Source: Streptomyces sp. BK340 (GTDB taxonomy: Bacteria > Actinomycetota > Actinomycetes > Streptomycetales > Streptomycetaceae). Taken from it: 64,000 nucleotides of DNA. The number at the start of each line of letters is the position of its first letter. The first letter of the stretch is position 1. The stretch is from NCBI RefSeq assembly GCF_007827595.1, contig NZ_VISR01000001.1, positions 496,001 through 560,000 on the forward strand. The letters run 5' to 3'. The notes beneath the pieces are model-generated. The model did not search any database, was not told the origin of the DNA, and saw nothing but the letters and a program-made list of their open reading frames with translations. A program made the translations under genes and the position numbers. Below are positions 1 to 64,000 of this stretch, piece after piece.

Positions 1-1
1 C

Positions 2-575
2 GGGCGGCTGTTCCTCACCGCCGACGGCGAGTCCGGTGCTCCGCACGGCAACTGCACGATCACCGTCGACCCGTCCGACGGCTCGGTGACCCTGGTACTG
101 CCCGAGCCGCTGCAGCACCTGGCCAATGCACCCCAGGGCCGCTATCGGCTCGCGGGCAGCGTGTCCTTCCAGCACCGGCACGGCGAGTGGCTCGACCGGA
201 TTACCGCCCACCGGTCGGTGCGCTACGACATCGTCTGCAGCCCGAGCCGTGGCAAGTGGTATCTGGATGCCTCCTGGTCCGCCGACAAGACGGTGTTGCC
301 CACCTTGGACGAGCTCAAAGCCTTGGGTGCGCGGCTGCTGGGGGTCGATCTGAACGCCGACCACCTCGCTGCGTACATGCTCGATCCACACGGCAACCCG
401 ATCGGCGAACCCGATCACGGTCCCGCTGGATCTGACCGGCCCCACGGCCACCCGGGACGGTCGGCTGCGCGCCGCGATCAGCGAGCTGATCGCCCTCGCT
501 CACAAGCACGGCTGCGCCGGGATAGCGTCGGAAGGCGCGCCCTCGGTCACGGGATCCGGCGTCGGCCAGGTGTGA
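2..575 (+). pseudogene. TnpB-like (IS605 OrfB-type) transposase remnant, frameshifted and truncated
   Basis: The reading frame is open from the window edge, so the 5' end lies outside. It reads like the middle of an actinobacterial TnpB-related protein: RGKWYLDASW, then GVDLNADH, which fits the first RuvC-type acidic motif. The frame breaks in a CCC run at 410-412. Removing one C restores a good continuation (ITVPLDLTGPTATRDG, then LIALAHKHGCAGIASE). The family motif that should follow, with the catalytic Glu in a VEDL-like context, is replaced by unrelated residues and a stop at 573-575. I infer a dead fragment of an IS200/IS605-type gene or its domesticated relative. Family assignment rests on recalled motifs, not a search. 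Confidence 0.7.
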
Positions 576-899
576 CCCCCGCTCACCGGAGGATGAACAC
601 GGGGAGAGCTACCGGCCAGGCCGAATCCATGCCGAGGGCGTGCGGGACCGCGAACCCACGCAGGACAGCGGGCACGCCCACCCAGGGCGGCAAGACCCGA
701 CCGCGCCAAGGTGACCAACTCGCGCTGTTCCCAGGCCCTCAGGACCGTTCGGAGGGCCACCGGACCATCTCCGGCCCGGTTCGTGGCGAATTGGCCAACG
801 CTGGCCAACAACCCCAGAAACGGTGAACCACACCTACACCCAGCCAGGACAACTCCCGCGAGTCCGAGCCGTGGGTCGTGCGCAGCAGCGCGCTCATGT
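576..899. other. Gene-free junction between two broken genes
   Basis: No convincing gene is present. Open frames here do not follow one codon pattern. The segment lies between the end of the TnpB-like relic and the stop of the truncated secreted-protein gene, so it probably contains the recombination junction and decayed ends of one or both. No clear terminal inverted repeats or target duplications were seen by eye. Confidence 0.5.
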
Positions 900-1985
900 T
901 CATGCCGCCCAGCAGTACCTGGCCCTGTCCGCGAGCAGCCGGCCGGTGAGGGCGTCGGTGCCGCCGTTCTCGCTCTTCCACTCCTCGCCGGCGCCCGCGT
1001 TGAACGCCATGTCCAGCGTGAAGCCGTGGCTCTGCTCCCAGGAGGCCGCGTACCGGGCGTCGTCGGCGGTCATCCGGATCGGCGTGGTGGTGTCGGTGCC
1101 GCCGCTGCCGCAGTCGATGTCCCCAGGCGTGCAGTTGCGCTCGGTGTCCCAGCGGGCGTCCGGCGCGAAGACGTCGTCGACGTGGACGGCGAAGTAGTTG
1201 CGGGCCTGGCCGAGGTGCACGCCCCGGGTCAGCCATTCCACGATGCCCCGCGCCAGCACCCGGAACTGCTGCTGGTACTGGTTGTAGGCGAACGTCACCA
1301 CCAGCTCGCGCCGCCCGTCGTGGGCGTACTCGCCGAGCAGGCTGCCGGTGCCGCTGCCGTCCGGCACGGGGACGTCGACATAGCTGGTGAAGCCGGTGCG
1401 GGGCCGGGCGACGAAGCCGTAGCTCTCCTGCACGGAGGGCGAGTTGTCCTCGAAGCCGAAGGCGCCGTCCAGGTAGCCGAAGGGTCCCGCCCTGCCGGCC
1501 GCGGTGACGCCGGCGGTCCGCCCGTCGAGGCTGCCGGCGTAGCCGCCCTGGTCGGTGTAGTCCAGGCCGACCTCGGGGTGGGCCCAGGTGTAGGCGTCGA
1601 CCTGCGGGATGCCGTACGTCCTCTCGTACGTCTCCAGGGCCGTCTGCTCGGCGGAGCCCGCGCCGAACGGGGCCTCGTTCGGCAGCACGACGCCCTGGAA
1701 CTTGGCGCGGGGCCGGCCGCCCAGGGTGTCGCTGAGGAACGTGTCGGTGATGGCGGGCCGGCCGGAGTCGTCCAGGTCGACCGTGGTGTACGGGATGCCC
1801 TCGCTCCTGAGCTGTGCGGTGATCGCACCGACGGAGCTGCCGCCGTCGTCGACGACCAGGACGCGCAGATCGATGCGCGGGTCGGTGGCGGCGGAGGCGG
1901 GCGGGGCGGCGAGCCCCAGTGCGATCAGGCCCGCGGCCGTCGCGGTGACGGCCGGCGCTCTCCAGCGCCGCACGCGGTGTGCCAT
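900..1985 (-). pseudogene. Secreted Agd3-like carbohydrate-active protein, N-terminal part only
   Basis: The 361 codons start with a clear Sec signal (basic MAHRVRRWR, hydrophobic core, cleavage near PASA|ATD), so the product would be exported. The body resembles large actinobacterial secreted proteins related to the fungal deacetylase Agd3; FAVHVDDVF fits a metal-binding HxDD segment. In such families more catalytic His motifs follow downstream. Here the frame ends abruptly after LTGRLLADRARYCWAA, right at the junction with the transposase scar, so the C-terminal half appears lost. An adjacent frame stays open past this point (down to 739) but I do not recognise it. The family name is from memory and tentative; truncation is inferred from expected length. 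Confidence 0.55.
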
Positions 1986-2329
1986 GGCAGGTCCTTCCCC
2001 CCAGAAGATCCCTCAGTGGTGAATTCGCGGAGGATCAGTGGAAATCATGCGAAGTGACGGGCAGCGGCCCGCCGGAACCCGATGAGTGTGGCTCAGCTCA
2101 CCGGCGTCCGGGGGGCGAGAAGTGGCCACGACGCCACGCACAGGTGAACACCCGCAGGCATGAGCGAACGGTCACACGCGCGTAGTCTCGTCACGGGTGT
2201 TCGCCGACAGGGTGAAGGCCCCGGTTGCCACATGCCCCCAGGCCTGGACCTAGGGTCGGCTCTCGGGCCCGGTCGACCCACCCCTCATCGGCCACAGCAA
2301 CTTCACATCGGAAGCGAGATTTCACCACC
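1986..2329. other. Divergent intergenic region before pepA
   Basis: About 340 bases between two divergently oriented genes. It must hold the promoters of the secreted-protein gene (minus) and pepA (plus). No operator palindrome or terminator stood out on reading. Confidence 0.5.
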
Positions 2330-3856
2330 GTGACTGCTCTGACTCTCAGCACCGCCGCGGCGCCCGGCCTCCGGGCCGACGCGATCGTGATCGGTGTCGC
2401 CAAGGGCGCCAAGGGACCCGTCGTCGCGCCCGGCGCCGACGCCGTGGACAACGCGTACGACGGCAGGCTGGCCGGCGTCCTGGAGACCCTCGGTGCCTCG
2501 GGTGCCGAGGGCGAGCTGACGAAGCTGCCCGCCCCGGCCGGCTTCAAGGCGCCGCTCGTGGTGGCGGTGGGCCTGGGCGCGGAGCCCGGGAAGGACGCCG
2601 GGTACGACGCCGAGGTGCTGCGCAAGGCCGCCGGCCTCGCCGCCCGTGCGCTCGCCGGCTCCAAGAAGGCCGCGTTCGCGCTGCCCGTCGACGACGCGGG
2701 CGCCGTCGGCGCGATCGGGGAGGGCGTCCTGCTCGGCGCCTACGCCTTCGACGCGTACAAGGACTCCGGCAAGGACGCCAAGGCCAAGAACGGCAAGGCC
2801 CCGCTGGCCGAGGCCGCGCTGCTCGGCGGCAAGCCGCGGGACGCCGCCCACAAGAGCGCCGTGGCCCGGGCCGTCGCGGTCTCCGAGGAGCTGAACCGCT
2901 CCCGTGACCTGATCAACATGCCGCCGAACGACCTCACCCCGGCGATCTTCGCCGCCGAGGCGCAGGCCGCGGCCAAGGAGCACGGCCTCAAGGTGCAGGT
3001 GCTCGACGACAAGGCCCTGGTCAAGGGTGGCTACGGCGGCATCCTGGGCGTCGGCGGCGGTTCGGCCGCGACCCCGCGCCTGGTCAAGCTGACGTACACG
3101 CACCCGAACGCGGAGAAGCACCTGGCCTTCGTCGGCAAGGGCATCACCTACGACTCGGGCGGCATCTCCCTGAAGCCGGCCGGCCACAACGAGACGATGA
3201 AGTGCGACATGAGCGGTGCCGCCGCCGTGTTCGCCGCGGTCGTCGCCGCCGCCCGCCTCGGCCTGGAGGTCAACGTCACCGGCTGGCTGGCGCTGGCCGA
3301 GAACATGCCCTCCGGCTCCGCCGTGCGCCCCGGTGACGTGCTGCGCATGTACAGCGGCAAGACCGTCGAGGTGCTGAACACCGACGCCGAGGGCCGGTTG
3401 GTCCTGGCCGACGCGCTGTGGGCGGCCTCGCTGGAGAAGCCGGACGCGATCGTGGACGTGGCCACGCTGACCGGCGCGATGATGCTGGCGCTGGGCAGCC
3501 GGACGTTCGGTGTCATGGCCAACGACGACGCCTTCCGCACGGCGGTGTACGAGGCCGCGGAGGAGGTCGGCGAGCCGGCGTGGCCGATGCCGCTGCCGGA
3601 GCACCTGCGCAAGGGCATGGACTCCACCGTCGCGGACATCGCCAACATGGGTGAGCGGATGGGCGGCGGGCTGGTCGCCGGTCTGTTCCTGCGCGAGTTC
3701 GTGGGCGAGGGGATCACCTGGGCGCACCTCGACATCGCGGGCCCCGCGTTCAACGAGGGGGGTGCCTTCGGGTACACGCCGAAGGGCGGTACCGGCTCCG
3801 CGGTGCGGACGCTGGTGCGGCTTGCGGAGCTGACGGCCGCGGGTGAGCTGGGCTGA
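2330..3856 (+). CDS. pepA: Leucyl aminopeptidase (M17)
   Basis: Cytosolic metallopeptidase releasing N-terminal amino acids from peptides, 508 residues, the normal size for M17. The C-terminal catalytic half carries the family signature NTDAEGRLVLADAL (metal-binding Asp and Glu) and upstream GKGITYDSGG and MKCDMSGAAAV with the second-metal and catalytic Lys/Asp residues. The N-terminal third is the less conserved macro-like domain. The GTG at 2330 was chosen because the family homology starts there (VTALTLSTAAAPGL); the open frame runs further upstream but reads as non-coding. It stands alone, with a 348-base gap before lpd. Confidence 0.95.
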   Translation: MTALTLSTAAAPGLRADAIVIGVAKGAKGPVVAPGADAVDNAYDGRLAGVLETLGASGAEGELTKLPAPAGFKAPLVVAVGLGAEPGKDAGYDAEVLRKAAGLAARALAGSKKAAFALPVDDAGAVGAIGEGVLLGAYAFDAYKDSGKDAKAKNGKAPLAEAALLGGKPRDAAHKSAVARAVAVSEELNRSRDLINMPPNDLTPAIFAAEAQAAAKEHGLKVQVLDDKALVKGGYGGILGVGGGSAATPRLVKLTYTHPNAEKHLAFVGKGITYDSGGISLKPAGHNETMKCDMSGAAAVFAAVVAAARLGLEVNVTGWLALAENMPSGSAVRPGDVLRMYSGKTVEVLNTDAEGRLVLADALWAASLEKPDAIVDVATLTGAMMLALGSRTFGVMANDDAFRTAVYEAAEEVGEPAWPMPLPEHLRKGMDSTVADIANMGERMGGGLVAGLFLREFVGEGITWAHLDIAGPAFNEGGAFGYTPKGGTGSAVRTLVRLAELTAAGELG

Positions 3857-4204
3857 GTCGCCCGATGGCTCGGTCGATTCCGTAGTACGGATCCGCCGCG
3901 TGGGGGCTGTTCGCGCCCGCGCGGCGGAGCCGCATATCGATACAGCCCCGCGCCCCTTTTGGGCCGGCTGCCGCCGGATACGGCCCCGCGCCCCTTCGGG
4001 TTCGCCGCCCCGAGCCTTCCTTTCAAGTGAGCGTGGGGTGTCTCACACTCCAGCCCGGCGTCTCGTCCGCCTCGAACAAGTGCAAAGATGGAGCCCGGCA
4101 GGACAGGGCCCCCACCGAAGGGCCGAAGCATCAAGCGGCCGGACACCAGCCGCCTGCCGGTCATCGGAGACCGGCGTACGGCGCACATGCATGGAGGACG
4201 TGAC
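3857..4204. repeat. pepA-lpd intergenic region with tandem GC element
   Basis: No gene. The 13-mer CCCCGCGCCCCTT occurs twice, at 3946-3958 and 3984-3996, 38 bases apart, each followed by a pyrimidine/G stretch. The preceding text (GCGGAGCCGCATATCGATAC) resembles a dispersed intergenic sequence that I recall from other Streptomyces genomes. The lpd promoter should lie in the 3' part. Confidence 0.5.
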
Positions 4205-5593
4205 GTGGCGAACGACGCCAGCACCGTTTTCGACCTAGTGATCCTCGGCGGTGGTAGCGGTGGTTACGCCGCGGCCCTGCGCGGAGCGCAGCTGGGCCTG
4301 GACGTCGCCCTGATCGAGAAGGACAAGGTCGGCGGCACCTGCCTGCACCGGGGTTGCATCCCCACCAAGGCCCTGCTGCACGCGGGCGAGATCGCCGACC
4401 AGGCTCGCGAGAGCGAGCAGTTCGGCGTCAAGGCCACCTTCGAGGGCATCGACGTCCCGGCCGTCCACAAGTACAAGGACGGTGTCATCGCCGGCCTGTA
4501 CAAGGGTCTGCAGGGCCTGATCGCCTCCCGCAAGGTGACCTACATCGAGGGTGAGGGCCGGCTGTCCTCCCCGACCTCCGTCGACGTGAACGGCCAGCGC
4601 ATCCAGGGCCGCCACGTCCTGCTGGCGACCGGCTCCGTGCCGAAGTCGCTGCCGGGCCTGGAGATCGACGGCAACCGGATCATCTCGTCCGACCACGCCC
4701 TCGTCCTGGACCGCGTGCCCAAGTCCGCGATCATCCTGGGCGGCGGTGTGATCGGCGTCGAGTTCGCCTCGGCGTGGAAGTCCTTCGGCTCGGACGTCAC
4801 GGTCATCGAGGGCCTCAAGCACCTCGTCCCGGTCGAGGACGAGAACTCCTCCAAGCTTCTTGAGCGCGCGTTCCGCAAGCGCGGCATCAAGTTCAACCTG
4901 GGCACCTTCTTCCAGAAGGCCGAGTACACCCAGGACGGTGTGAAGGTCACCCTCGCGGACGGCAAGGAGTTCGAGGCCGAGGTCCTCCTCGTCGCCGTCG
5001 GCCGTGGCCCGGTCTCCCAGGGCATCGGCTACGAGGAGCAGGGTGTCGCCATGGACCGGGGCTACGTCCTGGTCGACGAGTACATGCGCACCAACGTTCC
5101 GACCATCTCCGCCGTCGGTGACCTCGTCCCGACCCTCCAGCTCGCGCACGTCGGCTTCGCCGAGGGCATCCTGGTGGCGGAGCGTCTGGCCGGTCTGAAG
5201 GTCGTTCCGATCGACTACGACGGTGTCCCGCGGGTGACGTACTGCCACCCGGAGGTCGCCTCCGTCGGTATCACCGAGGCCAAGGCCAAGGAGATCTACG
5301 GCGCGGACAAGGTCGTCGCTCTGAAGTACAACCTGGCGGGCAACGGCAAGAGCAAGATCCTCAACACCGCGGGCGAGATCAAGCTCGTCCAGGTGAAGGA
5401 CGGTGCCGTGGTCGGCGTCCACATGGTCGGCGACCGCATGGGTGAGCAGGTCGGCGAGGCCCAGCTGATCTACAACTGGGAGGCGCTGCCGGCCGAGGTC
5501 GCCCAGCTCATCCACGCCCACCCGACGCAGAACGAGGCGATGGGCGAGGCGCACCTGGCGCTCGCCGGCAAGCCCCTGCACTCCCACGACTGA
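4205..5593 (+). CDS. lpdA: Dihydrolipoamide dehydrogenase (E3)
   Basis: Flavoprotein that reoxidises the dihydrolipoyl groups of 2-oxoacid dehydrogenase complexes with NAD+. 462 residues. The FAD-binding GGGSGGYAAA lies at about residues 15-24, the redox disulfide GGTCLHRGC has Cys46 and Cys51, a second Rossmann motif GGGVIGVEFAS binds NAD, and the C-terminal HAHPTQNEA supplies the catalytic His-Glu pair. GTG 4205 is chosen because GGAGG at 4194-4198 is well spaced; an in-frame ATG lies at 4187. It is followed after 62 bases by the E2 gene, so the two are probably co-transcribed and the products act together. Confidence 0.96.
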   Translation: MANDASTVFDLVILGGGSGGYAAALRGAQLGLDVALIEKDKVGGTCLHRGCIPTKALLHAGEIADQARESEQFGVKATFEGIDVPAVHKYKDGVIAGLYKGLQGLIASRKVTYIEGEGRLSSPTSVDVNGQRIQGRHVLLATGSVPKSLPGLEIDGNRIISSDHALVLDRVPKSAIILGGGVIGVEFASAWKSFGSDVTVIEGLKHLVPVEDENSSKLLERAFRKRGIKFNLGTFFQKAEYTQDGVKVTLADGKEFEAEVLLVAVGRGPVSQGIGYEEQGVAMDRGYVLVDEYMRTNVPTISAVGDLVPTLQLAHVGFAEGILVAERLAGLKVVPIDYDGVPRVTYCHPEVASVGITEAKAKEIYGADKVVALKYNLAGNGKSKILNTAGEIKLVQVKDGAVVGVHMVGDRMGEQVGEAQLIYNWEALPAEVAQLIHAHPTQNEAMGEAHLALAGKPLHSHD

Positions 5594-5655
5594 GCCTTCG
5601 GTCCACGGGCGCGACGACACAGACTTCCGCAAATTCCTAAGGAGAAACCGAAACC

Positions 5656-7422
5656 ATGGCGGTTTCCGTAACCCTTCCGGCGCTCGGTGAGAGCGTCACC
5701 GAGGGCACTGTCACCCGCTGGCTGAAGGCCGAAGGCGAGCGCGTCGAGGCCGACGAGCCGCTGCTCGAGGTGTCGACCGACAAGGTCGACACCGAGATCC
5801 CCTCGCCCGCCTCCGGCGTGCTGGCCTCCATCAAGGTCGCCGAGGACGAGACCGTCGAGGTCGGCGCCGAGCTGGCGGTCATCGACGACGGCACGGGTGC
5901 GCCCGTTGCCGCTCCGGCCCCCGCGGCCGCCGAGGCTCCGGCCCCGGCCCCCGTCGCCGAGGCCCCCGCCGCTCCGGCCCCGGCCCCCGAGGCCCCGGCC
6001 GCCCCCGCTGCCGCCCCGGCCGGTGGCGCCCAGGGCACGGACGTGGTCCTGCCCGCGCTCGGTGAGTCCGTCACCGAGGGCACCGTCACCCGCTGGCTGA
6101 AGTCGGTCGGCGACTCCGTCGAGGCCGACGAGCCGCTGCTCGAGGTCTCCACGGACAAGGTCGACACCGAGATCCCGGCGCCCGCCTCCGGCGTGCTGCT
6201 CGAGATCGTGGTCGGCGAGGACGAGACCGCCGAGGTCGGCGCCAAGCTCGCCGTCATCGGCGCCGCGGGTGCGGCTCCGGCCGCCGCCCCGGCCCCGGCT
6301 GCCCCGGCTCCGGCCCCCGCCGCTCCGGCCCCGGCTCCGGCCGCCCCGGTGGCTCCGGCCGCCCCGGCCCCGGCTGCTCCGGCCCCCGCGCCCGCCCCGG
6401 TCGCCGCCGCTCCGGCTCCGGCCGCCCCGGCCCCCGCGCCGGTGGCTCCGGCTCCGGTCACCCCGGCTCCGGCCGCCGCCCAGGCGACCGACGAGGGCGC
6501 CTACGTCACCCCGCTGGTGCGCAAGCTCGCCGCCGAGAACGGCGTCGACCTGGCCGCCGTCAAGGGCACCGGCGTCGGCGGCCGCATCCGCAAGCAGGAC
6601 GTCATCGCCGCCGCCGAGGCCGCGAAGGCTGCCGCAGCCGCTCCGGCTCCGGCCGCCGCTCCGGCCGCCGCCAAGAAGGCCCCGGCCCTCGAGGTCTCCC
6701 CGCTGCGCGGCCAGACCGTCAAGATGACCCGCATCCGCAAGGTCATCGGCGACAACATGGTCAAGGCGCTGCACGAGCAGGCCCAGCTGTCCTCGGTCGT
6801 CGAGGTCGACGTCACCCGCCTGATGAAGCTGCGCGGCAAGGCGAAGGACTCCTTCGCCGCCCGTGAGGGCGTCAAGCTCTCCCCGATGCCGTTCTTCGTC
6901 AAGGCCGCCGCCCAGGCGCTGAAGGCCCACCCGGTCATCAACGCCCGGATCAACGAGGCCGAGGGCACGATCACCTACTTCGACACCGAGAACGTCGGTA
7001 TCGCGGTGGACTCGGAGAAGGGCCTGATGACCCCGGTCATCAAGGGTGCGGGCGACCTGAACATCGCCGGCATCGCCAAGGCCACGGCCGACCTGGCGGG
7101 CAAGGTCCGCGCCAACAAGATCACCCCGGACGAGCTGTCCGGCGCGACCTTCACCATCTCCAACACCGGTTCGCGCGGCGCGCTGTTCGACACGATCATC
7201 GTGCCGCCGAACCAGGTCGCGATCCTCGGCATCGGTGCCACGGTCAAGCGTCCGGCCGTCATCGAGACCGAGGAGGGCACGGTCATCGGCGTCCGCGACA
7301 TGACCTACCTGACCCTCTCCTACGACCACCGCCTGGTCGACGGCGCCGACGCGGCCCGTTACCTGACGGCGGTCAAGACGATCCTGGAGGCGGGCGAGTT
7401 CGAGGTCGAGCTCGGCCTCTGA
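5656..7422 (+). CDS. sucB: 2-oxoacid dehydrogenase E2 (dihydrolipoamide succinyltransferase type), two lipoyl domains
   Basis: Core acyltransferase of a 2-oxoacid dehydrogenase complex, 588 residues. Two near-identical lipoyl domains carry the lipoylated Lys43 and Lys168 in STDKVDTEI. They are joined by long Ala-Pro linkers. A peripheral-subunit-binding domain (about 280-317, [14 protein letters not shown]) and the catalytic domain follow, with His558 in [16 protein letters not shown] lies upstream of ATG 5656. It is the only E2 in the window, beside E3 and near aceE. Actinobacterial E2 proteins of this type are known to serve both pyruvate and 2-oxoglutarate complexes, so a dual role is likely but is inference. 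Confidence 0.95.
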
Positions 7423-7440
7423 TCCCCCGATCAGGCAGTA

Positions 7441-7476
7441 CGGAGCCCCGCCCGGAACCTTCCGGGCGGGGCTCCG
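7441..7476 (+). terminator. Rho-independent-like hairpin after sucB
   Basis: A perfect 17-bp stem: CGGAGCCCCGCCCGGAA at 7441-7457 pairs with 7460-7476 around a 2-base loop. It begins 19 bases after the sucB stop codon and is followed by CCGTTT, a weak T stretch of the kind usual in Streptomyces. Confidence 0.85.
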
Positions 7477-7684
7477 CCGTTTCAACGGGGCAAGCCGCAA
7501 CTCCCAGGGACGCGGGCGACCACCAGGAACCCCAGGTCGCCCGAAGACCGTCCGCACCGAGCCGTCAGGCGCCGCAGGCCCCATGTGCGCCTCGTCTCAC
7601 CTGCACGAAAGCACCCCCATGCATCCCTCCGAAGCGCCGCACGGCTTTATTGTCTAAACGTCAGCCCCTCCGGAAGGAGCCCTC

Positions 7685-8308
7685 ATGACCGCCCCCGTCA
7701 TCCACTCGCTGCGCGAACAGATCCGCGAGCACATCGTGGAGGGAATCGTCAGCGGTCGCTGGCAGCCGGGCGAGCGCATCGTGGAGCGGCGGATCGCCAC
7801 CGAGCTGGAGGTCAGCCAGACTCCGGTCCGGGAGGCCCTGCGCGAGCTGGAGTCCCTGCGGCTGATCGAGTCCGCGCCGAACAAGGGCGTACGCGTCCGG
7901 AACCTGACCGCGGCCGATCTGGAGGAGAGCTACCCCGTCCGGGCCGGCCTGGAGGCCATCGCGGCGGAGCTGGCGGCCGAACGCCTCGCGGAGGACTGCT
8001 CGGCCCTGGAACCGCACGTCCTGGCCCTGTACGAGGCCGACCGCAGGGCCGACGGCACGGCCCAGGTCCGCCACACGGTCGGCTTCCACCGCGAGCTGGT
8101 CCGCGCGGCGGACAACTCGGTGCTGCTGCACACCTGGGAGGGCCTGGGCATCGAGGTCTTCACGGCGCTGTCGATCCGCTGGCTGGGCACGGTCCAGCAG
8201 TCCTACGCGGAGGAGCACGAGGAGCTGGTGCAGGCCTTCAAGCGCAGGGATCCGCGCATCGCCGAGCTGGTGAAGGCGCACGTCCTGGGCTGCGCCCCGA
8301 GGGCCTGA
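7685..8308 (+). CDS. GntR-family regulator, FadR/FCD type
   Basis: Transcription factor of 207 residues. The N-terminal winged helix (about 5-75) has the GntR recognition pattern [13 protein letters not shown] and [12 protein letters not shown]. The C-terminal all-helical FCD domain (about 85-200) has [15 protein letters not shown], containing the acidic/His residues that bind a metal and a small organic acid in this family. AAGGAG sits just before the ATG. It lies between sucB and aceE in the same direction, which suggests control by a metabolite of pyruvate or TCA metabolism. The palindromes upstream of aceE are candidate binding sites. Confidence 0.88.
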
Positions 8309-8356
8309 TTCACCCGAGCATACCGTCGCTCACCTGCGAAAACCCGGGTCGGATGC

Positions 8357-8447
8357 GGCACCGGGTGCCCATTTCAAAGGCACCGGGTGCCTACTTTCTC
8401 GAAATCGAGAAGTTTTGCCCCGTACCCCTTTGATCGATCATCGATCA
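8357..8447 (+). promoter_or_regulatory. Cluster of four palindromes upstream of aceE
   Basis: Four inverted repeats lie within 91 bases. GGCACCGGGTGCC occurs at 8357-8369 and again at 8379-8391, exactly 22 bases apart (two helical turns). TTCTCGA-AA-TCGAGAA lies at 8396-8411. TGATCGAT-C-ATCGATCA lies at 8431-8447. All are perfect apart from their central bases. They end 120 bases before the aceE ATG. They are likely operators and promoter elements; which protein binds each is not visible. Confidence 0.7.
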
Positions 8448-8567
8448 GGGAGTTACAGTCGCCGACGGACTTCCACCGAAGTCCGCTGCCCTGTCCTGCC
8501 AAAGACCAAGGGCACCCCCGAACCCTTACCGATGAGGGAACCCCCTTCGACTGAGGAAGGCGGCGAC

Positions 8568-11270
<2,703 letters not shown>

Positions 11271-11285
11271 TCGTCCGAGTCCTGG

Positions 11286-11315
11286 GAAGGGGTACGGCAG
11301 CTGCCGTACCCCTTC
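11286..11315 (+). terminator. Perfect 30-base palindrome after aceE
   Basis: A perfect palindrome centred at 11300/11301 (core GGGTACGGCAGCTGCCGTA) followed by TTCGTCGTT. It starts 16 bases after the aceE stop. As RNA it would fold into a long stem with almost no loop; most likely the aceE terminator. Confidence 0.8.
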
Positions 11316-11347
11316 TTCGTCGTTCTCTGCCGGTGGCCCCCGGCATC

Positions 11348-12343
11348 ATGAGACGCATGCGTGCGGCCCGGCTCATCAAGATGGTGCTCCTCCTCCAGTC
11401 CCGCCCCTCCATGACCGCCGCCGAGCTGGCCCGGGAGCTGGAGGTGTCGGAGCGGACGGTCACGCGGGACGCGCAGGCGCTCTCGGAGGCCGGGGTGCCC
11501 GTGTACGCCGACCGGGGGCGGGCCGGCGGGTACCGGCTGATCGGCGGGTACCGCACACGGCTGACGGGGCTCGCCCGGAGCGAGGCCGAGGCCCTGTTCC
11601 TGAGCGGGGTGCCGGGGGCGCTGCGGGAGATGGGGCTGGACGACGTCGCCTCCGCCGCCCGGCTGAAGGTCTCCGCGGCCCTGCTGCCCTCCCTGCGGGA
11701 CGCCCCGGACAGCGCCGCCCAGCGGTTCCATCTGGACGCGCCCGCCTGGTTCCGCGAGCCGGCGACACCCGCGCTGCTGCCCGTGGTCGCCGAGGCGGTG
11801 TGGGACGACCGGCGGATCGGGGCCGTGTACCGGCGCGGGGAGACCGTCGTCGAGCGGGACCTGGAGCCGTACGGGCTCGTGCTGAAGGCGGGCGTCTGGT
11901 ACCTGTGTGCGCGGGTGGGCGACGGCGGCGCCTTCCGGACGTACCGGATCGACCGGTTCGACGCCGTCGAGGTACGTGACGAGCACTTCGACCGCGATCC
12001 GGAGTTCGGCCTCCCCCGGTACTGGGCCGAGCAGGCCGAACGGTTCGCCCGGTCGATCCTGCGCGCCGAGGTCGTCGTACGGCTGTCCCCGGACGGTGTG
12101 CGCAGGCTGCCGTACGCCGTCGATCCGCTCTCCGCGCGCGAGGCGCTCGCGGGCGCGGGCGGGCCGGACGCCGAGGGGTGGGTGACGGTGACCGTGCCGG
12201 TGGAGTCGGAGGAGGTCGCGCACACCCAGCTGACGGCGCTGGGGCCGGAGGCCGAGGTGCTGGCGCCGGGGAGCCTGCGGGATCGGTTCGCGGCGGACGC
12301 GGCCCGGCTCGCCGCGCGCTACGGCCGTGGAGAGGTCTCATAA
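11348..12343 (+). CDS. YafY/WYL-domain transcriptional regulator
   Basis: 331 residues. The N-terminal HTH_11-type winged helix (about 1-65) has MTAAELARELEVSERTVTRD and the typical wing YADRGRAGGYRL. The middle WYL domain (about 140-220) contains PYGLVLKAGVWYLCA, the W-Y-L segment thought to bind a ligand or nucleic acid, followed by a C-terminal WCX extension. Such proteins sense DNA damage or metabolites; the target here is unknown. Start at ATG 11348; ATG 11357 is also possible. It follows the aceE terminator, so it is a separate transcription unit. Confidence 0.88.
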   Translation: MRRMRAARLIKMVLLLQSRPSMTAAELARELEVSERTVTRDAQALSEAGVPVYADRGRAGGYRLIGGYRTRLTGLARSEAEALFLSGVPGALREMGLDDVASAARLKVSAALLPSLRDAPDSAAQRFHLDAPAWFREPATPALLPVVAEAVWDDRRIGAVYRRGETVVERDLEPYGLVLKAGVWYLCARVGDGGAFRTYRIDRFDAVEVRDEHFDRDPEFGLPRYWAEQAERFARSILRAEVVVRLSPDGVRRLPYAVDPLSAREALAGAGGPDAEGWVTVTVPVESEEVAHTQLTALGPEAEVLAPGSLRDRFAADAARLAARYGRGEVS

Positions 12344-12409
12344 CGATCCGCGGCACTCCGGGCGACTCCGCGTGCGCCCCGCCGGCTCAGGCCCGATGCT
12401 GGACCCGTG

Positions 12410-12928
12410 ATGGAAGAGTCGGAGTTCTGGGAGCTGATCGACACCACCCGCGAGGCCGCCGAGGGCGACCCCGAGGAGCAGGCCGACCTGCTCGTGGACC
12501 GGCTGCTCCAGCTGGACCCGGAGACGGTCCTGGACTTCGCCCGTCACTTCGAGTCCCGTTACAACCGTGCCTACCACTGGGACCTGTGGGGCGCCTCCTG
12601 GGTGCTGCTCGGCGGGGCCAGTGACGACGCGTTCGACTACTTCCGGTGCTGGCTCATCGGCCAGGGCCGAGACGTCTTCGAGGGCGCCCTGCACGCCCCG
12701 GACTCGCTGGCCGAGCTGCTGCGGGACTTCGACGAGGAGATCGACGGCGACGGAGAGGAACTGGGGTACGCGGCGGACGAGGCGTACGAGCAGCTCACCG
12801 GCGCCGTCGCCCCGGACCTCGGCATCGCGCCGGCGCCCGTCGAACCGGAGGGCACTCCGATCGACTTCGAGAACGAGGCGGCCCTCGCCGAGCTGTATCC
12901 CCGGCTTTGGGCACGTTTCAAGGGCTGA
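12410..12928 (+). CDS. DUF4240-like protein
   Basis: A small acidic protein of about 172 residues with no signal or membrane segment. The opening EESEFWELIDTTREAA and the later FDYFRCWLIGQG and ELYPRLWARF fit the DUF4240 family, whose function is unknown. An overlapping GTG at 12407 is the alternative start. It overlaps the convergent small gene downstream by 11 bases. Confidence 0.75.
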   Translation: MEESEFWELIDTTREAAEGDPEEQADLLVDRLLQLDPETVLDFARHFESRYNRAYHWDLWGASWVLLGGASDDAFDYFRCWLIGQGRDVFEGALHAPDSLAELLRDFDEEIDGDGEELGYAADEAYEQLTGAVAPDLGIAPAPVEPEGTPIDFENEAALAELYPRLWARFKG

Positions 12929-13118
12929 CTCCGGGAGCGTGCAGGGGTGGCGCCGCGTTGGCCAGATCGAGTGCGGAGGCCGTAGCGGCGGCCGGCCCGA
13001 CCACGACCGCCGCGACCACGCGGACGACGGTCCAGGGGCGGCGCACCGCCCGGGTCCACACGGAGGCCGCCGGCCCCGACCGCCGGGCCTGCTCGTCCTG
13101 CTGCCGTGTACCGCTCAT
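12918..13118 (-). CDS. Small hypothetical membrane protein
   Basis: 66 residues: a polar, basic N-terminus followed by one hydrophobic stretch (TVVRVVAAVVVGPAAATASAL), so a single-pass membrane protein or an uncleaved signal. Third codon positions are nearly all G/C, which supports it as a real gene, and GGGGAGACG stands just before the ATG. Its 3' end overlaps the convergent DUF4240 gene by 11 bases. Function unknown. Confidence 0.55.
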   Translation of the reverse strand: MSGTRQQDEQARRSGPAASVWTRAVRRPWTVVRVVAAVVVGPAAATASALDLANAAPPLHAPGVSP

Positions 13119-13183
13119 CGTCTCCCCGCCTCCGGTCGGCGCATCTCCCGCTGAGTGCGTGCCCCGACGGTAGGGCGGCGGCC

Positions 13184-14047
13184 TCAGCGGGTGCCGTGAG
13201 TCGCCTGTGGCGCTCCTGTGGCCACGGGCCGGGCGGGGACACGGCCCTGCAGGCGGGCGGCGGACTGTCTGATCTCCGGGAGCCGGGCGGTCAGGGCGGC
13301 GCCCGGGCAGCTGGTCATGAAGCCCTCGCCGTGGCCGGCCACGGCGGGCAGGGTGGCGGTGCTGCCGGCCTTGTAGCGGCTGAGGCCGTTGCTGGAGACC
13401 AGGCGGGCGCGGGAGCGCGGGTCGACGTCGGCGAGGCCGAGCTTCCAGGCGGTGAGGGCGGCGATCGCGTCGGTCATGGCCCGCGGCACGTCGACTCCGG
13501 CGGTGAAGGTGCCGAGGGCGGCGATGCCGGTGGTGCGGTGGTTGAAGCCCTGGGTGTGGGCGCCGGTGACGGGCCGCTCGACGCCTCCGGCGCGGCCCTC
13601 GTAGATGGTGCCGCAGCGGTCGACGAGGAAGTTGTAGCCGATGTCGTCCCAGCGGCGCAGGCCGGTCTGGCCGGCGTACAGGTCGCGGATGATGCGGGGC
13701 GCCTCGGCGCAGTCGTAGTGGTTGGGCGAGTCGGTGTGGTGGACGAAGACGGCGACCACCTTGTCGTCGTAGCGCGGGGGCGGCTGGCTGTGCGCGGCCG
13801 CGGTGCGGTCCAGCCAGGCGGAGCGGGGCACGATCCGCGGCCGGGGGGCGTGATGGGCCGGCTGGGGCCGGTCCGCGGCGGGCTGGCCGAGACCCAGCTC
13901 GCCGGGGCGCTCGACACCGCGGGCGAACAGGGCCAGCGCGAGGATGGCGGTCAGGCCGGGCAGAGCGCCCAGCAGCACCAGTACGGCACTGGGCACGTGC
14001 ACGCCCCGCCGCTTCCGCGTCCCTCGCGATCTTCGGAAGGCAGGCAT
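13184..14047 (-). CDS. Peptidoglycan-recognition N-acetylmuramoyl-L-alanine amidase, membrane-anchored
   Basis: 287 residues from ATG 14047. The N-terminal segment (basic FRRSRGTRKRRG, then VPSAVLVLLGALPGLTAILALAL) is a membrane anchor or signal. The rest is an amidase_2/PGRP domain: RIVPRSAW, VFVHHTDSPNHYDC with the first zinc His, YNFLVDRCGTIYEGR with the catalytic Tyr region, GAHTQGFNH, and VAGHGEGFMTSCPG with the last zinc ligands. It should cut the amide bond between muramic acid and the stem peptide outside the membrane. An upstream extension of the frame is probably not translated. It is divergent from the marP-like gene. Confidence 0.88.
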   Translation of the reverse strand: MPAFRRSRGTRKRRGVHVPSAVLVLLGALPGLTAILALALFARGVERPGELGLGQPAADRPQPAHHAPRPRIVPRSAWLDRTAAAHSQPPPRYDDKVVAVFVHHTDSPNHYDCAEAPRIIRDLYAGQTGLRRWDDIGYNFLVDRCGTIYEGRAGGVERPVTGAHTQGFNHRTTGIAALGTFTAGVDVPRAMTDAIAALTAWKLGLADVDPRSRARLVSSNGLSRYKAGSTATLPAVAGHGEGFMTSCPGAALTARLPEIRQSAARLQGRVPARPVATGAPQATHGTR

Positions 14048-14246
14048 GAGCCCACTGTCGGGCCGGTCCGCCGGGCTCGCGATGTGTGCTGTGCCACCCG
14101 GTGGAACCATCGTCCTGGTGGAGGACGTTTCTGGGGATATACGCACACGTGGCCGGTTCGCCGTCGGGTGGGCGCTCGCGCGCGTGCGTGACTGATCATC
14201 GGGCCCGTCCCGGCCGTATTAGGGGGTCCGAGAGAAAGGCGGCTCC

Positions 14247-15440
14247 GTGGACCTGCTCGACCTGGTGCTCGCACTGGTGATCCTCGTCTACGCGGCGTCG
14301 GGGTACCGGCGCGGCCTGGTGGCCGGATGCGTGTCCCTGGCCGGGTTCGTGGGCGGCGCGGTCGTCGGTGTGTGGGCGCTGCCGTGGGTGACCGGCCTGG
14401 TGGCGCGCGGCTCGGCGACCGCGACCGTGCTGGCGGTGCTGACGGTGCTGGTGCCGGGGGCGGTGGGGCACGAGCTGGCGGGCCGGCTGGCGCTGCGGCT
14501 GCGCCGGGAGCTGGACCGGGAGGGCCGGGGTCCGCTGCGGGTGGCGGACGGGATAGGGGGTGCGGCGGCCAACTCGGTCGCGGTGCTGATCGTGGCCTGG
14601 GTCGCGGCGAGCGTGCTGGGCGCGTCCTCGTCGCAGACCCTGACGACGGCCATACGGAACTCGGCGTTGCTGGGCGCGGTGCAGCAGACGATGCCGGAGA
14701 CGACCCCGGTGTGGTTCTCGCGGGCGACGTCCGCCCTGACCGAGGCGGGCTTCCCACAGGTCTTCAACCCGTTCGAGAACGAGTCGACGGCGCAGGTGCC
14801 CCGGCCCACGGGCGACAGTGTGACGCCGGCCGCGACCGGTGCCGCCAAGCGGAGCACGGTGAAGATCGAGGGCGCCTCCGGTACCGAGGGCCGGGAGGGC
14901 AGCGGCTTCGTGTACGCGCCGCGGCACGTGATGACGAACGCCCACGTGGTGGCGGGCATCGACCACCCGAGCGTGCGGGTGGGCGGGGTCGGGCGGTCGT
15001 ACGAGGCCCGGGTGGTGCTCTTCGACCCCGACCGGGACGTGGCGGTGCTGTACGTGCCCGATCTGCGTGCCCCGGTGCTGCGGTTCGACCGGAGTGCCGC
15101 ACGCGGCGACTCGGCGGTGGTCGCGGGCTATCCGCAGGACGGGAACCTGAACCTGCAGGCGGCGACGGTGGCGAACCGGGTGCGGGCGACCGGCCAGAAC
15201 ATCTACAGCAATCACACGGTCACCCGGGAGATCTACTCGATCCGCTCGACGGTCCGGCCGGGCAACTCCGGCGGCCCGCTGCTGACCACCGGCGGGCGGG
15301 TGTTCGGTGTGGTCTTCGCCCGCTCCACCTCGGACGCCGAGACGGGGTACGTGCTGACCGCGGCCGAGGTGGCGGGCGACGCCGGACGCGCGGCCTCGGC
15401 GACCGCGCCGGTGGACACGGGCCAGCTGGTCACGTCGTAG
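14247..15440 (+). CDS. marP: MarP-like membrane serine protease (CvpA + trypsin-like domains)
   Basis: 397 residues. The N-terminal half (about 1-165) has four hydrophobic segments of the CvpA/colicin-V-production type, starting MDLLDLVLALVILVYAASGYRRG. The C-terminal extracytoplasmic chymotrypsin-like domain has the triad His233 (MTNAHVV), Asp264 (DPDRDVAVL) and Ser341 (RPGNSGGP). This architecture matches mycobacterial MarP (Rv3671c), needed for acid and oxidative stress tolerance through cleavage of a peptidoglycan hydrolase. The divergent neighbour here is a peptidoglycan amidase, so a protease-amidase link is plausible, though inferred. Confidence 0.88.
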   Translation: MDLLDLVLALVILVYAASGYRRGLVAGCVSLAGFVGGAVVGVWALPWVTGLVARGSATATVLAVLTVLVPGAVGHELAGRLALRLRRELDREGRGPLRVADGIGGAAANSVAVLIVAWVAASVLGASSSQTLTTAIRNSALLGAVQQTMPETTPVWFSRATSALTEAGFPQVFNPFENESTAQVPRPTGDSVTPAATGAAKRSTVKIEGASGTEGREGSGFVYAPRHVMTNAHVVAGIDHPSVRVGGVGRSYEARVVLFDPDRDVAVLYVPDLRAPVLRFDRSAARGDSAVVAGYPQDGNLNLQAATVANRVRATGQNIYSNHTVTREIYSIRSTVRPGNSGGPLLTTGGRVFGVVFARSTSDAETGYVLTAAEVAGDAGRAASATAPVDTGQLVTS

Positions 15441-15495
15441 CGCGTCGTCGCCGCGTGACGGTCTTCTCGGGGGCGAGGGGGGAAGGATGGGGCGC

Positions 15496-16389
15496 ATGGA
15501 ACCTTCGCGAATCGCGGTGGCCGGTGCGTCCGGTCTCATCGGCAGCGCCCTGGTGCGGTCCCTGACCGCGGACGGGCACGAGGTGGTGCGTCTGGTCCGC
15601 CGTGCGCCCCGGGACGGCAGCGAGGTCCGCTGGGACCCCGAGCGGCAGCAGGTGGACGCGGCCGGTCTGGTCGGCTGCGACGTGGTGGTCAACCTCGCGG
15701 GGGCGGGGATCGGCGACCGGCGCTGGACACCGGAGTACAAGCGGCTGGTCCGGGACAGCCGGGTGCTCGGCACGGCGGCGCTGGCGGAGGCTGTGGCCTC
15801 GCTGGACACACCGCCGCGGGTCTTCGTGAACGGCAGCGCGATCGGCTTCTACGGCGACACGGGCGACCGGGCCGTGGACGAGGACGCGCCGCCCGGCGAC
15901 GGGTTCCTGCCATCGCTGTGCGTGGAGTGGGAGGAGGCGGCTGCGCCCGTGCAGGAGGCGGGCGTGCGGACGGTCTTCGTGCGCACGGGGCTGGTGGTGG
16001 CGCGCGGCGGCGGGGCCTGGGGCCGGCTGTTCCCGCTGTTCAAGGCCGGGCTCGGGGGGCGGATGGGCGACGGACGGCAGTACTGGTCGTACATCGCGCT
16101 GCACGACGAGGTCGCCGCGATCCGGTATCTCATCGACCAGGACACCCTGTCCGGGCCGTTCAACCTCACCGCGCCCCAGCCGCTGACGAACCGTGAGATC
16201 ACCGAGGCGATGGGGCGGGTGCTGCACCGGCCGACGCTGTTCGCCGTCCCGGCGCCGGTCCTGCGGACGGCGCTCGGCGAGATGGCCGGGGAGGTGCTGG
16301 GCAGCCTGCGGGTGGTGCCGAAGCGGCTGCTGGAGTCGGGGTTCACCTTTGCGTTCCCGGGGATCGACGACGCGATCCGCGCGGCCTGA
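15496..16389 (+). CDS. TIGR01777-family epimerase / SDR39U1-like protein
   Basis: 297 residues. The N-terminal Rossmann motif GASGLIGSAL binds NAD(P). NLAGAGIGDRRW, NGSAIGFYGD (with the SDR Ser-Tyr region) and YWSYIALHDEVAA are typical of this YfcH/SDR39U1 subfamily. The C-terminus (PRVVPKRLLESGF-like segment) is the short DUF1731 tail. The physiological substrate of the family is unknown. ATG 15496 is preferred because GGAAGG lies about 10 bases before it; ATG 15487 directly abuts that site. Confidence 0.88.
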   Translation: MEPSRIAVAGASGLIGSALVRSLTADGHEVVRLVRRAPRDGSEVRWDPERQQVDAAGLVGCDVVVNLAGAGIGDRRWTPEYKRLVRDSRVLGTAALAEAVASLDTPPRVFVNGSAIGFYGDTGDRAVDEDAPPGDGFLPSLCVEWEEAAAPVQEAGVRTVFVRTGLVVARGGGAWGRLFPLFKAGLGGRMGDGRQYWSYIALHDEVAAIRYLIDQDTLSGPFNLTAPQPLTNREITEAMGRVLHRPTLFAVPAPVLRTALGEMAGEVLGSLRVVPKRLLESGFTFAFPGIDDAIRAA

Positions 16390-16441
16390 GAGGACGCCGC
16401 GCACGCCGGCTGACATGACGTCAGGAAGCTCTGGGATCTCC

Positions 16442-16483
16442 TGTGACCTCTTGTGACCGTATGCGACCGTCGTGCGACCGTGC
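16442..16483 (+). repeat. Four tandem TGYGACC repeats, 10-11 base period
   Basis: TGTGACCTCT (16442-16451), TGTGACCGTA (16452-16461), TGCGACCGTCG (16462-16472) and TGCGACCGTGC (16473-16483) follow without gaps. They lie about 125 bases before the FAD oxidoreductase GTG, with a period close to one helical turn. This could be an iteron-like binding site for a regulator or a chance microrepeat. Confidence 0.6.
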
Positions 16484-16605
16484 TCTGTTGATGCGCGACT
16501 GTTCCTGACCGATCACGGCCCTAACCTCGACCCGAACTCGGGTATCCCCGGAGCCTGTTGGGGGCATGACGTCTCCACCGGCCGCGCAACCACAGGAGGG
16601 GCCTC

Positions 16606-17970
16606 GTGCTTGAGCCCGCGTACCAGGTGGACGTCGTCATCGTGGGAGCCGGAATCGCCGGACTCTCGGCGGCTCATCGGCTCACCAGCGCAGGAGTAAC
16701 AACCGTAGTCCTGGAAGCCGCCCCTTATGCGGGCGGCCGCATGTCGACCGAGAAGGTCGACGGCTTCCGGCTCGACCGCATCGGACAGCTGCTGTCCACG
16801 TCCTATCCCGAGCTCCGCCGCACCCCGGGACTCGGCTCGCTCACCCTGCGCCGCTTCGCGCCGGGCGTACTGCTGCACCGCGACGGACAGACCCATCGCA
16901 CGGGCGCACCGGCGACCGGAGGGAGCGCAAGGGGCGCACTCCATGTGGTGCGCGCCCTGGCAAGCGCCCCCAGGGGCCCGGCGGCCGCACCGGGCCGTGC
17001 CGGTGCGCCGGTGGGCGGCGCGGTCGACCAGGCCCGCCTCGGCGCCGCCCTGGGCCGGATCGCCGCCACTCCCGTCGAACGCCTGCTGTCCCGGCCCGAG
17101 CTGCCCGCCGCGCAGGCCCTCGCGGCCCGCGGGATGCCCGCCCGGACCGTCGACGGCTTCCTGCGCCCGCTGCTCGCCGCGCTGCTGTGCGACCCGGAGC
17201 TGACCACCTCCAGCCGGTGCGCCGACCTGGCGCTGCACTCCTTCGCGAGCGGCCGGCTGTGCGTGCCGGAGGGCGGTGCGGAGGCGCTGCCGGAGCTGCT
17301 GGCCGGCACGCTGGCGCCCGGCACCGTGCGCACCGGGGTGCGGGTCACCTCCGTGTCCACGACCTCGGTGACCACGGCCGAGCACGGTGAGATCCGCTGC
17401 CGTGCGGTGCTGCTGGCGACCGACGCGCGGGCCGCGGCCGAGCTGCTGCCGGGCCTGCGGGTACCGGACTTCCATCCGGTGACGGTCGTTCACCACACCA
17501 CGGACGAACCGGCCGCGGTCCTCGCGACGGGCACGTCGCTGCTGCTGGACGCCGACCGCGGCGGACCGGTCGCACACACGGCGGTGCTCAGCAACGTCGA
17601 CCCGAGCCGCGCGCCGGCCGGCCGGGTGCTGATCTCGTCGACCGTGCTGGGCACCCCGCCCGACGACGTCGACACCGCCGTCCGCATCCACCTCTCGCGG
17701 CTCTACGGGACCTCGACACGCCGCTGGGAGACGCTCGCCGTGCACCACACCCCGCAGGCGGTACCGGCGATGCGCCCCCCGCACGACCTGCGCCGCCCGG
17801 TACGCCTGCTGGCCGGCCTGTACGTCTGCGGCGACCACCGCGACACCAGCACCGTCCAGGGCGCCCTGCACTCGGCCCACCGGGCCGCGGCGGCGATCCT
17901 GGCGGACCTGGGAGCGGCGGGACCGATGCACAGGGCGGATCCGGCACCCACGCTGCCTCGAGCGGCCTAG
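16606..17970 (+). CDS. FAD-dependent amine-oxidase/protoporphyrinogen-oxidase-like protein
   Basis: 454 residues. The N-terminal dinucleotide-binding motif VIVGAGIAGLSAAHRL with the trailing acidic VLEAAPYAGGRM is a textbook FAD site. The C-terminal GLYVCGDHRDTSTVQGALHSA closes the flavin site. The fold matches the NAD(P)/FAD amino-oxidase family (HemY, phytoene desaturase, MAO). The substrate is not evident; a low-complexity, Ala/Gly/Pro-rich stretch around residues 105-145 is unusual for the family. GTG start 16606 has AGGAGGGG at 16594-16601. It stands alone, convergent with the next gene. Confidence 0.82.
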   Translation: MLEPAYQVDVVIVGAGIAGLSAAHRLTSAGVTTVVLEAAPYAGGRMSTEKVDGFRLDRIGQLLSTSYPELRRTPGLGSLTLRRFAPGVLLHRDGQTHRTGAPATGGSARGALHVVRALASAPRGPAAAPGRAGAPVGGAVDQARLGAALGRIAATPVERLLSRPELPAAQALAARGMPARTVDGFLRPLLAALLCDPELTTSSRCADLALHSFASGRLCVPEGGAEALPELLAGTLAPGTVRTGVRVTSVSTTSVTTAEHGEIRCRAVLLATDARAAAELLPGLRVPDFHPVTVVHHTTDEPAAVLATGTSLLLDADRGGPVAHTAVLSNVDPSRAPAGRVLISSTVLGTPPDDVDTAVRIHLSRLYGTSTRRWETLAVHHTPQAVPAMRPPHDLRRPVRLLAGLYVCGDHRDTSTVQGALHSAHRAAAAILADLGAAGPMHRADPAPTLPRAA

Positions 17971-17974
17971 TCCG

Positions 17975-19438
17975 TCAGCCCAGCGCGGCGACCCTCTCCC
18001 GGTACCCCCTCACCGGCGCCGCGTCCTTGTACGGCTCCAGTCTGCGTTCGAAGTCCTTCACGTACTCGATCGCGCGAGCGCTCCGCATCTCCGCCGCCTG
18101 GCCGGCGGCCTCGGCGGCCAGTGCGCAGGCCTGGTCGAGTTCGCCGAGGCCGAGCCGGGCGGTGGCGAGGACGACCCGGCAGAACAGTCGGCTGCGGGCG
18201 TACGAGGGCGCGCGCAGCTGGAGGGAGCGCTCCGCGTGCTGGGCGGCGGCCCGGAACTGCTGCAGGTCGCGGTGGCAGTGCCCGAACTCGTCGGCGAGCT
18301 GCGCCTCGTCGAAGAACCGGGCCCAGTACGGCACCTCGTCCCCGGGCCGGGCCGCCTCCAGGGCGCGCTCGGCCCGCACCAGCGACCCGGTGCACGCCCG
18401 CACCTCCCCGAGCACCCCGTGCGCGCGGGCCTCGGAGGCGTGCAGCAGCGCCTGCACGACCGGTGGTGCGCCGGTGCCGACCCCCTGCTGGGCCACCCGT
18501 GCCAGCTGTACGGCCTCCCTGCCGTGCCCGAGGTAGACGGCCTGACGGCTCATGGTGACCAGTACGTAGGAGCCGTAGGACCGGTCACCGGCCGCCTGGG
18601 AGAGGCGCAGGGCCTGCACGAAGTAGCGCTGGGCGAGTCCGTGCGCGGCGATGTCGTACGAGGTCCAGCCGGCGAGCCGGGTGAGGTCGGCGGCCGCGGC
18701 GAACAGGCGGCGGCCGGTCTGCTCGTCGTAGACGCCGCGCAGCATGGGCTCGCACTCGTGCTCCAGGTAGCGCACCAGGGCCTGCCGCGCGTGGCCGCCG
18801 CCGTAGGCGTCGTCGAGGGTGCGGAACAGCTCGCCGACCGAGCGCAGCGCGGCGATGTCACCGCCGGTGACCTTGTGGCCGGGAGCGCGGGCGGCGTGTC
18901 CGCGGGGCCGGGGCGGAGCGGGTACGGCTTCCGGCCGGTCCCGGACGGCGGGCCGGGCCTGCGCGGGCACCCGGGGGGCCGACTCCCGGGCCACCCGGTC
19001 GTCGGCCTTGCCGATCAGCCAGTCCCGGCTGGGCACGACCAGCCCCGCCGGGGTGAAGGCGATCTTGCGCAGCTCGGCGTGACTGCCCGAGTCCTTGCGC
19101 CACAGACCGCTGACGATGTCGACGGCCTCTTCGGGGGTGGCCGCGAACTCGAGCCCGGCGTACACCGGCGCACAGGCGTCCAGGCCGAGGTCCTGGGCCG
19201 TGAGCCGGCGTCCGAGCCGGCGGGTGAACACCTCGGCGATCAGGGCGGGCGTGGTGCCCCGGGGCTGCTGCCCACGGAGCCAGCGGGTGACCGAGGTCTT
19301 GTCGTATCTGAGGTCCAGCCCGTGCTCCAGACCGAGCTGGTCGACGCGACGAGCCAGACCCGCGTTGGAAAACCCCGCTTCTGCGATGAGCGCGGCGAGC
19401 TGGCGGTTGGGGGTGCGCTGCGCGGGTCGGTCCGTCAT
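17975..19438 (-). CDS. Large TPR-type regulatory protein (NsdA-like group)
   Basis: 487 residues. The N-terminal part (NRQLAALIAEAGFSNAGLARRVDQ, then YDKTSVTRWLRGQQPRG) is a divergent helix-turn-helix found in Streptomyces regulators related to NsdA. The C-terminal half (about 260-470) is a helical TPR-like array (YFVQALRLSQAAGDRSYGSY, HAERSLQLRAPSYARSR). In Streptomyces such proteins often control sporulation or antibiotic production. The middle (about 145-190) is Arg/Pro-rich and probably disordered. It ends 4 bases from the convergent FAD oxidoreductase gene. Confidence 0.75.
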   Translation of the reverse strand: MTDRPAQRTPNRQLAALIAEAGFSNAGLARRVDQLGLEHGLDLRYDKTSVTRWLRGQQPRGTTPALIAEVFTRRLGRRLTAQDLGLDACAPVYAGLEFAATPEEAVDIVSGLWRKDSGSHAELRKIAFTPAGLVVPSRDWLIGKADDRVARESAPRVPAQARPAVRDRPEAVPAPPRPRGHAARAPGHKVTGGDIAALRSVGELFRTLDDAYGGGHARQALVRYLEHECEPMLRGVYDEQTGRRLFAAAADLTRLAGWTSYDIAAHGLAQRYFVQALRLSQAAGDRSYGSYVLVTMSRQAVYLGHGREAVQLARVAQQGVGTGAPPVVQALLHASEARAHGVLGEVRACTGSLVRAERALEAARPGDEVPYWARFFDEAQLADEFGHCHRDLQQFRAAAQHAERSLQLRAPSYARSRLFCRVVLATARLGLGELDQACALAAEAAGQAAEMRSARAIEYVKDFERRLEPYKDAAPVRGYRERVAALG

Positions 19439-19676
19439 CTGCGGTGCGGTCTCCTGCCTTCCGGCGCCTGAAGTGCCGGGATTGCCTGTGAGCAGCCCTT
19501 ATGGCCTCGTGAACGGCGCGAATGTAGCGGAGAGTGAGTAGACGATCACATACTTCGCCGCTCATTCATCCGATCGTGTGAGGATTGCCCCCAGGGCTGA
19601 CGTGCCCCGGGCGGACGTACAGTGGCGTGGGCGCGTTATGTGCCTGACACACCCATTGCTGAGGGAGGCGCTTGCC

Positions 19677-20474
19677 GTGAGTGAGTTGCGGTTCGTCCAC
19701 ATGGGGTTCGGCGCGGACGCCGTCGAGTACCAGGAGGCGTGGGACGAGCAGCGCCGGGTGCACGCGGCCCGGTTCGCCGACGAGATCCCCGACACCGTGC
19801 TGCTCCTGGAGCACCCCCCGGTGTACACGGCGGGCCGCCGGACCGAGGACGGCGAGCGCCCGCTGGACGGCACCCCCGTCATCGACGTGGACCGCGGCGG
19901 CAAGATCACCTGGCACGGCCCCGGTCAGCTGGTGGGCTACCCGATCCAGAAGCTGCCCCGCCCGGTGGACGTGGTCGCCCACGTGCGCCGCCTCGAGGAG
20001 GCACTCATCCGCACCTGCACCGAGTTCGGCGTGGAGAGCACCCGGGTCGAGGGCCGCAGCGGCGTGTGGGTGCTCGGCGACCCGGTCGAGCAGCGGCCGG
20101 CCCTCGGCGGGCTCGCCCTCGACTTCGACCCGCGGCTCCAGGACGAGGAGTTCGACCCCCGCCTGAACGGCCCGGAGTACGCCCCCTCCAACGCCGGCCA
20201 GCGCCGCGAGGACCGCAAGATCGCCGCGATCGGCATCCGCGTCGCCAAGGGCGTCACGATGCACGGCTTCTCCTTCAACGTGAACCCGGACAACCGCTGG
20301 TTCGACCGGATCATCCCGTGCGGCATCCGTGACGCGGGGGTGGCCTCCCTGGCCGGCGAGCTGGGCCGCGCCATCACCGTCGAGGAGGTCCTGCCGGTGG
20401 TGGAGCGCCATCTTCGGGACATTCTTGAGAACGCGGAGCCGAAGCCGCGGGAGATCGAGAAGGCATCCGCCTGA
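19677..20474 (+). CDS. lipB: Lipoyl(octanoyl) transferase
   Basis: 265 residues. Transfers octanoate from acyl carrier protein to the lipoyl lysine of E2 and GcvH proteins. Motifs present are [38 protein letters not shown] with the catalytic Lys, and [14 protein letters not shown] with the catalytic Cys. GTG 19677 is chosen because GAGGGAGG lies 7-14 bases upstream and family similarity starts at SELRFVHMG. lipA follows after 123 bases. The two enzymes make the cofactor for the E2 encoded at 5656. Confidence 0.95.
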
Positions 20475-20597
20475 TCGGGGAATGCGCCCCATGGCTGTGA
20501 GGTTGGCCTCACCCGTAGGGCTCAGTTAACACGGGCGTACCCTGGTGTGCGCCGAAGAATCGAAGATTTCGTCTAAGCAATCAGCAGGGAGCCGGTC

Positions 20598-21587
20598 GTG
20601 TCCGCAGTCGCACCCGACGGACGCAAGATGCTGCGCCTGGAGGTCCGCAACAGCCAGACCCCCATCGAGCGCAAGCCCGAGTGGATCAAGACTCGGGCGA
20701 AAATGGGCCCCGAGTACACGGCGATGCAGAAGCTCGTGAAGAGCGAGGGTCTGCACACCGTCTGCCAGGAAGCCGGCTGCCCGAACATCTACGAGTGCTG
20801 GGAGGACCGCGAGGCGACCTTCCTCATCGGCGGCGACCAGTGCACCCGGCGCTGTGACTTCTGCCAGATCGACACCGGCAAGCCCGAGGCCCTCGACCGT
20901 GACGAGCCGCGCCGGGTCGGCGAGTCCGTGGTCACCATGGACCTGAACTACGCCACCATCACCGGCGTCGCCCGCGACGACCTGGAGGACGGCGGCGCCT
21001 GGCTGTACGCGGAGACCGTGCGCCAGATCCACCAGCAGACCGCCGGGCGCGAGGCCGGCCGGACCAAGGTCGAGCTGCTGGCCCCCGACTTCAACGCGGT
21101 CCCCGAGCAGCTCGCCGAGGTCTTCTCCTCCCGTCCCGAGGTCTTCGCGCACAACGTCGAGACCGTGCCGCGGATCTTCAAGCGGATCCGCCCGGGCTTC
21201 CGCTACGAGCGCTCGCTGAAGGTCATCACCGAGGCCCGCGACTTCGGCCTGGTCACCAAGTCCAACCTGATCCTCGGCATGGGCGAGACCCGCGAGGAGG
21301 TCAGCGAGGCGCTCAGGCAGCTGCACGAGGCGGGCTGCGAGCTGATCACCATCACCCAGTACCTGCGCCCCTCGGTGCGCCACCACCCGGTGGAGCGCTG
21401 GGTGAAGCCGCAGGAGTTCGTGGAGCTGAAGGAGGAGGCCGAGCAGATCGGCTTCGCCGGTGTGATGTCCGGCCCGCTGGTCCGGTCCTCGTACCGCGCC
21501 GGGCGCCTGTACCAGATGGCGATGGAACAGCGCCGGTCCGCTGCTCCGCAGCCGGGCGGCGGCTCCATCGCGGCCCAGGCTGTGTGA
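20598..21587 (+). CDS. lipA: Lipoyl synthase (radical SAM)
   Basis: 329 residues. Inserts two sulfur atoms into the octanoyl group. The auxiliary 4Fe-4S cluster motif is C56-x4-C61-x5-C67 and the radical SAM motif is C82-x3-C86-x2-C89. The C-terminal [11 protein letters not shown] has the conserved RSSY serine that ligates the sacrificed cluster. GTG start with a CAGCAGGGAG-type site upstream. Forms the lipoate pathway with lipB. Confidence 0.96.
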
Positions 21588-21603
21588 ATTCACGCACAAG
21601 CTG

Positions 21604-21617
21604 TTACTGGCCAGTAA
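21604..21617. promoter_or_regulatory. Perfect palindrome TTACTGGCCAGTAA
   Basis: A 14-base perfect palindrome, AT-richer at its ends, lying 17 bases after the lipA stop and before the terminator-like hairpin. It resembles a TetR-type operator more than a terminator, since no T-run follows. Confidence 0.4.
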
Positions 21618-21635
21618 TGGCCGAGTCGACGCGGT

Positions 21636-21670
21636 CCTGACCGTCCTCGCTGATGAGGACGACCGTCAGG
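21636..21670 (+). terminator. Hairpin after lipA
   Basis: CCTGAC and GTCCTC at 21636-21648 pair with GAGGAC and GTCAGG at 21655-21670 around a short loop, leaving an asymmetric internal bulge. Probable terminator of the lipBA unit. Confidence 0.55.
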
Positions 21671-21800
21671 GCCGCGTCAGCGTTTCGGCGCTCCGTATCA
21701 AGGCTTCATTGGCGTTTGACCGGCCGGTCACGCCCTGGTAACACCAATCAGTGACTCTGGTATCACGCGACGTACACCCGACCGAGGGGGGACCTCGATC

Positions 21801-21998
21801 ATGCAGGCCGCGCCCGTCCGCGCCACCGCCATTCCGTCCTTCACCGACGCGCTGCGCGCCGTGGAGTCCCTGCTCATGAGCGGCGGCCAGCGCACCGCCC
21901 GCCGCAACGCCTGGACCTCCGTGCTGGAGGACCGCCGCCGCGCCAAGGACCGGGTCGAGGCGCAGCGCGTGCTCGAACAGGCCCGTACCCGCTCCTGA
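21801..21998 (+). CDS. Small conserved hypothetical protein downstream of lipA
   Basis: 65 residues, rich in Arg and Ala, with no membrane segment. The sequence MQAAPVRATAIPSFTDALRA followed by a helical, charged half (RRRAKDRVEAQRVLEQ) and strong G/C in third positions supports a real gene. GAGGGGGGACC lies upstream. Function unknown; its position between lipA and the DUF4191 gene appears conserved in Streptomyces as far as I recall. Confidence 0.6.
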   Translation: MQAAPVRATAIPSFTDALRAVESLLMSGGQRTARRNAWTSVLEDRRRAKDRVEAQRVLEQARTRS

Positions 21999-22059
21999 AA
22001 CCTCTCCTCGCCGGGCACTGCCGTCGTGGGCACTCCCGGGGGCACGTAGACTTCGTGGC

Positions 22060-22761
22060 ATGGCGAGGAAGGAAACCGCGGCGGACGCCGCGAACGCAGG
22101 GCGACTGAAGCAGATCGCCCTTACGTACAAGATGACCCGTAAGGCCGACAAGAAGATCGGTCTTGTGCTGGCGGCCGTCGGTATCGGCACCCTCGGTGTC
22201 TTCCTCGCGATCGGCTTCGTGACCGGCTACCCGGTCTATCTCGGCATCCTGGGCCTGCTGCTGGCCTTCCTGGCGACGGCGATCGTTTTCGGCCGCCGCG
22301 CCGAGCGTGCCGCGTTCGGGCAGATGGAGGGCCAGCCGGGCGCCGCAGCGGCCGTGCTGGACAACATCGGCCGGGGCTGGACGACGACTCCGGCGGTGGC
22401 GATGAACCGCAGCCAGGACGTGGTGCACCGCGCGGTCGGCAAGGCCGGCATCGTGCTGGTCGCCGAGGGCAACCCGAACCGGGTGAAGAGCCTGCTGGCC
22501 GCCGAGAAGAAGAAGATGAACCGCATCGTGGCGGACGTGCCGGTGCACGACGTGATCGTGGGCAACGGCGAGGGCCAGATCGAGCTGAAGAAGCTGCGCA
22601 CGACCATGCTGAAGTACCCGCGCGTACTGACCGGCCCCCAGGTGACCACGACCAACGACCGGCTGCGCGCCATGGGCGACCTGATGAGCAACATGCCGCT
22701 GCCGAAGGGTCCGATGCCGAAGGGCATGCGGATGCCGAAGGGCGGGCCGAAGGCCCGCTAG
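22060..22761 (+). CDS. DUF4191 integral membrane protein
   Basis: 233 residues. A basic N-terminus ([18 protein letters not shown]) precedes two adjacent transmembrane segments ([20 protein letters not shown] and [19 protein letters not shown]). The rest is a soluble domain ending in a Met/Pro/Lys-rich tail ([20 protein letters not shown]). It matches the DUF4191 family, found next to lipA in actinobacteria. Function unknown. Confidence 0.85.
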
Positions 22762-22777
22762 TCCTCCTCGTACGAGA

Positions 22778-22812
22778 AAGGGGGCGCCCGACCACTGGTC
22801 GGGCGCCCCCTT
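22778..22812. terminator. Bidirectional terminator between DUF4191 and RDD genes
   Basis: A perfect 17-bp stem (AAGGGGGCGCCCGACCA pairing with 22796-22812) with a one-base loop lies between two convergent genes. A 16-base segment CTTCGTCGTACGAGGT occurs at 22810 and is repeated 20 bases further on. Confidence 0.85.
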
Positions 22813-22845
22813 CGTCGTACGAGGTCCGGCTTCGTCGTACGAGGT

Positions 22846-23313
22846 TCAGCTCCGGACTTCCACGGTCTTCGCGACCCGGTCGTGCAGGCCGCGGCCGTCC
22901 CGGTCCCAGATCAGGGCGGGGATCGCCAGGCACAGCAGGACCGTCCGCAGCAGGGCGCGCGGCGGGTTGACCGTGCCGGTCTGCAGGGCCACGACCCGGA
23001 TGCCGAAGAGACGCTTGCCCGGGGTGAAGCCGATCGTGCCGACCGTGAGGGCGCTCATCACGAAGAAGATGAGCAGGGCCCAGTTGCTGGTGGCGGGGCT
23101 GTTGCCATGCGTGATCAGGCCGTATGCGATCAACACGCACAGCCCCCAGTCCACGGCCAGGGCACCGAGCCGCCTGCCGGGCCGTGCGATCGAGTTCGGT
23201 CCGTCCTGCGGGAGGCCGAGCTGCTCGCCCCGGTACCCGAAGTCGGCGCCGGCTTCTTCCATGGCCGCGCGCGGCCCGGAGAGCCACGACCCCATTGCTT
23301 GCCTGTTGTCCAC
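22846..23313 (-). CDS. RDD-family membrane protein
   Basis: 155 residues with three hydrophobic segments. [21 protein letters not shown] contains the R-x-x-A-x-x-x-D pattern that names the RDD family, and [13 protein letters not shown] and [15 protein letters not shown] complete it. Role unknown, possibly transport-related. GTG start at 23313; an ATG at 23295 is an alternative. It is divergent from glnA, a neighbourhood common in Streptomyces. Confidence 0.85.
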
Positions 23314-23387
23314 CCGTCCACGGTACGCGCCCGGAATCGGGCCGGGCGCACAGGGGTGTGTCGGCGCTACGGTGGAACAGTGGCCGG

Positions 23388-23425
23388 TTAACTTCTGCGA
23401 AACAAACGGGTCACGCCCGAGAAAT
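23388..23425 (+). promoter_or_regulatory. GlnR box upstream of glnA
   Basis: Four half-sites with exact 6-base spacers: TTAAC (23388-23392), GAAAC (23399-23403), GTCAC (23410-23414), GAAAT (23421-23425). This follows the actinobacterial GlnR consensus GTnAC-n6-GAAAC-n6-GTnAC-n6-GAAAC. It ends 96 bases before the glnA ATG, consistent with nitrogen-responsive control. Confidence 0.88.
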
Positions 23426-23521
23426 CACCCGTCCCTAGGGTCGGATGCAGCGTGTGCCACCGCACTGGCCGCACGAACGATCTACCACCCCGGCGGGACG
23501 GTCGGGAGTAGGAGGAGCTGG

Positions 23522-24931
23522 ATGTTCCAGAACGCCGACGAGGCCAAGAAGTTCATCGCGGACGAGGACGTCAAGTTCGTCGACGTCCGTTTCTGCGACC
23601 TGCCGGGCGTCATGCAGCACTTCACCGTGCCCGTCGAGGCGTTCGACCCGGACGAGGAGCTGGCCTTCGACGGATCGTCGATCCGTGGTTTCCAGGCCAT
23701 CCACGAGTCCGACATGGCTCTGCGCGCCGACCTCTCCACGGCCCGTGTGGACCCGTTCCGCCGCGACAAGACCCTCAACGTCAACTTCTTCATCCACGAC
23801 CCGATCACGGGCGAGCAGTACTCCCGTGACCCGCGCAACGTGGCCAAGAAGGCCGAGGCCTACCTCGCGTCGACCGGTATCGCGGACACCGCGTACTTCG
23901 GTCCCGAGGCCGAGTTCTACGTCTTCGACTCCGTCCGCTTCGCCACCAGCGCGAACGAGTCCTTCTACCACATCGACTCCGAGGCGGGTGCCTGGAACAC
24001 CGGCGCCGTGGAGAACAACCGTGGCTACAAGGTCCGCTACAAGGGCGGCTACTTCCCGGTCCCGCCGGTCGACCACTTCGCCGACCTGCGCGCCGAGATC
24101 TCCCTGGAGCTGGACAGGCAGGGCCTGAAGGTCGAGCGCCAGCACCACGAGGTCGGCACCGCCGGCCAGGCCGAGATCAACTACAAGTTCAACACGCTGC
24201 TCGCCGCGGCCGACGACCTCCAGCTCTTCAAGTACATCGTGAAGAACGTGGCCTGGCGCAACGGCAAGACCGCGACCTTCATGCCGAAGCCGATCTTCGG
24301 TGACAACGGCTCGGGCATGCACGTGCACCAGTCGCTGTGGACCAACGGCGACCCGCTGTTCTACGACGAGGCCGGTTACGCGGGCCTGTCGGACACCGCC
24401 CGCTACTACATCGGCGGCATCCTCAAGCACGCCCCGTCGCTGCTGGCCTTCACCAACCCGACGGTGAACTCCTACCACCGTCTGGTCCCGGGCTTCGAGG
24501 CGCCGATCAACCTGGTGTACTCGCAGCGCAACCGCTCCGCCGCGATGCGCATCCCGATCACGGGCTCCAACCCGAAGGCCAAGCGCGTCGAGTTCCGCGC
24601 GCCCGACTCCTCCGGCAACCCGTACCTCGCCTTCTCGGCGCTGCTCCTCGCGGGCCTCGACGGCATCAAGAACAAGATCGAGCCGGCCGAGCCGATCGAC
24701 AAGGACCTCTACGAGCTGGCTCCCGAGGAGCACGCGAACGTGGCCCAGGTCCCGACCTCGCTGCCGGCCGTCCTCGACTCGCTCGAGGCCGACCACGAGT
24801 TCCTCCTCCAGGGCGACGTGTTCACGCCGGACCTGATCGAGACGTGGATCGACCTCAAGCGCACCACCGAGATCGCGCCGCTGCAGCTGCGTCCGCACCC
24901 GCACGAGTTCGAGCTGTACTTCGACGTGTGA
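23522..24931 (+). CDS. glnA: Glutamine synthetase type I
   Basis: 469 residues. Makes glutamine from glutamate, ammonia and ATP as a cytosolic dodecamer. [36 protein letters not shown], the ATP-binding [14 protein letters not shown] and NRSAAMRIP are all intact. The adenylylation site Tyr397 is present in [11 protein letters not shown] at the same residue number as in E. coli, so covalent control by GlnE is expected. AGGAGGAG precedes ATG 23522. An upstream GlnR box adds transcriptional nitrogen control. A strong hairpin follows. Confidence 0.98.
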
Positions 24932-24977
24932 TATAGCCCCAGGTCGGAGCGGTCATTCGCTCCCCTGAGCCGTCCGT

Positions 24978-25027
24978 GGGCCGTCGGCCGGCTCTCCCAG
25001 CACGGGAGAGCCGGCCGACGGCCTTTT
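24978..25027 (+). terminator. Strong terminator after glnA
   Basis: GGCCGTCGGCCGGCTCTCCC (from 24979) pairs perfectly with its complement ending at 25023 around a short loop, directly followed by TTTT. Confidence 0.9.
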
Positions 25028-25106
25028 CGGCCCCAGGGTGCCAGGGCCCGGCTCAGGCCGCGTCGTCCTGGCGCTCGTCGGGCACGGCGCCGGATGCCGT
25101 CGGCCG

Positions 25107-25247
25107 TCAGGCGCGGGGTGTCTCTCCCGCCTTCCCCCGCCAGTGGGCGAGCTCGTTGCCGGTGATCAGGGTGTGGGGGTGGTCCTCACCCAGCACCCGA
25201 ACCTGGTCGGCCAGCAGCAGCTCGCACGCGGCTGCGGCACCGGCCGT
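25107..25247 (-). pseudogene. C-terminal relic of a TPR (kinesin-light-chain-like) protein
   Basis: 46 sense codons then TGA. The peptide reads CELLLADQVRVLGEDHP followed by HTLITGNELAHWRGKAGE, which is the typical last repeat of Streptomyces NB-ARC/TPR proteins. An in-frame stop at 25248-25250 closes it on the N-terminal side, and no start or further repeats exist. It lies in the otherwise gene-free stretch after glnA. Read as a leftover of a deleted or rearranged gene. Confidence 0.6.
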
Positions 25248-25332
25248 TCACGACACGGCCGCCACCGGGAACGACGCTCCCGGTGGCGGCCCTTGGCCGT
25301 TGTTCACGACCCGTGTCCTTCCGGCTGTGGCC

Positions 25333-25584
25333 TCAGCCCACCACGACCACCACGACGGGAGTGTTGAACCCGTTGTTGAAGCCGAAGCCGTTGTTGAAGC
25401 CGAAGAAGCCGTTGTTGCCGAAGCAGTTGCCCCGCCAGCCGTTGTTGAAGCAGCCACGGTTGGTGGACACGTGGGTCGAGGTTGCTGCCGACGCGGTACC
25501 TGCCGTGCTGATCGCTGCTCCGCCGAGCATCAGGACGCCGACGGCGGACACTGCGGCTATGCGCCGCGCACGATGTGCATTCAT
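25333..25584 (-). CDS. Tiny secreted Asn/Gly/Phe-repeat protein with hexavaline tail
   Basis: 83 residues. A Sec signal (NAHRARRIAAVSAVGVLMLGG, cleavage after TASA) leaves a mature peptide of about 50 residues. That contains two Cys (GCFNNGW and NCFGNNG), repeated NNGF/FGFNNGF units, and ends in NTPVVVVVVG. No enzyme motif. Low-complexity N/G/F repeats plus a beta-branched tail suggest a self-assembling surface or cell-wall peptide, which is inference; it is not a chaplin or rodlin by motif. A tandem GGAAGGAAGG ribosome site precedes ATG 25584. I do not recognise the family. Confidence 0.7.
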   Translation of the reverse strand: MNAHRARRIAAVSAVGVLMLGGAAISTAGTASAATSTHVSTNRGCFNNGWRGNCFGNNGFFGFNNGFGFNNGFNTPVVVVVVG

Positions 25585-25860
25585 GGATCCACCTTCCTTC
25601 CACCCCTCGTGCGGCTTTCCGGGCACGAGACGGATGGCCGCGACCAGGGAGTGAGGAGTCCCGCGCGGGTAGGGGGTGCCGCACGACGAGTGGGAGAAGC
25701 AGGGCAGACGACGTCGGACACCCTGCGGTGCGGCTCTCACCCGAAATGCTAGCCGTTCGGCGACCACCCAGCATCCCGGGCAACCTTTGCCGCTTCCCAT
25801 GCTTCCTACTCTCGGGGGATCATCCTCCTGGTTCTGTCCGACGAGAGAGGTTGAACGGGG

Positions 25861-26118
25861 ATGTCCGAACAGGACGGCTGGGAGCGCGATTTCGATCACA
25901 GATGGGCGAACTCCGCCGAGCACAAGGAGCCCTCCGCACGGGCCCGGATGCTCGCCGCCCGCTGGAAGGAGAACCCTCCGGACCCGGCGCCGTTCCGCGC
26001 CGACCCGGACCCGGTGGGGCCGCGGCGGTCGTCGTGGGTGTCGACGGTCGTGGTGCTGGGCTGCGTGGCCGCGGTGATAGTGCTGCTCGGGTACGCGCAG
26101 ATGCGTTCTCCGTACTAG
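25861..26118 (+). CDS. Small single-pass membrane protein
   Basis: 85 residues. The first 57 are charged and soluble (ERDFDHRWANSAEHKEPSAR and an acidic/Pro segment). One transmembrane helix near the C-terminus (WVSTVVVLGCVAAVIVLLGY) leaves a short tail, so it is likely N-in with a cytoplasmic head. Codon use is typical. Only 20 bases separate it from the HEAT-repeat gene, so the two are probably co-transcribed. Function unknown. Confidence 0.75.
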   Translation: MSEQDGWERDFDHRWANSAEHKEPSARARMLAARWKENPPDPAPFRADPDPVGPRRSSWVSTVVVLGCVAAVIVLLGYAQMRSPY

Positions 26119-26138
26119 AGACAACGGGAGTTCAGGGG

Positions 26139-27509
26139 ATGCGCGAGGGGGCCCGGGCCGCGCGACGGCTGGCCGAGGGCGCGGTGCTGCGGGACGTGAT
26201 CGACACGAGCGACCCGAGCGCCTGGCTGGGGCTGGACGAGCAGGTGCGGGCGGAGGAGTGGTACTTCCCGCCGTACGTCGCACCCGCCTGGGAGGAGACG
26301 GCCGGCGGGCGTTCGCTGACGGCCGCCCTGCGCGCCGGCGGCCCGCTCACCGAGGGGCAGCTCGCACTCGCCCTGTGTCACCGGGACGGCCGGATCCGGC
26401 ACCGGGCGCTGGGCCGGGTCGCCGGGTTTCCCGCGCTGCTGCCGCTGGTGGCCGTGCGGTGTACCGACTGGGCTCAGCCGGTGCGGGATCGGGCCAGGGA
26501 GCGGTTCGCCGAGGCGCTGGACGCGGAGGCGGCCGCACGGCTCGCCCCGCTGGTCCGGCGCCTCGCCGACCGCCACCGGGGCGACTTCGCCCTCGGCCTG
26601 CTGGGCGAGGTGCTGCGGCAGGCGCCCGGCGAGCGGCTGGCGCCCCTCCTCGCCTCCCCCGACCGCCCGGTACGCCGCTTCGCGTACCGCCTCTCCGTCG
26701 AGGAGGGGCTGCTCTCCCCCGCCGAGCTGGCCCGCGCGGCCGCCCGGGACGACGACGCCGTCGTCCAGAACCTGTGCGCCGATGCCGCCCTGGCGGCCGT
26801 GGGGGAAGCGGACGCGGAGGAGGTGCTGGGGGCGCTGCTCGGCGCCCGCAGTCCGCGGGCCCGGTCCGCCGGGGTGACCGCGCTGCGGCGCCTGGAGCGG
26901 CCCGGGCCGGCCGTCGGGTTCCTGGCGGACCGGTCCGCGCTGGTGCGGGCCTGCGCCCGGTATGTCGTACGGCAGAACGGGACGGATCCGCTGCCCTGGT
27001 ACCGGGACCGGTGCGCCGACCCCGGTGACCCCGCGCTGCCGCCGGGTGCCGCGATCGGGCTGGCGGAGTGCGGGACCCACGCGGACGCCGCCCTGCTGTG
27101 GCCGCTGCTGGACCACCCGGTGCCCGGCGTGCGGGCCAGGGCGGTGGCCGGGCTGCGCGCGCTGGACGTGACGGACCTGCCGCGGATGCGGCGGCTGCTG
27201 GACGATCCGGCGCCCGGGGTCGTCGGCGAGGCCACCCTCGCCCTGCTCCCCTCGGCCGGACTGCTGCCCGAGCCGTGGCTGGCGGAGCGGCTGGCGGCGG
27301 GGCGGCCGCGCTGGGTACGGGTGTCGGCGTACCGGTTGCTGGACGCGCACGGAGGCGTCGCACGGCTGCGGGCGGCCGTGGCGCTGCTCGGTGACACGGA
27401 CGAGCGGCTGCGCACACGGGCCGAACTGGCCGTGCGGCGGACCCGGCCGTGGGGAGCGGACGCCGAGGTCGCGGAGCTGCTCGGCCGGGCCCGCGCCCAC
27501 CTGGGCTGA
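26139..27509 (+). CDS. HEAT-repeat-like protein
   Basis: 456 residues, soluble, almost entirely Ala/Leu/Arg-rich helices in repeats (for example RHRALGRVAGFPALLPLV, PVRRFAYRLSVEEG, SPRARSAGVTALRRLERPGP, VPGVRARAVAGLRAL). This is the pattern of HEAT/Armadillo-type scaffolds. No catalytic motif. ATG 26139 follows TTCAGGGG; the frame extends far upstream without coding character. It probably binds another protein; the partner is unknown. The small membrane protein just upstream is a candidate. Confidence 0.75.
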   Translation: MREGARAARRLAEGAVLRDVIDTSDPSAWLGLDEQVRAEEWYFPPYVAPAWEETAGGRSLTAALRAGGPLTEGQLALALCHRDGRIRHRALGRVAGFPALLPLVAVRCTDWAQPVRDRARERFAEALDAEAAARLAPLVRRLADRHRGDFALGLLGEVLRQAPGERLAPLLASPDRPVRRFAYRLSVEEGLLSPAELARAAARDDDAVVQNLCADAALAAVGEADAEEVLGALLGARSPRARSAGVTALRRLERPGPAVGFLADRSALVRACARYVVRQNGTDPLPWYRDRCADPGDPALPPGAAIGLAECGTHADAALLWPLLDHPVPGVRARAVAGLRALDVTDLPRMRRLLDDPAPGVVGEATLALLPSAGLLPEPWLAERLAAGRPRWVRVSAYRLLDAHGGVARLRAAVALLGDTDERLRTRAELAVRRTRPWGADAEVAELLGRARAHLG

Positions 27510-27627
27510 GGTGCCCGCACGCGCAGGAAGCCTTTGCTGCCCCTAGGTGTGCTCGCGACCTCCTCATGGCATTCCGCAGGTGCACACTGGACATCGGGAC
27601 GAGTGCCTGACTGCGGGGTGATGCAAG

Positions 27628-28545
27628 ATGCAGAGCCGCTTCCGGAGCGATCGGCGTCTGACCGTGCGAATGACGGTCACGATGTTCCTGCTCGGGCTGC
27701 TGTACGTGGCCTTCGTCGCCGCGTTGATCGTGTTGCTGAAGTCCTGGCTGCTGGTCGTGGTCCTGGTCGGGGCGATGTTCGTGGCGCAGTTCTGGTTCTC
27801 CGACCGGATCGCGATGTTCGCCATGCACGGGCAGGTCGTGGAACGCGAGGAGTACCCCGAGCTGCACGCGGTGGTCGACCGGCTCTGCGCGATCGCGGAC
27901 ATGCCGAAGCCGGTGGTCGCCGTCTCCAACATGGACATGCCGAACGCGTTCGCGACCGGGCGCAATCCCGACCACGCCGTGGTCTGTGTGACCACCGGGC
28001 TGCTGCGGCGGCTGGAGCCCGCGGAGCTTGAGGGTGTGCTCGCGCACGAGCTGTCGCACGTGGCGCACAAGGACGTCGCCGTGATCACGATCGCGTCCTT
28101 CCTCGGGGTGATCGCGGGGCTGATCGTCCGGTTCGCCTTCTACTCGCAGCTCTTCGGTGGCCGCAGGGACCAGAACACCGCCGTCGTGTTCGCGGCCGTG
28201 ATGGGGGTCTCGGCGGCCGTGTACGCGATCAGCTTCCTGCTGATCCGGGCCCTGTCCCGGTACCGGGAACTGGCGGCGGACCGCGCGGCCGCTCTGCTGA
28301 CCGGCCGGCCCTCGGCGCTGGCGTCGGCGCTCACCAAGGTCACCGGGGACATCGCCCGGATCCCGACCAAGGACCTGCGCACGGCACAGGCCTTCAACGC
28401 CTTCTACTTCACCCCGGCGACGGGCAAGGAGCCCGGCATCGAGCGGTTCTTCTCCACCCACCCGACCCTGGAGCAGCGGCTGGAGCAGCTCGGGCGGATC
28501 TCCGCGGAGCTGGGTGAGGCGACCGCTCCCGGAAAGGCGGGCTGA
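27628..28545 (+). CDS. htpX: HtpX-type membrane zinc metalloprotease (M48B)
   Basis: 305 residues. Two N-terminal transmembrane helices (MFLLGLLYVAFVAALIVLL, LVVVLVGAMFVAQFWF) and two more after the active site place the protease domain at the cytoplasmic membrane face. The zinc motif is H140-E141-LS-H144 (AHELSHVAHKD), with the third ligand Glu in YRELAADR. HtpX degrades damaged membrane proteins. It sits directly before pspAB, a pairing known in actinobacteria and linked to envelope stress. Confidence 0.92.
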   Translation: MQSRFRSDRRLTVRMTVTMFLLGLLYVAFVAALIVLLKSWLLVVVLVGAMFVAQFWFSDRIAMFAMHGQVVEREEYPELHAVVDRLCAIADMPKPVVAVSNMDMPNAFATGRNPDHAVVCVTTGLLRRLEPAELEGVLAHELSHVAHKDVAVITIASFLGVIAGLIVRFAFYSQLFGGRRDQNTAVVFAAVMGVSAAVYAISFLLIRALSRYRELAADRAAALLTGRPSALASALTKVTGDIARIPTKDLRTAQAFNAFYFTPATGKEPGIERFFSTHPTLEQRLEQLGRISAELGEATAPGKAG

Positions 28546-28579
28546 AAACTTGAGACGGCTGCGGAAGGCGGGCTGAACC

Positions 28580-29167
28580 TTGGGGCTGCTGGACATCCTG
28601 CTCGGGCGCACGAAGCCCGTCGCGCCCGACCTCGACCAGCTGTTCGCGCTGCCGTCGGCGGCCGTGACGCTCGAGGCCGCGGCCGGGTTCACGCCGACCG
28701 GCGAGGGCGCGGTGTGCTTCGCCACGGTCGAGGGCGCGGCTTTCGAACAGACCCGCCGGGAGGTCCAGGCGCTGCTCGACGCGGACGCGGAGCGTGGAGG
28801 AGGCCCCCCGGTGGAACTCGTCCAGGACGGCTACGGCTATTCCTGGCTGGTCTCCCGGCGGACCCCCGACCAGCTGCCCCAGCTGGTCAACGACCTGCAC
28901 GCGGTGAACAGCTCGCTGGAGGTGAACGGCTTCGGGCCGCAGCTGCTGTGCTCCCTCGCCGCGTTCCAGGACGAGCGGGAACGGCGTCTGGCCCTCGTCT
29001 ACCTCTACAAGCGCGGCACCTTCTACCCCTTCGCGCCCCTGCCCGGCGCCGCCGAACGCCGGGACAGCGCGCTGGAGTTGCAGGTGAAGGCCGTGCTCGC
29101 GAACGACCTCAGGACCGAGCAGGACCTGAGCCGCTGGTTCCCGGTGTGGGGAGCCCCCGGCCTGTGA
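28580..29167 (+). CDS. pspAB: PspA-associated protein PspAB
   Basis: 195 residues with the family start MGLLDILLGRTKP and the conserved EVNGFGPQLLCSLAAF and LVYLYKRGTFYPFAP. PspAB proteins accompany PspA and HtpX in actinobacterial membrane-stress loci. The start is a TTG at 28580, preceded by GGAAGG. The block GGCGGGCTGAA followed by CTTG occurs at the htpX stop and again at this start, so the initiation region may derive from a short duplication. Probably co-transcribed with htpX. Confidence 0.85.
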   Translation: MGLLDILLGRTKPVAPDLDQLFALPSAAVTLEAAAGFTPTGEGAVCFATVEGAAFEQTRREVQALLDADAERGGGPPVELVQDGYGYSWLVSRRTPDQLPQLVNDLHAVNSSLEVNGFGPQLLCSLAAFQDERERRLALVYLYKRGTFYPFAPLPGAAERRDSALELQVKAVLANDLRTEQDLSRWFPVWGAPGL

Positions 29168-29183
29168 CCGGGAGCTCGGCTGC

Positions 29184-29453
29184 TCACCTGCTCTTCTCGC
29201 GCTCCTGACGCCGGGCCTCGAAGGGCCGCTCGCGCCGGTAGCGGCGCTCCCACCTGGCCTGACGGTCCCGGCGCTCGCGGTAGGCCTGATAAGTGGCGGG
29301 GCCGCCCGGCTGTCCCCCTCCGGTGGACGCGGTCCGGCCCCGTCCGTACCGCAGGTGGAGGAGGAGCACGGCGACGGCGGCGAGCCACCAGGTGTGGTTC
29401 CCGAATCCGAGGATCACCAGGACGGCGGTCCCGGACAGGACGATGGTGCCCAT
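29184..29453 (-). CDS. Small membrane protein with basic C-terminal tail
   Basis: 89 residues. Two short hydrophobic stretches (TIVLSGTAVLVILGFG, WWLAAVAVLLLHLRYG) are followed by a highly charged Arg-rich tail (RERRDRQARWERRYRRERPF). Likely a two-pass membrane protein with a cytoplasmic, possibly nucleic-acid- or lipid-binding tail. Convergent with pspAB, 16 bases away. Function unknown. Confidence 0.65.
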   Translation of the reverse strand: MGTIVLSGTAVLVILGFGNHTWWLAAVAVLLLHLRYGRGRTASTGGGQPGGPATYQAYRERRDRQARWERRYRRERPFEARRQEREKSR

Positions 29454-29543
29454 GGCGGTCCTCCGTTCGCGTGGATGTGTGATCGGCGTGAATCCAGCGT
29501 AGGGACGCCGTCACTCGGAGTGCATCCCGATTTCCGTGAGTGA

Positions 29544-31190
29544 ATGGGTGTCATGAGCGAGCCGATCTCCTTCACTCACGAGTACGACGGCGAACGCCTC
29601 AGCGGTCTGTACGGCGGCGGCTCCGGACGGGCCACCGTCGTCCTCCTGCACGGCGCGGGCAACGGCAGCAAGGAGCGGCTGCGGCCGCTGCTCGCCGAGG
29701 CCGCAGCGCACGGCTGCCGCGCTCTGGCCTTCGACTTCTCCGGGCACGGCGAAAGCAGCGGCGCGCTGGGCGAGTCGAGCCTGCGCCGGCGGTTCGAGCA
29801 GGCGGTCGCGGTGCTCGACGCGCACGCTCCGGGGGACGACCCGCTGGTCCTGGTCGGGTTCAGCATGAGCGGGCAGACGGTCGCGGATCTCGTACGGCAC
29901 TACGGTCCGCGCGTGGCCGCCGTGGGCCTGTCCGCGCCCGCGGTGTACGCGCCGGAGGCCCATGACGTGCCCTTCGGGAACAGCGAGGGGAGATTCAGCG
30001 AGATCATCCGTACGCCCGGCAGCTGGCGGAACTCTCCCGCGCTCACGGCCCTGCGGGCGTACGAGGGCCGGGCGGTGCTCGCGGTACCGGGCACGGACGC
30101 GGTGATCCCGCCGGAGGTGACGGAGGCCGTCCAGGACGCGCTGGCGGCGCGCTCCCAGTACACCCGCTTCGAACTCCCGGACGCCGAGCACCGGTTGGGG
30201 CTGTGGTTCCGAGACCACGCCGAGGACCGGCGGGAGTTCGTCGCCGCCCTGCTGTGCGGGCTCGAGGAACAGGGCTGGGCGGCGACGCGGCGGTGGGTGG
30301 CCGGGCGGCTTCCGCAGGGCCGTACGGTCGCCGGCTCCCGCCCGCTCCAGGGGGGTTGGTCCTCGCAGATACGCGGGCTCACCCTCGACGACGGTGAGGA
30401 GCTGGTGCTGCGCACGTTCGTGAAGCCCTTCTTCCGGCGGCACGCCCCGGGCCTGCTGTCCCGGGAGGCGGGTGTGCTCAGCCTGTTGGCGGGACAGGAG
30501 GGCATCCCGGCCCCGGCGCTGGTCGCCGTGGACGCGACCGGCGAACACTGCGACCATCCCTCGCTGCTGATGACCCGGCTGCCGGGTCTGGTACGGGTGG
30601 ACGAGGAGGACCCGGAGTCCCTGCACCGGCGCCTGGACCTGCTCGCCGCCCAGCTGGTCCGGATCCACACGGTCGTACCGCGTGAGCGGCCGCGCTCGTA
30701 CCAGGCGTGGACCTCGCCCGAGCGGGCGCGTACACCGGACGGACCGATGTGGGAGCGAGCGGTGGACGTGATCCGCCGCGACCCGCCGCCGTACGAGGGC
30801 CGCTTCCTGCACCGGGACTTCCACCCCGGGAACGTGCTCTTCACGGGCGCCGGGGAGGGACTGTGCATCAGCGGGGTCGTCGACTGGGTGGAGACCTCGT
30901 GGGGTCCCGCCGACCTGGACGTCGCCCACTGCTCGACGGCCCTGGCCCTGCTGCACGGCCCGGCGTACGGCCTCGCCTTCCGGGACCGGTACGAGGAGCT
31001 GGGCGGCGCCCGGCTCGCGGACGGGCCCGACCACCTGTACTGGCGGCTGCTCGACGCGCTGGCCTACTCCCCCGACGCGCAGAAGCTGGCCGGTCCCTGG
31101 CGGGAGCTGGGGCGCACGGATCTGACGCCGGAGGTGCTGGCCGGGCGGCTGGAGGCGTATGTGCGCGGGCTGCTGGAGCGGTACGGCTGA
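29544..31190 (+). CDS. Fusion of alpha/beta-hydrolase and aminoglycoside-phosphotransferase-like kinase
   Basis: 548 residues in one intact frame. Residues 8-240 are a dienelactone-hydrolase/peptidase-like alpha/beta-hydrolase: VVLLHGAGN oxyanion loop, nucleophile Ser107 in VGFSMSG, Asp185 in PGTDAVIPP, His216 in DAEHRLG. Residues 262-548 are an APH-type kinase: FLHRDFHPGN with catalytic Asp425 and Asn430, then metal Asp447 in VVDWVETSWGP and DLDVAH. The joint (about 240-262) shows no stop or frame change. Small-molecule or antibiotic modification is possible, but the substrate is unknown. ATG 29553 is an alternative start. Confidence 0.85.
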   Translation: MGVMSEPISFTHEYDGERLSGLYGGGSGRATVVLLHGAGNGSKERLRPLLAEAAAHGCRALAFDFSGHGESSGALGESSLRRRFEQAVAVLDAHAPGDDPLVLVGFSMSGQTVADLVRHYGPRVAAVGLSAPAVYAPEAHDVPFGNSEGRFSEIIRTPGSWRNSPALTALRAYEGRAVLAVPGTDAVIPPEVTEAVQDALAARSQYTRFELPDAEHRLGLWFRDHAEDRREFVAALLCGLEEQGWAATRRWVAGRLPQGRTVAGSRPLQGGWSSQIRGLTLDDGEELVLRTFVKPFFRRHAPGLLSREAGVLSLLAGQEGIPAPALVAVDATGEHCDHPSLLMTRLPGLVRVDEEDPESLHRRLDLLAAQLVRIHTVVPRERPRSYQAWTSPERARTPDGPMWERAVDVIRRDPPPYEGRFLHRDFHPGNVLFTGAGEGLCISGVVDWVETSWGPADLDVAHCSTALALLHGPAYGLAFRDRYEELGGARLADGPDHLYWRLLDALAYSPDAQKLAGPWRELGRTDLTPEVLAGRLEAYVRGLLERYG

Positions 31191-31197
31191 GCGGCCG

Positions 31198-32565
31198 TCA
31201 CACCCCCGGCTCGGCCTGCACCACCCCCGCCGCGATGGCCGCGCCGAGGGTGGCGTGGTCGGCGGTGGTCCGGTCGGCGTAGGACACGGCGAAGTCGGCG
31301 ACGGCGTGGTCGAAGGTGTCGGCACCGCCGAGGTAGGCGGCGATGGCGATGCGGTCGCCGGAACGGGCGTGGGCGCGGGCCAGGGTGGTGCCGCACAGCC
31401 GGGCGTAGGCGAGCAGGCCGGCCGGGTCCAGGCCGGCGACCTCGGCGGAGCCCTTCATGTCGCGCAGCTGGCGCCAGTAGAAGGAGCGGCCCTGCGGCCC
31501 GCTCATCCAGCCGAGGAAGATGTCGGTGGCGGACTGCAGCAGCCGCTGCCCGGCGACCACCCGGTGCCCGGGATGGACGTACGGCCCGCTCGGCAGGTGT
31601 TCCTCGAGCACCGAGGACCGTGCCTCCTTGATCTGCAGGAACAGCGGGTCGTCGGCGTCGCGCCCGGCGAGCAGCACGATGAAGCAGCGCGTGCCGACGC
31701 TGCCGACGCCGACGACCTTGCGGGCGGCGTCGACGAAGCGGTAGCGGTCGAGGAGATGGCGGCGCTCCTCGGCGAGGGTGGAGCGGTAGTCGCAGAAGAT
31801 CTTGCGCAGGGAGGCCATGTCCGGCGCGCCCGCGGGTTCCAGGAGCGGCGGGTCGTGGACGATCCGGCGCTGCCCGTCCACCACCTCGGTCAGGCTGCCC
31901 AGCGCCTGGAGGCTGGTGCGGCGGCGGGCCCGGGTGAGGGTGGACTCCAGGCGGCGCCGGCGGCGGGCGGAGCGGACGAGCGGCAGCAGGCTCTCGGCGT
32001 CGACCTGCTCGTACCAGACGGCCAGCTCCCCGAGTCCGGCCATGCGGCGTATGGCCGTGCGGTACCCGGCGGCGGCCGCCCGGGCCGCGGCCCGTTCCCC
32101 GGCCCTGGTGTGGCCGTTCTCCCGGGCGGCCACGGCCACACTGGCCGCGAGCCGTTTGACGTCCCACTCGAAGGGCCCGGGGTGGGTCTCGTCGAAGTCG
32201 TTGAGGTCGAAGAGCAGGCGGCGTTCCGGGGAGGCGTAGAGCCCGAAGTTGAGCAGGTGGGCGTCGCCGCACAGCTGCACGGTGAGTCCGGTGTGCGGCT
32301 GGGCGGCGAGGTCGGCGGTCATCACCGCGGCGGCGCCGCGCAGGAAGGCCAGCGGCGAGCCGGCCATCCGCCCGTACCGGATCGGCAGCAGCTCCGGCAG
32401 CCGGTCCCGGCCCTGCCGCTCCAGTACGGCGACGGGATCGCTCCGGCCGGCGGGCGGGAGCCAGAGGGCGTGTGCGGAGCGGGGGGCGTGCTTCCGGGCC
32501 GCTTTGCCGCGCCGGGCCCGCTCCTCGGGGGTACCGCGCCGGAAGTGCTCGTCGGGGATGCTCAT
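31198..32565 (-). CDS. DUF2252 protein (kinase-fold-like)
   Basis: 455 residues. The family hallmarks CGDAHLLNFGLYASPERRLLFDLNDFDET and GPFEWDVKRLAASV are present. These resemble the HGD.H..N and DFD motifs of the APH/choline-kinase fold, so a phosphotransferase-like activity is suspected for the family but not shown. Later blocks KVVGVGSVGTRCF and QIKEARSSVLE also fit. The start is ATG 32565 (MSIPDEHFRRGTPEER); the frame runs upstream past the divergent gene's start but is not coding there. It ends 7 bases from the convergent hydrolase-kinase fusion gene. Confidence 0.85.
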   Translation of the reverse strand: MSIPDEHFRRGTPEERARRGKAARKHAPRSAHALWLPPAGRSDPVAVLERQGRDRLPELLPIRYGRMAGSPLAFLRGAAAVMTADLAAQPHTGLTVQLCGDAHLLNFGLYASPERRLLFDLNDFDETHPGPFEWDVKRLAASVAVAARENGHTRAGERAAARAAAAGYRTAIRRMAGLGELAVWYEQVDAESLLPLVRSARRRRRLESTLTRARRRTSLQALGSLTEVVDGQRRIVHDPPLLEPAGAPDMASLRKIFCDYRSTLAEERRHLLDRYRFVDAARKVVGVGSVGTRCFIVLLAGRDADDPLFLQIKEARSSVLEEHLPSGPYVHPGHRVVAGQRLLQSATDIFLGWMSGPQGRSFYWRQLRDMKGSAEVAGLDPAGLLAYARLCGTTLARAHARSGDRIAIAAYLGGADTFDHAVADFAVSYADRTTADHATLGAAIAAGVVQAEPGV

Positions 32566-32737
32566 ACGGCAGCCTCTCTCTGCGGGGGCCTCACCCTTCC
32601 CGTCACCTCCTGTTCGCAGTGAAGGGCGTGGGGGTGGGCGTGCGCATGCCGGGCACGCCGATCGGGTGACGGTGCCGACTGTCAGTGGCGTGGGCGACGA
32701 TGCGGGCAAGGCACGGTGGACCGACGGGGAGGTCGGC

Positions 32738-33919
32738 ATGGGTGACGGACGGCGGCACATCGACGTGGCGGAGCGGCGGGCCCGGCTCGCCCTGCGGCAC
32801 CGTCTGGCGGGCCCGGCGCGGGCGGCGCGGCCCGAGGAGGTCGCCGAATCGCTGGTGGCCCTGCACGGCACGGACCCGGCGACGGTGTACCTGGCGGTGG
32901 CGGCACGGCTCGCCGACCCGGCGAAGGCGGTGCCGCAGACGGAGCGGGCGCTGTACGAGGACCGCACGCTGGTCCGGATGCACGGCATGCGGCACACGGT
33001 GTTCGTGTTCCCGACCGGGCTGACGGCCGTCGTCCACGCGTCGACGGGCCTGACGGTGGCCGCCCGCGAACGGGCCTCCCTGCTCAAGGACATGGCCAAG
33101 GCGGGCGCCCCGGACGCGGACTGGCTGGCGGAGGTCGAGGCGTCCGCGCTGGCCGCGCTGGGCCGGCGCGGCCAGGCGACGGCGGCGGAGCTGACGGCGG
33201 ACGAGCCGCGTCTGCGCGAGCAGTTCGTGTACGCGGCCGGGAAGAGCTACGAGGGCGTCCACACGGTCTCCTCCCGCCTGCTGCGGGTGCTCGGCGTCGA
33301 GGGCAAGGTGGTCCGCGGCCGCCCGCTCGGCTCCTGGACGTCCGGCCAGTTCCGCTGGGCGCCGGCGCCCGAGCACCCCGAGCTGGACGCGGCGCGGTCC
33401 CAGGCGGACCTGCTGGAGCGCTGGCTGCGGGCGTGCGGTCCGGCGACGGAGGCGGACCTGAAGTGGTGGACGGGCTGGCGGGTCACCGAGGTCCGGCGCG
33501 CCCTGTCCGAGATCGGCGCCCAGGAGGTCTCCCTGGACGGGGGCACGGGTTACGTCGCCGACGGCGACACGGAGCCGGTCGCGGCCCCCGGGGAATCCTG
33601 GGCGGCCCTGCTCCCGGGGCTGGACCCGACCGCCATGGCCTGGCAGCAGCGCGACTGGTACCTCGCCCCGGAGCTGCGCCCCCGTCTCTTCGACCGCAGC
33701 GGCAACGTGGGTCCGACGGTGTGGTGGGACGGCAGGGTGGTGGGCGGCTGGGCCCAGCGGGCGGACGGGGAGATCGTCTGGAGCATCACCGAGCCGGGCG
33801 TACGCCGGGAGGCCGAGGCGGCGGTCGCGGCGGAGGCGGAGCGGCTGCGGGGGTGGCTGGGGGCGACGAAGGTGACTCCGCGCTTCCGGACACCTCTGGA
33901 GCGGGAGTTGTCGGCGTGA
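32738..33919 (+). CDS. Winged-helix DNA-binding protein, AlkZ/YcaQ-like (HTH_42)
   Basis: 393 residues. The whole length fits the HTH_42 superfamily, which includes DNA glycosylases of the AlkZ type that unhook interstrand crosslinks or act on natural-product alkylation. Seen here: RRARLALRHRL, VALHGTDPATVYL, MHGMRHTVFVFP, WGTSGQFRW-like and AWQQRDWYLAPELRPRLFDRSGNVGPTVWWDGRVVGG segments. Whether the catalytic Gln residues of AlkZ are conserved cannot be decided by eye. GGGGAGG precedes ATG 32738. A long bidirectional terminator follows the stop. Confidence 0.75.
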   Translation: MGDGRRHIDVAERRARLALRHRLAGPARAARPEEVAESLVALHGTDPATVYLAVAARLADPAKAVPQTERALYEDRTLVRMHGMRHTVFVFPTGLTAVVHASTGLTVAARERASLLKDMAKAGAPDADWLAEVEASALAALGRRGQATAAELTADEPRLREQFVYAAGKSYEGVHTVSSRLLRVLGVEGKVVRGRPLGSWTSGQFRWAPAPEHPELDAARSQADLLERWLRACGPATEADLKWWTGWRVTEVRRALSEIGAQEVSLDGGTGYVADGDTEPVAAPGESWAALLPGLDPTAMAWQQRDWYLAPELRPRLFDRSGNVGPTVWWDGRVVGGWAQRADGEIVWSITEPGVRREAEAAVAAEAERLRGWLGATKVTPRFRTPLERELSA

Positions 33920-33965
33920 GGTGCCGGGTGCCCCGCGCGGTCGCGCGCGGGGCACCCGGCACCTC
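33918..33965. terminator. Bidirectional terminator with 22-bp perfect stem
   Basis: The segment 33918-33939 (GAGGTGCCGGGTGCCCCGCG plus CG) pairs perfectly with 33944-33965 around the loop GTCG. It overlaps the stop codon of the winged-helix gene and lies 4 bases before the stop codon of the convergent small gene, serving both. Confidence 0.88.
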
Positions 33966-33968
33966 GGC

Positions 33969-34283
33969 TCAGCGCGAGTACCGCATGAACGCCCGCACCA
34001 TGTGGCACGTCGTGTCCGACGGCGGGTGCACGCCGATCTTCTCCGCCGTGCTGCGGATCGTCTCGTTGCGCGCCTGGTCGGGCAGGTAGATCCCCAGGTC
34101 GAGCAGGGCTATGGCCAGGCGCATGGCCTTCAGGCGCCGGTTGTGCGTGACGTACCACTCGCGCGGCCGCCCGGCCGGCAGGGCACGCTTCTGCATCGGC
34201 ACGTAGGGCGAGTCGAGCTGGACGGAACGCTTGGCGGTGGACTGGGTCGGCGACGGCTTGGTCTTCAGGGCGGCAGCGGGCAC
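33969..34283 (-). CDS. Small basic hypothetical protein
   Basis: About 104 residues, basic, no membrane segment: LKTKPSPTQSTAKRSVQLDS, GRPREWYVTHNRRLKAMRLA, then a helical part LLDLGIYLPDQARNETIRST and a C-terminus with a CHMVRAFMRY motif. AGGAGG at 34290-34295 touches the in-frame ATG (34289) with no spacer, so the GTG two codons on (34283), 6 bases from AGGAGG, is the better start. Function unknown; seems to be a conserved Streptomyces protein. Confidence 0.65.
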   Translation of the reverse strand: MPAAALKTKPSPTQSTAKRSVQLDSPYVPMQKRALPAGRPREWYVTHNRRLKAMRLAIALLDLGIYLPDQARNETIRSTAEKIGVHPPSDTTCHMVRAFMRYSR

Positions 34284-34527
34284 GGGCATCCTCCTGTCGC
34301 GGTCAGGGCAGCACCGGAAGGCTCCGGCGATTCCCTCGAACACTGCCTCCAGTTTACTGCCGGGCACTGACAATCAGGGAGTCCGAACGTCAGCCAAAGG
34401 TCCAGGTCAGCAAGGAAATTGTCACCGCGTCACCGTAGGTTCGGGAGGTGCGTGCGAGACGGCAGAAATTCGAACAGAGCCGATCGTGACCGCAGGCGGG
34501 CAACGGGGTTCACGTACCGTGGGCCGC

Positions 34528-34896
34528 ATGGAAATCTGGATCAATCCGGCCTGCTCCAAGTGCCGCAGCGCGCTCGGCCTTCTCGACGCCGAGGGGGCCG
34601 ACTACACCGTCCGCCGTTATCTGGAGGACGTGCCCCGCGAGGACGAGATCAGGGCCGTGCTCGACCGGCTCGGGCTCGAACCGTGGGACATCACCCGCAC
34701 CCAGGAAGCCGCGGCCGAGGAGCTGGGGCTCAAGGACTGGGCGCGCGACGACGCCTCTCGGGACCGGTGGATCACGGCCCTCGCCGAGCACCCGGGGCTC
34801 ATCCAGCGCCCGATCATCACGGCGGACGACGGAACCGCCCTGGTCGCCCGCACCGAGGAGGCCGTGCAGGAGGCACTCTCCCGAAAGAAGAGCTGA
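34528..34896 (+). CDS. ArsC/Spx-family protein (arsenate-reductase-like)
   Basis: 122 residues with the thioredoxin-like ArsC fold: EIWINPACSKCRSALGLL has C-x2-C at the active loop, YTVRRYLEDVP follows, and IQRPIITADDG holds the RP-x-P-like conserved motif. It may reduce arsenate or a disulfide with glutaredoxin- or mycothiol-type thiols. No ars operon surrounds it, so a general redox role is as likely. Start ATG 34528 lies just after GTGGGCC; no clear strong ribosome site. Confidence 0.82.
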   Translation: MEIWINPACSKCRSALGLLDAEGADYTVRRYLEDVPREDEIRAVLDRLGLEPWDITRTQEAAAEELGLKDWARDDASRDRWITALAEHPGLIQRPIITADDGTALVARTEEAVQEALSRKKS

Positions 34897-35016
34897 GCGA
34901 CGCTCAACTCCCCTGTGATGCAGGTTACTTCGGCAAAGTCCCGCAACCGCTGAGTAACCCCGTTCGGGATCTCGTACATAGCGGCGTACGCTCCCCTACC
35001 TCTTCAGGAGGCGCGG

Positions 35017-35739
35017 ATGTCGCGCAGGAGAACTCTCGGCACGAAGAAGAAGATCGCGCTGCTCGTCAGCGCCGCGGCGGTGGCGGGCGGCGGAGCCTTC
35101 GCGCTGGCGACCACCTCGAACGCCGCACAGAGCCCGCAGAACGCCAAGACGCTGTCCGCCGGGGACTCGACCGTGTGCCAGGGGCTGGCCACGGCCCACG
35201 GCAACAACGACAAGTTCATCGCGGACCAGAAGGCGAAGCCGGACGCGCAGTCGGCGGCCCGGATCGCCAACCGCGAAGCGGTCATCAAGCAGATCGAGGT
35301 CCAGCAGAAGGCTGCCGGATGCACCGTCGGGGAGTCGGCTCAGGGCTCTCAGGCGGCTCAGGGCAACGCCGGTCAGCAGGGCAACGCGGGCCAGCAGGGC
35401 AACGCGGGCCAGCAGGGCAACGCGGGCAAGCAGGGCAACCAGCAGGCCGGCAACGCGGGGAACAACGGCGGCGGCGCTGCCGCGGCCTCCGGTCAACAGG
35501 TGTGCAACGGCTCCACCGTCACGCTCTCCGGCGAGGGCGGTGCCCCGGCGGCGTCCAGCAACCAGTTCCCGGCGGGCACCACACTGAAGGTCACCAACCT
35601 GGACAACAACAAGTCCACGACGGTGAAGGTCACCTCGGTCTCCGGCAGCTGTGTGCTGCTGAACAACGCGGCCTTCGAACAGGTCCGGGAGCCGGGCAAG
35701 TTCCTCATCCGCCGCGCGGTGATCGAGAAGGTGGGGTGA
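35017..35739 (+). CDS. Secreted protein with Gln/Gly/Asn repeat linker
   Basis: 240 residues. A signal peptide (SRRRTLGTKKKIALLVSAAA, cleavage near SNAA) leads to a helical domain with two Cys (about 50-105). A tandem-repeat linker of five- or six-residue units (GNAGQQ) follows, then a C-terminal beta-rich domain (about 160-240: GTTLKVTNLDNN, TTVKVTSVSGSC, FLIRRAVIEKVG). The last part faintly recalls the double-psi beta-barrel of RlpA/expansin proteins, but I cannot confirm it. AGGAGG stands before the ATG. Its layout parallels the DUF1996 protein at 42640, also secreted, with a Gln/Gly/Asn linker. Confidence 0.75.
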   Translation: MSRRRTLGTKKKIALLVSAAAVAGGGAFALATTSNAAQSPQNAKTLSAGDSTVCQGLATAHGNNDKFIADQKAKPDAQSAARIANREAVIKQIEVQQKAAGCTVGESAQGSQAAQGNAGQQGNAGQQGNAGQQGNAGKQGNQQAGNAGNNGGGAAAASGQQVCNGSTVTLSGEGGAPAASSNQFPAGTTLKVTNLDNNKSTTVKVTSVSGSCVLLNNAAFEQVREPGKFLIRRAVIEKVG

Positions 35740-35742
35740 GGT

Positions 35743-36645
35743 TCAGCCACCGGACAGGAAATCGGTGAGGTGACGGGCCAGGCCGGGCGAGGCCGCCTGC
35801 GGCAGCGCGTGGTGGGAGACACCGGGCAGTACGACGGTCTCCACGTGCGGCAGCATCGCCGCGGCCCGGCCCGTCACCGTGGTGGGGATGGGGGTCCCCC
35901 CGCTCGAGCGAAGCCGAGAGTGGGGGAGGGTCCTGCTGTTCGCTGCCACGAGCAGCAGGACCGGCACCTCCAGGGCGCGCAGCGCGTCCGGTGCCGGGCG
36001 GGGTCCGGTCACCGGCTTCGCGGACGGGAAGCCCGCGGCCGCCTCCTGGAGGGCCAGCCACTCGGGGTCGAGGGACGCTCCCCCGGTCTCCCACTCCAGG
36101 AACGCGCGGACCCGGCGGGGCGTGGGCCGCAGCAGCATGGGCAGGGCGTGGAGCAGGTACGCCGTCTTGTATCCGGCGAAGCACAGGGTCGGATCGAGGA
36201 GGAACAGGCGGCGTACCCGAGCGGGTGCGCGCAGGGCGTGATGCAGCGCGATCCAGGCACCGTACGAGTGCGCGCCCACATCGGCCGACGTCACGCCGAG
36301 GCCGTCCAGCAGGGCGTCCAGCCAGGAAGCCAGGTCGGCGACCGTACGGGGGTGGCGGTCGGTGGCCGGGATGCTCAGGCCGGGGGCGCCGATCAGGTCC
36401 GGGGCGTAGAGGCGCCGGACGCGGGCCAGGTCGGCGGCCTGGGCGTACCAGGAAGCGGAGGTCGCGGTGCCGCCACCCGGCAGCAGGAGCAGCGGCGGCG
36501 CCTCGCGCGGGCCGCAGACGTTGACCCGGGTGTCACCGAAGGGCGTGGCGACGGTGAGCGCCTCGCGGTCCGCCGGCCATTTCGCCAGCACCTTGTCGTA
36601 CGCAACCCGGAAGGCGTCGGCGTCGTACACGTTCGTCCTCGGCAC
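35743..36645 (-). CDS. Alpha/beta-hydrolase with an inserted repeat-encoded loop
   Basis: 300 residues. PLLLLPGGGTATSASWYAQA gives the oxyanion loop, VGAHSYGAWIALHHA the nucleophile Ser (HSYGA), and GVSHHALPQ the catalytic His. The segment SRTLPHSRLRSSGGTPIP is the translation of a dispersed palindromic repeat (35888-35932) sitting between beta-strand LLLVAAN and the rest, just where the catalytic acid is expected. It may be a disabled or altered enzyme. GTG 36645 is the chosen start, with AGGGGG about 8 bases upstream. Divergent from a MarR gene; they share a palindromic control region. Confidence 0.78.
   Translation of the reverse strand: MPRTNVYDADAFRVAYDKVLAKWPADREALTVATPFGDTRVNVCGPREAPPLLLLPGGGTATSASWYAQAADLARVRRLYAPDLIGAPGLSIPATDRHPRTVADLASWLDALLDGLGVTSADVGAHSYGAWIALHHALRAPARVRRLFLLDPTLCFAGYKTAYLLHALPMLLRPTPRRVRAFLEWETGGASLDPEWLALQEAAAGFPSAKPVTGPRPAPDALRALEVPVLLLVAANSRTLPHSRLRSSGGTPIPTTVTGRAAAMLPHVETVVLPGVSHHALPQAASPGLARHLTDFLSGG
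35888..35932. repeat. Dispersed palindromic repeat inside a coding sequence
   Basis: A GGGGGTCCCCCC core followed by CTCGAGCGAAGCCGAGAG and TGGGGGAGG, partly self-complementary. A related copy is at 61603-61650. I recall this type of sequence as widespread in Streptomyces intergenic regions. Here it sits in frame in a hydrolase gene and adds about 15-18 residues. Confidence 0.7.
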
Positions 36646-36660
36646 GGAGGAACCCCCTAT

Positions 36661-36700
36661 TATCTCGCTGAGCAAGATACTCGTTGAGCGAGATGATACG
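36661..36700. promoter_or_regulatory. Tandem MarR-type operators in a divergent promoter
   Basis: TATCTCGCT-G-AGCAAGATA (36661-36679) is a 19-base palindrome with 8 of 9 pairs matching. A second, weaker copy is centred at 36686 (CTCGTTGAGCGAG). The two centres are 16 bases apart. They lie between the divergent hydrolase and marR starts and probably serve autoregulation. Confidence 0.7.
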
Positions 36701-36713
36701 CCGGAGGATCCGT

Positions 36714-37181
36714 ATGCCGACCCCGCCCCGCCCCGACGCGGCGCCCGGGATGGAGACCGTCCATCTGCTGCGGGCCGTCGCCGTCGAACTCGGCCTGCAC
36801 AGCGCCCGGTTCGCGAACCAGAACGGTATGCACCCCACCGACGTCCGCGCCCTGATCGCCCTCATGGACGCGCGGCGCGCGGGCCAGGAGGTGACCGCCG
36901 GGCGGCTCGGGGCCGAGCTGGGGCTCAACTCGGCGGGGACCACCGCGCTCGTGGACCGGCTGGAGCGGGCCGGGCAGGTCCGGCGGGTGCGCGGGGAGCG
37001 GGACCGGCGACGGGTCGTGGTGGAGGTGGAGGAGCGCGCGATCGAGCTGGGCCAGGCGTTCTTCGGGCCGCTGATCGAGCGGTCGCTGGAGCTCCTGCGT
37101 GGGTACGACGACCGGCAACTGGCGGCGATCCGGGGCTTCCTGGAGGGAGTCCGGGAGGCCGCGGCCGAGGGGCGCGAGTGA
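36714..37181 (+). CDS. MarR-family regulator
   Basis: 155 residues. A winged helix (about 50-115) contains VTAGRLGAELGLNSAGTTALVDRLERAG and the wing RVRGERDRRRVVVEV, standard for MarR. GGAGG at 36703-36707 sets the start at ATG 36714 rather than the upstream 36684 codon. It probably represses itself and the divergent hydrolase via the palindromes between them, with release by a small aromatic or toxic molecule as in other MarR proteins; the ligand is unknown. Confidence 0.88.
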   Translation: MPTPPRPDAAPGMETVHLLRAVAVELGLHSARFANQNGMHPTDVRALIALMDARRAGQEVTAGRLGAELGLNSAGTTALVDRLERAGQVRRVRGERDRRRVVVEVEERAIELGQAFFGPLIERSLELLRGYDDRQLAAIRGFLEGVREAAAEGRE

Positions 37182-37239
37182 GCGCCCATACCCCGCGGGT
37201 CCGGCCCTCACAACGTGACCCGGGACACAGAACCACCAG

Positions 37240-37277
37240 GTAACACGGGGTTCACACAAGAGCAACGACCGGGAAAT
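37240..37277 (+). promoter_or_regulatory. GlnR-type box upstream of glnII
   Basis: Half-sites with exact 6-base spacers: GTAAC (37240-37244), TTCAC (37251-37255), GCAAC (37262-37266), GAAAT (37273-37277). The first and last fit the GlnR consensus well; the second is weak. It lies about 105 bases before the glnII start, the same geometry as at glnA. A TTGACAG follows at 37284. Confidence 0.75.
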
Positions 37278-37381
37278 CGCCTGTTGACAGGCTGCGCGGC
37301 AGATCGACGCGGCGCCCCAGTGCCGCAGCGCCGCAGGCACCCGCGAGTGCACCCGCACCCACCCCCGAAGGATGTGGCCCC

Positions 37382-38413
37382 GTGACCTTCAAGGCTGAGT
37401 ACATCTGGATCGACGGCACCGAGCCGACGGCCAAGCTGCGTTCCAAGACGAAGATCATCACGGGTTCCCCCGCCGGTCTCGACGCGCTGCCGATCTGGGG
37501 CTTCGACGGTTCCTCGACCAACCAGGCCGAGGGGCACTCCTCGGACCGTGTGCTCAAGCCGGTCTTCACCTGCCCGGACCCGATCCGCGGCGGCGACGAC
37601 ATCCTCGTCCTGTGCGAGGTCCTCGACATCGACATGACCCCGCACTCCTCCAACACGCGTGCCGCGCTGGCCGAGGTCGCGGAGAGGTTCGCCGCGCAGG
37701 AGCCCATCTTCGGCATAGAGCAGGAGTACACCTTCTTCGACGGCGCCCGCCCGCTGGGCTTCCCCGAGGGCGGCTTCCCGGCCCCCCAGGGCGGCTACTA
37801 CTGCGGTGTCGGCGCCGACGAGATCTTCGGCCGCGAGATCGTCGAGGCCCACCTGGACAACTGCCTGAAGGCGGGCCTGGGCCTGTCCGGCATCAACGCC
37901 GAGGTCATGCCCGGCCAGTGGGAGTTCCAGGTCGGTCCGCTGGCCCCGCTGGAGGTCTCCGACCAGCTGTGGGTGGCCCGTTGGCTGCTCTACCGCACCG
38001 CCGAGGACTTCGGCATCTCCGCCACCCTCGACCCCAAGCCGGTCAAGGGCGACTGGAACGGCGCGGGCGCGCACACCAACTTCTCCACCAAGGCGATGCG
38101 CGAGGGCTACGACGCGATCATCACCGCCTGCGAGTCGCTCGGTGAGGGCTCCAAGCCGCTCGACCACGTCAAGAACTACGGCGCCGGCATCGACGACCGC
38201 CTGACGGGTCTGCACGAGACCGCCCCGTGGAACGAGTACTCCTACGGCGTCTCTAACCGCGGTGCCTCGGTCCGCATCCCGTGGCAGGTCGAGAAGGACC
38301 GCAAGGGCTACATCGAGGACCGCCGCCCGAACGCCAACGTCGACCCGTACGTGGTGACCCGTCTCCTGGTGGACACCTGCTGCTCCGCCCTGGAGAAGGC
38401 CGGCCAGGTCTGA
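37382..38413 (+). CDS. glnII: Glutamine synthetase type II (eukaryotic-like)
   Basis: 343 residues, normal for GSII, the smaller decameric enzyme found in Streptomyces, Frankia and rhizobia. WGFDGSSTNQAEG, FGIEQEYTFF, GINAEVMPGQWEFQVGP, KGDWNGAGAHTNFST and NRGASVRIPW carry the metal- and substrate-binding residues. No Tyr397-type adenylylation loop exists, so control is mainly transcriptional through the upstream GlnR box. GTG start with AAGGATG upstream. Together with glnA this gives two glutamine synthetases within 14 kb. Confidence 0.97.
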   Translation: MTFKAEYIWIDGTEPTAKLRSKTKIITGSPAGLDALPIWGFDGSSTNQAEGHSSDRVLKPVFTCPDPIRGGDDILVLCEVLDIDMTPHSSNTRAALAEVAERFAAQEPIFGIEQEYTFFDGARPLGFPEGGFPAPQGGYYCGVGADEIFGREIVEAHLDNCLKAGLGLSGINAEVMPGQWEFQVGPLAPLEVSDQLWVARWLLYRTAEDFGISATLDPKPVKGDWNGAGAHTNFSTKAMREGYDAIITACESLGEGSKPLDHVKNYGAGIDDRLTGLHETAPWNEYSYGVSNRGASVRIPWQVEKDRKGYIEDRRPNANVDPYVVTRLLVDTCCSALEKAGQV

Positions 38414-38424
38414 TCCCCGACTCC

Positions 38425-38460
38425 GAAAGGGGCGCCCGCCGACCGGCGGGCGCCCCTTTC
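38425..38460 (+). terminator. Terminator after glnII
   Basis: GAAAGGGGCGCCCGCC (38425-38440) pairs perfectly with 38445-38460 around the loop GACC, 12 bases after the stop codon. Confidence 0.9.
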
Positions 38461-38835
38461 GCGTACCCCCCTGTCCAAAGAGTGAGACGGCAAATCGGCA
38501 GGTCAGGTACGCAACGTCAACTTCATGCCAAGGAAGCGTCCAAGCAGTGAGAGGAGGCTCCTGTCCGGCGCACTCGTCTGCTTCAATGAGCACATGGCCA
38601 GCTTCCAGAAGCACATCGCGACAGGTCGCCATGACCTTGAGCCGTTCTGGCCTTCCCGTCAGCACCACGACTTCGACCGGGTGTGTTGCCGCGCGACGAA
38701 CGCGCGGGCCCTCTAAAGCCGTACACCCCGGCCTTCGGCCAGCGCGGAACGACGTACGTCCCCCGGCGCGCCCGACCACGAATCGCGGCCGTCGTCCTGC
38801 CCGACGAACTTCTCGCGCGAAAGAGCTGACCTCTC
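38461..38835. other. Long gene-poor leader before the winged-helix gene
   Basis: 375 bases without a convincing gene. A 63-codon frame (38525-38716) exists but has ordinary third-position bases, lower in GC than neighbouring genes. The short hairpin GGCCTTCGGCC lies at about 38731. The region is less GC-rich at 38480-38700 than its surroundings and could hold a promoter, a leader or an sRNA. Confidence 0.4.
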
Positions 38836-39411
38836 ATGGCGACCACTCGTTCTCTCTCCACCGCCACCCTCACCCCCCAGGCCCAGAGCGGCACCCGGCA
38901 CCGGCTGCGGGCCGTCGACCGGGACGAGGTCGTAAACGTGGCGGAGTTCCTGCCGCCGGGCGCCACCTGGCTGCCCGCGCCGCAGCACAGCCTGCCCGCC
39001 CTGCCCGGCCAGCCGCCGATGGTCGGCTACCTGGTGCTGGTCCCGGCCGACCAGCGGCCCCCGTTCCTGCCGGTCGCGGTGCCGGACCAGCCGGAGGCGG
39101 TCGCGCAGGCGGACGGCGACCCGCTGGTACAAATCGACTCCGTGCAGCGCACCGCGAGCGTCGACGGACTCGAACTCGACCTCACCTACCTGGAGTTCGA
39201 GCTGCTCGCACACCTGGTGGCGCACCCGCACCGGGTGCACACCCGCGACCAGCTGGTCACCACCGTGTGGGGGTACGGCCACGTCGGCGACGGCCGCACC
39301 GTCGACGTCCACGTCGCCCGGCTGCGCCGCAAGCTGGGCGCCCAGCACCGCCAGACGATCCAGACCGTGCGCCGGGTCGGCTACAAGTACACCCCGCCGA
39401 CCGGGCGTTGA
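38836..39411 (+). CDS. OmpR-type winged-helix DNA-binding protein lacking a receiver domain
   Basis: 191 residues. The C-terminal third (about 95-190) is a clear trans_reg_C winged helix: LDLTYLEFELLAHLVAHPHRV, the RDQLVTTVWGYG turn, RTVDVHVARLRRKLG recognition helix and VRRVGYKY wing. The N-terminal region (RHRLRAVDRDEVVNVAEFLPPG and a Pro-rich hydrophobic stretch LVLVPADQRPPFLPV) is not a receiver and lacks the phosphorylated Asp. So it is an orphan regulator, probably not controlled by phosphorylation. No kinase is adjacent. Confidence 0.82.
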   Translation: MATTRSLSTATLTPQAQSGTRHRLRAVDRDEVVNVAEFLPPGATWLPAPQHSLPALPGQPPMVGYLVLVPADQRPPFLPVAVPDQPEAVAQADGDPLVQIDSVQRTASVDGLELDLTYLEFELLAHLVAHPHRVHTRDQLVTTVWGYGHVGDGRTVDVHVARLRRKLGAQHRQTIQTVRRVGYKYTPPTGR

Positions 39412-39477
39412 CCCGGCCTGTCTGCCGACGGCAGACAGCCCTTCCCTCCCGGGCCCGTACCGGGCACGCTCCCCGGC

Positions 39478-40503
39478 ATGAGACTTCTCGTGCTGGGCGG
39501 TACGGAGTTCGTGGGGCGGGCCGTCGTGGAGGCCGCGCTCGGGCGCGGCTGGGAGGTGACCGTCTTCCACCGGGGGCGGCACCGGCCTCCCGAGGGGGTG
39601 CGGTCGCTGCACGGCGACCGCACCACCGCCGGCGGCCTGGCCGCCCTCGCCGCGGACGACGGCACCTGGGACGCCGTGGTCGACACCTGGTCGGCCGCGC
39701 CGCGTGCCGTGCACGAGGCGGCACGGCTGCTGCGGGGCCGCGCCGGACGGTACGTGTACGTCTCCAGCCGGTCGGTGTACTCCTGGCCCTGGCCCGCGGG
39801 AGCCGGCGAGGACACCGCGCTGGTGGAAGGAGCCGCCGCCGACGCGGAGGCGACCGACTACGCACGCGACAAACGGGGCGGTGAACTGGCCGCCGTGGAG
39901 GCCTTCGGCGCGGACGGCTCGCTGCTGGTGCGGGCCGGGCTGATCCTCGGCCCGTACGAGAACGTCGGCAGACTCCCCTGGTGGCTGACCCGGATCGCCC
40001 GCGGCGGCCCGGTCCTGGCACCCGGCCCGCGCGAGCTGCCGGTGCAGTACATCGACGTGCGCGACCTCGCCGACTGGCTCCTGGGCGCGGTGGATCAGAA
40101 ACTGAGCGGGCCCTGCAACCTGGTGAGCCCGCCCGGCCACACCACGATGGGTGAGCTGCTGCGGGCGTGCGTCGACGTCACCGGCGCGGACGCCGAACTG
40201 CGCTGGACCGACCCGGAGGTGATCCTGGACGCCGGGATCGAGCCGTGGACCGATCTGCCGGTGTGGGTGCCGCCCGGCGGCGAGATGTACGACGCGGTGC
40301 ACCGCGCGGACGTGTCCCGCGCGCTGGCCACGGGACTGGTGTGCCGGCCGGCCGGCGAGACCGTCGCGGACACCTGGCGCTGGCTCACGGAGATCGGCGG
40401 CACCGCGCCGCAGCGCCCGGACCGGACGGGCAACGGCCTGGCCCCGGAGGTGGAGGCGAAGGTGCTGGCAGCGGGCGGGGGTGTAGCCGGCACCACCCCC
40501 TGA
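39478..40503 (+). CDS. NAD-dependent epimerase/reductase
   Basis: 341 residues, extended SDR fold. MRLLVLGGTEFVGRAVV carries the Rossmann glycines, YVYVSSRSVYSWPW the Ser/Tyr region and YARDKRGGEL the Tyr-x3-Lys active site (YARDK). GPRELPVQYIDVRDLADW resembles sugar-nucleotide or isoflavone-type reductases. The substrate is not evident and no sugar pathway surrounds it. It ends 52 bases before the sensor kinase. Confidence 0.85.
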   Translation: MRLLVLGGTEFVGRAVVEAALGRGWEVTVFHRGRHRPPEGVRSLHGDRTTAGGLAALAADDGTWDAVVDTWSAAPRAVHEAARLLRGRAGRYVYVSSRSVYSWPWPAGAGEDTALVEGAAADAEATDYARDKRGGELAAVEAFGADGSLLVRAGLILGPYENVGRLPWWLTRIARGGPVLAPGPRELPVQYIDVRDLADWLLGAVDQKLSGPCNLVSPPGHTTMGELLRACVDVTGADAELRWTDPEVILDAGIEPWTDLPVWVPPGGEMYDAVHRADVSRALATGLVCRPAGETVADTWRWLTEIGGTAPQRPDRTGNGLAPEVEAKVLAAGGGVAGTTP

Positions 40504-40555
40504 CATGGGTCTTCGGCCCACTGACCGGGGCCCACGGGTCGGCGAGACTTACGGC

Positions 40556-41827
40556 ATGAACACCGAACCGAAGAGTGGCCGTGCCCGGGCGCGGACCCGA
40601 GAGGTACTGCTGGCCGCCGTGCAGGGACTCGCGCTGGCCGTGGCCGTGCTGCCCCTCTCGGTGCTGTTCCTGGTCCTGGCCCTCGTCTCCGTCGCGTTCG
40701 TCCCGCTCGGCGTCGGCATCGTCACGACTCCGCCGGTCCTGGCCGCGGTGCGGGCCCTCGCGGACAAGCGCCGGGAACTCGCGGCCGAGTGGTGCGGGAT
40801 ACGGATACCGTCGGCCTACCGGCCGGTCCCCGCGGGCGCCAACCCGTGGACGCGGACCCTCGCCCTGCTGCGCGACCCGCAGGTCCGGCGGGACGTGCTG
40901 TGGCTGCCGGTGGACATGACGGCCGGTTTCGTGACGGCGCTGCTGCCGGCCGTCCTGCTCTTCTACCCCTTCGAGGGATTCGCGGTGGCGGCCGGGCTGT
41001 GGCGGGTGGTCGCGAAGGACGGGACGTACTGGTACGGCTTCGTGCCGGTCACCGGCCAGCCGTCCGCGTTCGGCGCCGCCGCCACCGGCGCGGTCCTGCT
41101 GGTCGCCGCCTACCGCCTCACCCCGCGCCTGCTGACGGTCCACTTCCGGCTCACCCGGGCCGTCCTCGGCGCAGGCCAGAAGGAACTCGCCGAGCGGGTA
41201 CGTGTGTTGACCGAGACCCGGCGCGACGCCGTGGACACCTCGGCCGCCGAGCTGCGCCGCATCGAACGGGACCTGCACGACGGGGCGCAGGCCCGGCTGG
41301 TCGCGATGGGCATGGACCTCGGCACGATCGAGATGCTGCTGGACAGGGACCCGGCGCAGGCCAGGCAGCTCCTCTCCCAGGCCCGCCGGAACTCGGTGGA
41401 GGCCCTGGAGGAACTGCGCGACCTGGTCCGCGGCATCCATCCGCCGGTGCTGGCCGAGCGCGGACTCGGGGACGCCGTGCGGGCGTTGGCGCTGCGGCTG
41501 CCCCTGCCGAGCGAGGTGAGCGTGGAGCTGTCCGGCCGCGCGGACGCGCCCGTCGAGTCGGCCGCCTACTTCGCGGTCAGCGAGGTGCTCACCAACGCCG
41601 TCAAGCACTCCGGTGCCGACCGGCTCTGGGTGGACCTGCACCACGCCGGCACCACGCTGCGGATCACGGTCACCGACAACGGCAGGGGCGGTGCCGCGAT
41701 CGGGGCGGGCTCCGGGCTCGCCGGCGTGGAGCGGCGGCTCGGTACATTCGACGGCGTCCTGGCCGTCAGCAGCCCCGCGGGCGGTCCCACCCTGGTGACC
41801 ATGGAGATCCCGTGCGTGTTGTCCTAG
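40556..41827 (+). CDS. Sensor histidine kinase (HisKA_3 / NarL-type)
   Basis: 423 residues. Hydrophobic segments at about 17-68 and 121-186 form four or so transmembrane helices of the 'sensor domain' type common in Streptomyces. The dimerisation/phosphorylation helix has His241 in RRIERDLHDGAQARL. The ATPase domain has VLTNAVKHS (N box) and TDNGRGG plus GSGLAGVERR (G boxes). It autophosphorylates and passes phosphate to the response regulator encoded next, whose start overlaps its end by 16 bases, so the two are translationally coupled. Signal unknown. Confidence 0.92.
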   Translation: MNTEPKSGRARARTREVLLAAVQGLALAVAVLPLSVLFLVLALVSVAFVPLGVGIVTTPPVLAAVRALADKRRELAAEWCGIRIPSAYRPVPAGANPWTRTLALLRDPQVRRDVLWLPVDMTAGFVTALLPAVLLFYPFEGFAVAAGLWRVVAKDGTYWYGFVPVTGQPSAFGAAATGAVLLVAAYRLTPRLLTVHFRLTRAVLGAGQKELAERVRVLTETRRDAVDTSAAELRRIERDLHDGAQARLVAMGMDLGTIEMLLDRDPAQARQLLSQARRNSVEALEELRDLVRGIHPPVLAERGLGDAVRALALRLPLPSEVSVELSGRADAPVESAAYFAVSEVLTNAVKHSGADRLWVDLHHAGTTLRITVTDNGRGGAAIGAGSGLAGVERRLGTFDGVLAVSSPAGGPTLVTMEIPCVLS

Positions 41828-42465
41828 CCGAAGACCTCTTCCTGCTGCGCGACGGACTGGTCCGGCTGCTGGAGGCCTACGGCTTCGAGATCGCGGCGGC
41901 CGTCGAGTCCGGGCCCGAACTCACCCGGGCGCTGGCCGAGTCGCAGCCGGACGTCGCCGTGGTCGACGTACGGCTGCCGCCCACGCACACCGACGAAGGG
42001 CTGCAGTGCGCGCTGCAGGCGAGGCGGGAGCGGCCCGGGCTGCCGGTGCTGGTCCTCTCCCAGCACGTGGAGCAGCTGTACGCGCGGGAGCTGCTCGCCG
42101 ACGGCACCGGCGGAGTGGGCTATCTGCTCAAGGACCGGGTCTTCGACGCCGACCAGTTCGTGGACGCCGTACGGCGGGTGGCCGCGGGCGGCACGGCGAT
42201 GGACCCGCAGGTGATCCAGCAGCTGCTGTCGCGGCGGGCGGCCGACGACCGGCCGCTCGGCAACCTCACCCCGCGGGAGCGGGAGGTGCTGGAGCTGATG
42301 GCGCAGGGCCGGTCCAACGCGGCCATCGCGGCCCAACTGGTGGTGACGGAACGGGCCATCGCCAAACACACCTCCAACATCTTCGGCAAACTGGGCCTCG
42401 AGGTGTCGGACGACGACAATCGGCGCGTTCTGGCCGTGCTCGCCCACCTCGACCGCGACCGTTGA
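41812..42465 (+). CDS. LuxR/NarL-family response regulator
   Basis: 217 residues. Receiver domain: VRVVLAEDLFLLRDGL with the acidic pocket, phospho-acceptor Asp52 in VAVVDVRLPP, and Lys in YLLKDRVFD. The LuxR helix-turn-helix (about 150-205) starts LTPREREVLELMAQGRSNAA and has ERAIAKHTSNIFGKL. GTG 41812 lies inside the 3' end of the kinase gene in another frame, giving a 16-base overlap. Together they form a two-component system; targets unknown. Confidence 0.92.
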   Translation: MRVVLAEDLFLLRDGLVRLLEAYGFEIAAAVESGPELTRALAESQPDVAVVDVRLPPTHTDEGLQCALQARRERPGLPVLVLSQHVEQLYARELLADGTGGVGYLLKDRVFDADQFVDAVRRVAAGGTAMDPQVIQQLLSRRAADDRPLGNLTPREREVLELMAQGRSNAAIAAQLVVTERAIAKHTSNIFGKLGLEVSDDDNRRVLAVLAHLDRDR

Positions 42466-42639
42466 GCGAAAATTCAACTTCCGCTGCTCAGGGGGCATTT
42501 GAACCCCTGCTGCGGGGTAATCCTCTGACTAATTTGTGAGACGGCTGAACACCTCTGAGGCGGCGTCCGTATGGATGGACGCCGCTTCACTCCTGTCGGG
42601 CGCCCCGATGCTGCCCCGCAAGGAAGTCAGAGGAGTTCC

Positions 42640-44181
42640 ATGGGACGCAACACACGAAAACGCCGTACGCCGCTGGCCACCAAGGCCATAGCCGCATCGG
42701 CGGCCCTAGCGCTCGGTGGGGGCGGGCTGATCTGGGCGAACTTCTACGCCTCGGCGCACGAGTCGAACAACCAGTCGTGGGGAGGCAACCAGACCAAGGC
42801 CGCGACGGCGCAGGTCGCTACGATCTCCTGCCCGGACGTCGGCCAGAAGCTGACGAACGTGCCGAACCAGGCCCGCCAGGGCGTGGCGATGGAGCTGGCG
42901 AACCTCGACAAGCAGATCACCGAGGCCTACTCCAGGCTCGCCTCCACCCGGCAGTCGCAGACGAACGATCCGAGCTTCGTGCAGAACGCGATCGTCGGGC
43001 CCCTCAAGGAGAAGCGGGCAGCGACGATCGACCGGATCAGGATCGACATCCAGCGGGTCGGCGGTTCCTTCGACAACTCGCTCAAGCAGCTCGCCGCCTG
43101 TACGACGCAGACCGCCAACCAGACCACCGCCGGTGGTCAGCAGCAGAACGGCGGACAGCAGCAGAACACCGGTGGCCAGCAGCAGCAGAACGGTGGCCAG
43201 CAGCAGAACGGTGGTCAGCAGCAGGCCGGCGGGCAGCAGCAGAACATCGGCGGACAGGCCGGCAACGGCCCGGTCGCGGCCGACTTCGTGGACATCACGA
43301 AGGTCGCCGCGAACGTCCAGGGCAAGCCGGTGCGCGGCAACAACGCCTCGACCGGCACCTTCACCACCCGCTGCGGTGTGAACGCGAACAAGAACCACAA
43401 CACCGACAACGTGATCGTGGCGCCCGGCGTGGCCAACGGCGCGCACCACCTGCACGACTACGTCGGCAACCAGAAGGTCAACGCGTTCTCCAGCAACCAG
43501 ACGTTCCTGCAGGGCGGCACCAGCTGCCAGAACCGGAACGACCTGTCGTCGTACTACTGGCCGGTGGTCCGCGTGCAGGACGGCACGCAGGACTTCGACC
43601 AGAACAAGGACGGCGGTGGCAAGGAAGGCAACGTCGGCAAGATCCTGACGCCGGTCTCGGCGCAGATCAAGTACGTCGGCAGCCCGGCCAGCAAGGTCGT
43701 CGCGATGCCGCAGTTCCTGCGCATCATCACCGGTGACGCCAAGACCACCACCAACGGTCTGGCCAACGCCAACGCGCACTGGAGCTGCACCGGCTTCGAG
43801 AACAAGGTGCAGCTGACGTCGCAGTACCCGATCTGCCCGCAGGGCAGCAAGGTGGTGCGTACGTTCGCCTTCCAGAGCTGCTGGGACGGCCAGAACATCG
43901 ACAGCGCCAACCACCGCACGCACGTGGCCTTCGCCGACCCGGCGAGCGGTGTCTGCGGGAACGGCTTCAAGGCGATCCCGCAGCTGACGATGCGCCTGGT
44001 GTACAACATCACCCCGCCGACCATTCAGAACGGTCAGGTGAAGAACGCCTACGCGGTGGACGGCTTCCCGGAGCAGCTCCACAAGCCGGCCACCGACCAC
44101 GACGACTTCATCAGCGTCACGACCGGCGGCCTGGCGAACAAGATCGCGAACTGCATCAACAACGGTCAGCGATGCGCGTAG
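42640..44181 (+). CDS. DUF1996 secreted protein with Gln-rich linker
   Basis: 513 residues. An RKRR-containing signal/anchor ([19 protein letters not shown]) precedes a helical domain with two Cys (about 60-155: [11 protein letters not shown] ... QLAACTTQ). A linker of GGQQQN repeats (about 165-205) follows, then DUF1996 (about 220-513): [58 protein letters not shown]. The domain occurs in bacterial and fungal secreted proteins; the conserved His residues suggest a hydrolytic or binding role, unproven. AGGAG at 42631 precedes the ATG. A terminator follows. Confidence 0.85.
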
Positions 44182-44207
44182 CGACCACGTGGTGACACCC
44201 CCCTGGG

Positions 44208-44243
44208 AAAGCGGGCGGTGGGAATCTCCCACCGCCCGCTTTT
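44208..44243 (+). terminator. Terminator after the DUF1996 gene
   Basis: AAAGCGGGCGGTGGGA pairs with TCCCACCGCCCGCTTT around a short loop and runs into CTTG, 27 bases after the stop. Confidence 0.88.
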
Positions 44244-44293
44244 CTTGTGCTCCGTCTTGTCCTGTGCCGCGTCTTCCTCGTGCCCCGGACAGG

Positions 44294-44686
44294 TCAGCCG
44301 CTGTGCGCGTGGTGGTCCGTGCCCACCTCGAGGTCACCGCCGAGCGTGCCGCGCAGCGCCTTGACGACCCCGTCGTCGCCGACGGCGACCCACTTGCGGC
44401 CGACGAGGTAGAAACCGCCGTAGTCCTTCGCGTCGTTGATCCACTCGCGCTGGCCGCGGTCGGTGGCGAAGGTGGCGAGGATGAACTGCCCGTCGGTGTT
44501 CTTGCAGATGGCCTGGCGGATCTCGTCGGCGTCGGTCTGCATGTTCGGCTTGCACTTCACCTCGGCGGCCAGGCTCTCCAGACTGCCCGTGGCGGTGGGC
44601 GGCACCGCCTTCGTGCCGCCGCCCGACCCGCAGCCCGCCAGGGTCAGTGCCGCAGCGGCGCCGATCATCAGTCGCGTCAACCTCAT
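44294..44686 (-). CDS. Small lipoprotein
   Basis: 130 residues. The signal ends in the lipobox LTLAGC with Cys19, so the mature protein is lipid-anchored outside the membrane. A Gly/Thr/Pro spacer leads to a compact domain: SLAAEVKCKPNMQTDADEIRQAICKN and FILATFATDRGQREWINDA, with two Cys that could pair. GGAGG stands before the ATG. Function unknown; similar small lipoproteins are common in Streptomyces. Confidence 0.82.
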   Translation of the reverse strand: MRLTRLMIGAAAALTLAGCGSGGGTKAVPPTATGSLESLAAEVKCKPNMQTDADEIRQAICKNTDGQFILATFATDRGQREWINDAKDYGGFYLVGRKWVAVGDDGVVKALRGTLGGDLEVGTDHHAHSG

Positions 44687-44801
44687 CCGTTCCTCCGGTC
44701 CTGGTGGGCCAAGCATGCCCCAGCCCCTTCGGATACGGCTGCGGGTCGCGGTGCGCTCAAATCCGCTACCGAGGTGTGCACAGGTGTGCGAGGGTGACCC
44801 G

Positions 44802-45302
44802 GTGAACCAAGACTGGGAAGACCGCGTGACCGCCGCCTGGGCGACCTTCGACGAGTACCCCGAGGAGCGGGCGGCCGAGTTCCGCGCCCTGATCGGCGAG
44901 CTCGTCGCCGAGCTGCCCGAGGGCAGTCCGCTGGCCCCGTTCGAGCAGGCCTGCGCCTGGGACTCCACCGGGCACTCGGACAAGGCGGCGCCGCTGTACC
45001 GGGAGGCACTGGCAGGCGGGCTGAGCGGTTACAAGGGGCGCCGGGCCAAGATCCAGTTGTCGTCCTCCCTGCGGAACATCGGGCAGGCCGAGGAGGGCGT
45101 CAAGCTCCTCACCCCCGAACTGGACGCGCCCTCCGACGAGTTGGACGACGCGGTACGGGGCTGCCTCGCCCTGTGCCTGTCCAGCCTGGGCCGCGACCGC
45201 GAGGGCCTCTCCCTCGTGCTCGGCGCCCTCGCCCCTCATCTGCCCCGCTACCAGCGGTCGATGGCCAACTACGCGCGGCTGCTGGTCGAACCGGAGGAGT
45301 GA
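44802..45302 (+). CDS. TPR-like tetratricopeptide protein
   Basis: 166 residues, soluble, all helical. Paired helices such as FEQACAWDSTGHSDKAAPLYREALAGGL and IQLSSSLRNIGQAEEGVKLL fit TPR spacing. GTG 44802 is preceded by GAGGGTG; the open frame upstream overlaps the divergent lipoprotein and is not coding. Probably a protein-protein interaction module; partner unknown. Confidence 0.75.
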   Translation: MNQDWEDRVTAAWATFDEYPEERAAEFRALIGELVAELPEGSPLAPFEQACAWDSTGHSDKAAPLYREALAGGLSGYKGRRAKIQLSSSLRNIGQAEEGVKLLTPELDAPSDELDDAVRGCLALCLSSLGRDREGLSLVLGALAPHLPRYQRSMANYARLLVEPEE

Positions 45303-45351
45303 GTCACCCGCTTGGCGGTGACCAATCAACGGCTCACTCGTTCTCCCGGAC

Positions 45352-47274
45352 GTGCAGTCACAGGATGTAGCCCAGCGTCACGCACCCTCCTCCGCCGGGG
45401 CCACCGGCCCGGTCGTCGACGTCGAACAGGCCGAGGCAGCGCTCGTCGAGCACTACCCACGGCTGGTCCGGCTCGCCCACCTGGTGCTGCCGCCGGCCCT
45501 CGGCCGCAGCCGCCGGGTACTGACGGCCCACGCACTGGTCCAGCGCGCCCTGCCCCGGGGCCGCAAGCAGACGTCCGTGATCCCGGCCCAGTCCACGGGC
45601 CGGGAGGGCGACCCCGGGTACGCGTTCCTGCGGCTGCGGGTCCTGCGTGCGGCGCTGGAGGCGGCCCGCCCCCGCAAGGGCCTGCCGCGGCTCTCCCAGC
45701 TGCCGCCGCTGCTCCCCCAGGTGTGGGGACTGCGCCTGTTCCCGCGCTCCGGCGGCGCCGACGAGCTGGCCCTGGACCAGCGGCTGTCCACCCTGTCCGG
45801 CCCGGCCCGTGCCGCCTACGGGCTGCGCGGCCTGGAGAAGCTGCCCGACGCGGACATCCGCAGGATCCTCAAGTCCGCCGGGGTCGACCGTCCCGAGTCC
45901 GCACTGGCGGAGGCCAACGGGGTACCCGCGCAGGACGCCCTGCTCGCCTCCCCCGAGTTCGACCCCTGCTGTCTGCAGGCCCGCCCCACCGACCTGATGC
46001 GCCGCCGCCAGCACACCAAGGCCGCGCTCGCCGCGGCGGCCGCGCTCGCGGTGTGCGGGGCGCTGGTGGCCATGCCGGGCGGCGGCTGGGGTCCCGACGG
46101 CGCCGCCGCACCCGTCTACGCGGAGAACCCGGCGGCCGAGGCCGCCCTGGACCCCGGCAAGCTCACCCGCGTCGCCCCGACCGCGTGGGAGTCGGCGGCC
46201 CGCGACGACTTCTCCGTGTGGCCCGCGCGCGGCCCCCTCACCGGCGACGAGGCCCTGCTGCGCCGCGCCCTCGCCGTCTGGGCCCGGCCCGGAGAGACGG
46301 TCCGCGTCTCCGCCACCCCCGGCACCCAGACCGGCGCCCCGGCCGGCCCGCCCCAGCTGCTGTACGCGGGCGAGGTGGACAACGCGCGCGTGGCGGTCCT
46401 CTACGACGGCCTGCGCATCGTCCGCTACGCCGAGCCCACGGACGGCACCGCGGGCGCCGCCCTCGACTTCGCCCGCGTCGACGGCGCGACCGGCGCCGAG
46501 GCGAGCGTGCTGGTGCTCGGCCGCTCCGACGGCAACGTCCGTTATCTGATCGCCCCTTGGGTGAAGAAGGCCGCCGAGCGGGACCTGACGAAGCCGGCCG
46601 CGGCCGCGGCACCCCTCACCGTCAGCGACGGCGTCACCACACCGATGGCCAGCTCCGCCCTGCAGCCCGGCAGCTGCACCTCGTGGCACGTGCTCCAGCT
46701 GACCGACGCCTCCGGCACTCGGCTCGCCACGGACCTCGGTGAGCTGGTCCCGGTCCACCTCACCGCCGGACGTCCGGGCGCCACGGGTGAGGCGTCCGGC
46801 GCGGAGGGCCTGCGCGCCTGGGCGCCGTTCGCCTGCTCGCTCTCCGCGGAGCGATCCGCGGGGGTGCGCAGCGTCAACGCCTGGGCGTTCGCGAGCCAGC
46901 CGTTGCCCGACGGGAGCGGGGCGGCCGAGTGGGTGTGCACCAGGGCCGAGACCTGGCGCGGCGACGGTACGGCCGCAATGGCCCAGTTCCGGACCCCGGG
47001 CGGGCCGGTCGGCGCTGTCGTGGCCAAGGGCACGGACCCACGGTCCTGCGGTCCGCGCGACCCGCATGTGCTGGCCGGGGTGCTGTGGAAGTCCCGTGCC
47101 GGGAACTGGTACCTGCTGGCCGCGGGCAGCCAGGACACCGCGTCGATCCGGGCGACGGGCGGGGTCACCGCGTCCGGTCCGGGACCGCTGCTGGTGGCCC
47201 GGGCCGAACAGGGGGCGCAGGCACAGCTGAAGGGAACCCTGAAGGACGGCCGGCAGGTCGGCGGACTGCGCTAG
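45352..47274 (+). CDS. Sigma-like/membrane fusion protein with large extracytoplasmic domain
   Basis: 640 residues. The N-terminal 225 residues are cytoplasmic and sigma-factor-like: VEQAEAALVEHYPRLVRLAHLV resembles region 2, and LSGPARAAYGLRGLEKL resembles region 4, though the recognition helix is eroded. One transmembrane helix (KAALAAAAALAVCGALVAM) follows, then about 390 extracytoplasmic residues with several Cys and no recognised enzyme motif. It looks like a fusion of a degenerate ECF sigma module to a secreted sensor domain. GTG 45352 start; ribosome site weak. Function unknown. Confidence 0.7.
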   Translation: MQSQDVAQRHAPSSAGATGPVVDVEQAEAALVEHYPRLVRLAHLVLPPALGRSRRVLTAHALVQRALPRGRKQTSVIPAQSTGREGDPGYAFLRLRVLRAALEAARPRKGLPRLSQLPPLLPQVWGLRLFPRSGGADELALDQRLSTLSGPARAAYGLRGLEKLPDADIRRILKSAGVDRPESALAEANGVPAQDALLASPEFDPCCLQARPTDLMRRRQHTKAALAAAAALAVCGALVAMPGGGWGPDGAAAPVYAENPAAEAALDPGKLTRVAPTAWESAARDDFSVWPARGPLTGDEALLRRALAVWARPGETVRVSATPGTQTGAPAGPPQLLYAGEVDNARVAVLYDGLRIVRYAEPTDGTAGAALDFARVDGATGAEASVLVLGRSDGNVRYLIAPWVKKAAERDLTKPAAAAAPLTVSDGVTTPMASSALQPGSCTSWHVLQLTDASGTRLATDLGELVPVHLTAGRPGATGEASGAEGLRAWAPFACSLSAERSAGVRSVNAWAFASQPLPDGSGAAEWVCTRAETWRGDGTAAMAQFRTPGGPVGAVVAKGTDPRSCGPRDPHVLAGVLWKSRAGNWYLLAAGSQDTASIRATGGVTASGPGPLLVARAEQGAQAQLKGTLKDGRQVGGLR

Positions 47275-47343
47275 CTGACACTCGCGTCAACAAGGTGCCG
47301 CACGGGGGTTCTCAGATGACCTACCCGTCAGTACATTGACGCC

Positions 47344-48270
47344 ATGTCTAACACGCAGGCCCGGCCGGTGGAGTCCGAGCGCATACCGCTCAAGGCCCGC
47401 AACGTGTCCTTCTCCTGGGAGGACACACCGCTGCACTGGGTGCCCGGCGACCCGTTCACCACGCACACAATCAACGTGCTGCACCTGCTGCTGCCCGCCG
47501 GCGAGCGGTGGTTCGTGCATGTGTACAAGCAGGTGCTGCCGCTCATCCGGGACGACCGGCTCCGCGAGGACGTCGTCGGTTTCATCGGGCAGGAGGCGAT
47601 GCACTCCCAGGCCCATGACGAGGTCCTGCCGCATCTGAGGGAGCAGGGGCTCGACCCGACGCCGTACACCGCGCAGGTCGACTGGTTCTTCGAGAAGCTG
47701 CTCGGCGACCGCACTCCCCCACTGCTCAACGCGTGGGTGGTACCCCCATCGCCGGGCAGGGCGCGCCGCTGGTGGCTGCTGGAGCGGGTCGCGCTGATCG
47801 CGGCCATCGAGCACTACACCGCCTTCCTCGGCGACTGGGTGCTCAACGCCGCCGAACTGGACCGGCGCGGCGCCGACCCGACCATGCTGGACCTGCTGCG
47901 CTGGCACGGTGCCGAGGAGGTCGAGCACCGCTCCGTCGCCTTCGACCTGTTCATGCATGTCGACGGCAGCTACCGGCGCCGGGTGCGCACCTGGGCGACG
48001 GCCTTCAGCGCGCTGGTGTTCCTGTGGCAGCGCGGGACCCGCTTCTTCATGGAGAACGACCCCACCCTGGTGGACGGCAAGGCCTCCTTCAAGGAGTTCC
48101 ACCGGAGCGGCCGCCGGGGCACCCTGCCCACGACCGGTGCCATGCTCAGGTCCATCCCGCGCTACCTGAGCCACGCCTACCACCCCTCCCAGGAAGGCTC
48201 CACCGCCCAGGCGGTGGCCTACCTGGCCTCCTCCCCCGCCGCGCTCGCGGCCGAAAAGACAGGGTCGTGA
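47344..48270 (+). CDS. Metal-dependent hydrolase family (PF10118-like) with a complete ferritin-like diiron signature
   Basis: 308 residues, mostly helical. Usually labelled 'predicted metal-dependent hydrolase'. The residues fit a four-helix diiron site: Glu54 (AGERWF), E84-x2-H87 (GQEAMHSQAH), Glu156 (AAIEHYTAF) and E192-x2-H195 (AEEVEHRSVAFD). This is the pattern of diiron oxygenases and oxidases, so an O2-dependent oxidation is more likely than hydrolysis. Its stop codon overlaps the start of a flavin/2Fe-2S reductase gene, the expected electron donor. A TetR gene follows. Confidence 0.8.
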   Translation: MSNTQARPVESERIPLKARNVSFSWEDTPLHWVPGDPFTTHTINVLHLLLPAGERWFVHVYKQVLPLIRDDRLREDVVGFIGQEAMHSQAHDEVLPHLREQGLDPTPYTAQVDWFFEKLLGDRTPPLLNAWVVPPSPGRARRWWLLERVALIAAIEHYTAFLGDWVLNAAELDRRGADPTMLDLLRWHGAEEVEHRSVAFDLFMHVDGSYRRRVRTWATAFSALVFLWQRGTRFFMENDPTLVDGKASFKEFHRSGRRGTLPTTGAMLRSIPRYLSHAYHPSQEGSTAQAVAYLASSPAALAAEKTGS

Positions 48271-49319
48271 TGCCGAAGCTGCGCACCGTCGCGCTCGTCG
48301 CGGGCGCCGCCCTGCTGACCCGGCGGGCCCTGCGCCGCCGCGTCCGGGTCTCGCCGCTGTGGCCGCTGCCCGCGCTGGACCCGCCTGTCTCCGGCCGCCC
48401 CCGCTCGCGGGCGCTGCGGCTGCTGCTCACCGGGCACGAGACGGTCGCCGACGGGGTCGTGCAACTGCGCCTGGAAGGCGGCGGATTGCCGCGCTGGGAG
48501 CCCGGCGCACATCTCGACCTGGTGCTGCCGTCGGGGCTCGTACGGCAGTACTCGCTGTGCGGGGACCCGGAGGACGGGTCCTCCTACACGGTGGCCACCC
48601 GGCTGGTCGAGGGCGGCCGGGGTGGCTCGCGCGAGGTGCACGAGCAGCTCACCGAGGGCATGGAGCTGGAGGTGCGCGGGCCGAGGAACCGTTTCCCGCT
48701 GGTCGAGGCCCCCTCGTACGTCTTCGTCGCCGGCGGCATCGGCATCACACCGGTCCTGCCCATGCTGCGGGCCCTGCCGGACGGCACGGACTGGCGGCTG
48801 CTGTACGGCGGGCGGACGCGGGCCTCGATGCCGTTCCTGGAGGAGGTGCGGGGGCTCGCCGGGGACCGGCTGACGCTGGTCGCCGAGGACGAGGACGGAC
48901 GGCCGGACCTGGAGGCGCTGTTCGCGGGTGTTCCGGAGGGGACCGCCGTCTACTGCTGTGGCCCGGAGGGCCTGATGGAGGCGGTGGAGGCACGGCTGCC
49001 CGAGGGTGCCACGCTGCACCTGGAGCGGTTCGCGCCGCGCACGTCGGCCGACGGCAACCACGCGTTCGAGGTGGAGCTGCGGCGCACCGGACGGACGTTG
49101 CCGGTCCCCGCGGGCTCCACCGTGCTGGCCGCCGTGCGCCGCGCACTGCCCGACACCGCCTACTCCTGCGAGCAGGGCTTCTGCGGGACCTGCCAACAGC
49201 GGGTGGTCGAGGGCGAGGTGGACCACCGGGACGAGCTGCTGACGGATGCGGAGCGTACCGACTCGATGCTCATCTGTGTGTCACGGGCCATAAGTGAGCG
49301 ACTTGTGCTGGACATGTGA
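48270..49319 (+). CDS. Phthalate-dioxygenase-reductase-type oxidoreductase (FMN/NAD/2Fe-2S)
   Basis: 349 residues. A short N-terminal hydrophobic segment (LRTVALVAGAALLTRRALRR) may associate with the membrane. The flavin domain has RQYSLCGDPEDG, the NAD domain has VAGGIGITPVLPMLRAL and YCCGPEGLM, and the C-terminal plant-type ferredoxin domain has CEQGFCGTC plus a distal Cys (MLICVS). It passes electrons from NAD(P)H through FMN to a 2Fe-2S centre. Its ATG overlaps the upstream stop codon by one base, so it is translationally coupled to the diiron protein, its likely acceptor. Confidence 0.9.
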   Translation: MPKLRTVALVAGAALLTRRALRRRVRVSPLWPLPALDPPVSGRPRSRALRLLLTGHETVADGVVQLRLEGGGLPRWEPGAHLDLVLPSGLVRQYSLCGDPEDGSSYTVATRLVEGGRGGSREVHEQLTEGMELEVRGPRNRFPLVEAPSYVFVAGGIGITPVLPMLRALPDGTDWRLLYGGRTRASMPFLEEVRGLAGDRLTLVAEDEDGRPDLEALFAGVPEGTAVYCCGPEGLMEAVEARLPEGATLHLERFAPRTSADGNHAFEVELRRTGRTLPVPAGSTVLAAVRRALPDTAYSCEQGFCGTCQQRVVEGEVDHRDELLTDAERTDSMLICVSRAISERLVLDM

Positions 49320-49387
49320 CGGACTCGTGTGAACACCGGCGCTGGTCCGGCCCGTTCCAGGCCGGATTCGATCGGTAAGGTGTCCGC

Positions 49388-50077
49388 ATGAGTACCGGGG
49401 TTCGCCGCAGGATGGGCGTAGAGGAGCGGCGGCAGCAGCTGATCGGTGTCGCACTCGACCTGTTCAGCCGCCGTTCGCCCGACGAGGTCTCGATCGACGA
49501 GATAGCGTCGGCGGCGGGCATCTCGCGCCCGCTCGTCTATCACTACTTTCCCGGCAAACTCAGCCTGTACGAGGCCGCGTTGAAGCGCGCCTCGGAGGAT
49601 CTGTCGGCCCGCTTCGCGGAGCCGCACGAGGGTTCGCTCGGCGCCCGGCTGCTGCGCGTGATGCGCCGCTTCTTCGACTTCGTGGACGAGCACGGGCCCG
49701 GCTTCTCGGCTCTGATGCGCGGCGGCCCGGCCGTCGGCTCCTCGACGACCAACGCCCTCATCGACTCCGTACGGCAGGCCGCCTACGAGCAGATCCTGGC
49801 GCATCTGGGCGTCACCGAGGCATCCCCGCGCATGGAACTGGTCGTCCGCTCCTGGATCTCGCTCGCCGAGTCGACGGCGCTGATCTGGCTGGACGGCCGC
49901 CGCATCCCGCGCGCCGAGCTGGAGCTGCAGCTCGTGCACGACTTCGCCGCCCTGACGGCGGTGAGCGCCGCCTACGACACGGACATGGCCGCCCTGCTGC
50001 GCACCATGGCCGAGGACGAGCCGGCCGACGGGCCCTTCGCGGAGCTCGTCGGCCGGCTGCTGTTCCTGGCGCCCTGA
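49388..50077 (+). CDS. TetR-family regulator
   Basis: 229 residues. N-terminal helix-turn-helix: RRQQLIGVALDLFSRRSPDEVSIDEIASAAGISRPLVYHYFPGK, with the usual YHYF recognition end. The C-terminal ligand/dimer domain is variable. It lies 68 bases after the oxidoreductase gene, same direction, so it may control the diiron/reductase pair in response to a lipid or hydrophobic substrate. That link is inference. Confidence 0.9.
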   Translation: MSTGVRRRMGVEERRQQLIGVALDLFSRRSPDEVSIDEIASAAGISRPLVYHYFPGKLSLYEAALKRASEDLSARFAEPHEGSLGARLLRVMRRFFDFVDEHGPGFSALMRGGPAVGSSTTNALIDSVRQAAYEQILAHLGVTEASPRMELVVRSWISLAESTALIWLDGRRIPRAELELQLVHDFAALTAVSAAYDTDMAALLRTMAEDEPADGPFAELVGRLLFLAP

Positions 50078-50090
50078 GGAGCGCGGACCG

Positions 50091-50453
50091 CTACCGGTCG
50101 AACTTCCGGTACGACGGATCCAGGTCGCGGATCTCGGCGGAGGCGTGCAGGGCGAAGCGCTTGTCCGCCACATGCCCCCGGAGCAGCTCCAGCACGGTCT
50201 CCGTGAGCCTCGCCTTCGTCTCGTCGCTGCGGCCGGCGAGGAGCCCGATGGTCACGTGCACGATGGCGTGCCCGTGCTCCGCCGGGTCCTCGTACCCGTA
50301 CGCCGTGAGTGCGCCCGGCCGGAACTGCGTCTTGCAGGCCTCCGGCTTGGCCGCCGCGATCTCCACGGTCGCCTCGTGCAGCGCCCGTGCGAAACCGGCG
50401 CGGTCGAAGGCGGCCTCCATCGTGTTCGAGTAGTCGACGGTGATCTGCGGCAT
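50091..50453 (-). CDS. 5-carboxymethyl-2-hydroxymuconate isomerase-like (tautomerase superfamily)
   Basis: 120 residues, about the family length. It starts MPQITVDYSN, leaving Pro1 as the catalytic base after Met removal. HGHAIVHVTIGLLAGRSDETKARLTETVLEL and ALHASAEIRDLDPSYRK match the CHMI/HpaF pattern. No homoprotocatechuate pathway genes surround it, so the substrate may differ. Convergent with the TetR gene, 13 bases apart. Confidence 0.8.
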   Translation of the reverse strand: MPQITVDYSNTMEAAFDRAGFARALHEATVEIAAAKPEACKTQFRPGALTAYGYEDPAEHGHAIVHVTIGLLAGRSDETKARLTETVLELLRGHVADKRFALHASAEIRDLDPSYRKFDR

Positions 50454-50486
50454 GAGCTCTCCTGTTCTGGGGCGACGGGGCCGACC

Positions 50487-53400
50487 CTACTTCGCCGCCC
50501 GGGTGAAGACCGCCACCGTCCGCGCGGGTACGGTGAACGTGCCCGAGTCGGCCGCGTAGGAGGAGTTCTTCACCACCGCGTCCGTGCCGGCCGCCTGCAC
50601 CGGGTGCAGCCGGTAGGCCGTCCCGGCGAGGGTGCCGATCCGCTGGTCCTGCTGCTGCGGGGTGGCGTTGAAGACCACGACCAGGTCACCGAGCCGCATG
50701 GTGATCACACCCGGCGTCTCGTCCTTGCCGGACAGCGGGAAGGACAGCCGGTCCTGCACCTGCGCGGCCGTGCCGAGGGAGAACGCCTTCTCCGTCGTAC
50801 GGATCCTCAGCAGGTCCTGGTAGGCGGCCGAGGCACCCGTGATCTGCGGGCAGCCCACCTTCACCGCGCCGAGCAGCGGCTTGGCGTAGGTCCACTTGGA
50901 CTGGTTGTCGGCCGCCATCGGCAGCCCTCGTCCGAAGCCGTTGCCGTCCGCGCAGTTCCAGTGGATGGCGTTGAACCAGTCGCCGCTGTCGAAGGAGTTG
51001 CGGTCCAGCGACTTCGAGCGCAGCAGGTCGGTGCCCGCCTGGGAGAGGGACGGCCCCTGCGAGAGGGCGGCCGTGGCCATCGCCAGCACCTGCATCCGGG
51101 CCCGGTCGGACGCCGGGGTGTCCTTGGGCAGCTTGTAGGTGAGGGCGTCGAACAGCGACTCGTTGTCGTGCGCGTCCACGTAGGCGAGGGCGTCGCCGGG
51201 TGCGTCCGCGTATCCGGCGGGCGAGCCGTTGTAGTCGACCTCGGAGCCCTTGACCTGCTTGCCGTCGGTGTCGGTGAAGGCGAAGGACTTCAGGTTGCCG
51301 GTCAGACCGACCTTGATCAGGTCCTGGTAGTGCAGCAGCCGGGCCTTCTGCTCGGCCGAGGTGCCGTTCGCCGTGGATCCGTTGGGGTCGGTGTAGAGCC
51401 CGGACGCGAATCCCTGGACGCCGGGGTCCGAGTCGAAGGGGCCGCCACCGCGCACGGCGTCACGGGCGCGGTCGGAGAAGGTGGCGATCCCGGTGCCGGC
51501 CATGTTCTGCTGCGTGGCCTGCACGAACCGGGCGTCGTTCGCGACCTCTCCGAAGTTCCAGCCCTCGCCGTACAGGATGATCTTCTTGCCGTCGACGCCG
51601 TCCTTCTCGAGGGTCAGCGCGTCGAGGGCCTTGCGCACCGCCAGGATGTTGGCCTTCGGGTGGTGGCCCATGAGGTCGAAACGGAACCCGTCGACCTTGT
51701 ACTCCTTGGCCCAGGTGACGATCGAGTCCACGACCAGCTTGCCCATCATCGCGTTCTCGGGCGCGGTGTTGGCGCAGCAGGTGCTGTTGGCCACGCTGCC
51801 GTCGGCGAGGAGCCGCTGGTAGTAGCCGGGCACGACCTTGTCCAGGACGGAGGTGTCCGCCTGGCCGCTGGCCGCCGTGTGGTTGTAGACGACGTCCATC
51901 ACGACCCGCAGGCCGTCGTCGTTGAGCGCCTTGACCATCCTGCGGAACTGGACCGTACGGGCGGTGCCGTCCGGGTCCGTGGCGTACGAGCCCTCGGGGA
52001 CCGTGTAGTGGTACGGGTCGTAGCCCCAGTTGAAGGCGTCCTTCGCGGCGATCTTCGCCACGCACTCCTGCTGCTTGTCGGAGTCGGCCGGGTAGGAGGC
52101 CAGGTCGCAGTCGGTGGTCGCCTGGTCGGCCTTCTTCTCGGGGATGGTGGCGATGTCGAAGGCGGGCAGCAGGTGCACGTACGAGGTGCCCGACTTCGCC
52201 AGCTGCCGCAGGTGCCTGGAGCCGTCGCTGTTCTTGTCGGTGAAGGCCAGGTAGGTGCCTTGGTCCTTCGCCGGGACGGTCTTGTCGGCGACCGAGAAGT
52301 CCCGGATGTGCAGCTCCTGGATCTGCGCGTCCTTCAGCGGTACGGCCCTGGGCTTGTGCAGACCCGTCCAGCCGCTCGGGGCGAGGGACCTGTCGTTCAG
52401 GTCGACGACCAGGCTGCGCTCGGAGTTCGCGGTGAGCGCGACCGAGTACGGGTCGGTGACCTTGTTGGTGACCACCTTGCGGACGCTGGGCGCCCAGACC
52501 TTCACGACGTACCGGTAGGGCTTGCCCTTCCAGGACGCGGGGCCGGTGACGGACCAGACGCCGGTGGTGGCGTTGCGGTGCATCTTCACGGCCGTGCCGG
52601 CCAGGTCCAGGTGGACCGACTGTGCCGTCGGAGCCCACACAGACAGGGTCGGCCGCCCGTCGTGGAAGACCGGGCCGAGGCTGCTCTTCGTCGCGCCGGA
52701 GTACAGGTCGTCCAGCACGCCGGCGATCTGCACCCCGGTCGCGGCCAGCACGGCACCGTTCGCCGCGCGCTGCGAGGCCACGAGCTGTCCGCCGAGCGCC
52801 GAGCGGACCCGGTCGCGGTCACGCGGGTCGACGGACCAGGCGGTGTAGTCCTTCAGGTGCGGGAACTTCGCCTTCTGGGCGTCGGTGAGGGTGGTCTTCG
52901 TCAGCCGCAGCCACCGCTCGTCGTCGCTGGTCAGCGCCCCGTCCTTGACGGCGATGGAGCCGTCGTGGGAGTAGAGCAGCTGGGTGGAGACGGCGCCGTC
53001 GACGCCGTTCCAGGCGACCGTGTCCCGGTCGATCCAGACCGCCTTGGACGTGGTCAGGTCGAGGGCGGCCGCGCTGCCCGCGGGCTGCGGCAGCAGGTAC
53101 TTCTCCTGGCCGTTCAACAGCCACACCTCGTAGCCGTTGGACTTGAGGTCCAGCGACTGGTCGGCGGGGAGATCCTTGTCGTCGCCCTTGTGGATGATGT
53201 AGCTGAGGCTGGTGGCACCCTCGGTGAGTGGCACCTCGAAGACCGCGCCATAGGCATCAGTCTTCACCGGCTTCAGCGGGTTCGACCAGTCGGTGGGGTT
53301 CGCGGCACCCGTCCAGTCGTGCAGGCCCCAGCCGTCGTAGTTCCCGTCGGCGCGGTGGTAGTGGATGACCGCCTTGGTCTTGTCCTGCGCGGGGTAGTCG

Positions 53401-55892
53401 GGCCGCTGCGTGAGGACGTCCGTCTTGCCCTGCTCGACCCAGACCTCACCCGTCTTGGTGACGTCGATGGTCCGGTCGGCGGAGACGTCCTTGTTGCCGT
53501 CCTTGTCGATGACCAGGAAGCCGACGTTCGAGGCGCCCGGCTTCAGCTTGACGTAGGCGAAGGCACCGTAGGCGTCGCGGCCGGTGAAGGGGTGGCTGTT
53601 CGGCCAGCTGGTCGACTCGCCGTCGGCGAGGTCGCCCCAGGCGTACAGGCCCCAGTTGTCGTAGTCGCCGTCGGTGCGCTTGTAGTGGACGATCGCGTAG
53701 TCCCGGGAGGAGGCCGTGGGGACCTCGGGGGCCGCCGGGGTGCCGGTGGTGCTGCTCGCCAGGGTGCTCGCGGTGCGCCCGGCCGAGTCGATCACGACCG
53801 CCTTGTAGCGCAGGGCGGTCCCGGCGGGTACGTCCTTGCCGATGGCCTGGGTGACCTTGTAGGGGGCGTGGTCGGCGGAGCCGAGCGTCTTCCACGCGCC
53901 GTTGCCGACCTGGGCGGCGAAGACCACGCGGTCGAGCTGACCGCCGTCGACGTCCGCGGTGACGTCGACCGTGCCGGTGGCTCCGGCGGCCGGGGCCTTC
54001 AGCGTCACGGCCGGCTTGGCGGCGGGCGCGGCGAGGCTGCCGGTGGCCTTGAGGACCACGGCGGAACCCGCCGGGACGGTGACCGCGAGCTTGCGGTCGG
54101 CATCGGACTTCACCGTGCCGGAGGTGCCGTAGACACCCTGGTACGCCATGTCCGCCGACCCGGTGGCGAAGGTCGCGGACTTCTCGCTGTCGGCGTTGTT
54201 GAAGGCGACGACGTACTCGGCGCCGGTCTTCGCGTCCGTACGGGTGAAGGCGTAGACGCCGGCCCCGTCGGCCGCGTACCGCTCCGTCTGGACACCGTCC
54301 GTCAGCGCCGGGTTGTTCTTCCGGAGCTTCGAGAGGGCGGCGATCTCCTTGTAGAGCGGTGCCTTGGTGTCGTACGCGTCGCTCGCGTGGGTGCGGTCGG
54401 TGCCGATCTCGTCGTCGTCCAGGTAGTCGGCGACCTTGGAGGCGAACATCGTCTGGCGGGCGTCCTTGTCACCGCCGGAGCCGGTGAAGCCCTGCTCGTC
54501 GCCGTAGTAGACGACCGGGTTGCCGCGGCTGAGGAACATCAGCTCGTTGGCGAGCCTGTCCTTGCGCAGGATCTCGGCGTCACCGGCCTTCGGGTTGTCC
54601 TGCTTCAGGAAGTACCCGATGCGGCCCATGTCGTGGTTGCCGAGGAACGTGACCTGCTCGTACGCGTTGGCCTTGTCGGTCGTGTACTTGTAGTCGTCAC
54701 CGAAGACGCTCGCCAGCCGCTGTGCGCTGCCGCCCTGGGAGGCGTAGGAGCGGGCCGCGTCCTGGAAGGGGAAGTCCAGGGTGGCGTCCAGGCGGCCCTG
54801 GGTGACGTACGGGGAGGTGATGGACGTGTCCGCCGAGTACACCTCGCCGAACATGAAGAAGTTCTTCCGCCCGTGCGCGGCCGCGTACTTGTCGAGCGCG
54901 GTGGCCCACTGGGTCCAGAAGTCCATGTCCACGTGCTTGACGGTGTCGATCCGGAAGCCGTCGACGCCGAAGTCCTTCACCCAGCGCTCGTAGATCTTCT
55001 CCATGCCGTGGACGACCTCGGGACGCTCGGTCCACAGGTCGTCCAGGCCGGAGAAGTCGCCGTAGGTGGTGGACTCGCCCGCGTACGTCGAGTCGCCCCG
55101 GTTGTGGTACATCGTCGGGTCGTTGAGCCAGGCCGGAACCTTGCTCCTGCTGGTCACCTTCGGCGTGCGCGGGAAGGAGTCCGCGTCGACGGCCGGGAAT
55201 CTCCTGCTGCCGTCGGCGTAGTCGGCGTCGTCGAAGGGCCGGCCGTCCTCGGTCAGGTACGGGAAGGCACCCTTGGAGAGGTAGTCGTACGACTTCTCCT
55301 TGTAGTCCACGACGTCGGCGGTGTGGTTGGTGATGACGTCGAAGAAGACCTTCATACCCTTGGCGTGCGCCTTGGAGATGAGGGTCTGGAGGTCCTTGTT
55401 CGTCCCGAAGTGCGGGTCGACCTGGGTGAAGTCGGTGATCCAGTAGCCGTGGTAGCCGGCGGAGGCGTTGCTGCCCGTGCCCTGGACCGGGCGGTTCTTG
55501 AAGATCGGCGCCATCCAGATGGCCGTGGTGCCGAGGTTCTTGATGTAGTCGAGCCGCTTGGTCAGGCCCTTGAGGTCGCCGCCCTGGTAGAAGCCCTTGT
55601 CGGTGGGGTCGTAGCCGGTGCTGAGGCGTGAACCGGTCAGCCCGCCCCGGTCGTTGGACCTGTCACCGTTGGCGAAACGGTCCGGCATGACGAAGTAGAA
55701 CTGCTCGCGGGTGTCGTCGTGCCGGGCGGGCTGGGCCGCGAGCCTGGCGTCCGAAGGGGGCGGGGGCGGGGTGTCCGCGTGGGCCGCGAGCGGCGTCACG
55801 AGGGCGGCGGCGAGCGCGGCGACAGCTACGGCCGCGACCCGTCTGACGTGGGCGGTTCGGCGCGTCGGGGGCGCCGGCCATCTCGGTATCAC
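50487..55892 (-). CDS. pulA: Secreted pullulanase/amylopullulanase with two GH13 catalytic domains
   Basis: 1801 residues. Signal peptide ([23 protein letters not shown]). A first alpha-amylase-type barrel (about 60-560) has triad Asp316 (GFRIDTVKH), Glu350 (FGEVYS) and Asp421 (LGNHDMG). Ig-like and two PulA-type CBM41 modules follow ([40 protein letters not shown]). The pullulanase part (about 1080-1800) has [15 protein letters not shown] FNWGYDP, Asp1406 ([10 protein letters not shown]), Glu1443 (YGEGWNFG) and Asp1576 (VDAHDNES). It should cut alpha-1,4 and alpha-1,6 bonds of starch and pullulan outside the cell. AGCAAGA repeats lie upstream. Confidence 0.93.
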
Positions 55893-55966
55893 AGGCGGGA
55901 ACTCCTTGCGATTGCGGCTCTCTTGGGTCCGACCCCGCGCGACCGTACCGCCGTCGAAAGGTTTAC

Positions 55967-55994
55967 AGCAAGACCCTTGAAATTCATAGCAAGA
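55967..55994. promoter_or_regulatory. Direct AGCAAGA repeats upstream of the pullulanase
   Basis: AGCAAGA occurs at 55967-55973 and 55988-55994, 21 bases apart (two helical turns). Similar half-sites precede the amylase and malE/malR. Candidate MalR-type operator. Confidence 0.55.
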
Positions 55995-56039
55995 AGTTTC
56001 AGCGTCAACCTTGATGCCTCCTTCCCAACAGCCGCACTC

Positions 56040-56243
56040 TCACGGGTTGTTGAACTCGGACCGCGACACGGCGGTCGTCGGCATGGTGGCCTGGCACCAC
56101 GCCGTCGACACGGCGGCCGTCTCCGACCGGCAGACCAAGTCGTCGTCCGTGAGCGGCTTCGGCTCCGGGAACGTGACCCGGGAGTCCGGGACGAACCGCT
56201 CGTACACGACGGGCAGTTCGTCCGGCTGCACCACCCGCGACAC
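56040..56243 (-). CDS. Short orphan coding frame (possible 3' gene remnant)
   Basis: 67 codons from GTG 56243; the frame is open further upstream, through the 3' end of the amylase gene. Every third base from the amylase end to the stop is G or C except one, so the frame looks strongly coding. It reads VVYERFVPDSRVTFPEPKPL, DDDLVCRSETAAV and ATMPTTAVSRSEFNNP. Coding-like text (LLSPGHYFQ) already precedes the GTG. It has no signal peptide and I do not recognise it. It may be a small real gene, or the 3' remnant of a gene displaced by the amylase. Confidence 0.5.
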   Translation of the reverse strand: MSRVVQPDELPVVYERFVPDSRVTFPEPKPLTDDDLVCRSETAAVSTAWCQATMPTTAVSRSEFNNP

Positions 56244-56263
56244 CTGGAAGTAGTGCCCCGGGC

Positions 56264-57643
56264 TCAGCAGCTCGACTTGCCGGCGTAGATCGCGAGCGCC
56301 GTGTTCGAGCCCAAGGTGGCGGTGAACTGCCCCGCGGAGTTCACCGCCACCGTCGTGTTGTTCTGGACGTTGCAGTAGGTGCCCGCGGGCAGCGAGGTCT
56401 GGTACGTGCGGGTCAGGGACGAGGACTCGTGGTTGATCGCCACATAGCCCTTGCCGCCCCGGCCGAAGGCGATCGCGTTGTTGCCGTTGTCCCACCAGTC
56501 GGAGACGGCCTGGCCTCGGGTCGCGTTGCGGAAGGCGACCATGCGGATGATCTCCGGCCAGGCGTGCTGGCACTTCCAGCCGTCCTGCCAGCAGGCGTTC
56601 ACCGTACCGCCGTTGGGCGGCCCCGCGTCCACATCGGACCACTCGTAACCGGAGTTGATGTCCGGGGCTCCGTAGGGGTAGGCCAGCATGAAGACGTTGG
56701 CCAGGGTGTAGTTGGCGCCGTCCTTGTAGTTGAGGGTGGAGCCGTTGCGTTCCGTGTCGTGGTTGTCGACGAAGACGCCGGCCACCGAGCTGCTCAGGTA
56801 GCCCCAGCCCTCGCCGTAGTTGGTCAGATAGGCGAGCTTCTCGTTGTTGAAGACACGCTTGAGGTCGTAGGCGTAGCGGAACTCCTGGACGTCTCCGTTG
56901 CCGGTGTACTCGGAGGGCTGGACGGCCTCGTTCGCGCCGTAGATGACCTCCTGCTTCCAGTAGACGGAGGGGTTGGCCAGACGGCTCTTGATGTTGGCCA
57001 GGTCGTCGGCCGGGATGTGCTTGGCGGCGTCGATCCGGAAGCCGTCGACCCCCAGCGTGAGCAGGTCGTTCATATAGCCGGCGATCGTCTTGCGGACGTA
57101 CTCCTCGCCCGTGTCCAGGTCGGCCAGGCCGACCAGTTCGCAGTGCTGGACGTTCCAGCGGTCCTGGTAGTTGGTGACCTGGGCGGTGCAGTCGTCGAGG
57201 TCGTAGGAGGAGTACAGACCGGGGTAGTTGTACTTCGTATACGACGAGCCGCCCGTGCCGGTGCCCGAGCCCGCCGCCATGTGGTTGACGACCGTGTCGA
57301 CCACGACCTTCACGCCGGCCGCGTGGCACGTGTTCACCATGCTCTGGAAGGCGGTGCGGTCGCCGAGGCGGCCCGCGATCTTGTACGACACCGGCTGGTA
57401 CGACGTCCACCACTGCGAGCCCTGTATGTGCTCGGCGGGCGGGGAGACCTGGACGTAGCCGTAGCCGGCGGGGCCGAGGGTGTTGGTGCACTCGCGGGCG
57501 ACCGAGGAGTACTTCCACTCGAAGAGGACCGCGGTGACGTCCTTGGTGCCGGGCGGGGAGGCGTAAGCGGCGGTCCCTGGGGCGAGGACGGCCGCCGCCG
57601 CGGTGAGGGCGAGGGCACCCGAAACGATTCTGCTGCTGGCCAT
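56264..57643 (-). CDS. Secreted alpha-amylase (GH13)
   Basis: 459 residues. Signal peptide [20 protein letters not shown] with cleavage near AYAS. Typical Streptomyces/animal-type amylase: [14 protein letters not shown], nucleophile Asp205 ([12 protein letters not shown]), acid/base Glu239 ([11 protein letters not shown]) and Asp296 ([11 protein letters not shown]). A C-terminal beta domain ends [11 protein letters not shown], and no starch-binding CBM20 is present. It would hydrolyse internal alpha-1,4 bonds of starch. ATG 57643 has a GGAGAAGGAA site upstream. It lies between the pullulanase and the alpha-glucosidase, all on the same strand. Confidence 0.95.
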
Positions 57644-57668
57644 GTGGGGGTTCCTTCTCCGTTGAAGG

Positions 57669-57696
57669 CCTTGCCGAAATCTTTCAGAAACCTTGC
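57669..57696. promoter_or_regulatory. Direct CCTTGC repeats upstream of the alpha-amylase
   Basis: CCTTGC at 57669-57674 and 57691-57696 are 22 bases apart, with the palindromic TTTCAGAAA between them. On the coding strand these read GCAAGG. This is the same half-site theme as upstream of the pullulanase and malE. Candidate MalR/Reg1-type operator. Confidence 0.6.
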
Positions 57697-57713
57697 GGTG
57701 GCCAGATGTTAAA

Positions 57714-57741
57714 GGCCCGCCACCCAAAAGGGCAGCGGGCC
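57714..57741 (-). terminator. Hairpin after the alpha-glucosidase
   Basis: GGCCCGC...CCC pairs with GGG...GCGGGCC around TTTT, 35 bases past the alpha-glucosidase stop on the minus strand. Probable terminator of the mal operon. Confidence 0.7.
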
Positions 57742-57776
57742 GTAAGAAGTTGACGGAAGAAGTTACCGAGCGGTTA

Positions 57777-59444
57777 TCACGCCGTCGTCCACCACACGGT
57801 CGTGTCGGCGGGCACCTTCGCCTCGCCGTCGGCCTCGGTCACCTCACCGCTGGCGAGCAGGACACGGCCGTGGGACGGGGTCGTCACGGACTCGCCGGTG
57901 GTGTTCGCGACACACACGAACTCGCCCCGGCGGAAGGCCAGCACACCCTCCGGCGCGCGCAGCCACTCCACCGCCTCGCCCGCGCCCAGGTCGGGCTGCG
58001 ACCGGCGGATGCCCAGCGCCGAGCGGTACAGCTCCAGCGTCGAACCGGGGACGCCCGACTGCGCCTCGACACTCAGCTCCGCCCAGGCCGACGGCTGGGG
58101 CAGCCAGCTGCCGCCGCTGCCGAAGCCGTACGAGGAGCCCTCGCGGGTCCACGGGATCGGCACCCGGCAGCCGTCGCGGAAGCCGTCCTGGCCGGCGCCG
58201 CGGAAGAACGCCGGGTCCTGGCGCACCTCGTCGGGCAGGTCCACGACGTCCGGGAGGCCCAGTTCCTCGCCCTGGTACACGTATGCCGAGCCGGGCAGGG
58301 CCAGCATGAGGAGGGTCGCCGCACGGGCCCTGCGAAGGCCCAGCTCGCGGTCGCCCGCCGTGCGGATCTGGGTGCCGAGACCCGGGGGGTTGGCGAAGCG
58401 CGTCGCGTGGCGGGTGACGTCGTGGTTGGACAGGACCCAGGTGGCGGGGGCGCCGACCGGGCGCATCGCCTCCAGGGTGCGGTCGATGACCGTCCGCAGT
58501 TCCTTCGCGTCCCACTCCGTGCCCAGGTACTGGAAGTTGAAGGCCTGGTGCAGCTCGTCCGGGCGGACGTAGTTGGCGGTGCGCTCGACGGTCGGGGTCC
58601 ACGCCTCGGCCACGAAGATGCGCTCACCGGCGTACTCGTCGAGGACCACGCGCCACTGGCGGTAGATGGCGTGCACGCCGTCCTGGTCGAAGAACGGCAT
58701 GACATCGTTGCCCAGCAGCTTGAGCTGGTCGTGGGAACCCAGGTCCGGGAGGCCGTCGGCCTTCACCAGTCCGTGGGCGACGTCGATGCGGAAGCCGTCC
58801 ACGCCCATGTCCAGCCAGAAGCGCAGGATGGAGCGGAACTCGTCGCCGACCGCCGGGTGCTCCCAGTTGAAGTCGGGCTGCTCGGGCGCGAAGAGGTGGA
58901 GGTACCACTCGCCGTCCTCGACCCGGGTCCAGGCGGGGCCGCCGAAGATCGACTCCCAGTCGTTCGGCGGGAGTTCGCCGTTCTCGCCCTTGCCGGGGCG
59001 GAAGTGGTAGCGCTCGCGCAGGGGCGAGCCGGGGCCGTCCGCGAGGGCGCGCTTGAACCACTCGTGCTGGTCCGAGGAGTGGTTCGGGACCAGGTCGACG
59101 ATCACCCGCAGACCCAGCTCGTGGGCGTCGCGGATCAGCGCGTCGGCGTCGAGCAGGTTGCCGAACATGGGGTCGACGGCGCGGTAGTCGGCGACGTCGT
59201 AGCCGGCGTCGGCCTGCGGGGAGGCGTAGAAGGGGCTGAGCCACACGGCGTCGACGCCGAGGTCGCGCAGGTACGGGAGTCGGGAGCGTACGCCTTCCAG
59301 GTCGCCCATGCCGTCGCCGTTGCTGTCGGCGAAGCTGCGCGGATAGACCTGGTAGATCACCGCGTCCCGCCACCAGTCGCGGTGCTTGGCGACGGTGGCG
59401 ACGGCGGAGTCGTCGGCCGGGGCTGCGGAGTGCTGCTGGCTCAT
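57777..59444 (-). CDS. aglA: Alpha-glucosidase (GH13, oligo-1,6-glucosidase type), cytoplasmic
   Basis: 555 residues, no signal peptide. Family motifs: [33 protein letters not shown], nucleophile Asp221 ([12 protein letters not shown]), acid/base Glu280 (FVAEAWTP), Asp342 ([10 protein letters not shown]). It should release glucose from imported maltodextrins. ATG 59444 has AAGGA upstream; a longer start (59477) exists. It follows malG on the same strand after 158 bases, with a strong hairpin between them, so it may be partly uncoupled from malEFG. Confidence 0.93.
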
Positions 59445-59513
59445 GGCGTCCTTGATGCTTAAGGGAGTTCGGGTCATGTAGTGGGTACGGCGACAGGGGC
59501 CAGGGGGCGTGCG

Positions 59514-59559
59514 AGGCGGCCGCGGTGTCAGCGGGGTCGGATGGACACCGCGGCCGCCT
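59514..59559 (-). terminator. Intercistronic hairpin between malG and alpha-glucosidase
   Basis: AGGCGGCCGCGGTGTC (59514-59529) pairs perfectly with 59544-59559 around a 14-base loop. No T-run follows, so it may act as an RNA stabiliser or partial terminator. Confidence 0.7.
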
Positions 59560-59602
59560 ACCCGCGCGGACAGGCGCGCGGGAGTCCGGTGCGGAACGGG
59601 CC

Positions 59603-60508
59603 TCAGCCCTTGGTGCCGCCTGCGGTGAGACCGGTGACGAGGTTCTTCTGCACGAGGTAGAAGAACACCGACACGGGTATCGCGATCAGCACCGCGGTGG
59701 CGGCCATGTAGTTCCACTGCGCGTCGTGCTCGCTGACGAAGGTCTGCAGACCGACGGCGAAGGTGTACTTCGAGTCGTCGAGCATGAAGGTGGTCGCGAA
59801 GGCCACCTCACCGACGGCGGTGATGAAGTTGTAGAAGGCGGCGACGGCCAGCCCGGGGCGGGCCAGCGGCAGGATCAGCCGGAAGAAGGTGCCGAAGGGG
59901 CTGAGCCCGTCCACGCGTCCGGCCTCGTCGATCTCGAAGGGGATGGTGTCGAAGTACCCCTTGAGCAGCCACGCGCTGTAGGGCACGGCGGTGGTGCAGT
60001 TGATGACGATCAGCGACCAGTAGGTGTCGATGAGCCCGAGTTCGCTGAAGATCTCGTACATCGGCACGATCAGGATGGCGATCGGGAAGGCCTGGGTGAG
60101 CAGCAGCACCCACATCAGCGACTTGTAGCCGGGGAAGCGCATGCGGGAGACCGCGTATCCGGTGGTCGCGGCGACGAAGACACCGATCAGGGTGGTGCCG
60201 CCGGCCACGATCATCGTCGACTTGAACCAGTCGAAGAAGGCGGTGTGCTCCAGCACGAAGCTGTAGTTGGAGAAGGAGAGTTTGCCGGCGATCCTGCCGG
60301 GGTGCAGGTAGTCGTCCTTGTCCGGGCCGAGGGACAGGAAGAACAGCCAGGCCACCGGGGCAAGTGCGATGAGGCTCGCGACGACGAGGCCGCCGTGCAG
60401 GAGGGCTGCGCCGAGCGGGCTGCGCTCGCCGCGCCGGCGGGTCCGGCGCGGGGGCTGCGGGGCAGGCGTCGGCTCCGTCCGGGTCTTTTCGAGGGTCGTG
60501 GTGCTCAT
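59603..60508 (-). CDS. malG: Maltose/maltodextrin ABC transporter permease MalG
   Basis: 301 residues with six transmembrane helices after a basic, Pro-rich cytoplasmic N-terminus. The EAA loop (EIDEAGRVDGLSPF then LPLARPG) contacts the ATPase. TIGVFVAATTGYAVSRMRFPG-type and AVPYSAWLLKGYFDTIP segments are typical of MalG. Its stop-to-start order behind malF (gap 19 bases) indicates an operon. No ATPase gene is in the cluster; Streptomyces importers of this class share the ATPase MsiK encoded elsewhere. Confidence 0.93.
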   Translation of the reverse strand: MSTTTLEKTRTEPTPAPQPPRRTRRRGERSPLGAALLHGGLVVASLIALAPVAWLFFLSLGPDKDDYLHPGRIAGKLSFSNYSFVLEHTAFFDWFKSTMIVAGGTTLIGVFVAATTGYAVSRMRFPGYKSLMWVLLLTQAFPIAILIVPMYEIFSELGLIDTYWSLIVINCTTAVPYSAWLLKGYFDTIPFEIDEAGRVDGLSPFGTFFRLILPLARPGLAVAAFYNFITAVGEVAFATTFMLDDSKYTFAVGLQTFVSEHDAQWNYMAATAVLIAIPVSVFFYLVQKNLVTGLTAGGTKG

Positions 60509-60527
60509 GGCGGCGGCTCCTGCGGCG

Positions 60528-61532
60528 TCAGACGGCGAGCTGGTCATTGCGCTTCAGCCAGCGGAAGTAGAAGGAGGTGAAGACGGTCAGGATCGACAGC
60601 AGCAGTACGCCGTACGCGGCGGACTGGGCGAAGTCGCGCGGCTGCTGTCCGAAGCCCAGGAAGTAGGCCCAGGTCACGAGGATCTGGGCGTCGGGCGCGC
60701 CGGTGGGGCCGAACAGCAGGAAGATGATCGCGAACTGGTTGAAGGTCCAGATGATGCCGAGCAGCACCACGGTGGAGCTGACCGAGCGCAGGCCGGGCAG
60801 GGTGACGTGCCGGAACTGCTGCCAGGCGCTGGCGCCGTCCATCTCCGCGGCCTCGTAGAGCGTGGAGTCGATGGACTGCAGGCCGCCGAGCAGCGAGAGC
60901 ATCATGAACGGCACACCGCACCAGGTGTTGACCATGATCGCGGCGAACCGCTGCCAGAAGGTGTCCTCGAGCCACTGCGGCTGGGGCAGGTGGAGGGCGC
61001 CGAGGAGCTGGTTGAGCACGCCGGAGTCGGCGAGCATGATCCGCCAGGAGAAGACGGTGACGAAGGTCGGCACGGCCCAGGGCAGGACCAGCATCAGCCG
61101 GTAGAAGGTGCGGCCGCGCAGCTTCTGGTTGAGCATGAGCGCGAGGCCGAGGCCGATCGTGTAGTGCAGGAACACACAGGCCGCCGTCCAGAAGACGGTC
61201 CACAGGAAGTGCGACCAGAAGCGGTCGTACGCGGTCGGGCCGAACAGGATGTCCTTGTAGTTGTCCAGGCCGATGAACTTGTAGGTGGCGGCGATGTGGT
61301 TGACGCCGATCGTGCGCGCGGAGTTCAGGCTGTTGGCGTCGGTGAGGGTCAGGTAGAGGCCCCGCACCAGGGGGTAGCCCACGATGACACCGAGCACGAT
61401 GACCACCGGGGCGATCATCGCGTAGGCGTACCAGTGTTTCTGGTAACCGTTCTTGATGCGCTGCCCCAGCCCAGGCCGAGGCGCGCGGTCACCGCGGCGC
61501 TTGCCGGTCGCGCGGTCGATGGCGACTGTCAT
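60528..61532 (-). CDS. malF: Maltose/maltodextrin ABC transporter permease MalF
   Basis: 334 residues, six transmembrane helices, with an extracytoplasmic loop after the first one (TLTDANSLNSARTIGVNHIA). The EAA motif is EAAEMDGASAWQQFRHVTLPG. It pairs with MalG to form the membrane channel. 135 bases separate it from malE, including a long palindromic repeat that may reduce transcription relative to malE. Confidence 0.93.
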   Translation of the reverse strand: MTVAIDRATGKRRGDRAPRPGLGQRIKNGYQKHWYAYAMIAPVVIVLGVIVGYPLVRGLYLTLTDANSLNSARTIGVNHIAATYKFIGLDNYKDILFGPTAYDRFWSHFLWTVFWTAACVFLHYTIGLGLALMLNQKLRGRTFYRLMLVLPWAVPTFVTVFSWRIMLADSGVLNQLLGALHLPQPQWLEDTFWQRFAAIMVNTWCGVPFMMLSLLGGLQSIDSTLYEAAEMDGASAWQQFRHVTLPGLRSVSSTVVLLGIIWTFNQFAIIFLLFGPTGAPDAQILVTWAYFLGFGQQPRDFAQSAAYGVLLLSILTVFTSFYFRWLKRNDQLAV

Positions 61533-61582
61533 GGTTCGACACCTTCTGATGGTTCAGGGGTTGGGCTGGGGCATAGGCCGAT

Positions 61583-61659
61583 GGCCGCCGGATCCTTCCC
61601 CCGATGGGTGGGGGTCCCCCCGCGCGAGTTCATTCGAGCGTGGGGAAGATCCGGCGGCC
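61583..61659 (-). repeat. Palindromic repeat hairpin between malE and malF
   Basis: GGCCGCCGGATC (61583-61594) pairs perfectly with 61648-61659, extended by TTCCCC/GGGGAA. Inside lies a GGGGGTCCCCCC...CGAGCG element related to the one at 35888. Located 8 bases after the malE stop, it could protect malE mRNA or attenuate malFG. Confidence 0.75.
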
Positions 61660-61667
61660 AGGCGGGC

Positions 61668-62939
61668 TTACTTGCTGAAGTCCGGCACCAGCTTGGTCAT
61701 GGCCAGCTCGGCGTTGCTCAGGCCCTTGTCCAGCGACTCCTTGCCACCGGCGATCTTGGGCAGCTCGGTGTCCAGCGGCCCCCACAGGGAGCTGTACTCG
61801 GGCAGCGCCGGGCGCGGCTGGGCGGCGGCGAGGACGCCCTGGTAGCCGGCGATGCCGGGGTCGGCCTTGACCTGGGCGGTGTAGGCGTCCGAGCGGGTCG
61901 GCAGCGTGGAGTTCTTCAGGGCGATGGTCTCCTGGGACTTCGCCGAGGTCATGAACTGCACGAACTTCAGCGCCGCGGCCTGGTGGGCCTTGTCGGAGCC
62001 GGCGTAGACCGAGAGGTTGTGGCCGCCGGTCGGGGCGCCCGCCTTGCCGGAGGAACCGGCCGGGACGGTGGCGATGCCCAGGTTGGACTTGTCCGAGAAG
62101 GCCGAGCCCTTGTAGAAGTTCGTGATCTCCCAGGGGCCCTGGATGATCGCGGCGACCTTGCCGTTGACGAACGCGTCCTGGATGTGGGCGTACGCGTCGG
62201 CGGTGGTGTCGGCCTTGTGCAGGCCCTTGCCGGAGAAGAGGCCCAGCCAGGTGCCGTACGCCTTCTTGGCGGCGTCGGAGTTCACCGTGATCTTCTTGGC
62301 GGCGGCGTCGACGGTGTCGGTGCCCTCGCCGTAGAGGAAGGACTGCGCGTAGTAGGCCTGGGTGGAGCCCCAGTAGCCGTCGACCTTCGTCTTGGCCTTG
62401 ATCTTGGCGGCGTCGGACTTCAGCTCGTCCCAGGTCTTGGGGGCCTCGGTGATGCCGGCCTTCTTGAACAGGGCCTTGTTGTAGACCAGGGCGAGGGTGT
62501 CGGTGACGAACGGCACGCCGTAGGTCTTGCCCTCGTACTGGGCCTGCTTGATCAGGTTCGGCTGGAACTTGGCCTGGTCGGTGAGGGCGTCGGTGCCGTC
62601 CAGCGGCAGGAAGTAGCTCTTCTTCGCGAAGGCCGGGGTCCAGCCGACCTCGGAGCGCAGCACGTCCGGGGCGCCCTTGGAACCGGCGGCGGTGTCGAAC
62701 TTGTTCTGCGCCTGGTCGAAGGGGACGTTGACGTACTTGACCTTGATGTTCTTGTTGGCGGCCTCGAACTGCTTGATCACGGCCTTGTACGTCGGCGCCT
62801 CATTGGTGGCGTTGGAGGTGTCCCACCAGGTGATGGTGACCGGGCCGTCCGACTTGCTGTCGCTGTCGCTCCCGCCGCACGCCGTCGCCGCCAGGGCGAG
62901 GGACGCCACCAGCGCGGAGGCCGCTATGCCACGCCGCAT
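61668..62939 (-). CDS. malE: Maltose/maltodextrin-binding lipoprotein MalE
   Basis: 423 residues. Lipobox ATAC with Cys21 followed by a GGSDSDSKSDG tether. Solute-binding family 1 features: VTITWWDTSN, APDVLRSEVGWTPAFA, YGVPFVTDTLALVYNK, AAIIQGPWEI and a C-terminal ALPEYSSLWGPLDTELP. It binds maltodextrins outside the membrane and delivers them to MalFG. Divergent from malR; the 286-base region between them has TGCAAG repeats. First gene of the mal operon. Confidence 0.95.
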   Translation of the reverse strand: MRRGIAASALVASLALAATACGGSDSDSKSDGPVTITWWDTSNATNEAPTYKAVIKQFEAANKNIKVKYVNVPFDQAQNKFDTAAGSKGAPDVLRSEVGWTPAFAKKSYFLPLDGTDALTDQAKFQPNLIKQAQYEGKTYGVPFVTDTLALVYNKALFKKAGITEAPKTWDELKSDAAKIKAKTKVDGYWGSTQAYYAQSFLYGEGTDTVDAAAKKITVNSDAAKKAYGTWLGLFSGKGLHKADTTADAYAHIQDAFVNGKVAAIIQGPWEITNFYKGSAFSDKSNLGIATVPAGSSGKAGAPTGGHNLSVYAGSDKAHQAAALKFVQFMTSAKSQETIALKNSTLPTRSDAYTAQVKADPGIAGYQGVLAAAQPRPALPEYSSLWGPLDTELPKIAGGKESLDKGLSNAELAMTKLVPDFSK

Positions 62940-63071
62940 GAGTTCTCCTTGAGGGTTAAAGCCCGTGTGATGCAGGGAGGGCCCGTCCGCCGTCCCCGCG
63001 GTCTTGCCGACTGCGCCGTTGCGGCCGCCGGGCGACTGGAACGTAACAGCGATGTAAGACCTGCGAAAGAC

Positions 63072-63202
63072 CTTGCAGAAAAAATGTGCAAGACACCACG
63101 ATGGTTACCGGCCCGTGACCTCCCCTCGACACCCGTGTAACCGCTTATTGAAGCCGTTGAGCGGGCAGAGGGACACTTGTGCAAGACTCTGCAAGCTCTT
63201 GC
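63072..63202. promoter_or_regulatory. MalR-type operator sites in the malE-malR divergent region
   Basis: CTTGCA-n9-TGCAAG forms an inverted repeat at 63072-63092, near the malE start. TGCAAGACTCTGCAAG at 63180-63195 is a 10-base-period direct repeat followed by CTTGC at 63198, near malR. LacI-family MalR of Streptomyces is known to bind CTTGCAG-type repeats before malE. Confidence 0.75.
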
Positions 63203-63225
63203 CGCCACTGTTTCGAGGGAGTGCG

Positions 63226-64000
63226 ATGACGCAGCAATCCACGGCAGGCCGTGCGACCGCCCGCGCGCGGCGTCCCGTCGGTGTGCAAGGCGCGGTGCGG
63301 CCGGTACAGTCCAGTGCCGTGACCACACGGCTTGCGGACATCGCTGCGCAGGCGGGGGTGAGCGAAGCGACCGTCAGCCGGGTCCTCAACGGGAAGCCGG
63401 GCGTCGCCGCCACCACCCGCCAGTCGGTGCTCGCCGCGCTGGACGTGCTCGGCTACGAGCGCCCGGTACGCCTGCGGCAGCGCAGCGAGGGCCTGGTGGG
63501 CCTGATCACACCGGAGCTGGAGAACCCGATATTCCCTGCCCTGGCCCAGGTCATCGGCCAGGCACTCACCCGGCAGGGCTACACCCCGGTGCTCGCCACC
63601 CAGACCCCGGGCGGGTCGACGGAGGACGAGCTGACCGAGATGCTGGTGGACCGCGGGGTGGCGGGGATCATCTACGTCTCCGGGCTGCACGCCGACACCA
63701 CCGCCGACATGCAGCGCTACGAGCGGCTGCGGGCGCAGGGCGTGCCGTTCGTCCTGGTGGACGGGTTCTCGCCGCAGGTGCAGGCGCCGTTCATCTCCCC
63801 CGACGACCGGGCCGCGATGACGCTGGCGGTGACGCACCTGGCGTCGCTGGGCCACACCCGGATCGGTCTCGCGCTCGGCCCGAAGCGGTTCGTGCCGGTG
63901 CAGCGTAAGATCGAGGGCTTCGTACGGGCGATGCAGGAGCAGCTGGGGCTGAACGCCCAGACGGTGGAGACCGAGCTGATCCAGCACTCGCTGTACACGC
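63226..64000 (+). CDS. malR: LacI-family repressor MalR (3' end outside the window)
   Basis: 258 codons are visible and the frame is open at the window edge. After a 31-residue basic extension comes the LacI headpiece TTRLADIAAQAGVSEATVSRVLNG and hinge RQSVLAALDVLGYERP. The effector domain begins GLVGLITPELENPIFPALA. ATG 63226 has GAGGGAG upstream and is preferred over GTG 63319 (VTTRLADI). It should repress malEFG, and perhaps the amylase and pullulanase, until maltodextrins are present. Divergent from malE. Confidence 0.93.
   Translation, partial: MTQQSTAGRATARARRPVGVQGAVRPVQSSAVTTRLADIAAQAGVSEATVSRVLNGKPGVAATTRQSVLAALDVLGYERPVRLRQRSEGLVGLITPELENPIFPALAQVIGQALTRQGYTPVLATQTPGGSTEDELTEMLVDRGVAGIIYVSGLHADTTADMQRYERLRAQGVPFVLVDGFSPQVQAPFISPDDRAAMTLAVTHLASLGHTRIGLALGPKRFVPVQRKIEGFVRAMQEQLGLNAQTVETELIQHSLYT

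Follow-up and report, generated by a model that had tools for sequence, protein, structure and literature searches.

A PF10118 "metal-dependent hydrolase" of Streptomyces with an overlapping reductase gene is probably a diiron oxygenase acting on fatty chains

The gene at positions 47344–48270 (forward strand) of the window, the 64,000-nucleotide stretch of Streptomyces sp. BK340 DNA analyzed here, encodes a 308-amino-acid protein of family PF10118, "predicted metal-dependent hydrolase" (Pfam E 5e-77; 259.4 bits against a gathering cut-off of 33.2). The locus raises the question of whether this protein is a hydrolase at all, or a diiron oxygenase served by its own reductase, as a sequence-only reading had proposed. 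The gene coordinates and reading frames in that reading were correct. The PF10118 gene is followed on the same strand by a reductase gene (48270–49319; 349 amino acids), whose ATG takes the A of the TGA stop codon in a 1-base overlap, and then by a gene for a TetR-family regulator with a Pfam match to TetR_C_46 (49388–50077, forward strand). The G+C content of the window is 68–74%, and the surrounding genome (10.3 Mb, 84 contigs) contains one PF10118 gene, with Streptomyces proteins as the nearest homologues of its product among the best matches listed. PF10118 was found in 13 of 246 genomes sampled across the phylum and in 71 of 101 genomes within the genus. A 640-amino-acid ORF without a Pfam match lies upstream on the same strand (45352–47274), and a convergent gene downstream (50091–50453) encodes a small protein matching 5-carboxymethyl-2-hydroxymuconate isomerase (PF02962).

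Conservation of the predicted ligands was examined in two alignments. The first contained the window protein and the best 120 matches from each of three protein searches (360), and it therefore leans to Streptomyces and Nocardia/Mycobacterium; the second, more diverse, contained 104 rows (98 different) from loci of several clades. Homologues were down to approximately 23% identical to the window protein. The predicted ligands Glu54 (47503–47505, helix 37–67), E84xxH87 (47593–47604, helix 71–92), Glu156 (47809–47811, helix 137–167), and Glu192 and His195 within H188-xx-E191-E192-x-E194-H195 (47905–47928, helix 179–206), all encoded on the forward strand, were located where the sequence-only reading had placed them, on four long predicted helices. 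Glu54, Glu84, His87, His91 (47614–47616), Glu156, Trp187, His188, Glu191, Glu192, Glu194, and His195 were invariant in all 361 rows. In the second set, Glu54, Glu84, His87, His91, and Glu156 were kept in 104 of 104 rows, and His188, Glu191, Glu192, and His195 in 103; the one remaining row is truncated and ends before the helix. Thus, every full-length PF10118 homologue aligned has the six ligands, and the glutamate/ExxH/glutamate/ExxH pattern of ferritin-like diiron carboxylate proteins is present on the four predicted helices. The six residues were borne out, but the description of the pattern as complete was not, since conservation is just as strict at His91, His188, and Glu191; with His188, in the H-xx-E-E-xx-H arrangement of helix 179–206, the set includes a third histidine. 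Another 80 related loci, retrieved with a peptide pattern from a ligand helix, were for that reason not counted for ligand conservation. All 361 sequences also have a threonine three (243 sequences) or four (118 sequences) residues past Glu156, at residues 159–160 of the window protein; this resembles the threonine near the diiron site known from monooxygenases and desaturases.

The AF2 model of the PF10118 protein (pLDDT 92.4, pTM 0.90) contains four long helices, 37–67, 71–92, 137–167, and 179–206, and predicts a helical bundle with the R2/MMOH/AurF topology of ferritin-like diiron carboxylate proteins, in which the agreement of the predicted ligands is limited to helix levels. As the sequence-only reading would lead one to expect, diiron carboxylate proteins filled the matches listed by two structural comparisons, with R2 and R2lox at the head and MMOH and T4MO also among them. 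The best Foldseek match had E 0.011, with none below 0.001, and the Z scores in the second comparison were of a size easily reached by helical bundles. Searches of PDB sequences with the protein alone and with two alignment profiles returned unrelated weak matches only, so the link to this fold rests on the predicted structure. The leading R2 and R2lox matches would suit an R2lox- or ferritin-like Fe/Mn protein that senses oxidants or generates radicals, in which case the reductase would serve other partners, and many PF10118 copies have no such reductase nearby. The positional coupling of the reductase and the frequent gene overlap, both described below, argue against this reading, which we consider improbable.

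The third histidine brings to mind AurF and CmlI, and an N-oxygenase of this kind, converting an amine to a nitro group, was also considered. No amine-biosynthesis genes were evident in the annotated loci inspected. The AurF profile PF11583 matched just 1 of 82 PF10118 members (E 0.15), and profile-profile comparison with AurF-family proteins by hhalign was not significant (Prob 0.5% and 0.2%), so that we claim likeness to AurF, not membership of its family. An N-oxygenase is accordingly very unlikely.

The second gene encodes a PDR/VanB-type reductase with flavin, NAD(P), and C-terminal plant-type 2Fe-2S domains. Pfam matched Fer2 (E 1.9e-13) and NAD_binding_1 (E 1.7e-07), and the flavin domain was under its cut-off (E 0.073). 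For the 2Fe-2S motif (49167–49277, forward strand), Cys300, Cys305, Cys308, and Cys336 can be read from the sequence, alongside the Fer2 match. The best PDB matches were the reductase part of the P450 fusion proteins 6laa and 6kbh, which we take to be CYP116B, the ferredoxin-named reductase 7ylr, and phthalate dioxygenase reductase 2pia. These alignments start from residues 40–69 (approximately 49 for 2pia), leaving an N-terminal extension of about 45 residues (48270–48410) that is absent from phthalate dioxygenase reductase. In the window reductase this short extension begins hydrophobic and turns basic; in several epoxide-hydrolase-linked relatives it contains a DLYGR...DR motif, and it is possibly a docking or membrane element.

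The neighbors of the PF10118 gene were counted with tblastn. In agreement with the proposed pairing, the reductase gene was present in all 80 related loci (79 from Streptomyces and one from Microtetraspora). With its start assigned to the closest in-frame start codon, it overlaps the PF10118 gene in 49 loci, by 1 nt in 40 and by 4 nt in 9, and starts within −10 to +60 nt of the PF10118 stop codon in 78. In a tree of 104 PF10118 proteins, in which neighbor labels denote presence in the fetched locus, the window protein fell into a clade of 37 rows (support 99/95; one place, L033 and L158, is counted twice). The reductase accompanied 35 of the 37 rows, 21 with the reductase only and 14 with an epoxide-hydrolase-like gene as well; of the other two, one had the epoxide-hydrolase-like gene only and one, a truncated copy, had neither. 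Where measured (24 loci of this clade), the reductase match was on the same strand and 170–325 nt from the PF10118 match, or 1.1–2.0 kb where a hydrolase or SDR gene intervenes. Outside the clade, groups of 21, 25, and 4 rows had neither gene, 15 rows had the hydrolase only, and 2 had the reductase only; two large PF10118 clades have neither reductase nor hydrolase adjoining.

These results bear directly on the annotation, according to which the conserved Glu/His set would activate water in a metal-dependent hydrolase. This view has on its side the family name, the annotations that repeat it, and a 2022 lanthipeptide study in which the PF10118 group appears, as "Prot_241", among candidate proteases (listed in PMC8960859), apparently because of the family name. 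The ligand pattern and the fold instead match diiron carboxylate oxidases, and a reductase gene adjoins across the clade and overlaps in 49 of 80 loci, which counts against a hydrolase because a hydrolase needs no electrons. We therefore regard the annotated function as highly improbable. The protein appears oxygenase-like rather than hydrolase-like, as first read, since its ligands are conserved, its fold matches are of the diiron type, and the reductase is linked across its clade.

The neighbors of other PF10118 genes suggest what may be oxidized. A second PF10118 type, 50–53% identical to the window protein, is present in about three in ten Streptomyces genomes. In 12 of 12 such type-2 loci, a gene of about 600 codons for an EphD-like fusion of an alpha/beta hydrolase and an SDR directly adjoins on the same strand, and the reductase was found in none of the 12; conversely, none of the 80 loci of the window type (type 1) had an EphD-like gene beside PF10118. 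A chain of oxygenase, reductase, and hydrolase is joined through relatives that have both partners. Two Streptomyces loci, L158 and L268, represent a third kind, in which the oxygenase, the reductase, and a hydrolase or fusion stand together. The genus survey yielded 90 PF10118 copies, of which 30 (in 29 genomes) were within 300 nt of an EphD-like fusion and one more was 2.4 kb away. For the remaining copies, the fusion was more distant or on a different contig, for which a contig end may be the cause in at least one genome. Genome-wide co-occurrence of PF10118 and the fusion was dropped as evidence: the fusion occurs in 96 of the 101 Streptomyces genomes, 25 of which lack PF10118, so that position alone counts. 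The gene order fusion-PF10118-MerR was found in 8 of 8 type-2 loci. Of five genomes without the type-2 gene, including the window's own, four had MerR directly after the fusion and the fifth had no MerR match; in the window's own genome, the fusion (contig C5, 87791–89557) lies directly before a MerR gene, the two genes together occupying 4615–7540 of locus L263. Type-2 loci thus place PF10118 exactly between the fusion and MerR.

Similar neighborhoods were found in other genera. In the genus taken as Mycobacterium, PF10118 was present in 57 of 60 genomes with up to 12 copies; two mycobacterial-type genomes have 10–12 copies, some in tandem pairs. Forty mycobacterial-type main-clade regions were chosen from the listed matches that scored more than 198 bits (approximately 115), almost all on large contigs. 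Twenty of them had a linked reductase, eight of these together with a hydrolase and one with an SDR and no hydrolase; four of the eight also had the SDR, in the order oxygenase-hydrolase-SDR-reductase. Among the regions without the reductase, one of the 40 had the SDR only and 19 had none of the reductase, hydrolase, and SDR, as was the case for all 15 low-scoring loci. None of the four proteins was matched in twenty control regions taken from the same mycobacterial-type chromosomes with a shift of 300 kb. Thirteen other loci comprised three with a reductase, two with reductase and hydrolase, one with a hydrolase, one with a fusion, and six with none. On plasmids, the order was fusion-PF10118-reductase-TetR, consecutively, in Dietzia, PF10118-reductase-fusion in Embleya, and fusion-PF10118 in Burkholderia; in Acinetobacter KCTC 92772, PF10118 overlaps an alpha/beta hydrolase gene, and a Rhodococcus plasmid carries genes for an acyl-CoA ligase, an aldehyde dehydrogenase, PF10118, the reductase, an FAD-dependent oxidoreductase, and an SDR. 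PA0830, judged by its position beside oruR, is presumably a PF10118 gene. According to a table in PMC5736630, PA0830 is up-regulated at a hexadecane interface (listed value 16.9); alkB2, a flavin monooxygenase, and an acyl-CoA dehydrogenase are tabulated alongside. Together with the neighbors of the PF10118 genes, this listing points to a lipid or hydrocarbon substrate.

The hydrolase neighbor was examined for its own identity. The motifs HGxP, (G/A)HDxG with its Asp nucleophile, and YRxN, which mark epoxide hydrolases, were present in 24 of 24 hydrolase domains tested, which had one lid Tyr only and did not uniformly match the catalytic-acid pattern. Asp-nucleophile alpha/beta hydrolases can also be dehalogenases, and NCBIfam haloalkane dehalogenase models matched one of these hydrolases below their cut-offs. 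For one hydrolase domain, the 18 best PDB matches, over its N-terminal half, were named epoxide hydrolases (EphA best), and dehalogenases and esterases ranked below them. NCBIfam NF004514 spans both fusions tested; of its halves, one matches the hydrolase and the other the SDR where these are separate mycobacterial-type proteins. The Asp nucleophile, the HGxP motif, and the lid Tyr, together with the SDR domain, make the neighbor in relatives EphD-like. Mycobacterium tuberculosis EphD has the same layout of epoxide hydrolase and SDR, with an N-terminal domain that opens 9,10-epoxystearate and alters epoxymycolates, according to PMC7998700, where the precise role of the two domains is described as undetermined.

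We conclude, with a probability of roughly 70%, that the overlapping gene pair encodes a two-component system of a diiron oxygenase and its reductase that oxidizes, most likely epoxidizes, a fatty chain; given the recurrent epoxide hydrolase neighbor, the product is most plausibly an epoxide. In the proposed mechanism, Glu54, E84xxH87, Glu156, His188, and E192xxH195 would hold two irons. Electrons would pass from NAD(P)H through the flavin to the 2Fe-2S cluster, which would hand them one at a time to the two irons; in the diferrous state these would take up O2 to form a peroxo or high-valent species, and one oxygen atom would enter an unsaturated lipid. The epoxide could then be opened to a diol by the hydrolase domain of the EphD-like fusion, whose gene lies elsewhere in the genome, and the SDR domain of that fusion could oxidize the resulting alcohol to a ketone or hydroxyketone. 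While an oxidation system is thus upheld, the earlier term "self-sufficient" overstates the case: in relatives an epoxide hydrolase and an SDR join the pair, and the window's genome encodes an EphD-like fusion at another site.

The same site might instead belong to a diiron enzyme that desaturates or hydroxylates fatty acyl chains, yielding a double bond or an alcohol, with the linked alpha/beta-hydrolase not opening an epoxide. Acyl-ACP desaturases have the ExxH-pair pattern in common with PF10118 and need a reductase chain, the neighborhoods are of the lipid type, and the regulator is distantly similar to FasR. Acyl-ACP desaturases were absent from the best 50 matches listed by either structural comparison, which excludes nothing; what speaks against a desaturase or hydroxylase is that the recurrent neighbor is of the epoxide-hydrolase type, as all else would fit. 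We consider it a serious but rather unlikely alternative to an epoxidizing oxygenase.

The TetR protein is a close relative of the solved TetR 2qib (408 bits) and matches FasR weakly (73 bits against a cut-off of 330). Its gene was a neighbor in 77 of the 80 related loci, some of which end at contig ends, and it probably senses the lipid substrate or product. Comparison of related loci revealed a conserved element, CGTCAGTACATTGACG-cc, directly 5′ of the PF10118 ATG (47326–47343, forward strand), containing a −10-like TACATT; this is the sole exact copy in the window's genome. The sequence TACATTGACnCCATG was present in 66 of 80 related loci, with near variants in six exceptions inspected, and a perfect CGTCA-N6-TGACG palindrome in 37 of 80. 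No Shine-Dalgarno sequence lies between TACATT and the ATG, and the closeness of the hexamer to the start codon suggests a leaderless transcript. Judged from its sequence, the element is possibly a leaderless promoter and/or an operator, and the palindrome may be the TetR operator.

PF10118 is a large family, with at least 4,707, 5,796, and 3,362 significant matches in three overlapping searches, and the name "hydrolase" steers work on it towards hydrolysis or proteolysis; we found no biochemical work on the family in the open-access literature. If the members are diiron oxygenases, their genes become candidates for oxidizing C-H or C=C bonds in the metabolism of lipids, hydrocarbons, and the envelope, and the EphD link supplies a testable substrate class, since EphD opens epoxy lipids (reported in PMC7998700). 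More tentatively, PF10118 might comprise unrecognized diiron epoxygenases of lipids, with three histidines at the site as in AurF, which with a PDR-type reductase and an EphD-type epoxide hydrolase-SDR would form an epoxidize-open-oxidize cassette of actinobacteria. They could then supply the missing oxygen-donating step ahead of EphD-type enzymes, and some of them would be candidate makers of mycobacterial epoxy-lipids.

The proposed system differs from known pairs of diiron oxygenase and reductase in its own ligand set, its reductase subtype, and a probable epoxide-processing partner. Mycobacterial EphD, for which the available portions of PMC7998700 mention no oxygenase partner, shares its two-domain layout with the neighbors in the Streptomyces type-2, Dietzia, Embleya, and Burkholderia loci; unlike in these relatives, the fusion is not beside the window's PF10118 gene. 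AurF-family proteins (PF11583), with three matches on other contigs of the window's genome, have the H-xx-E-E-xx-H spacing of PF10118 (11 of 11 Streptomyces AurF-family rows). AurF and CmlI have no detectable sequence homology to PF10118, which differs from them in the extra invariant His91, the attached PDR-type reductase gene, and the lipid-type neighbors in relatives. Ribonucleotide reductase R2 and R2lox, the best fold matches, have the ExxH pairs on two helices in common with PF10118, whereas the third histidine on helix 179–206 and the PDR-type reductase partner gene set PF10118 apart. MMO and T4MO combine a diiron hydroxylase with a flavin/2Fe-2S reductase, as proposed here; in contrast, the window system has one oxygenase gene, with no effector or beta subunit detected by Pfam among the six window ORFs scanned, and a PDR-type reductase with the 2Fe-2S domain at its C-terminus. 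Phthalate dioxygenase reductase and the CYP116B-type reductase domain share with the window reductase the domain order flavin-NAD-2Fe-2S over a long alignment, but the window reductase has the N-terminal extension and, instead of a Rieske oxygenase or a P450, a PF10118 partner.
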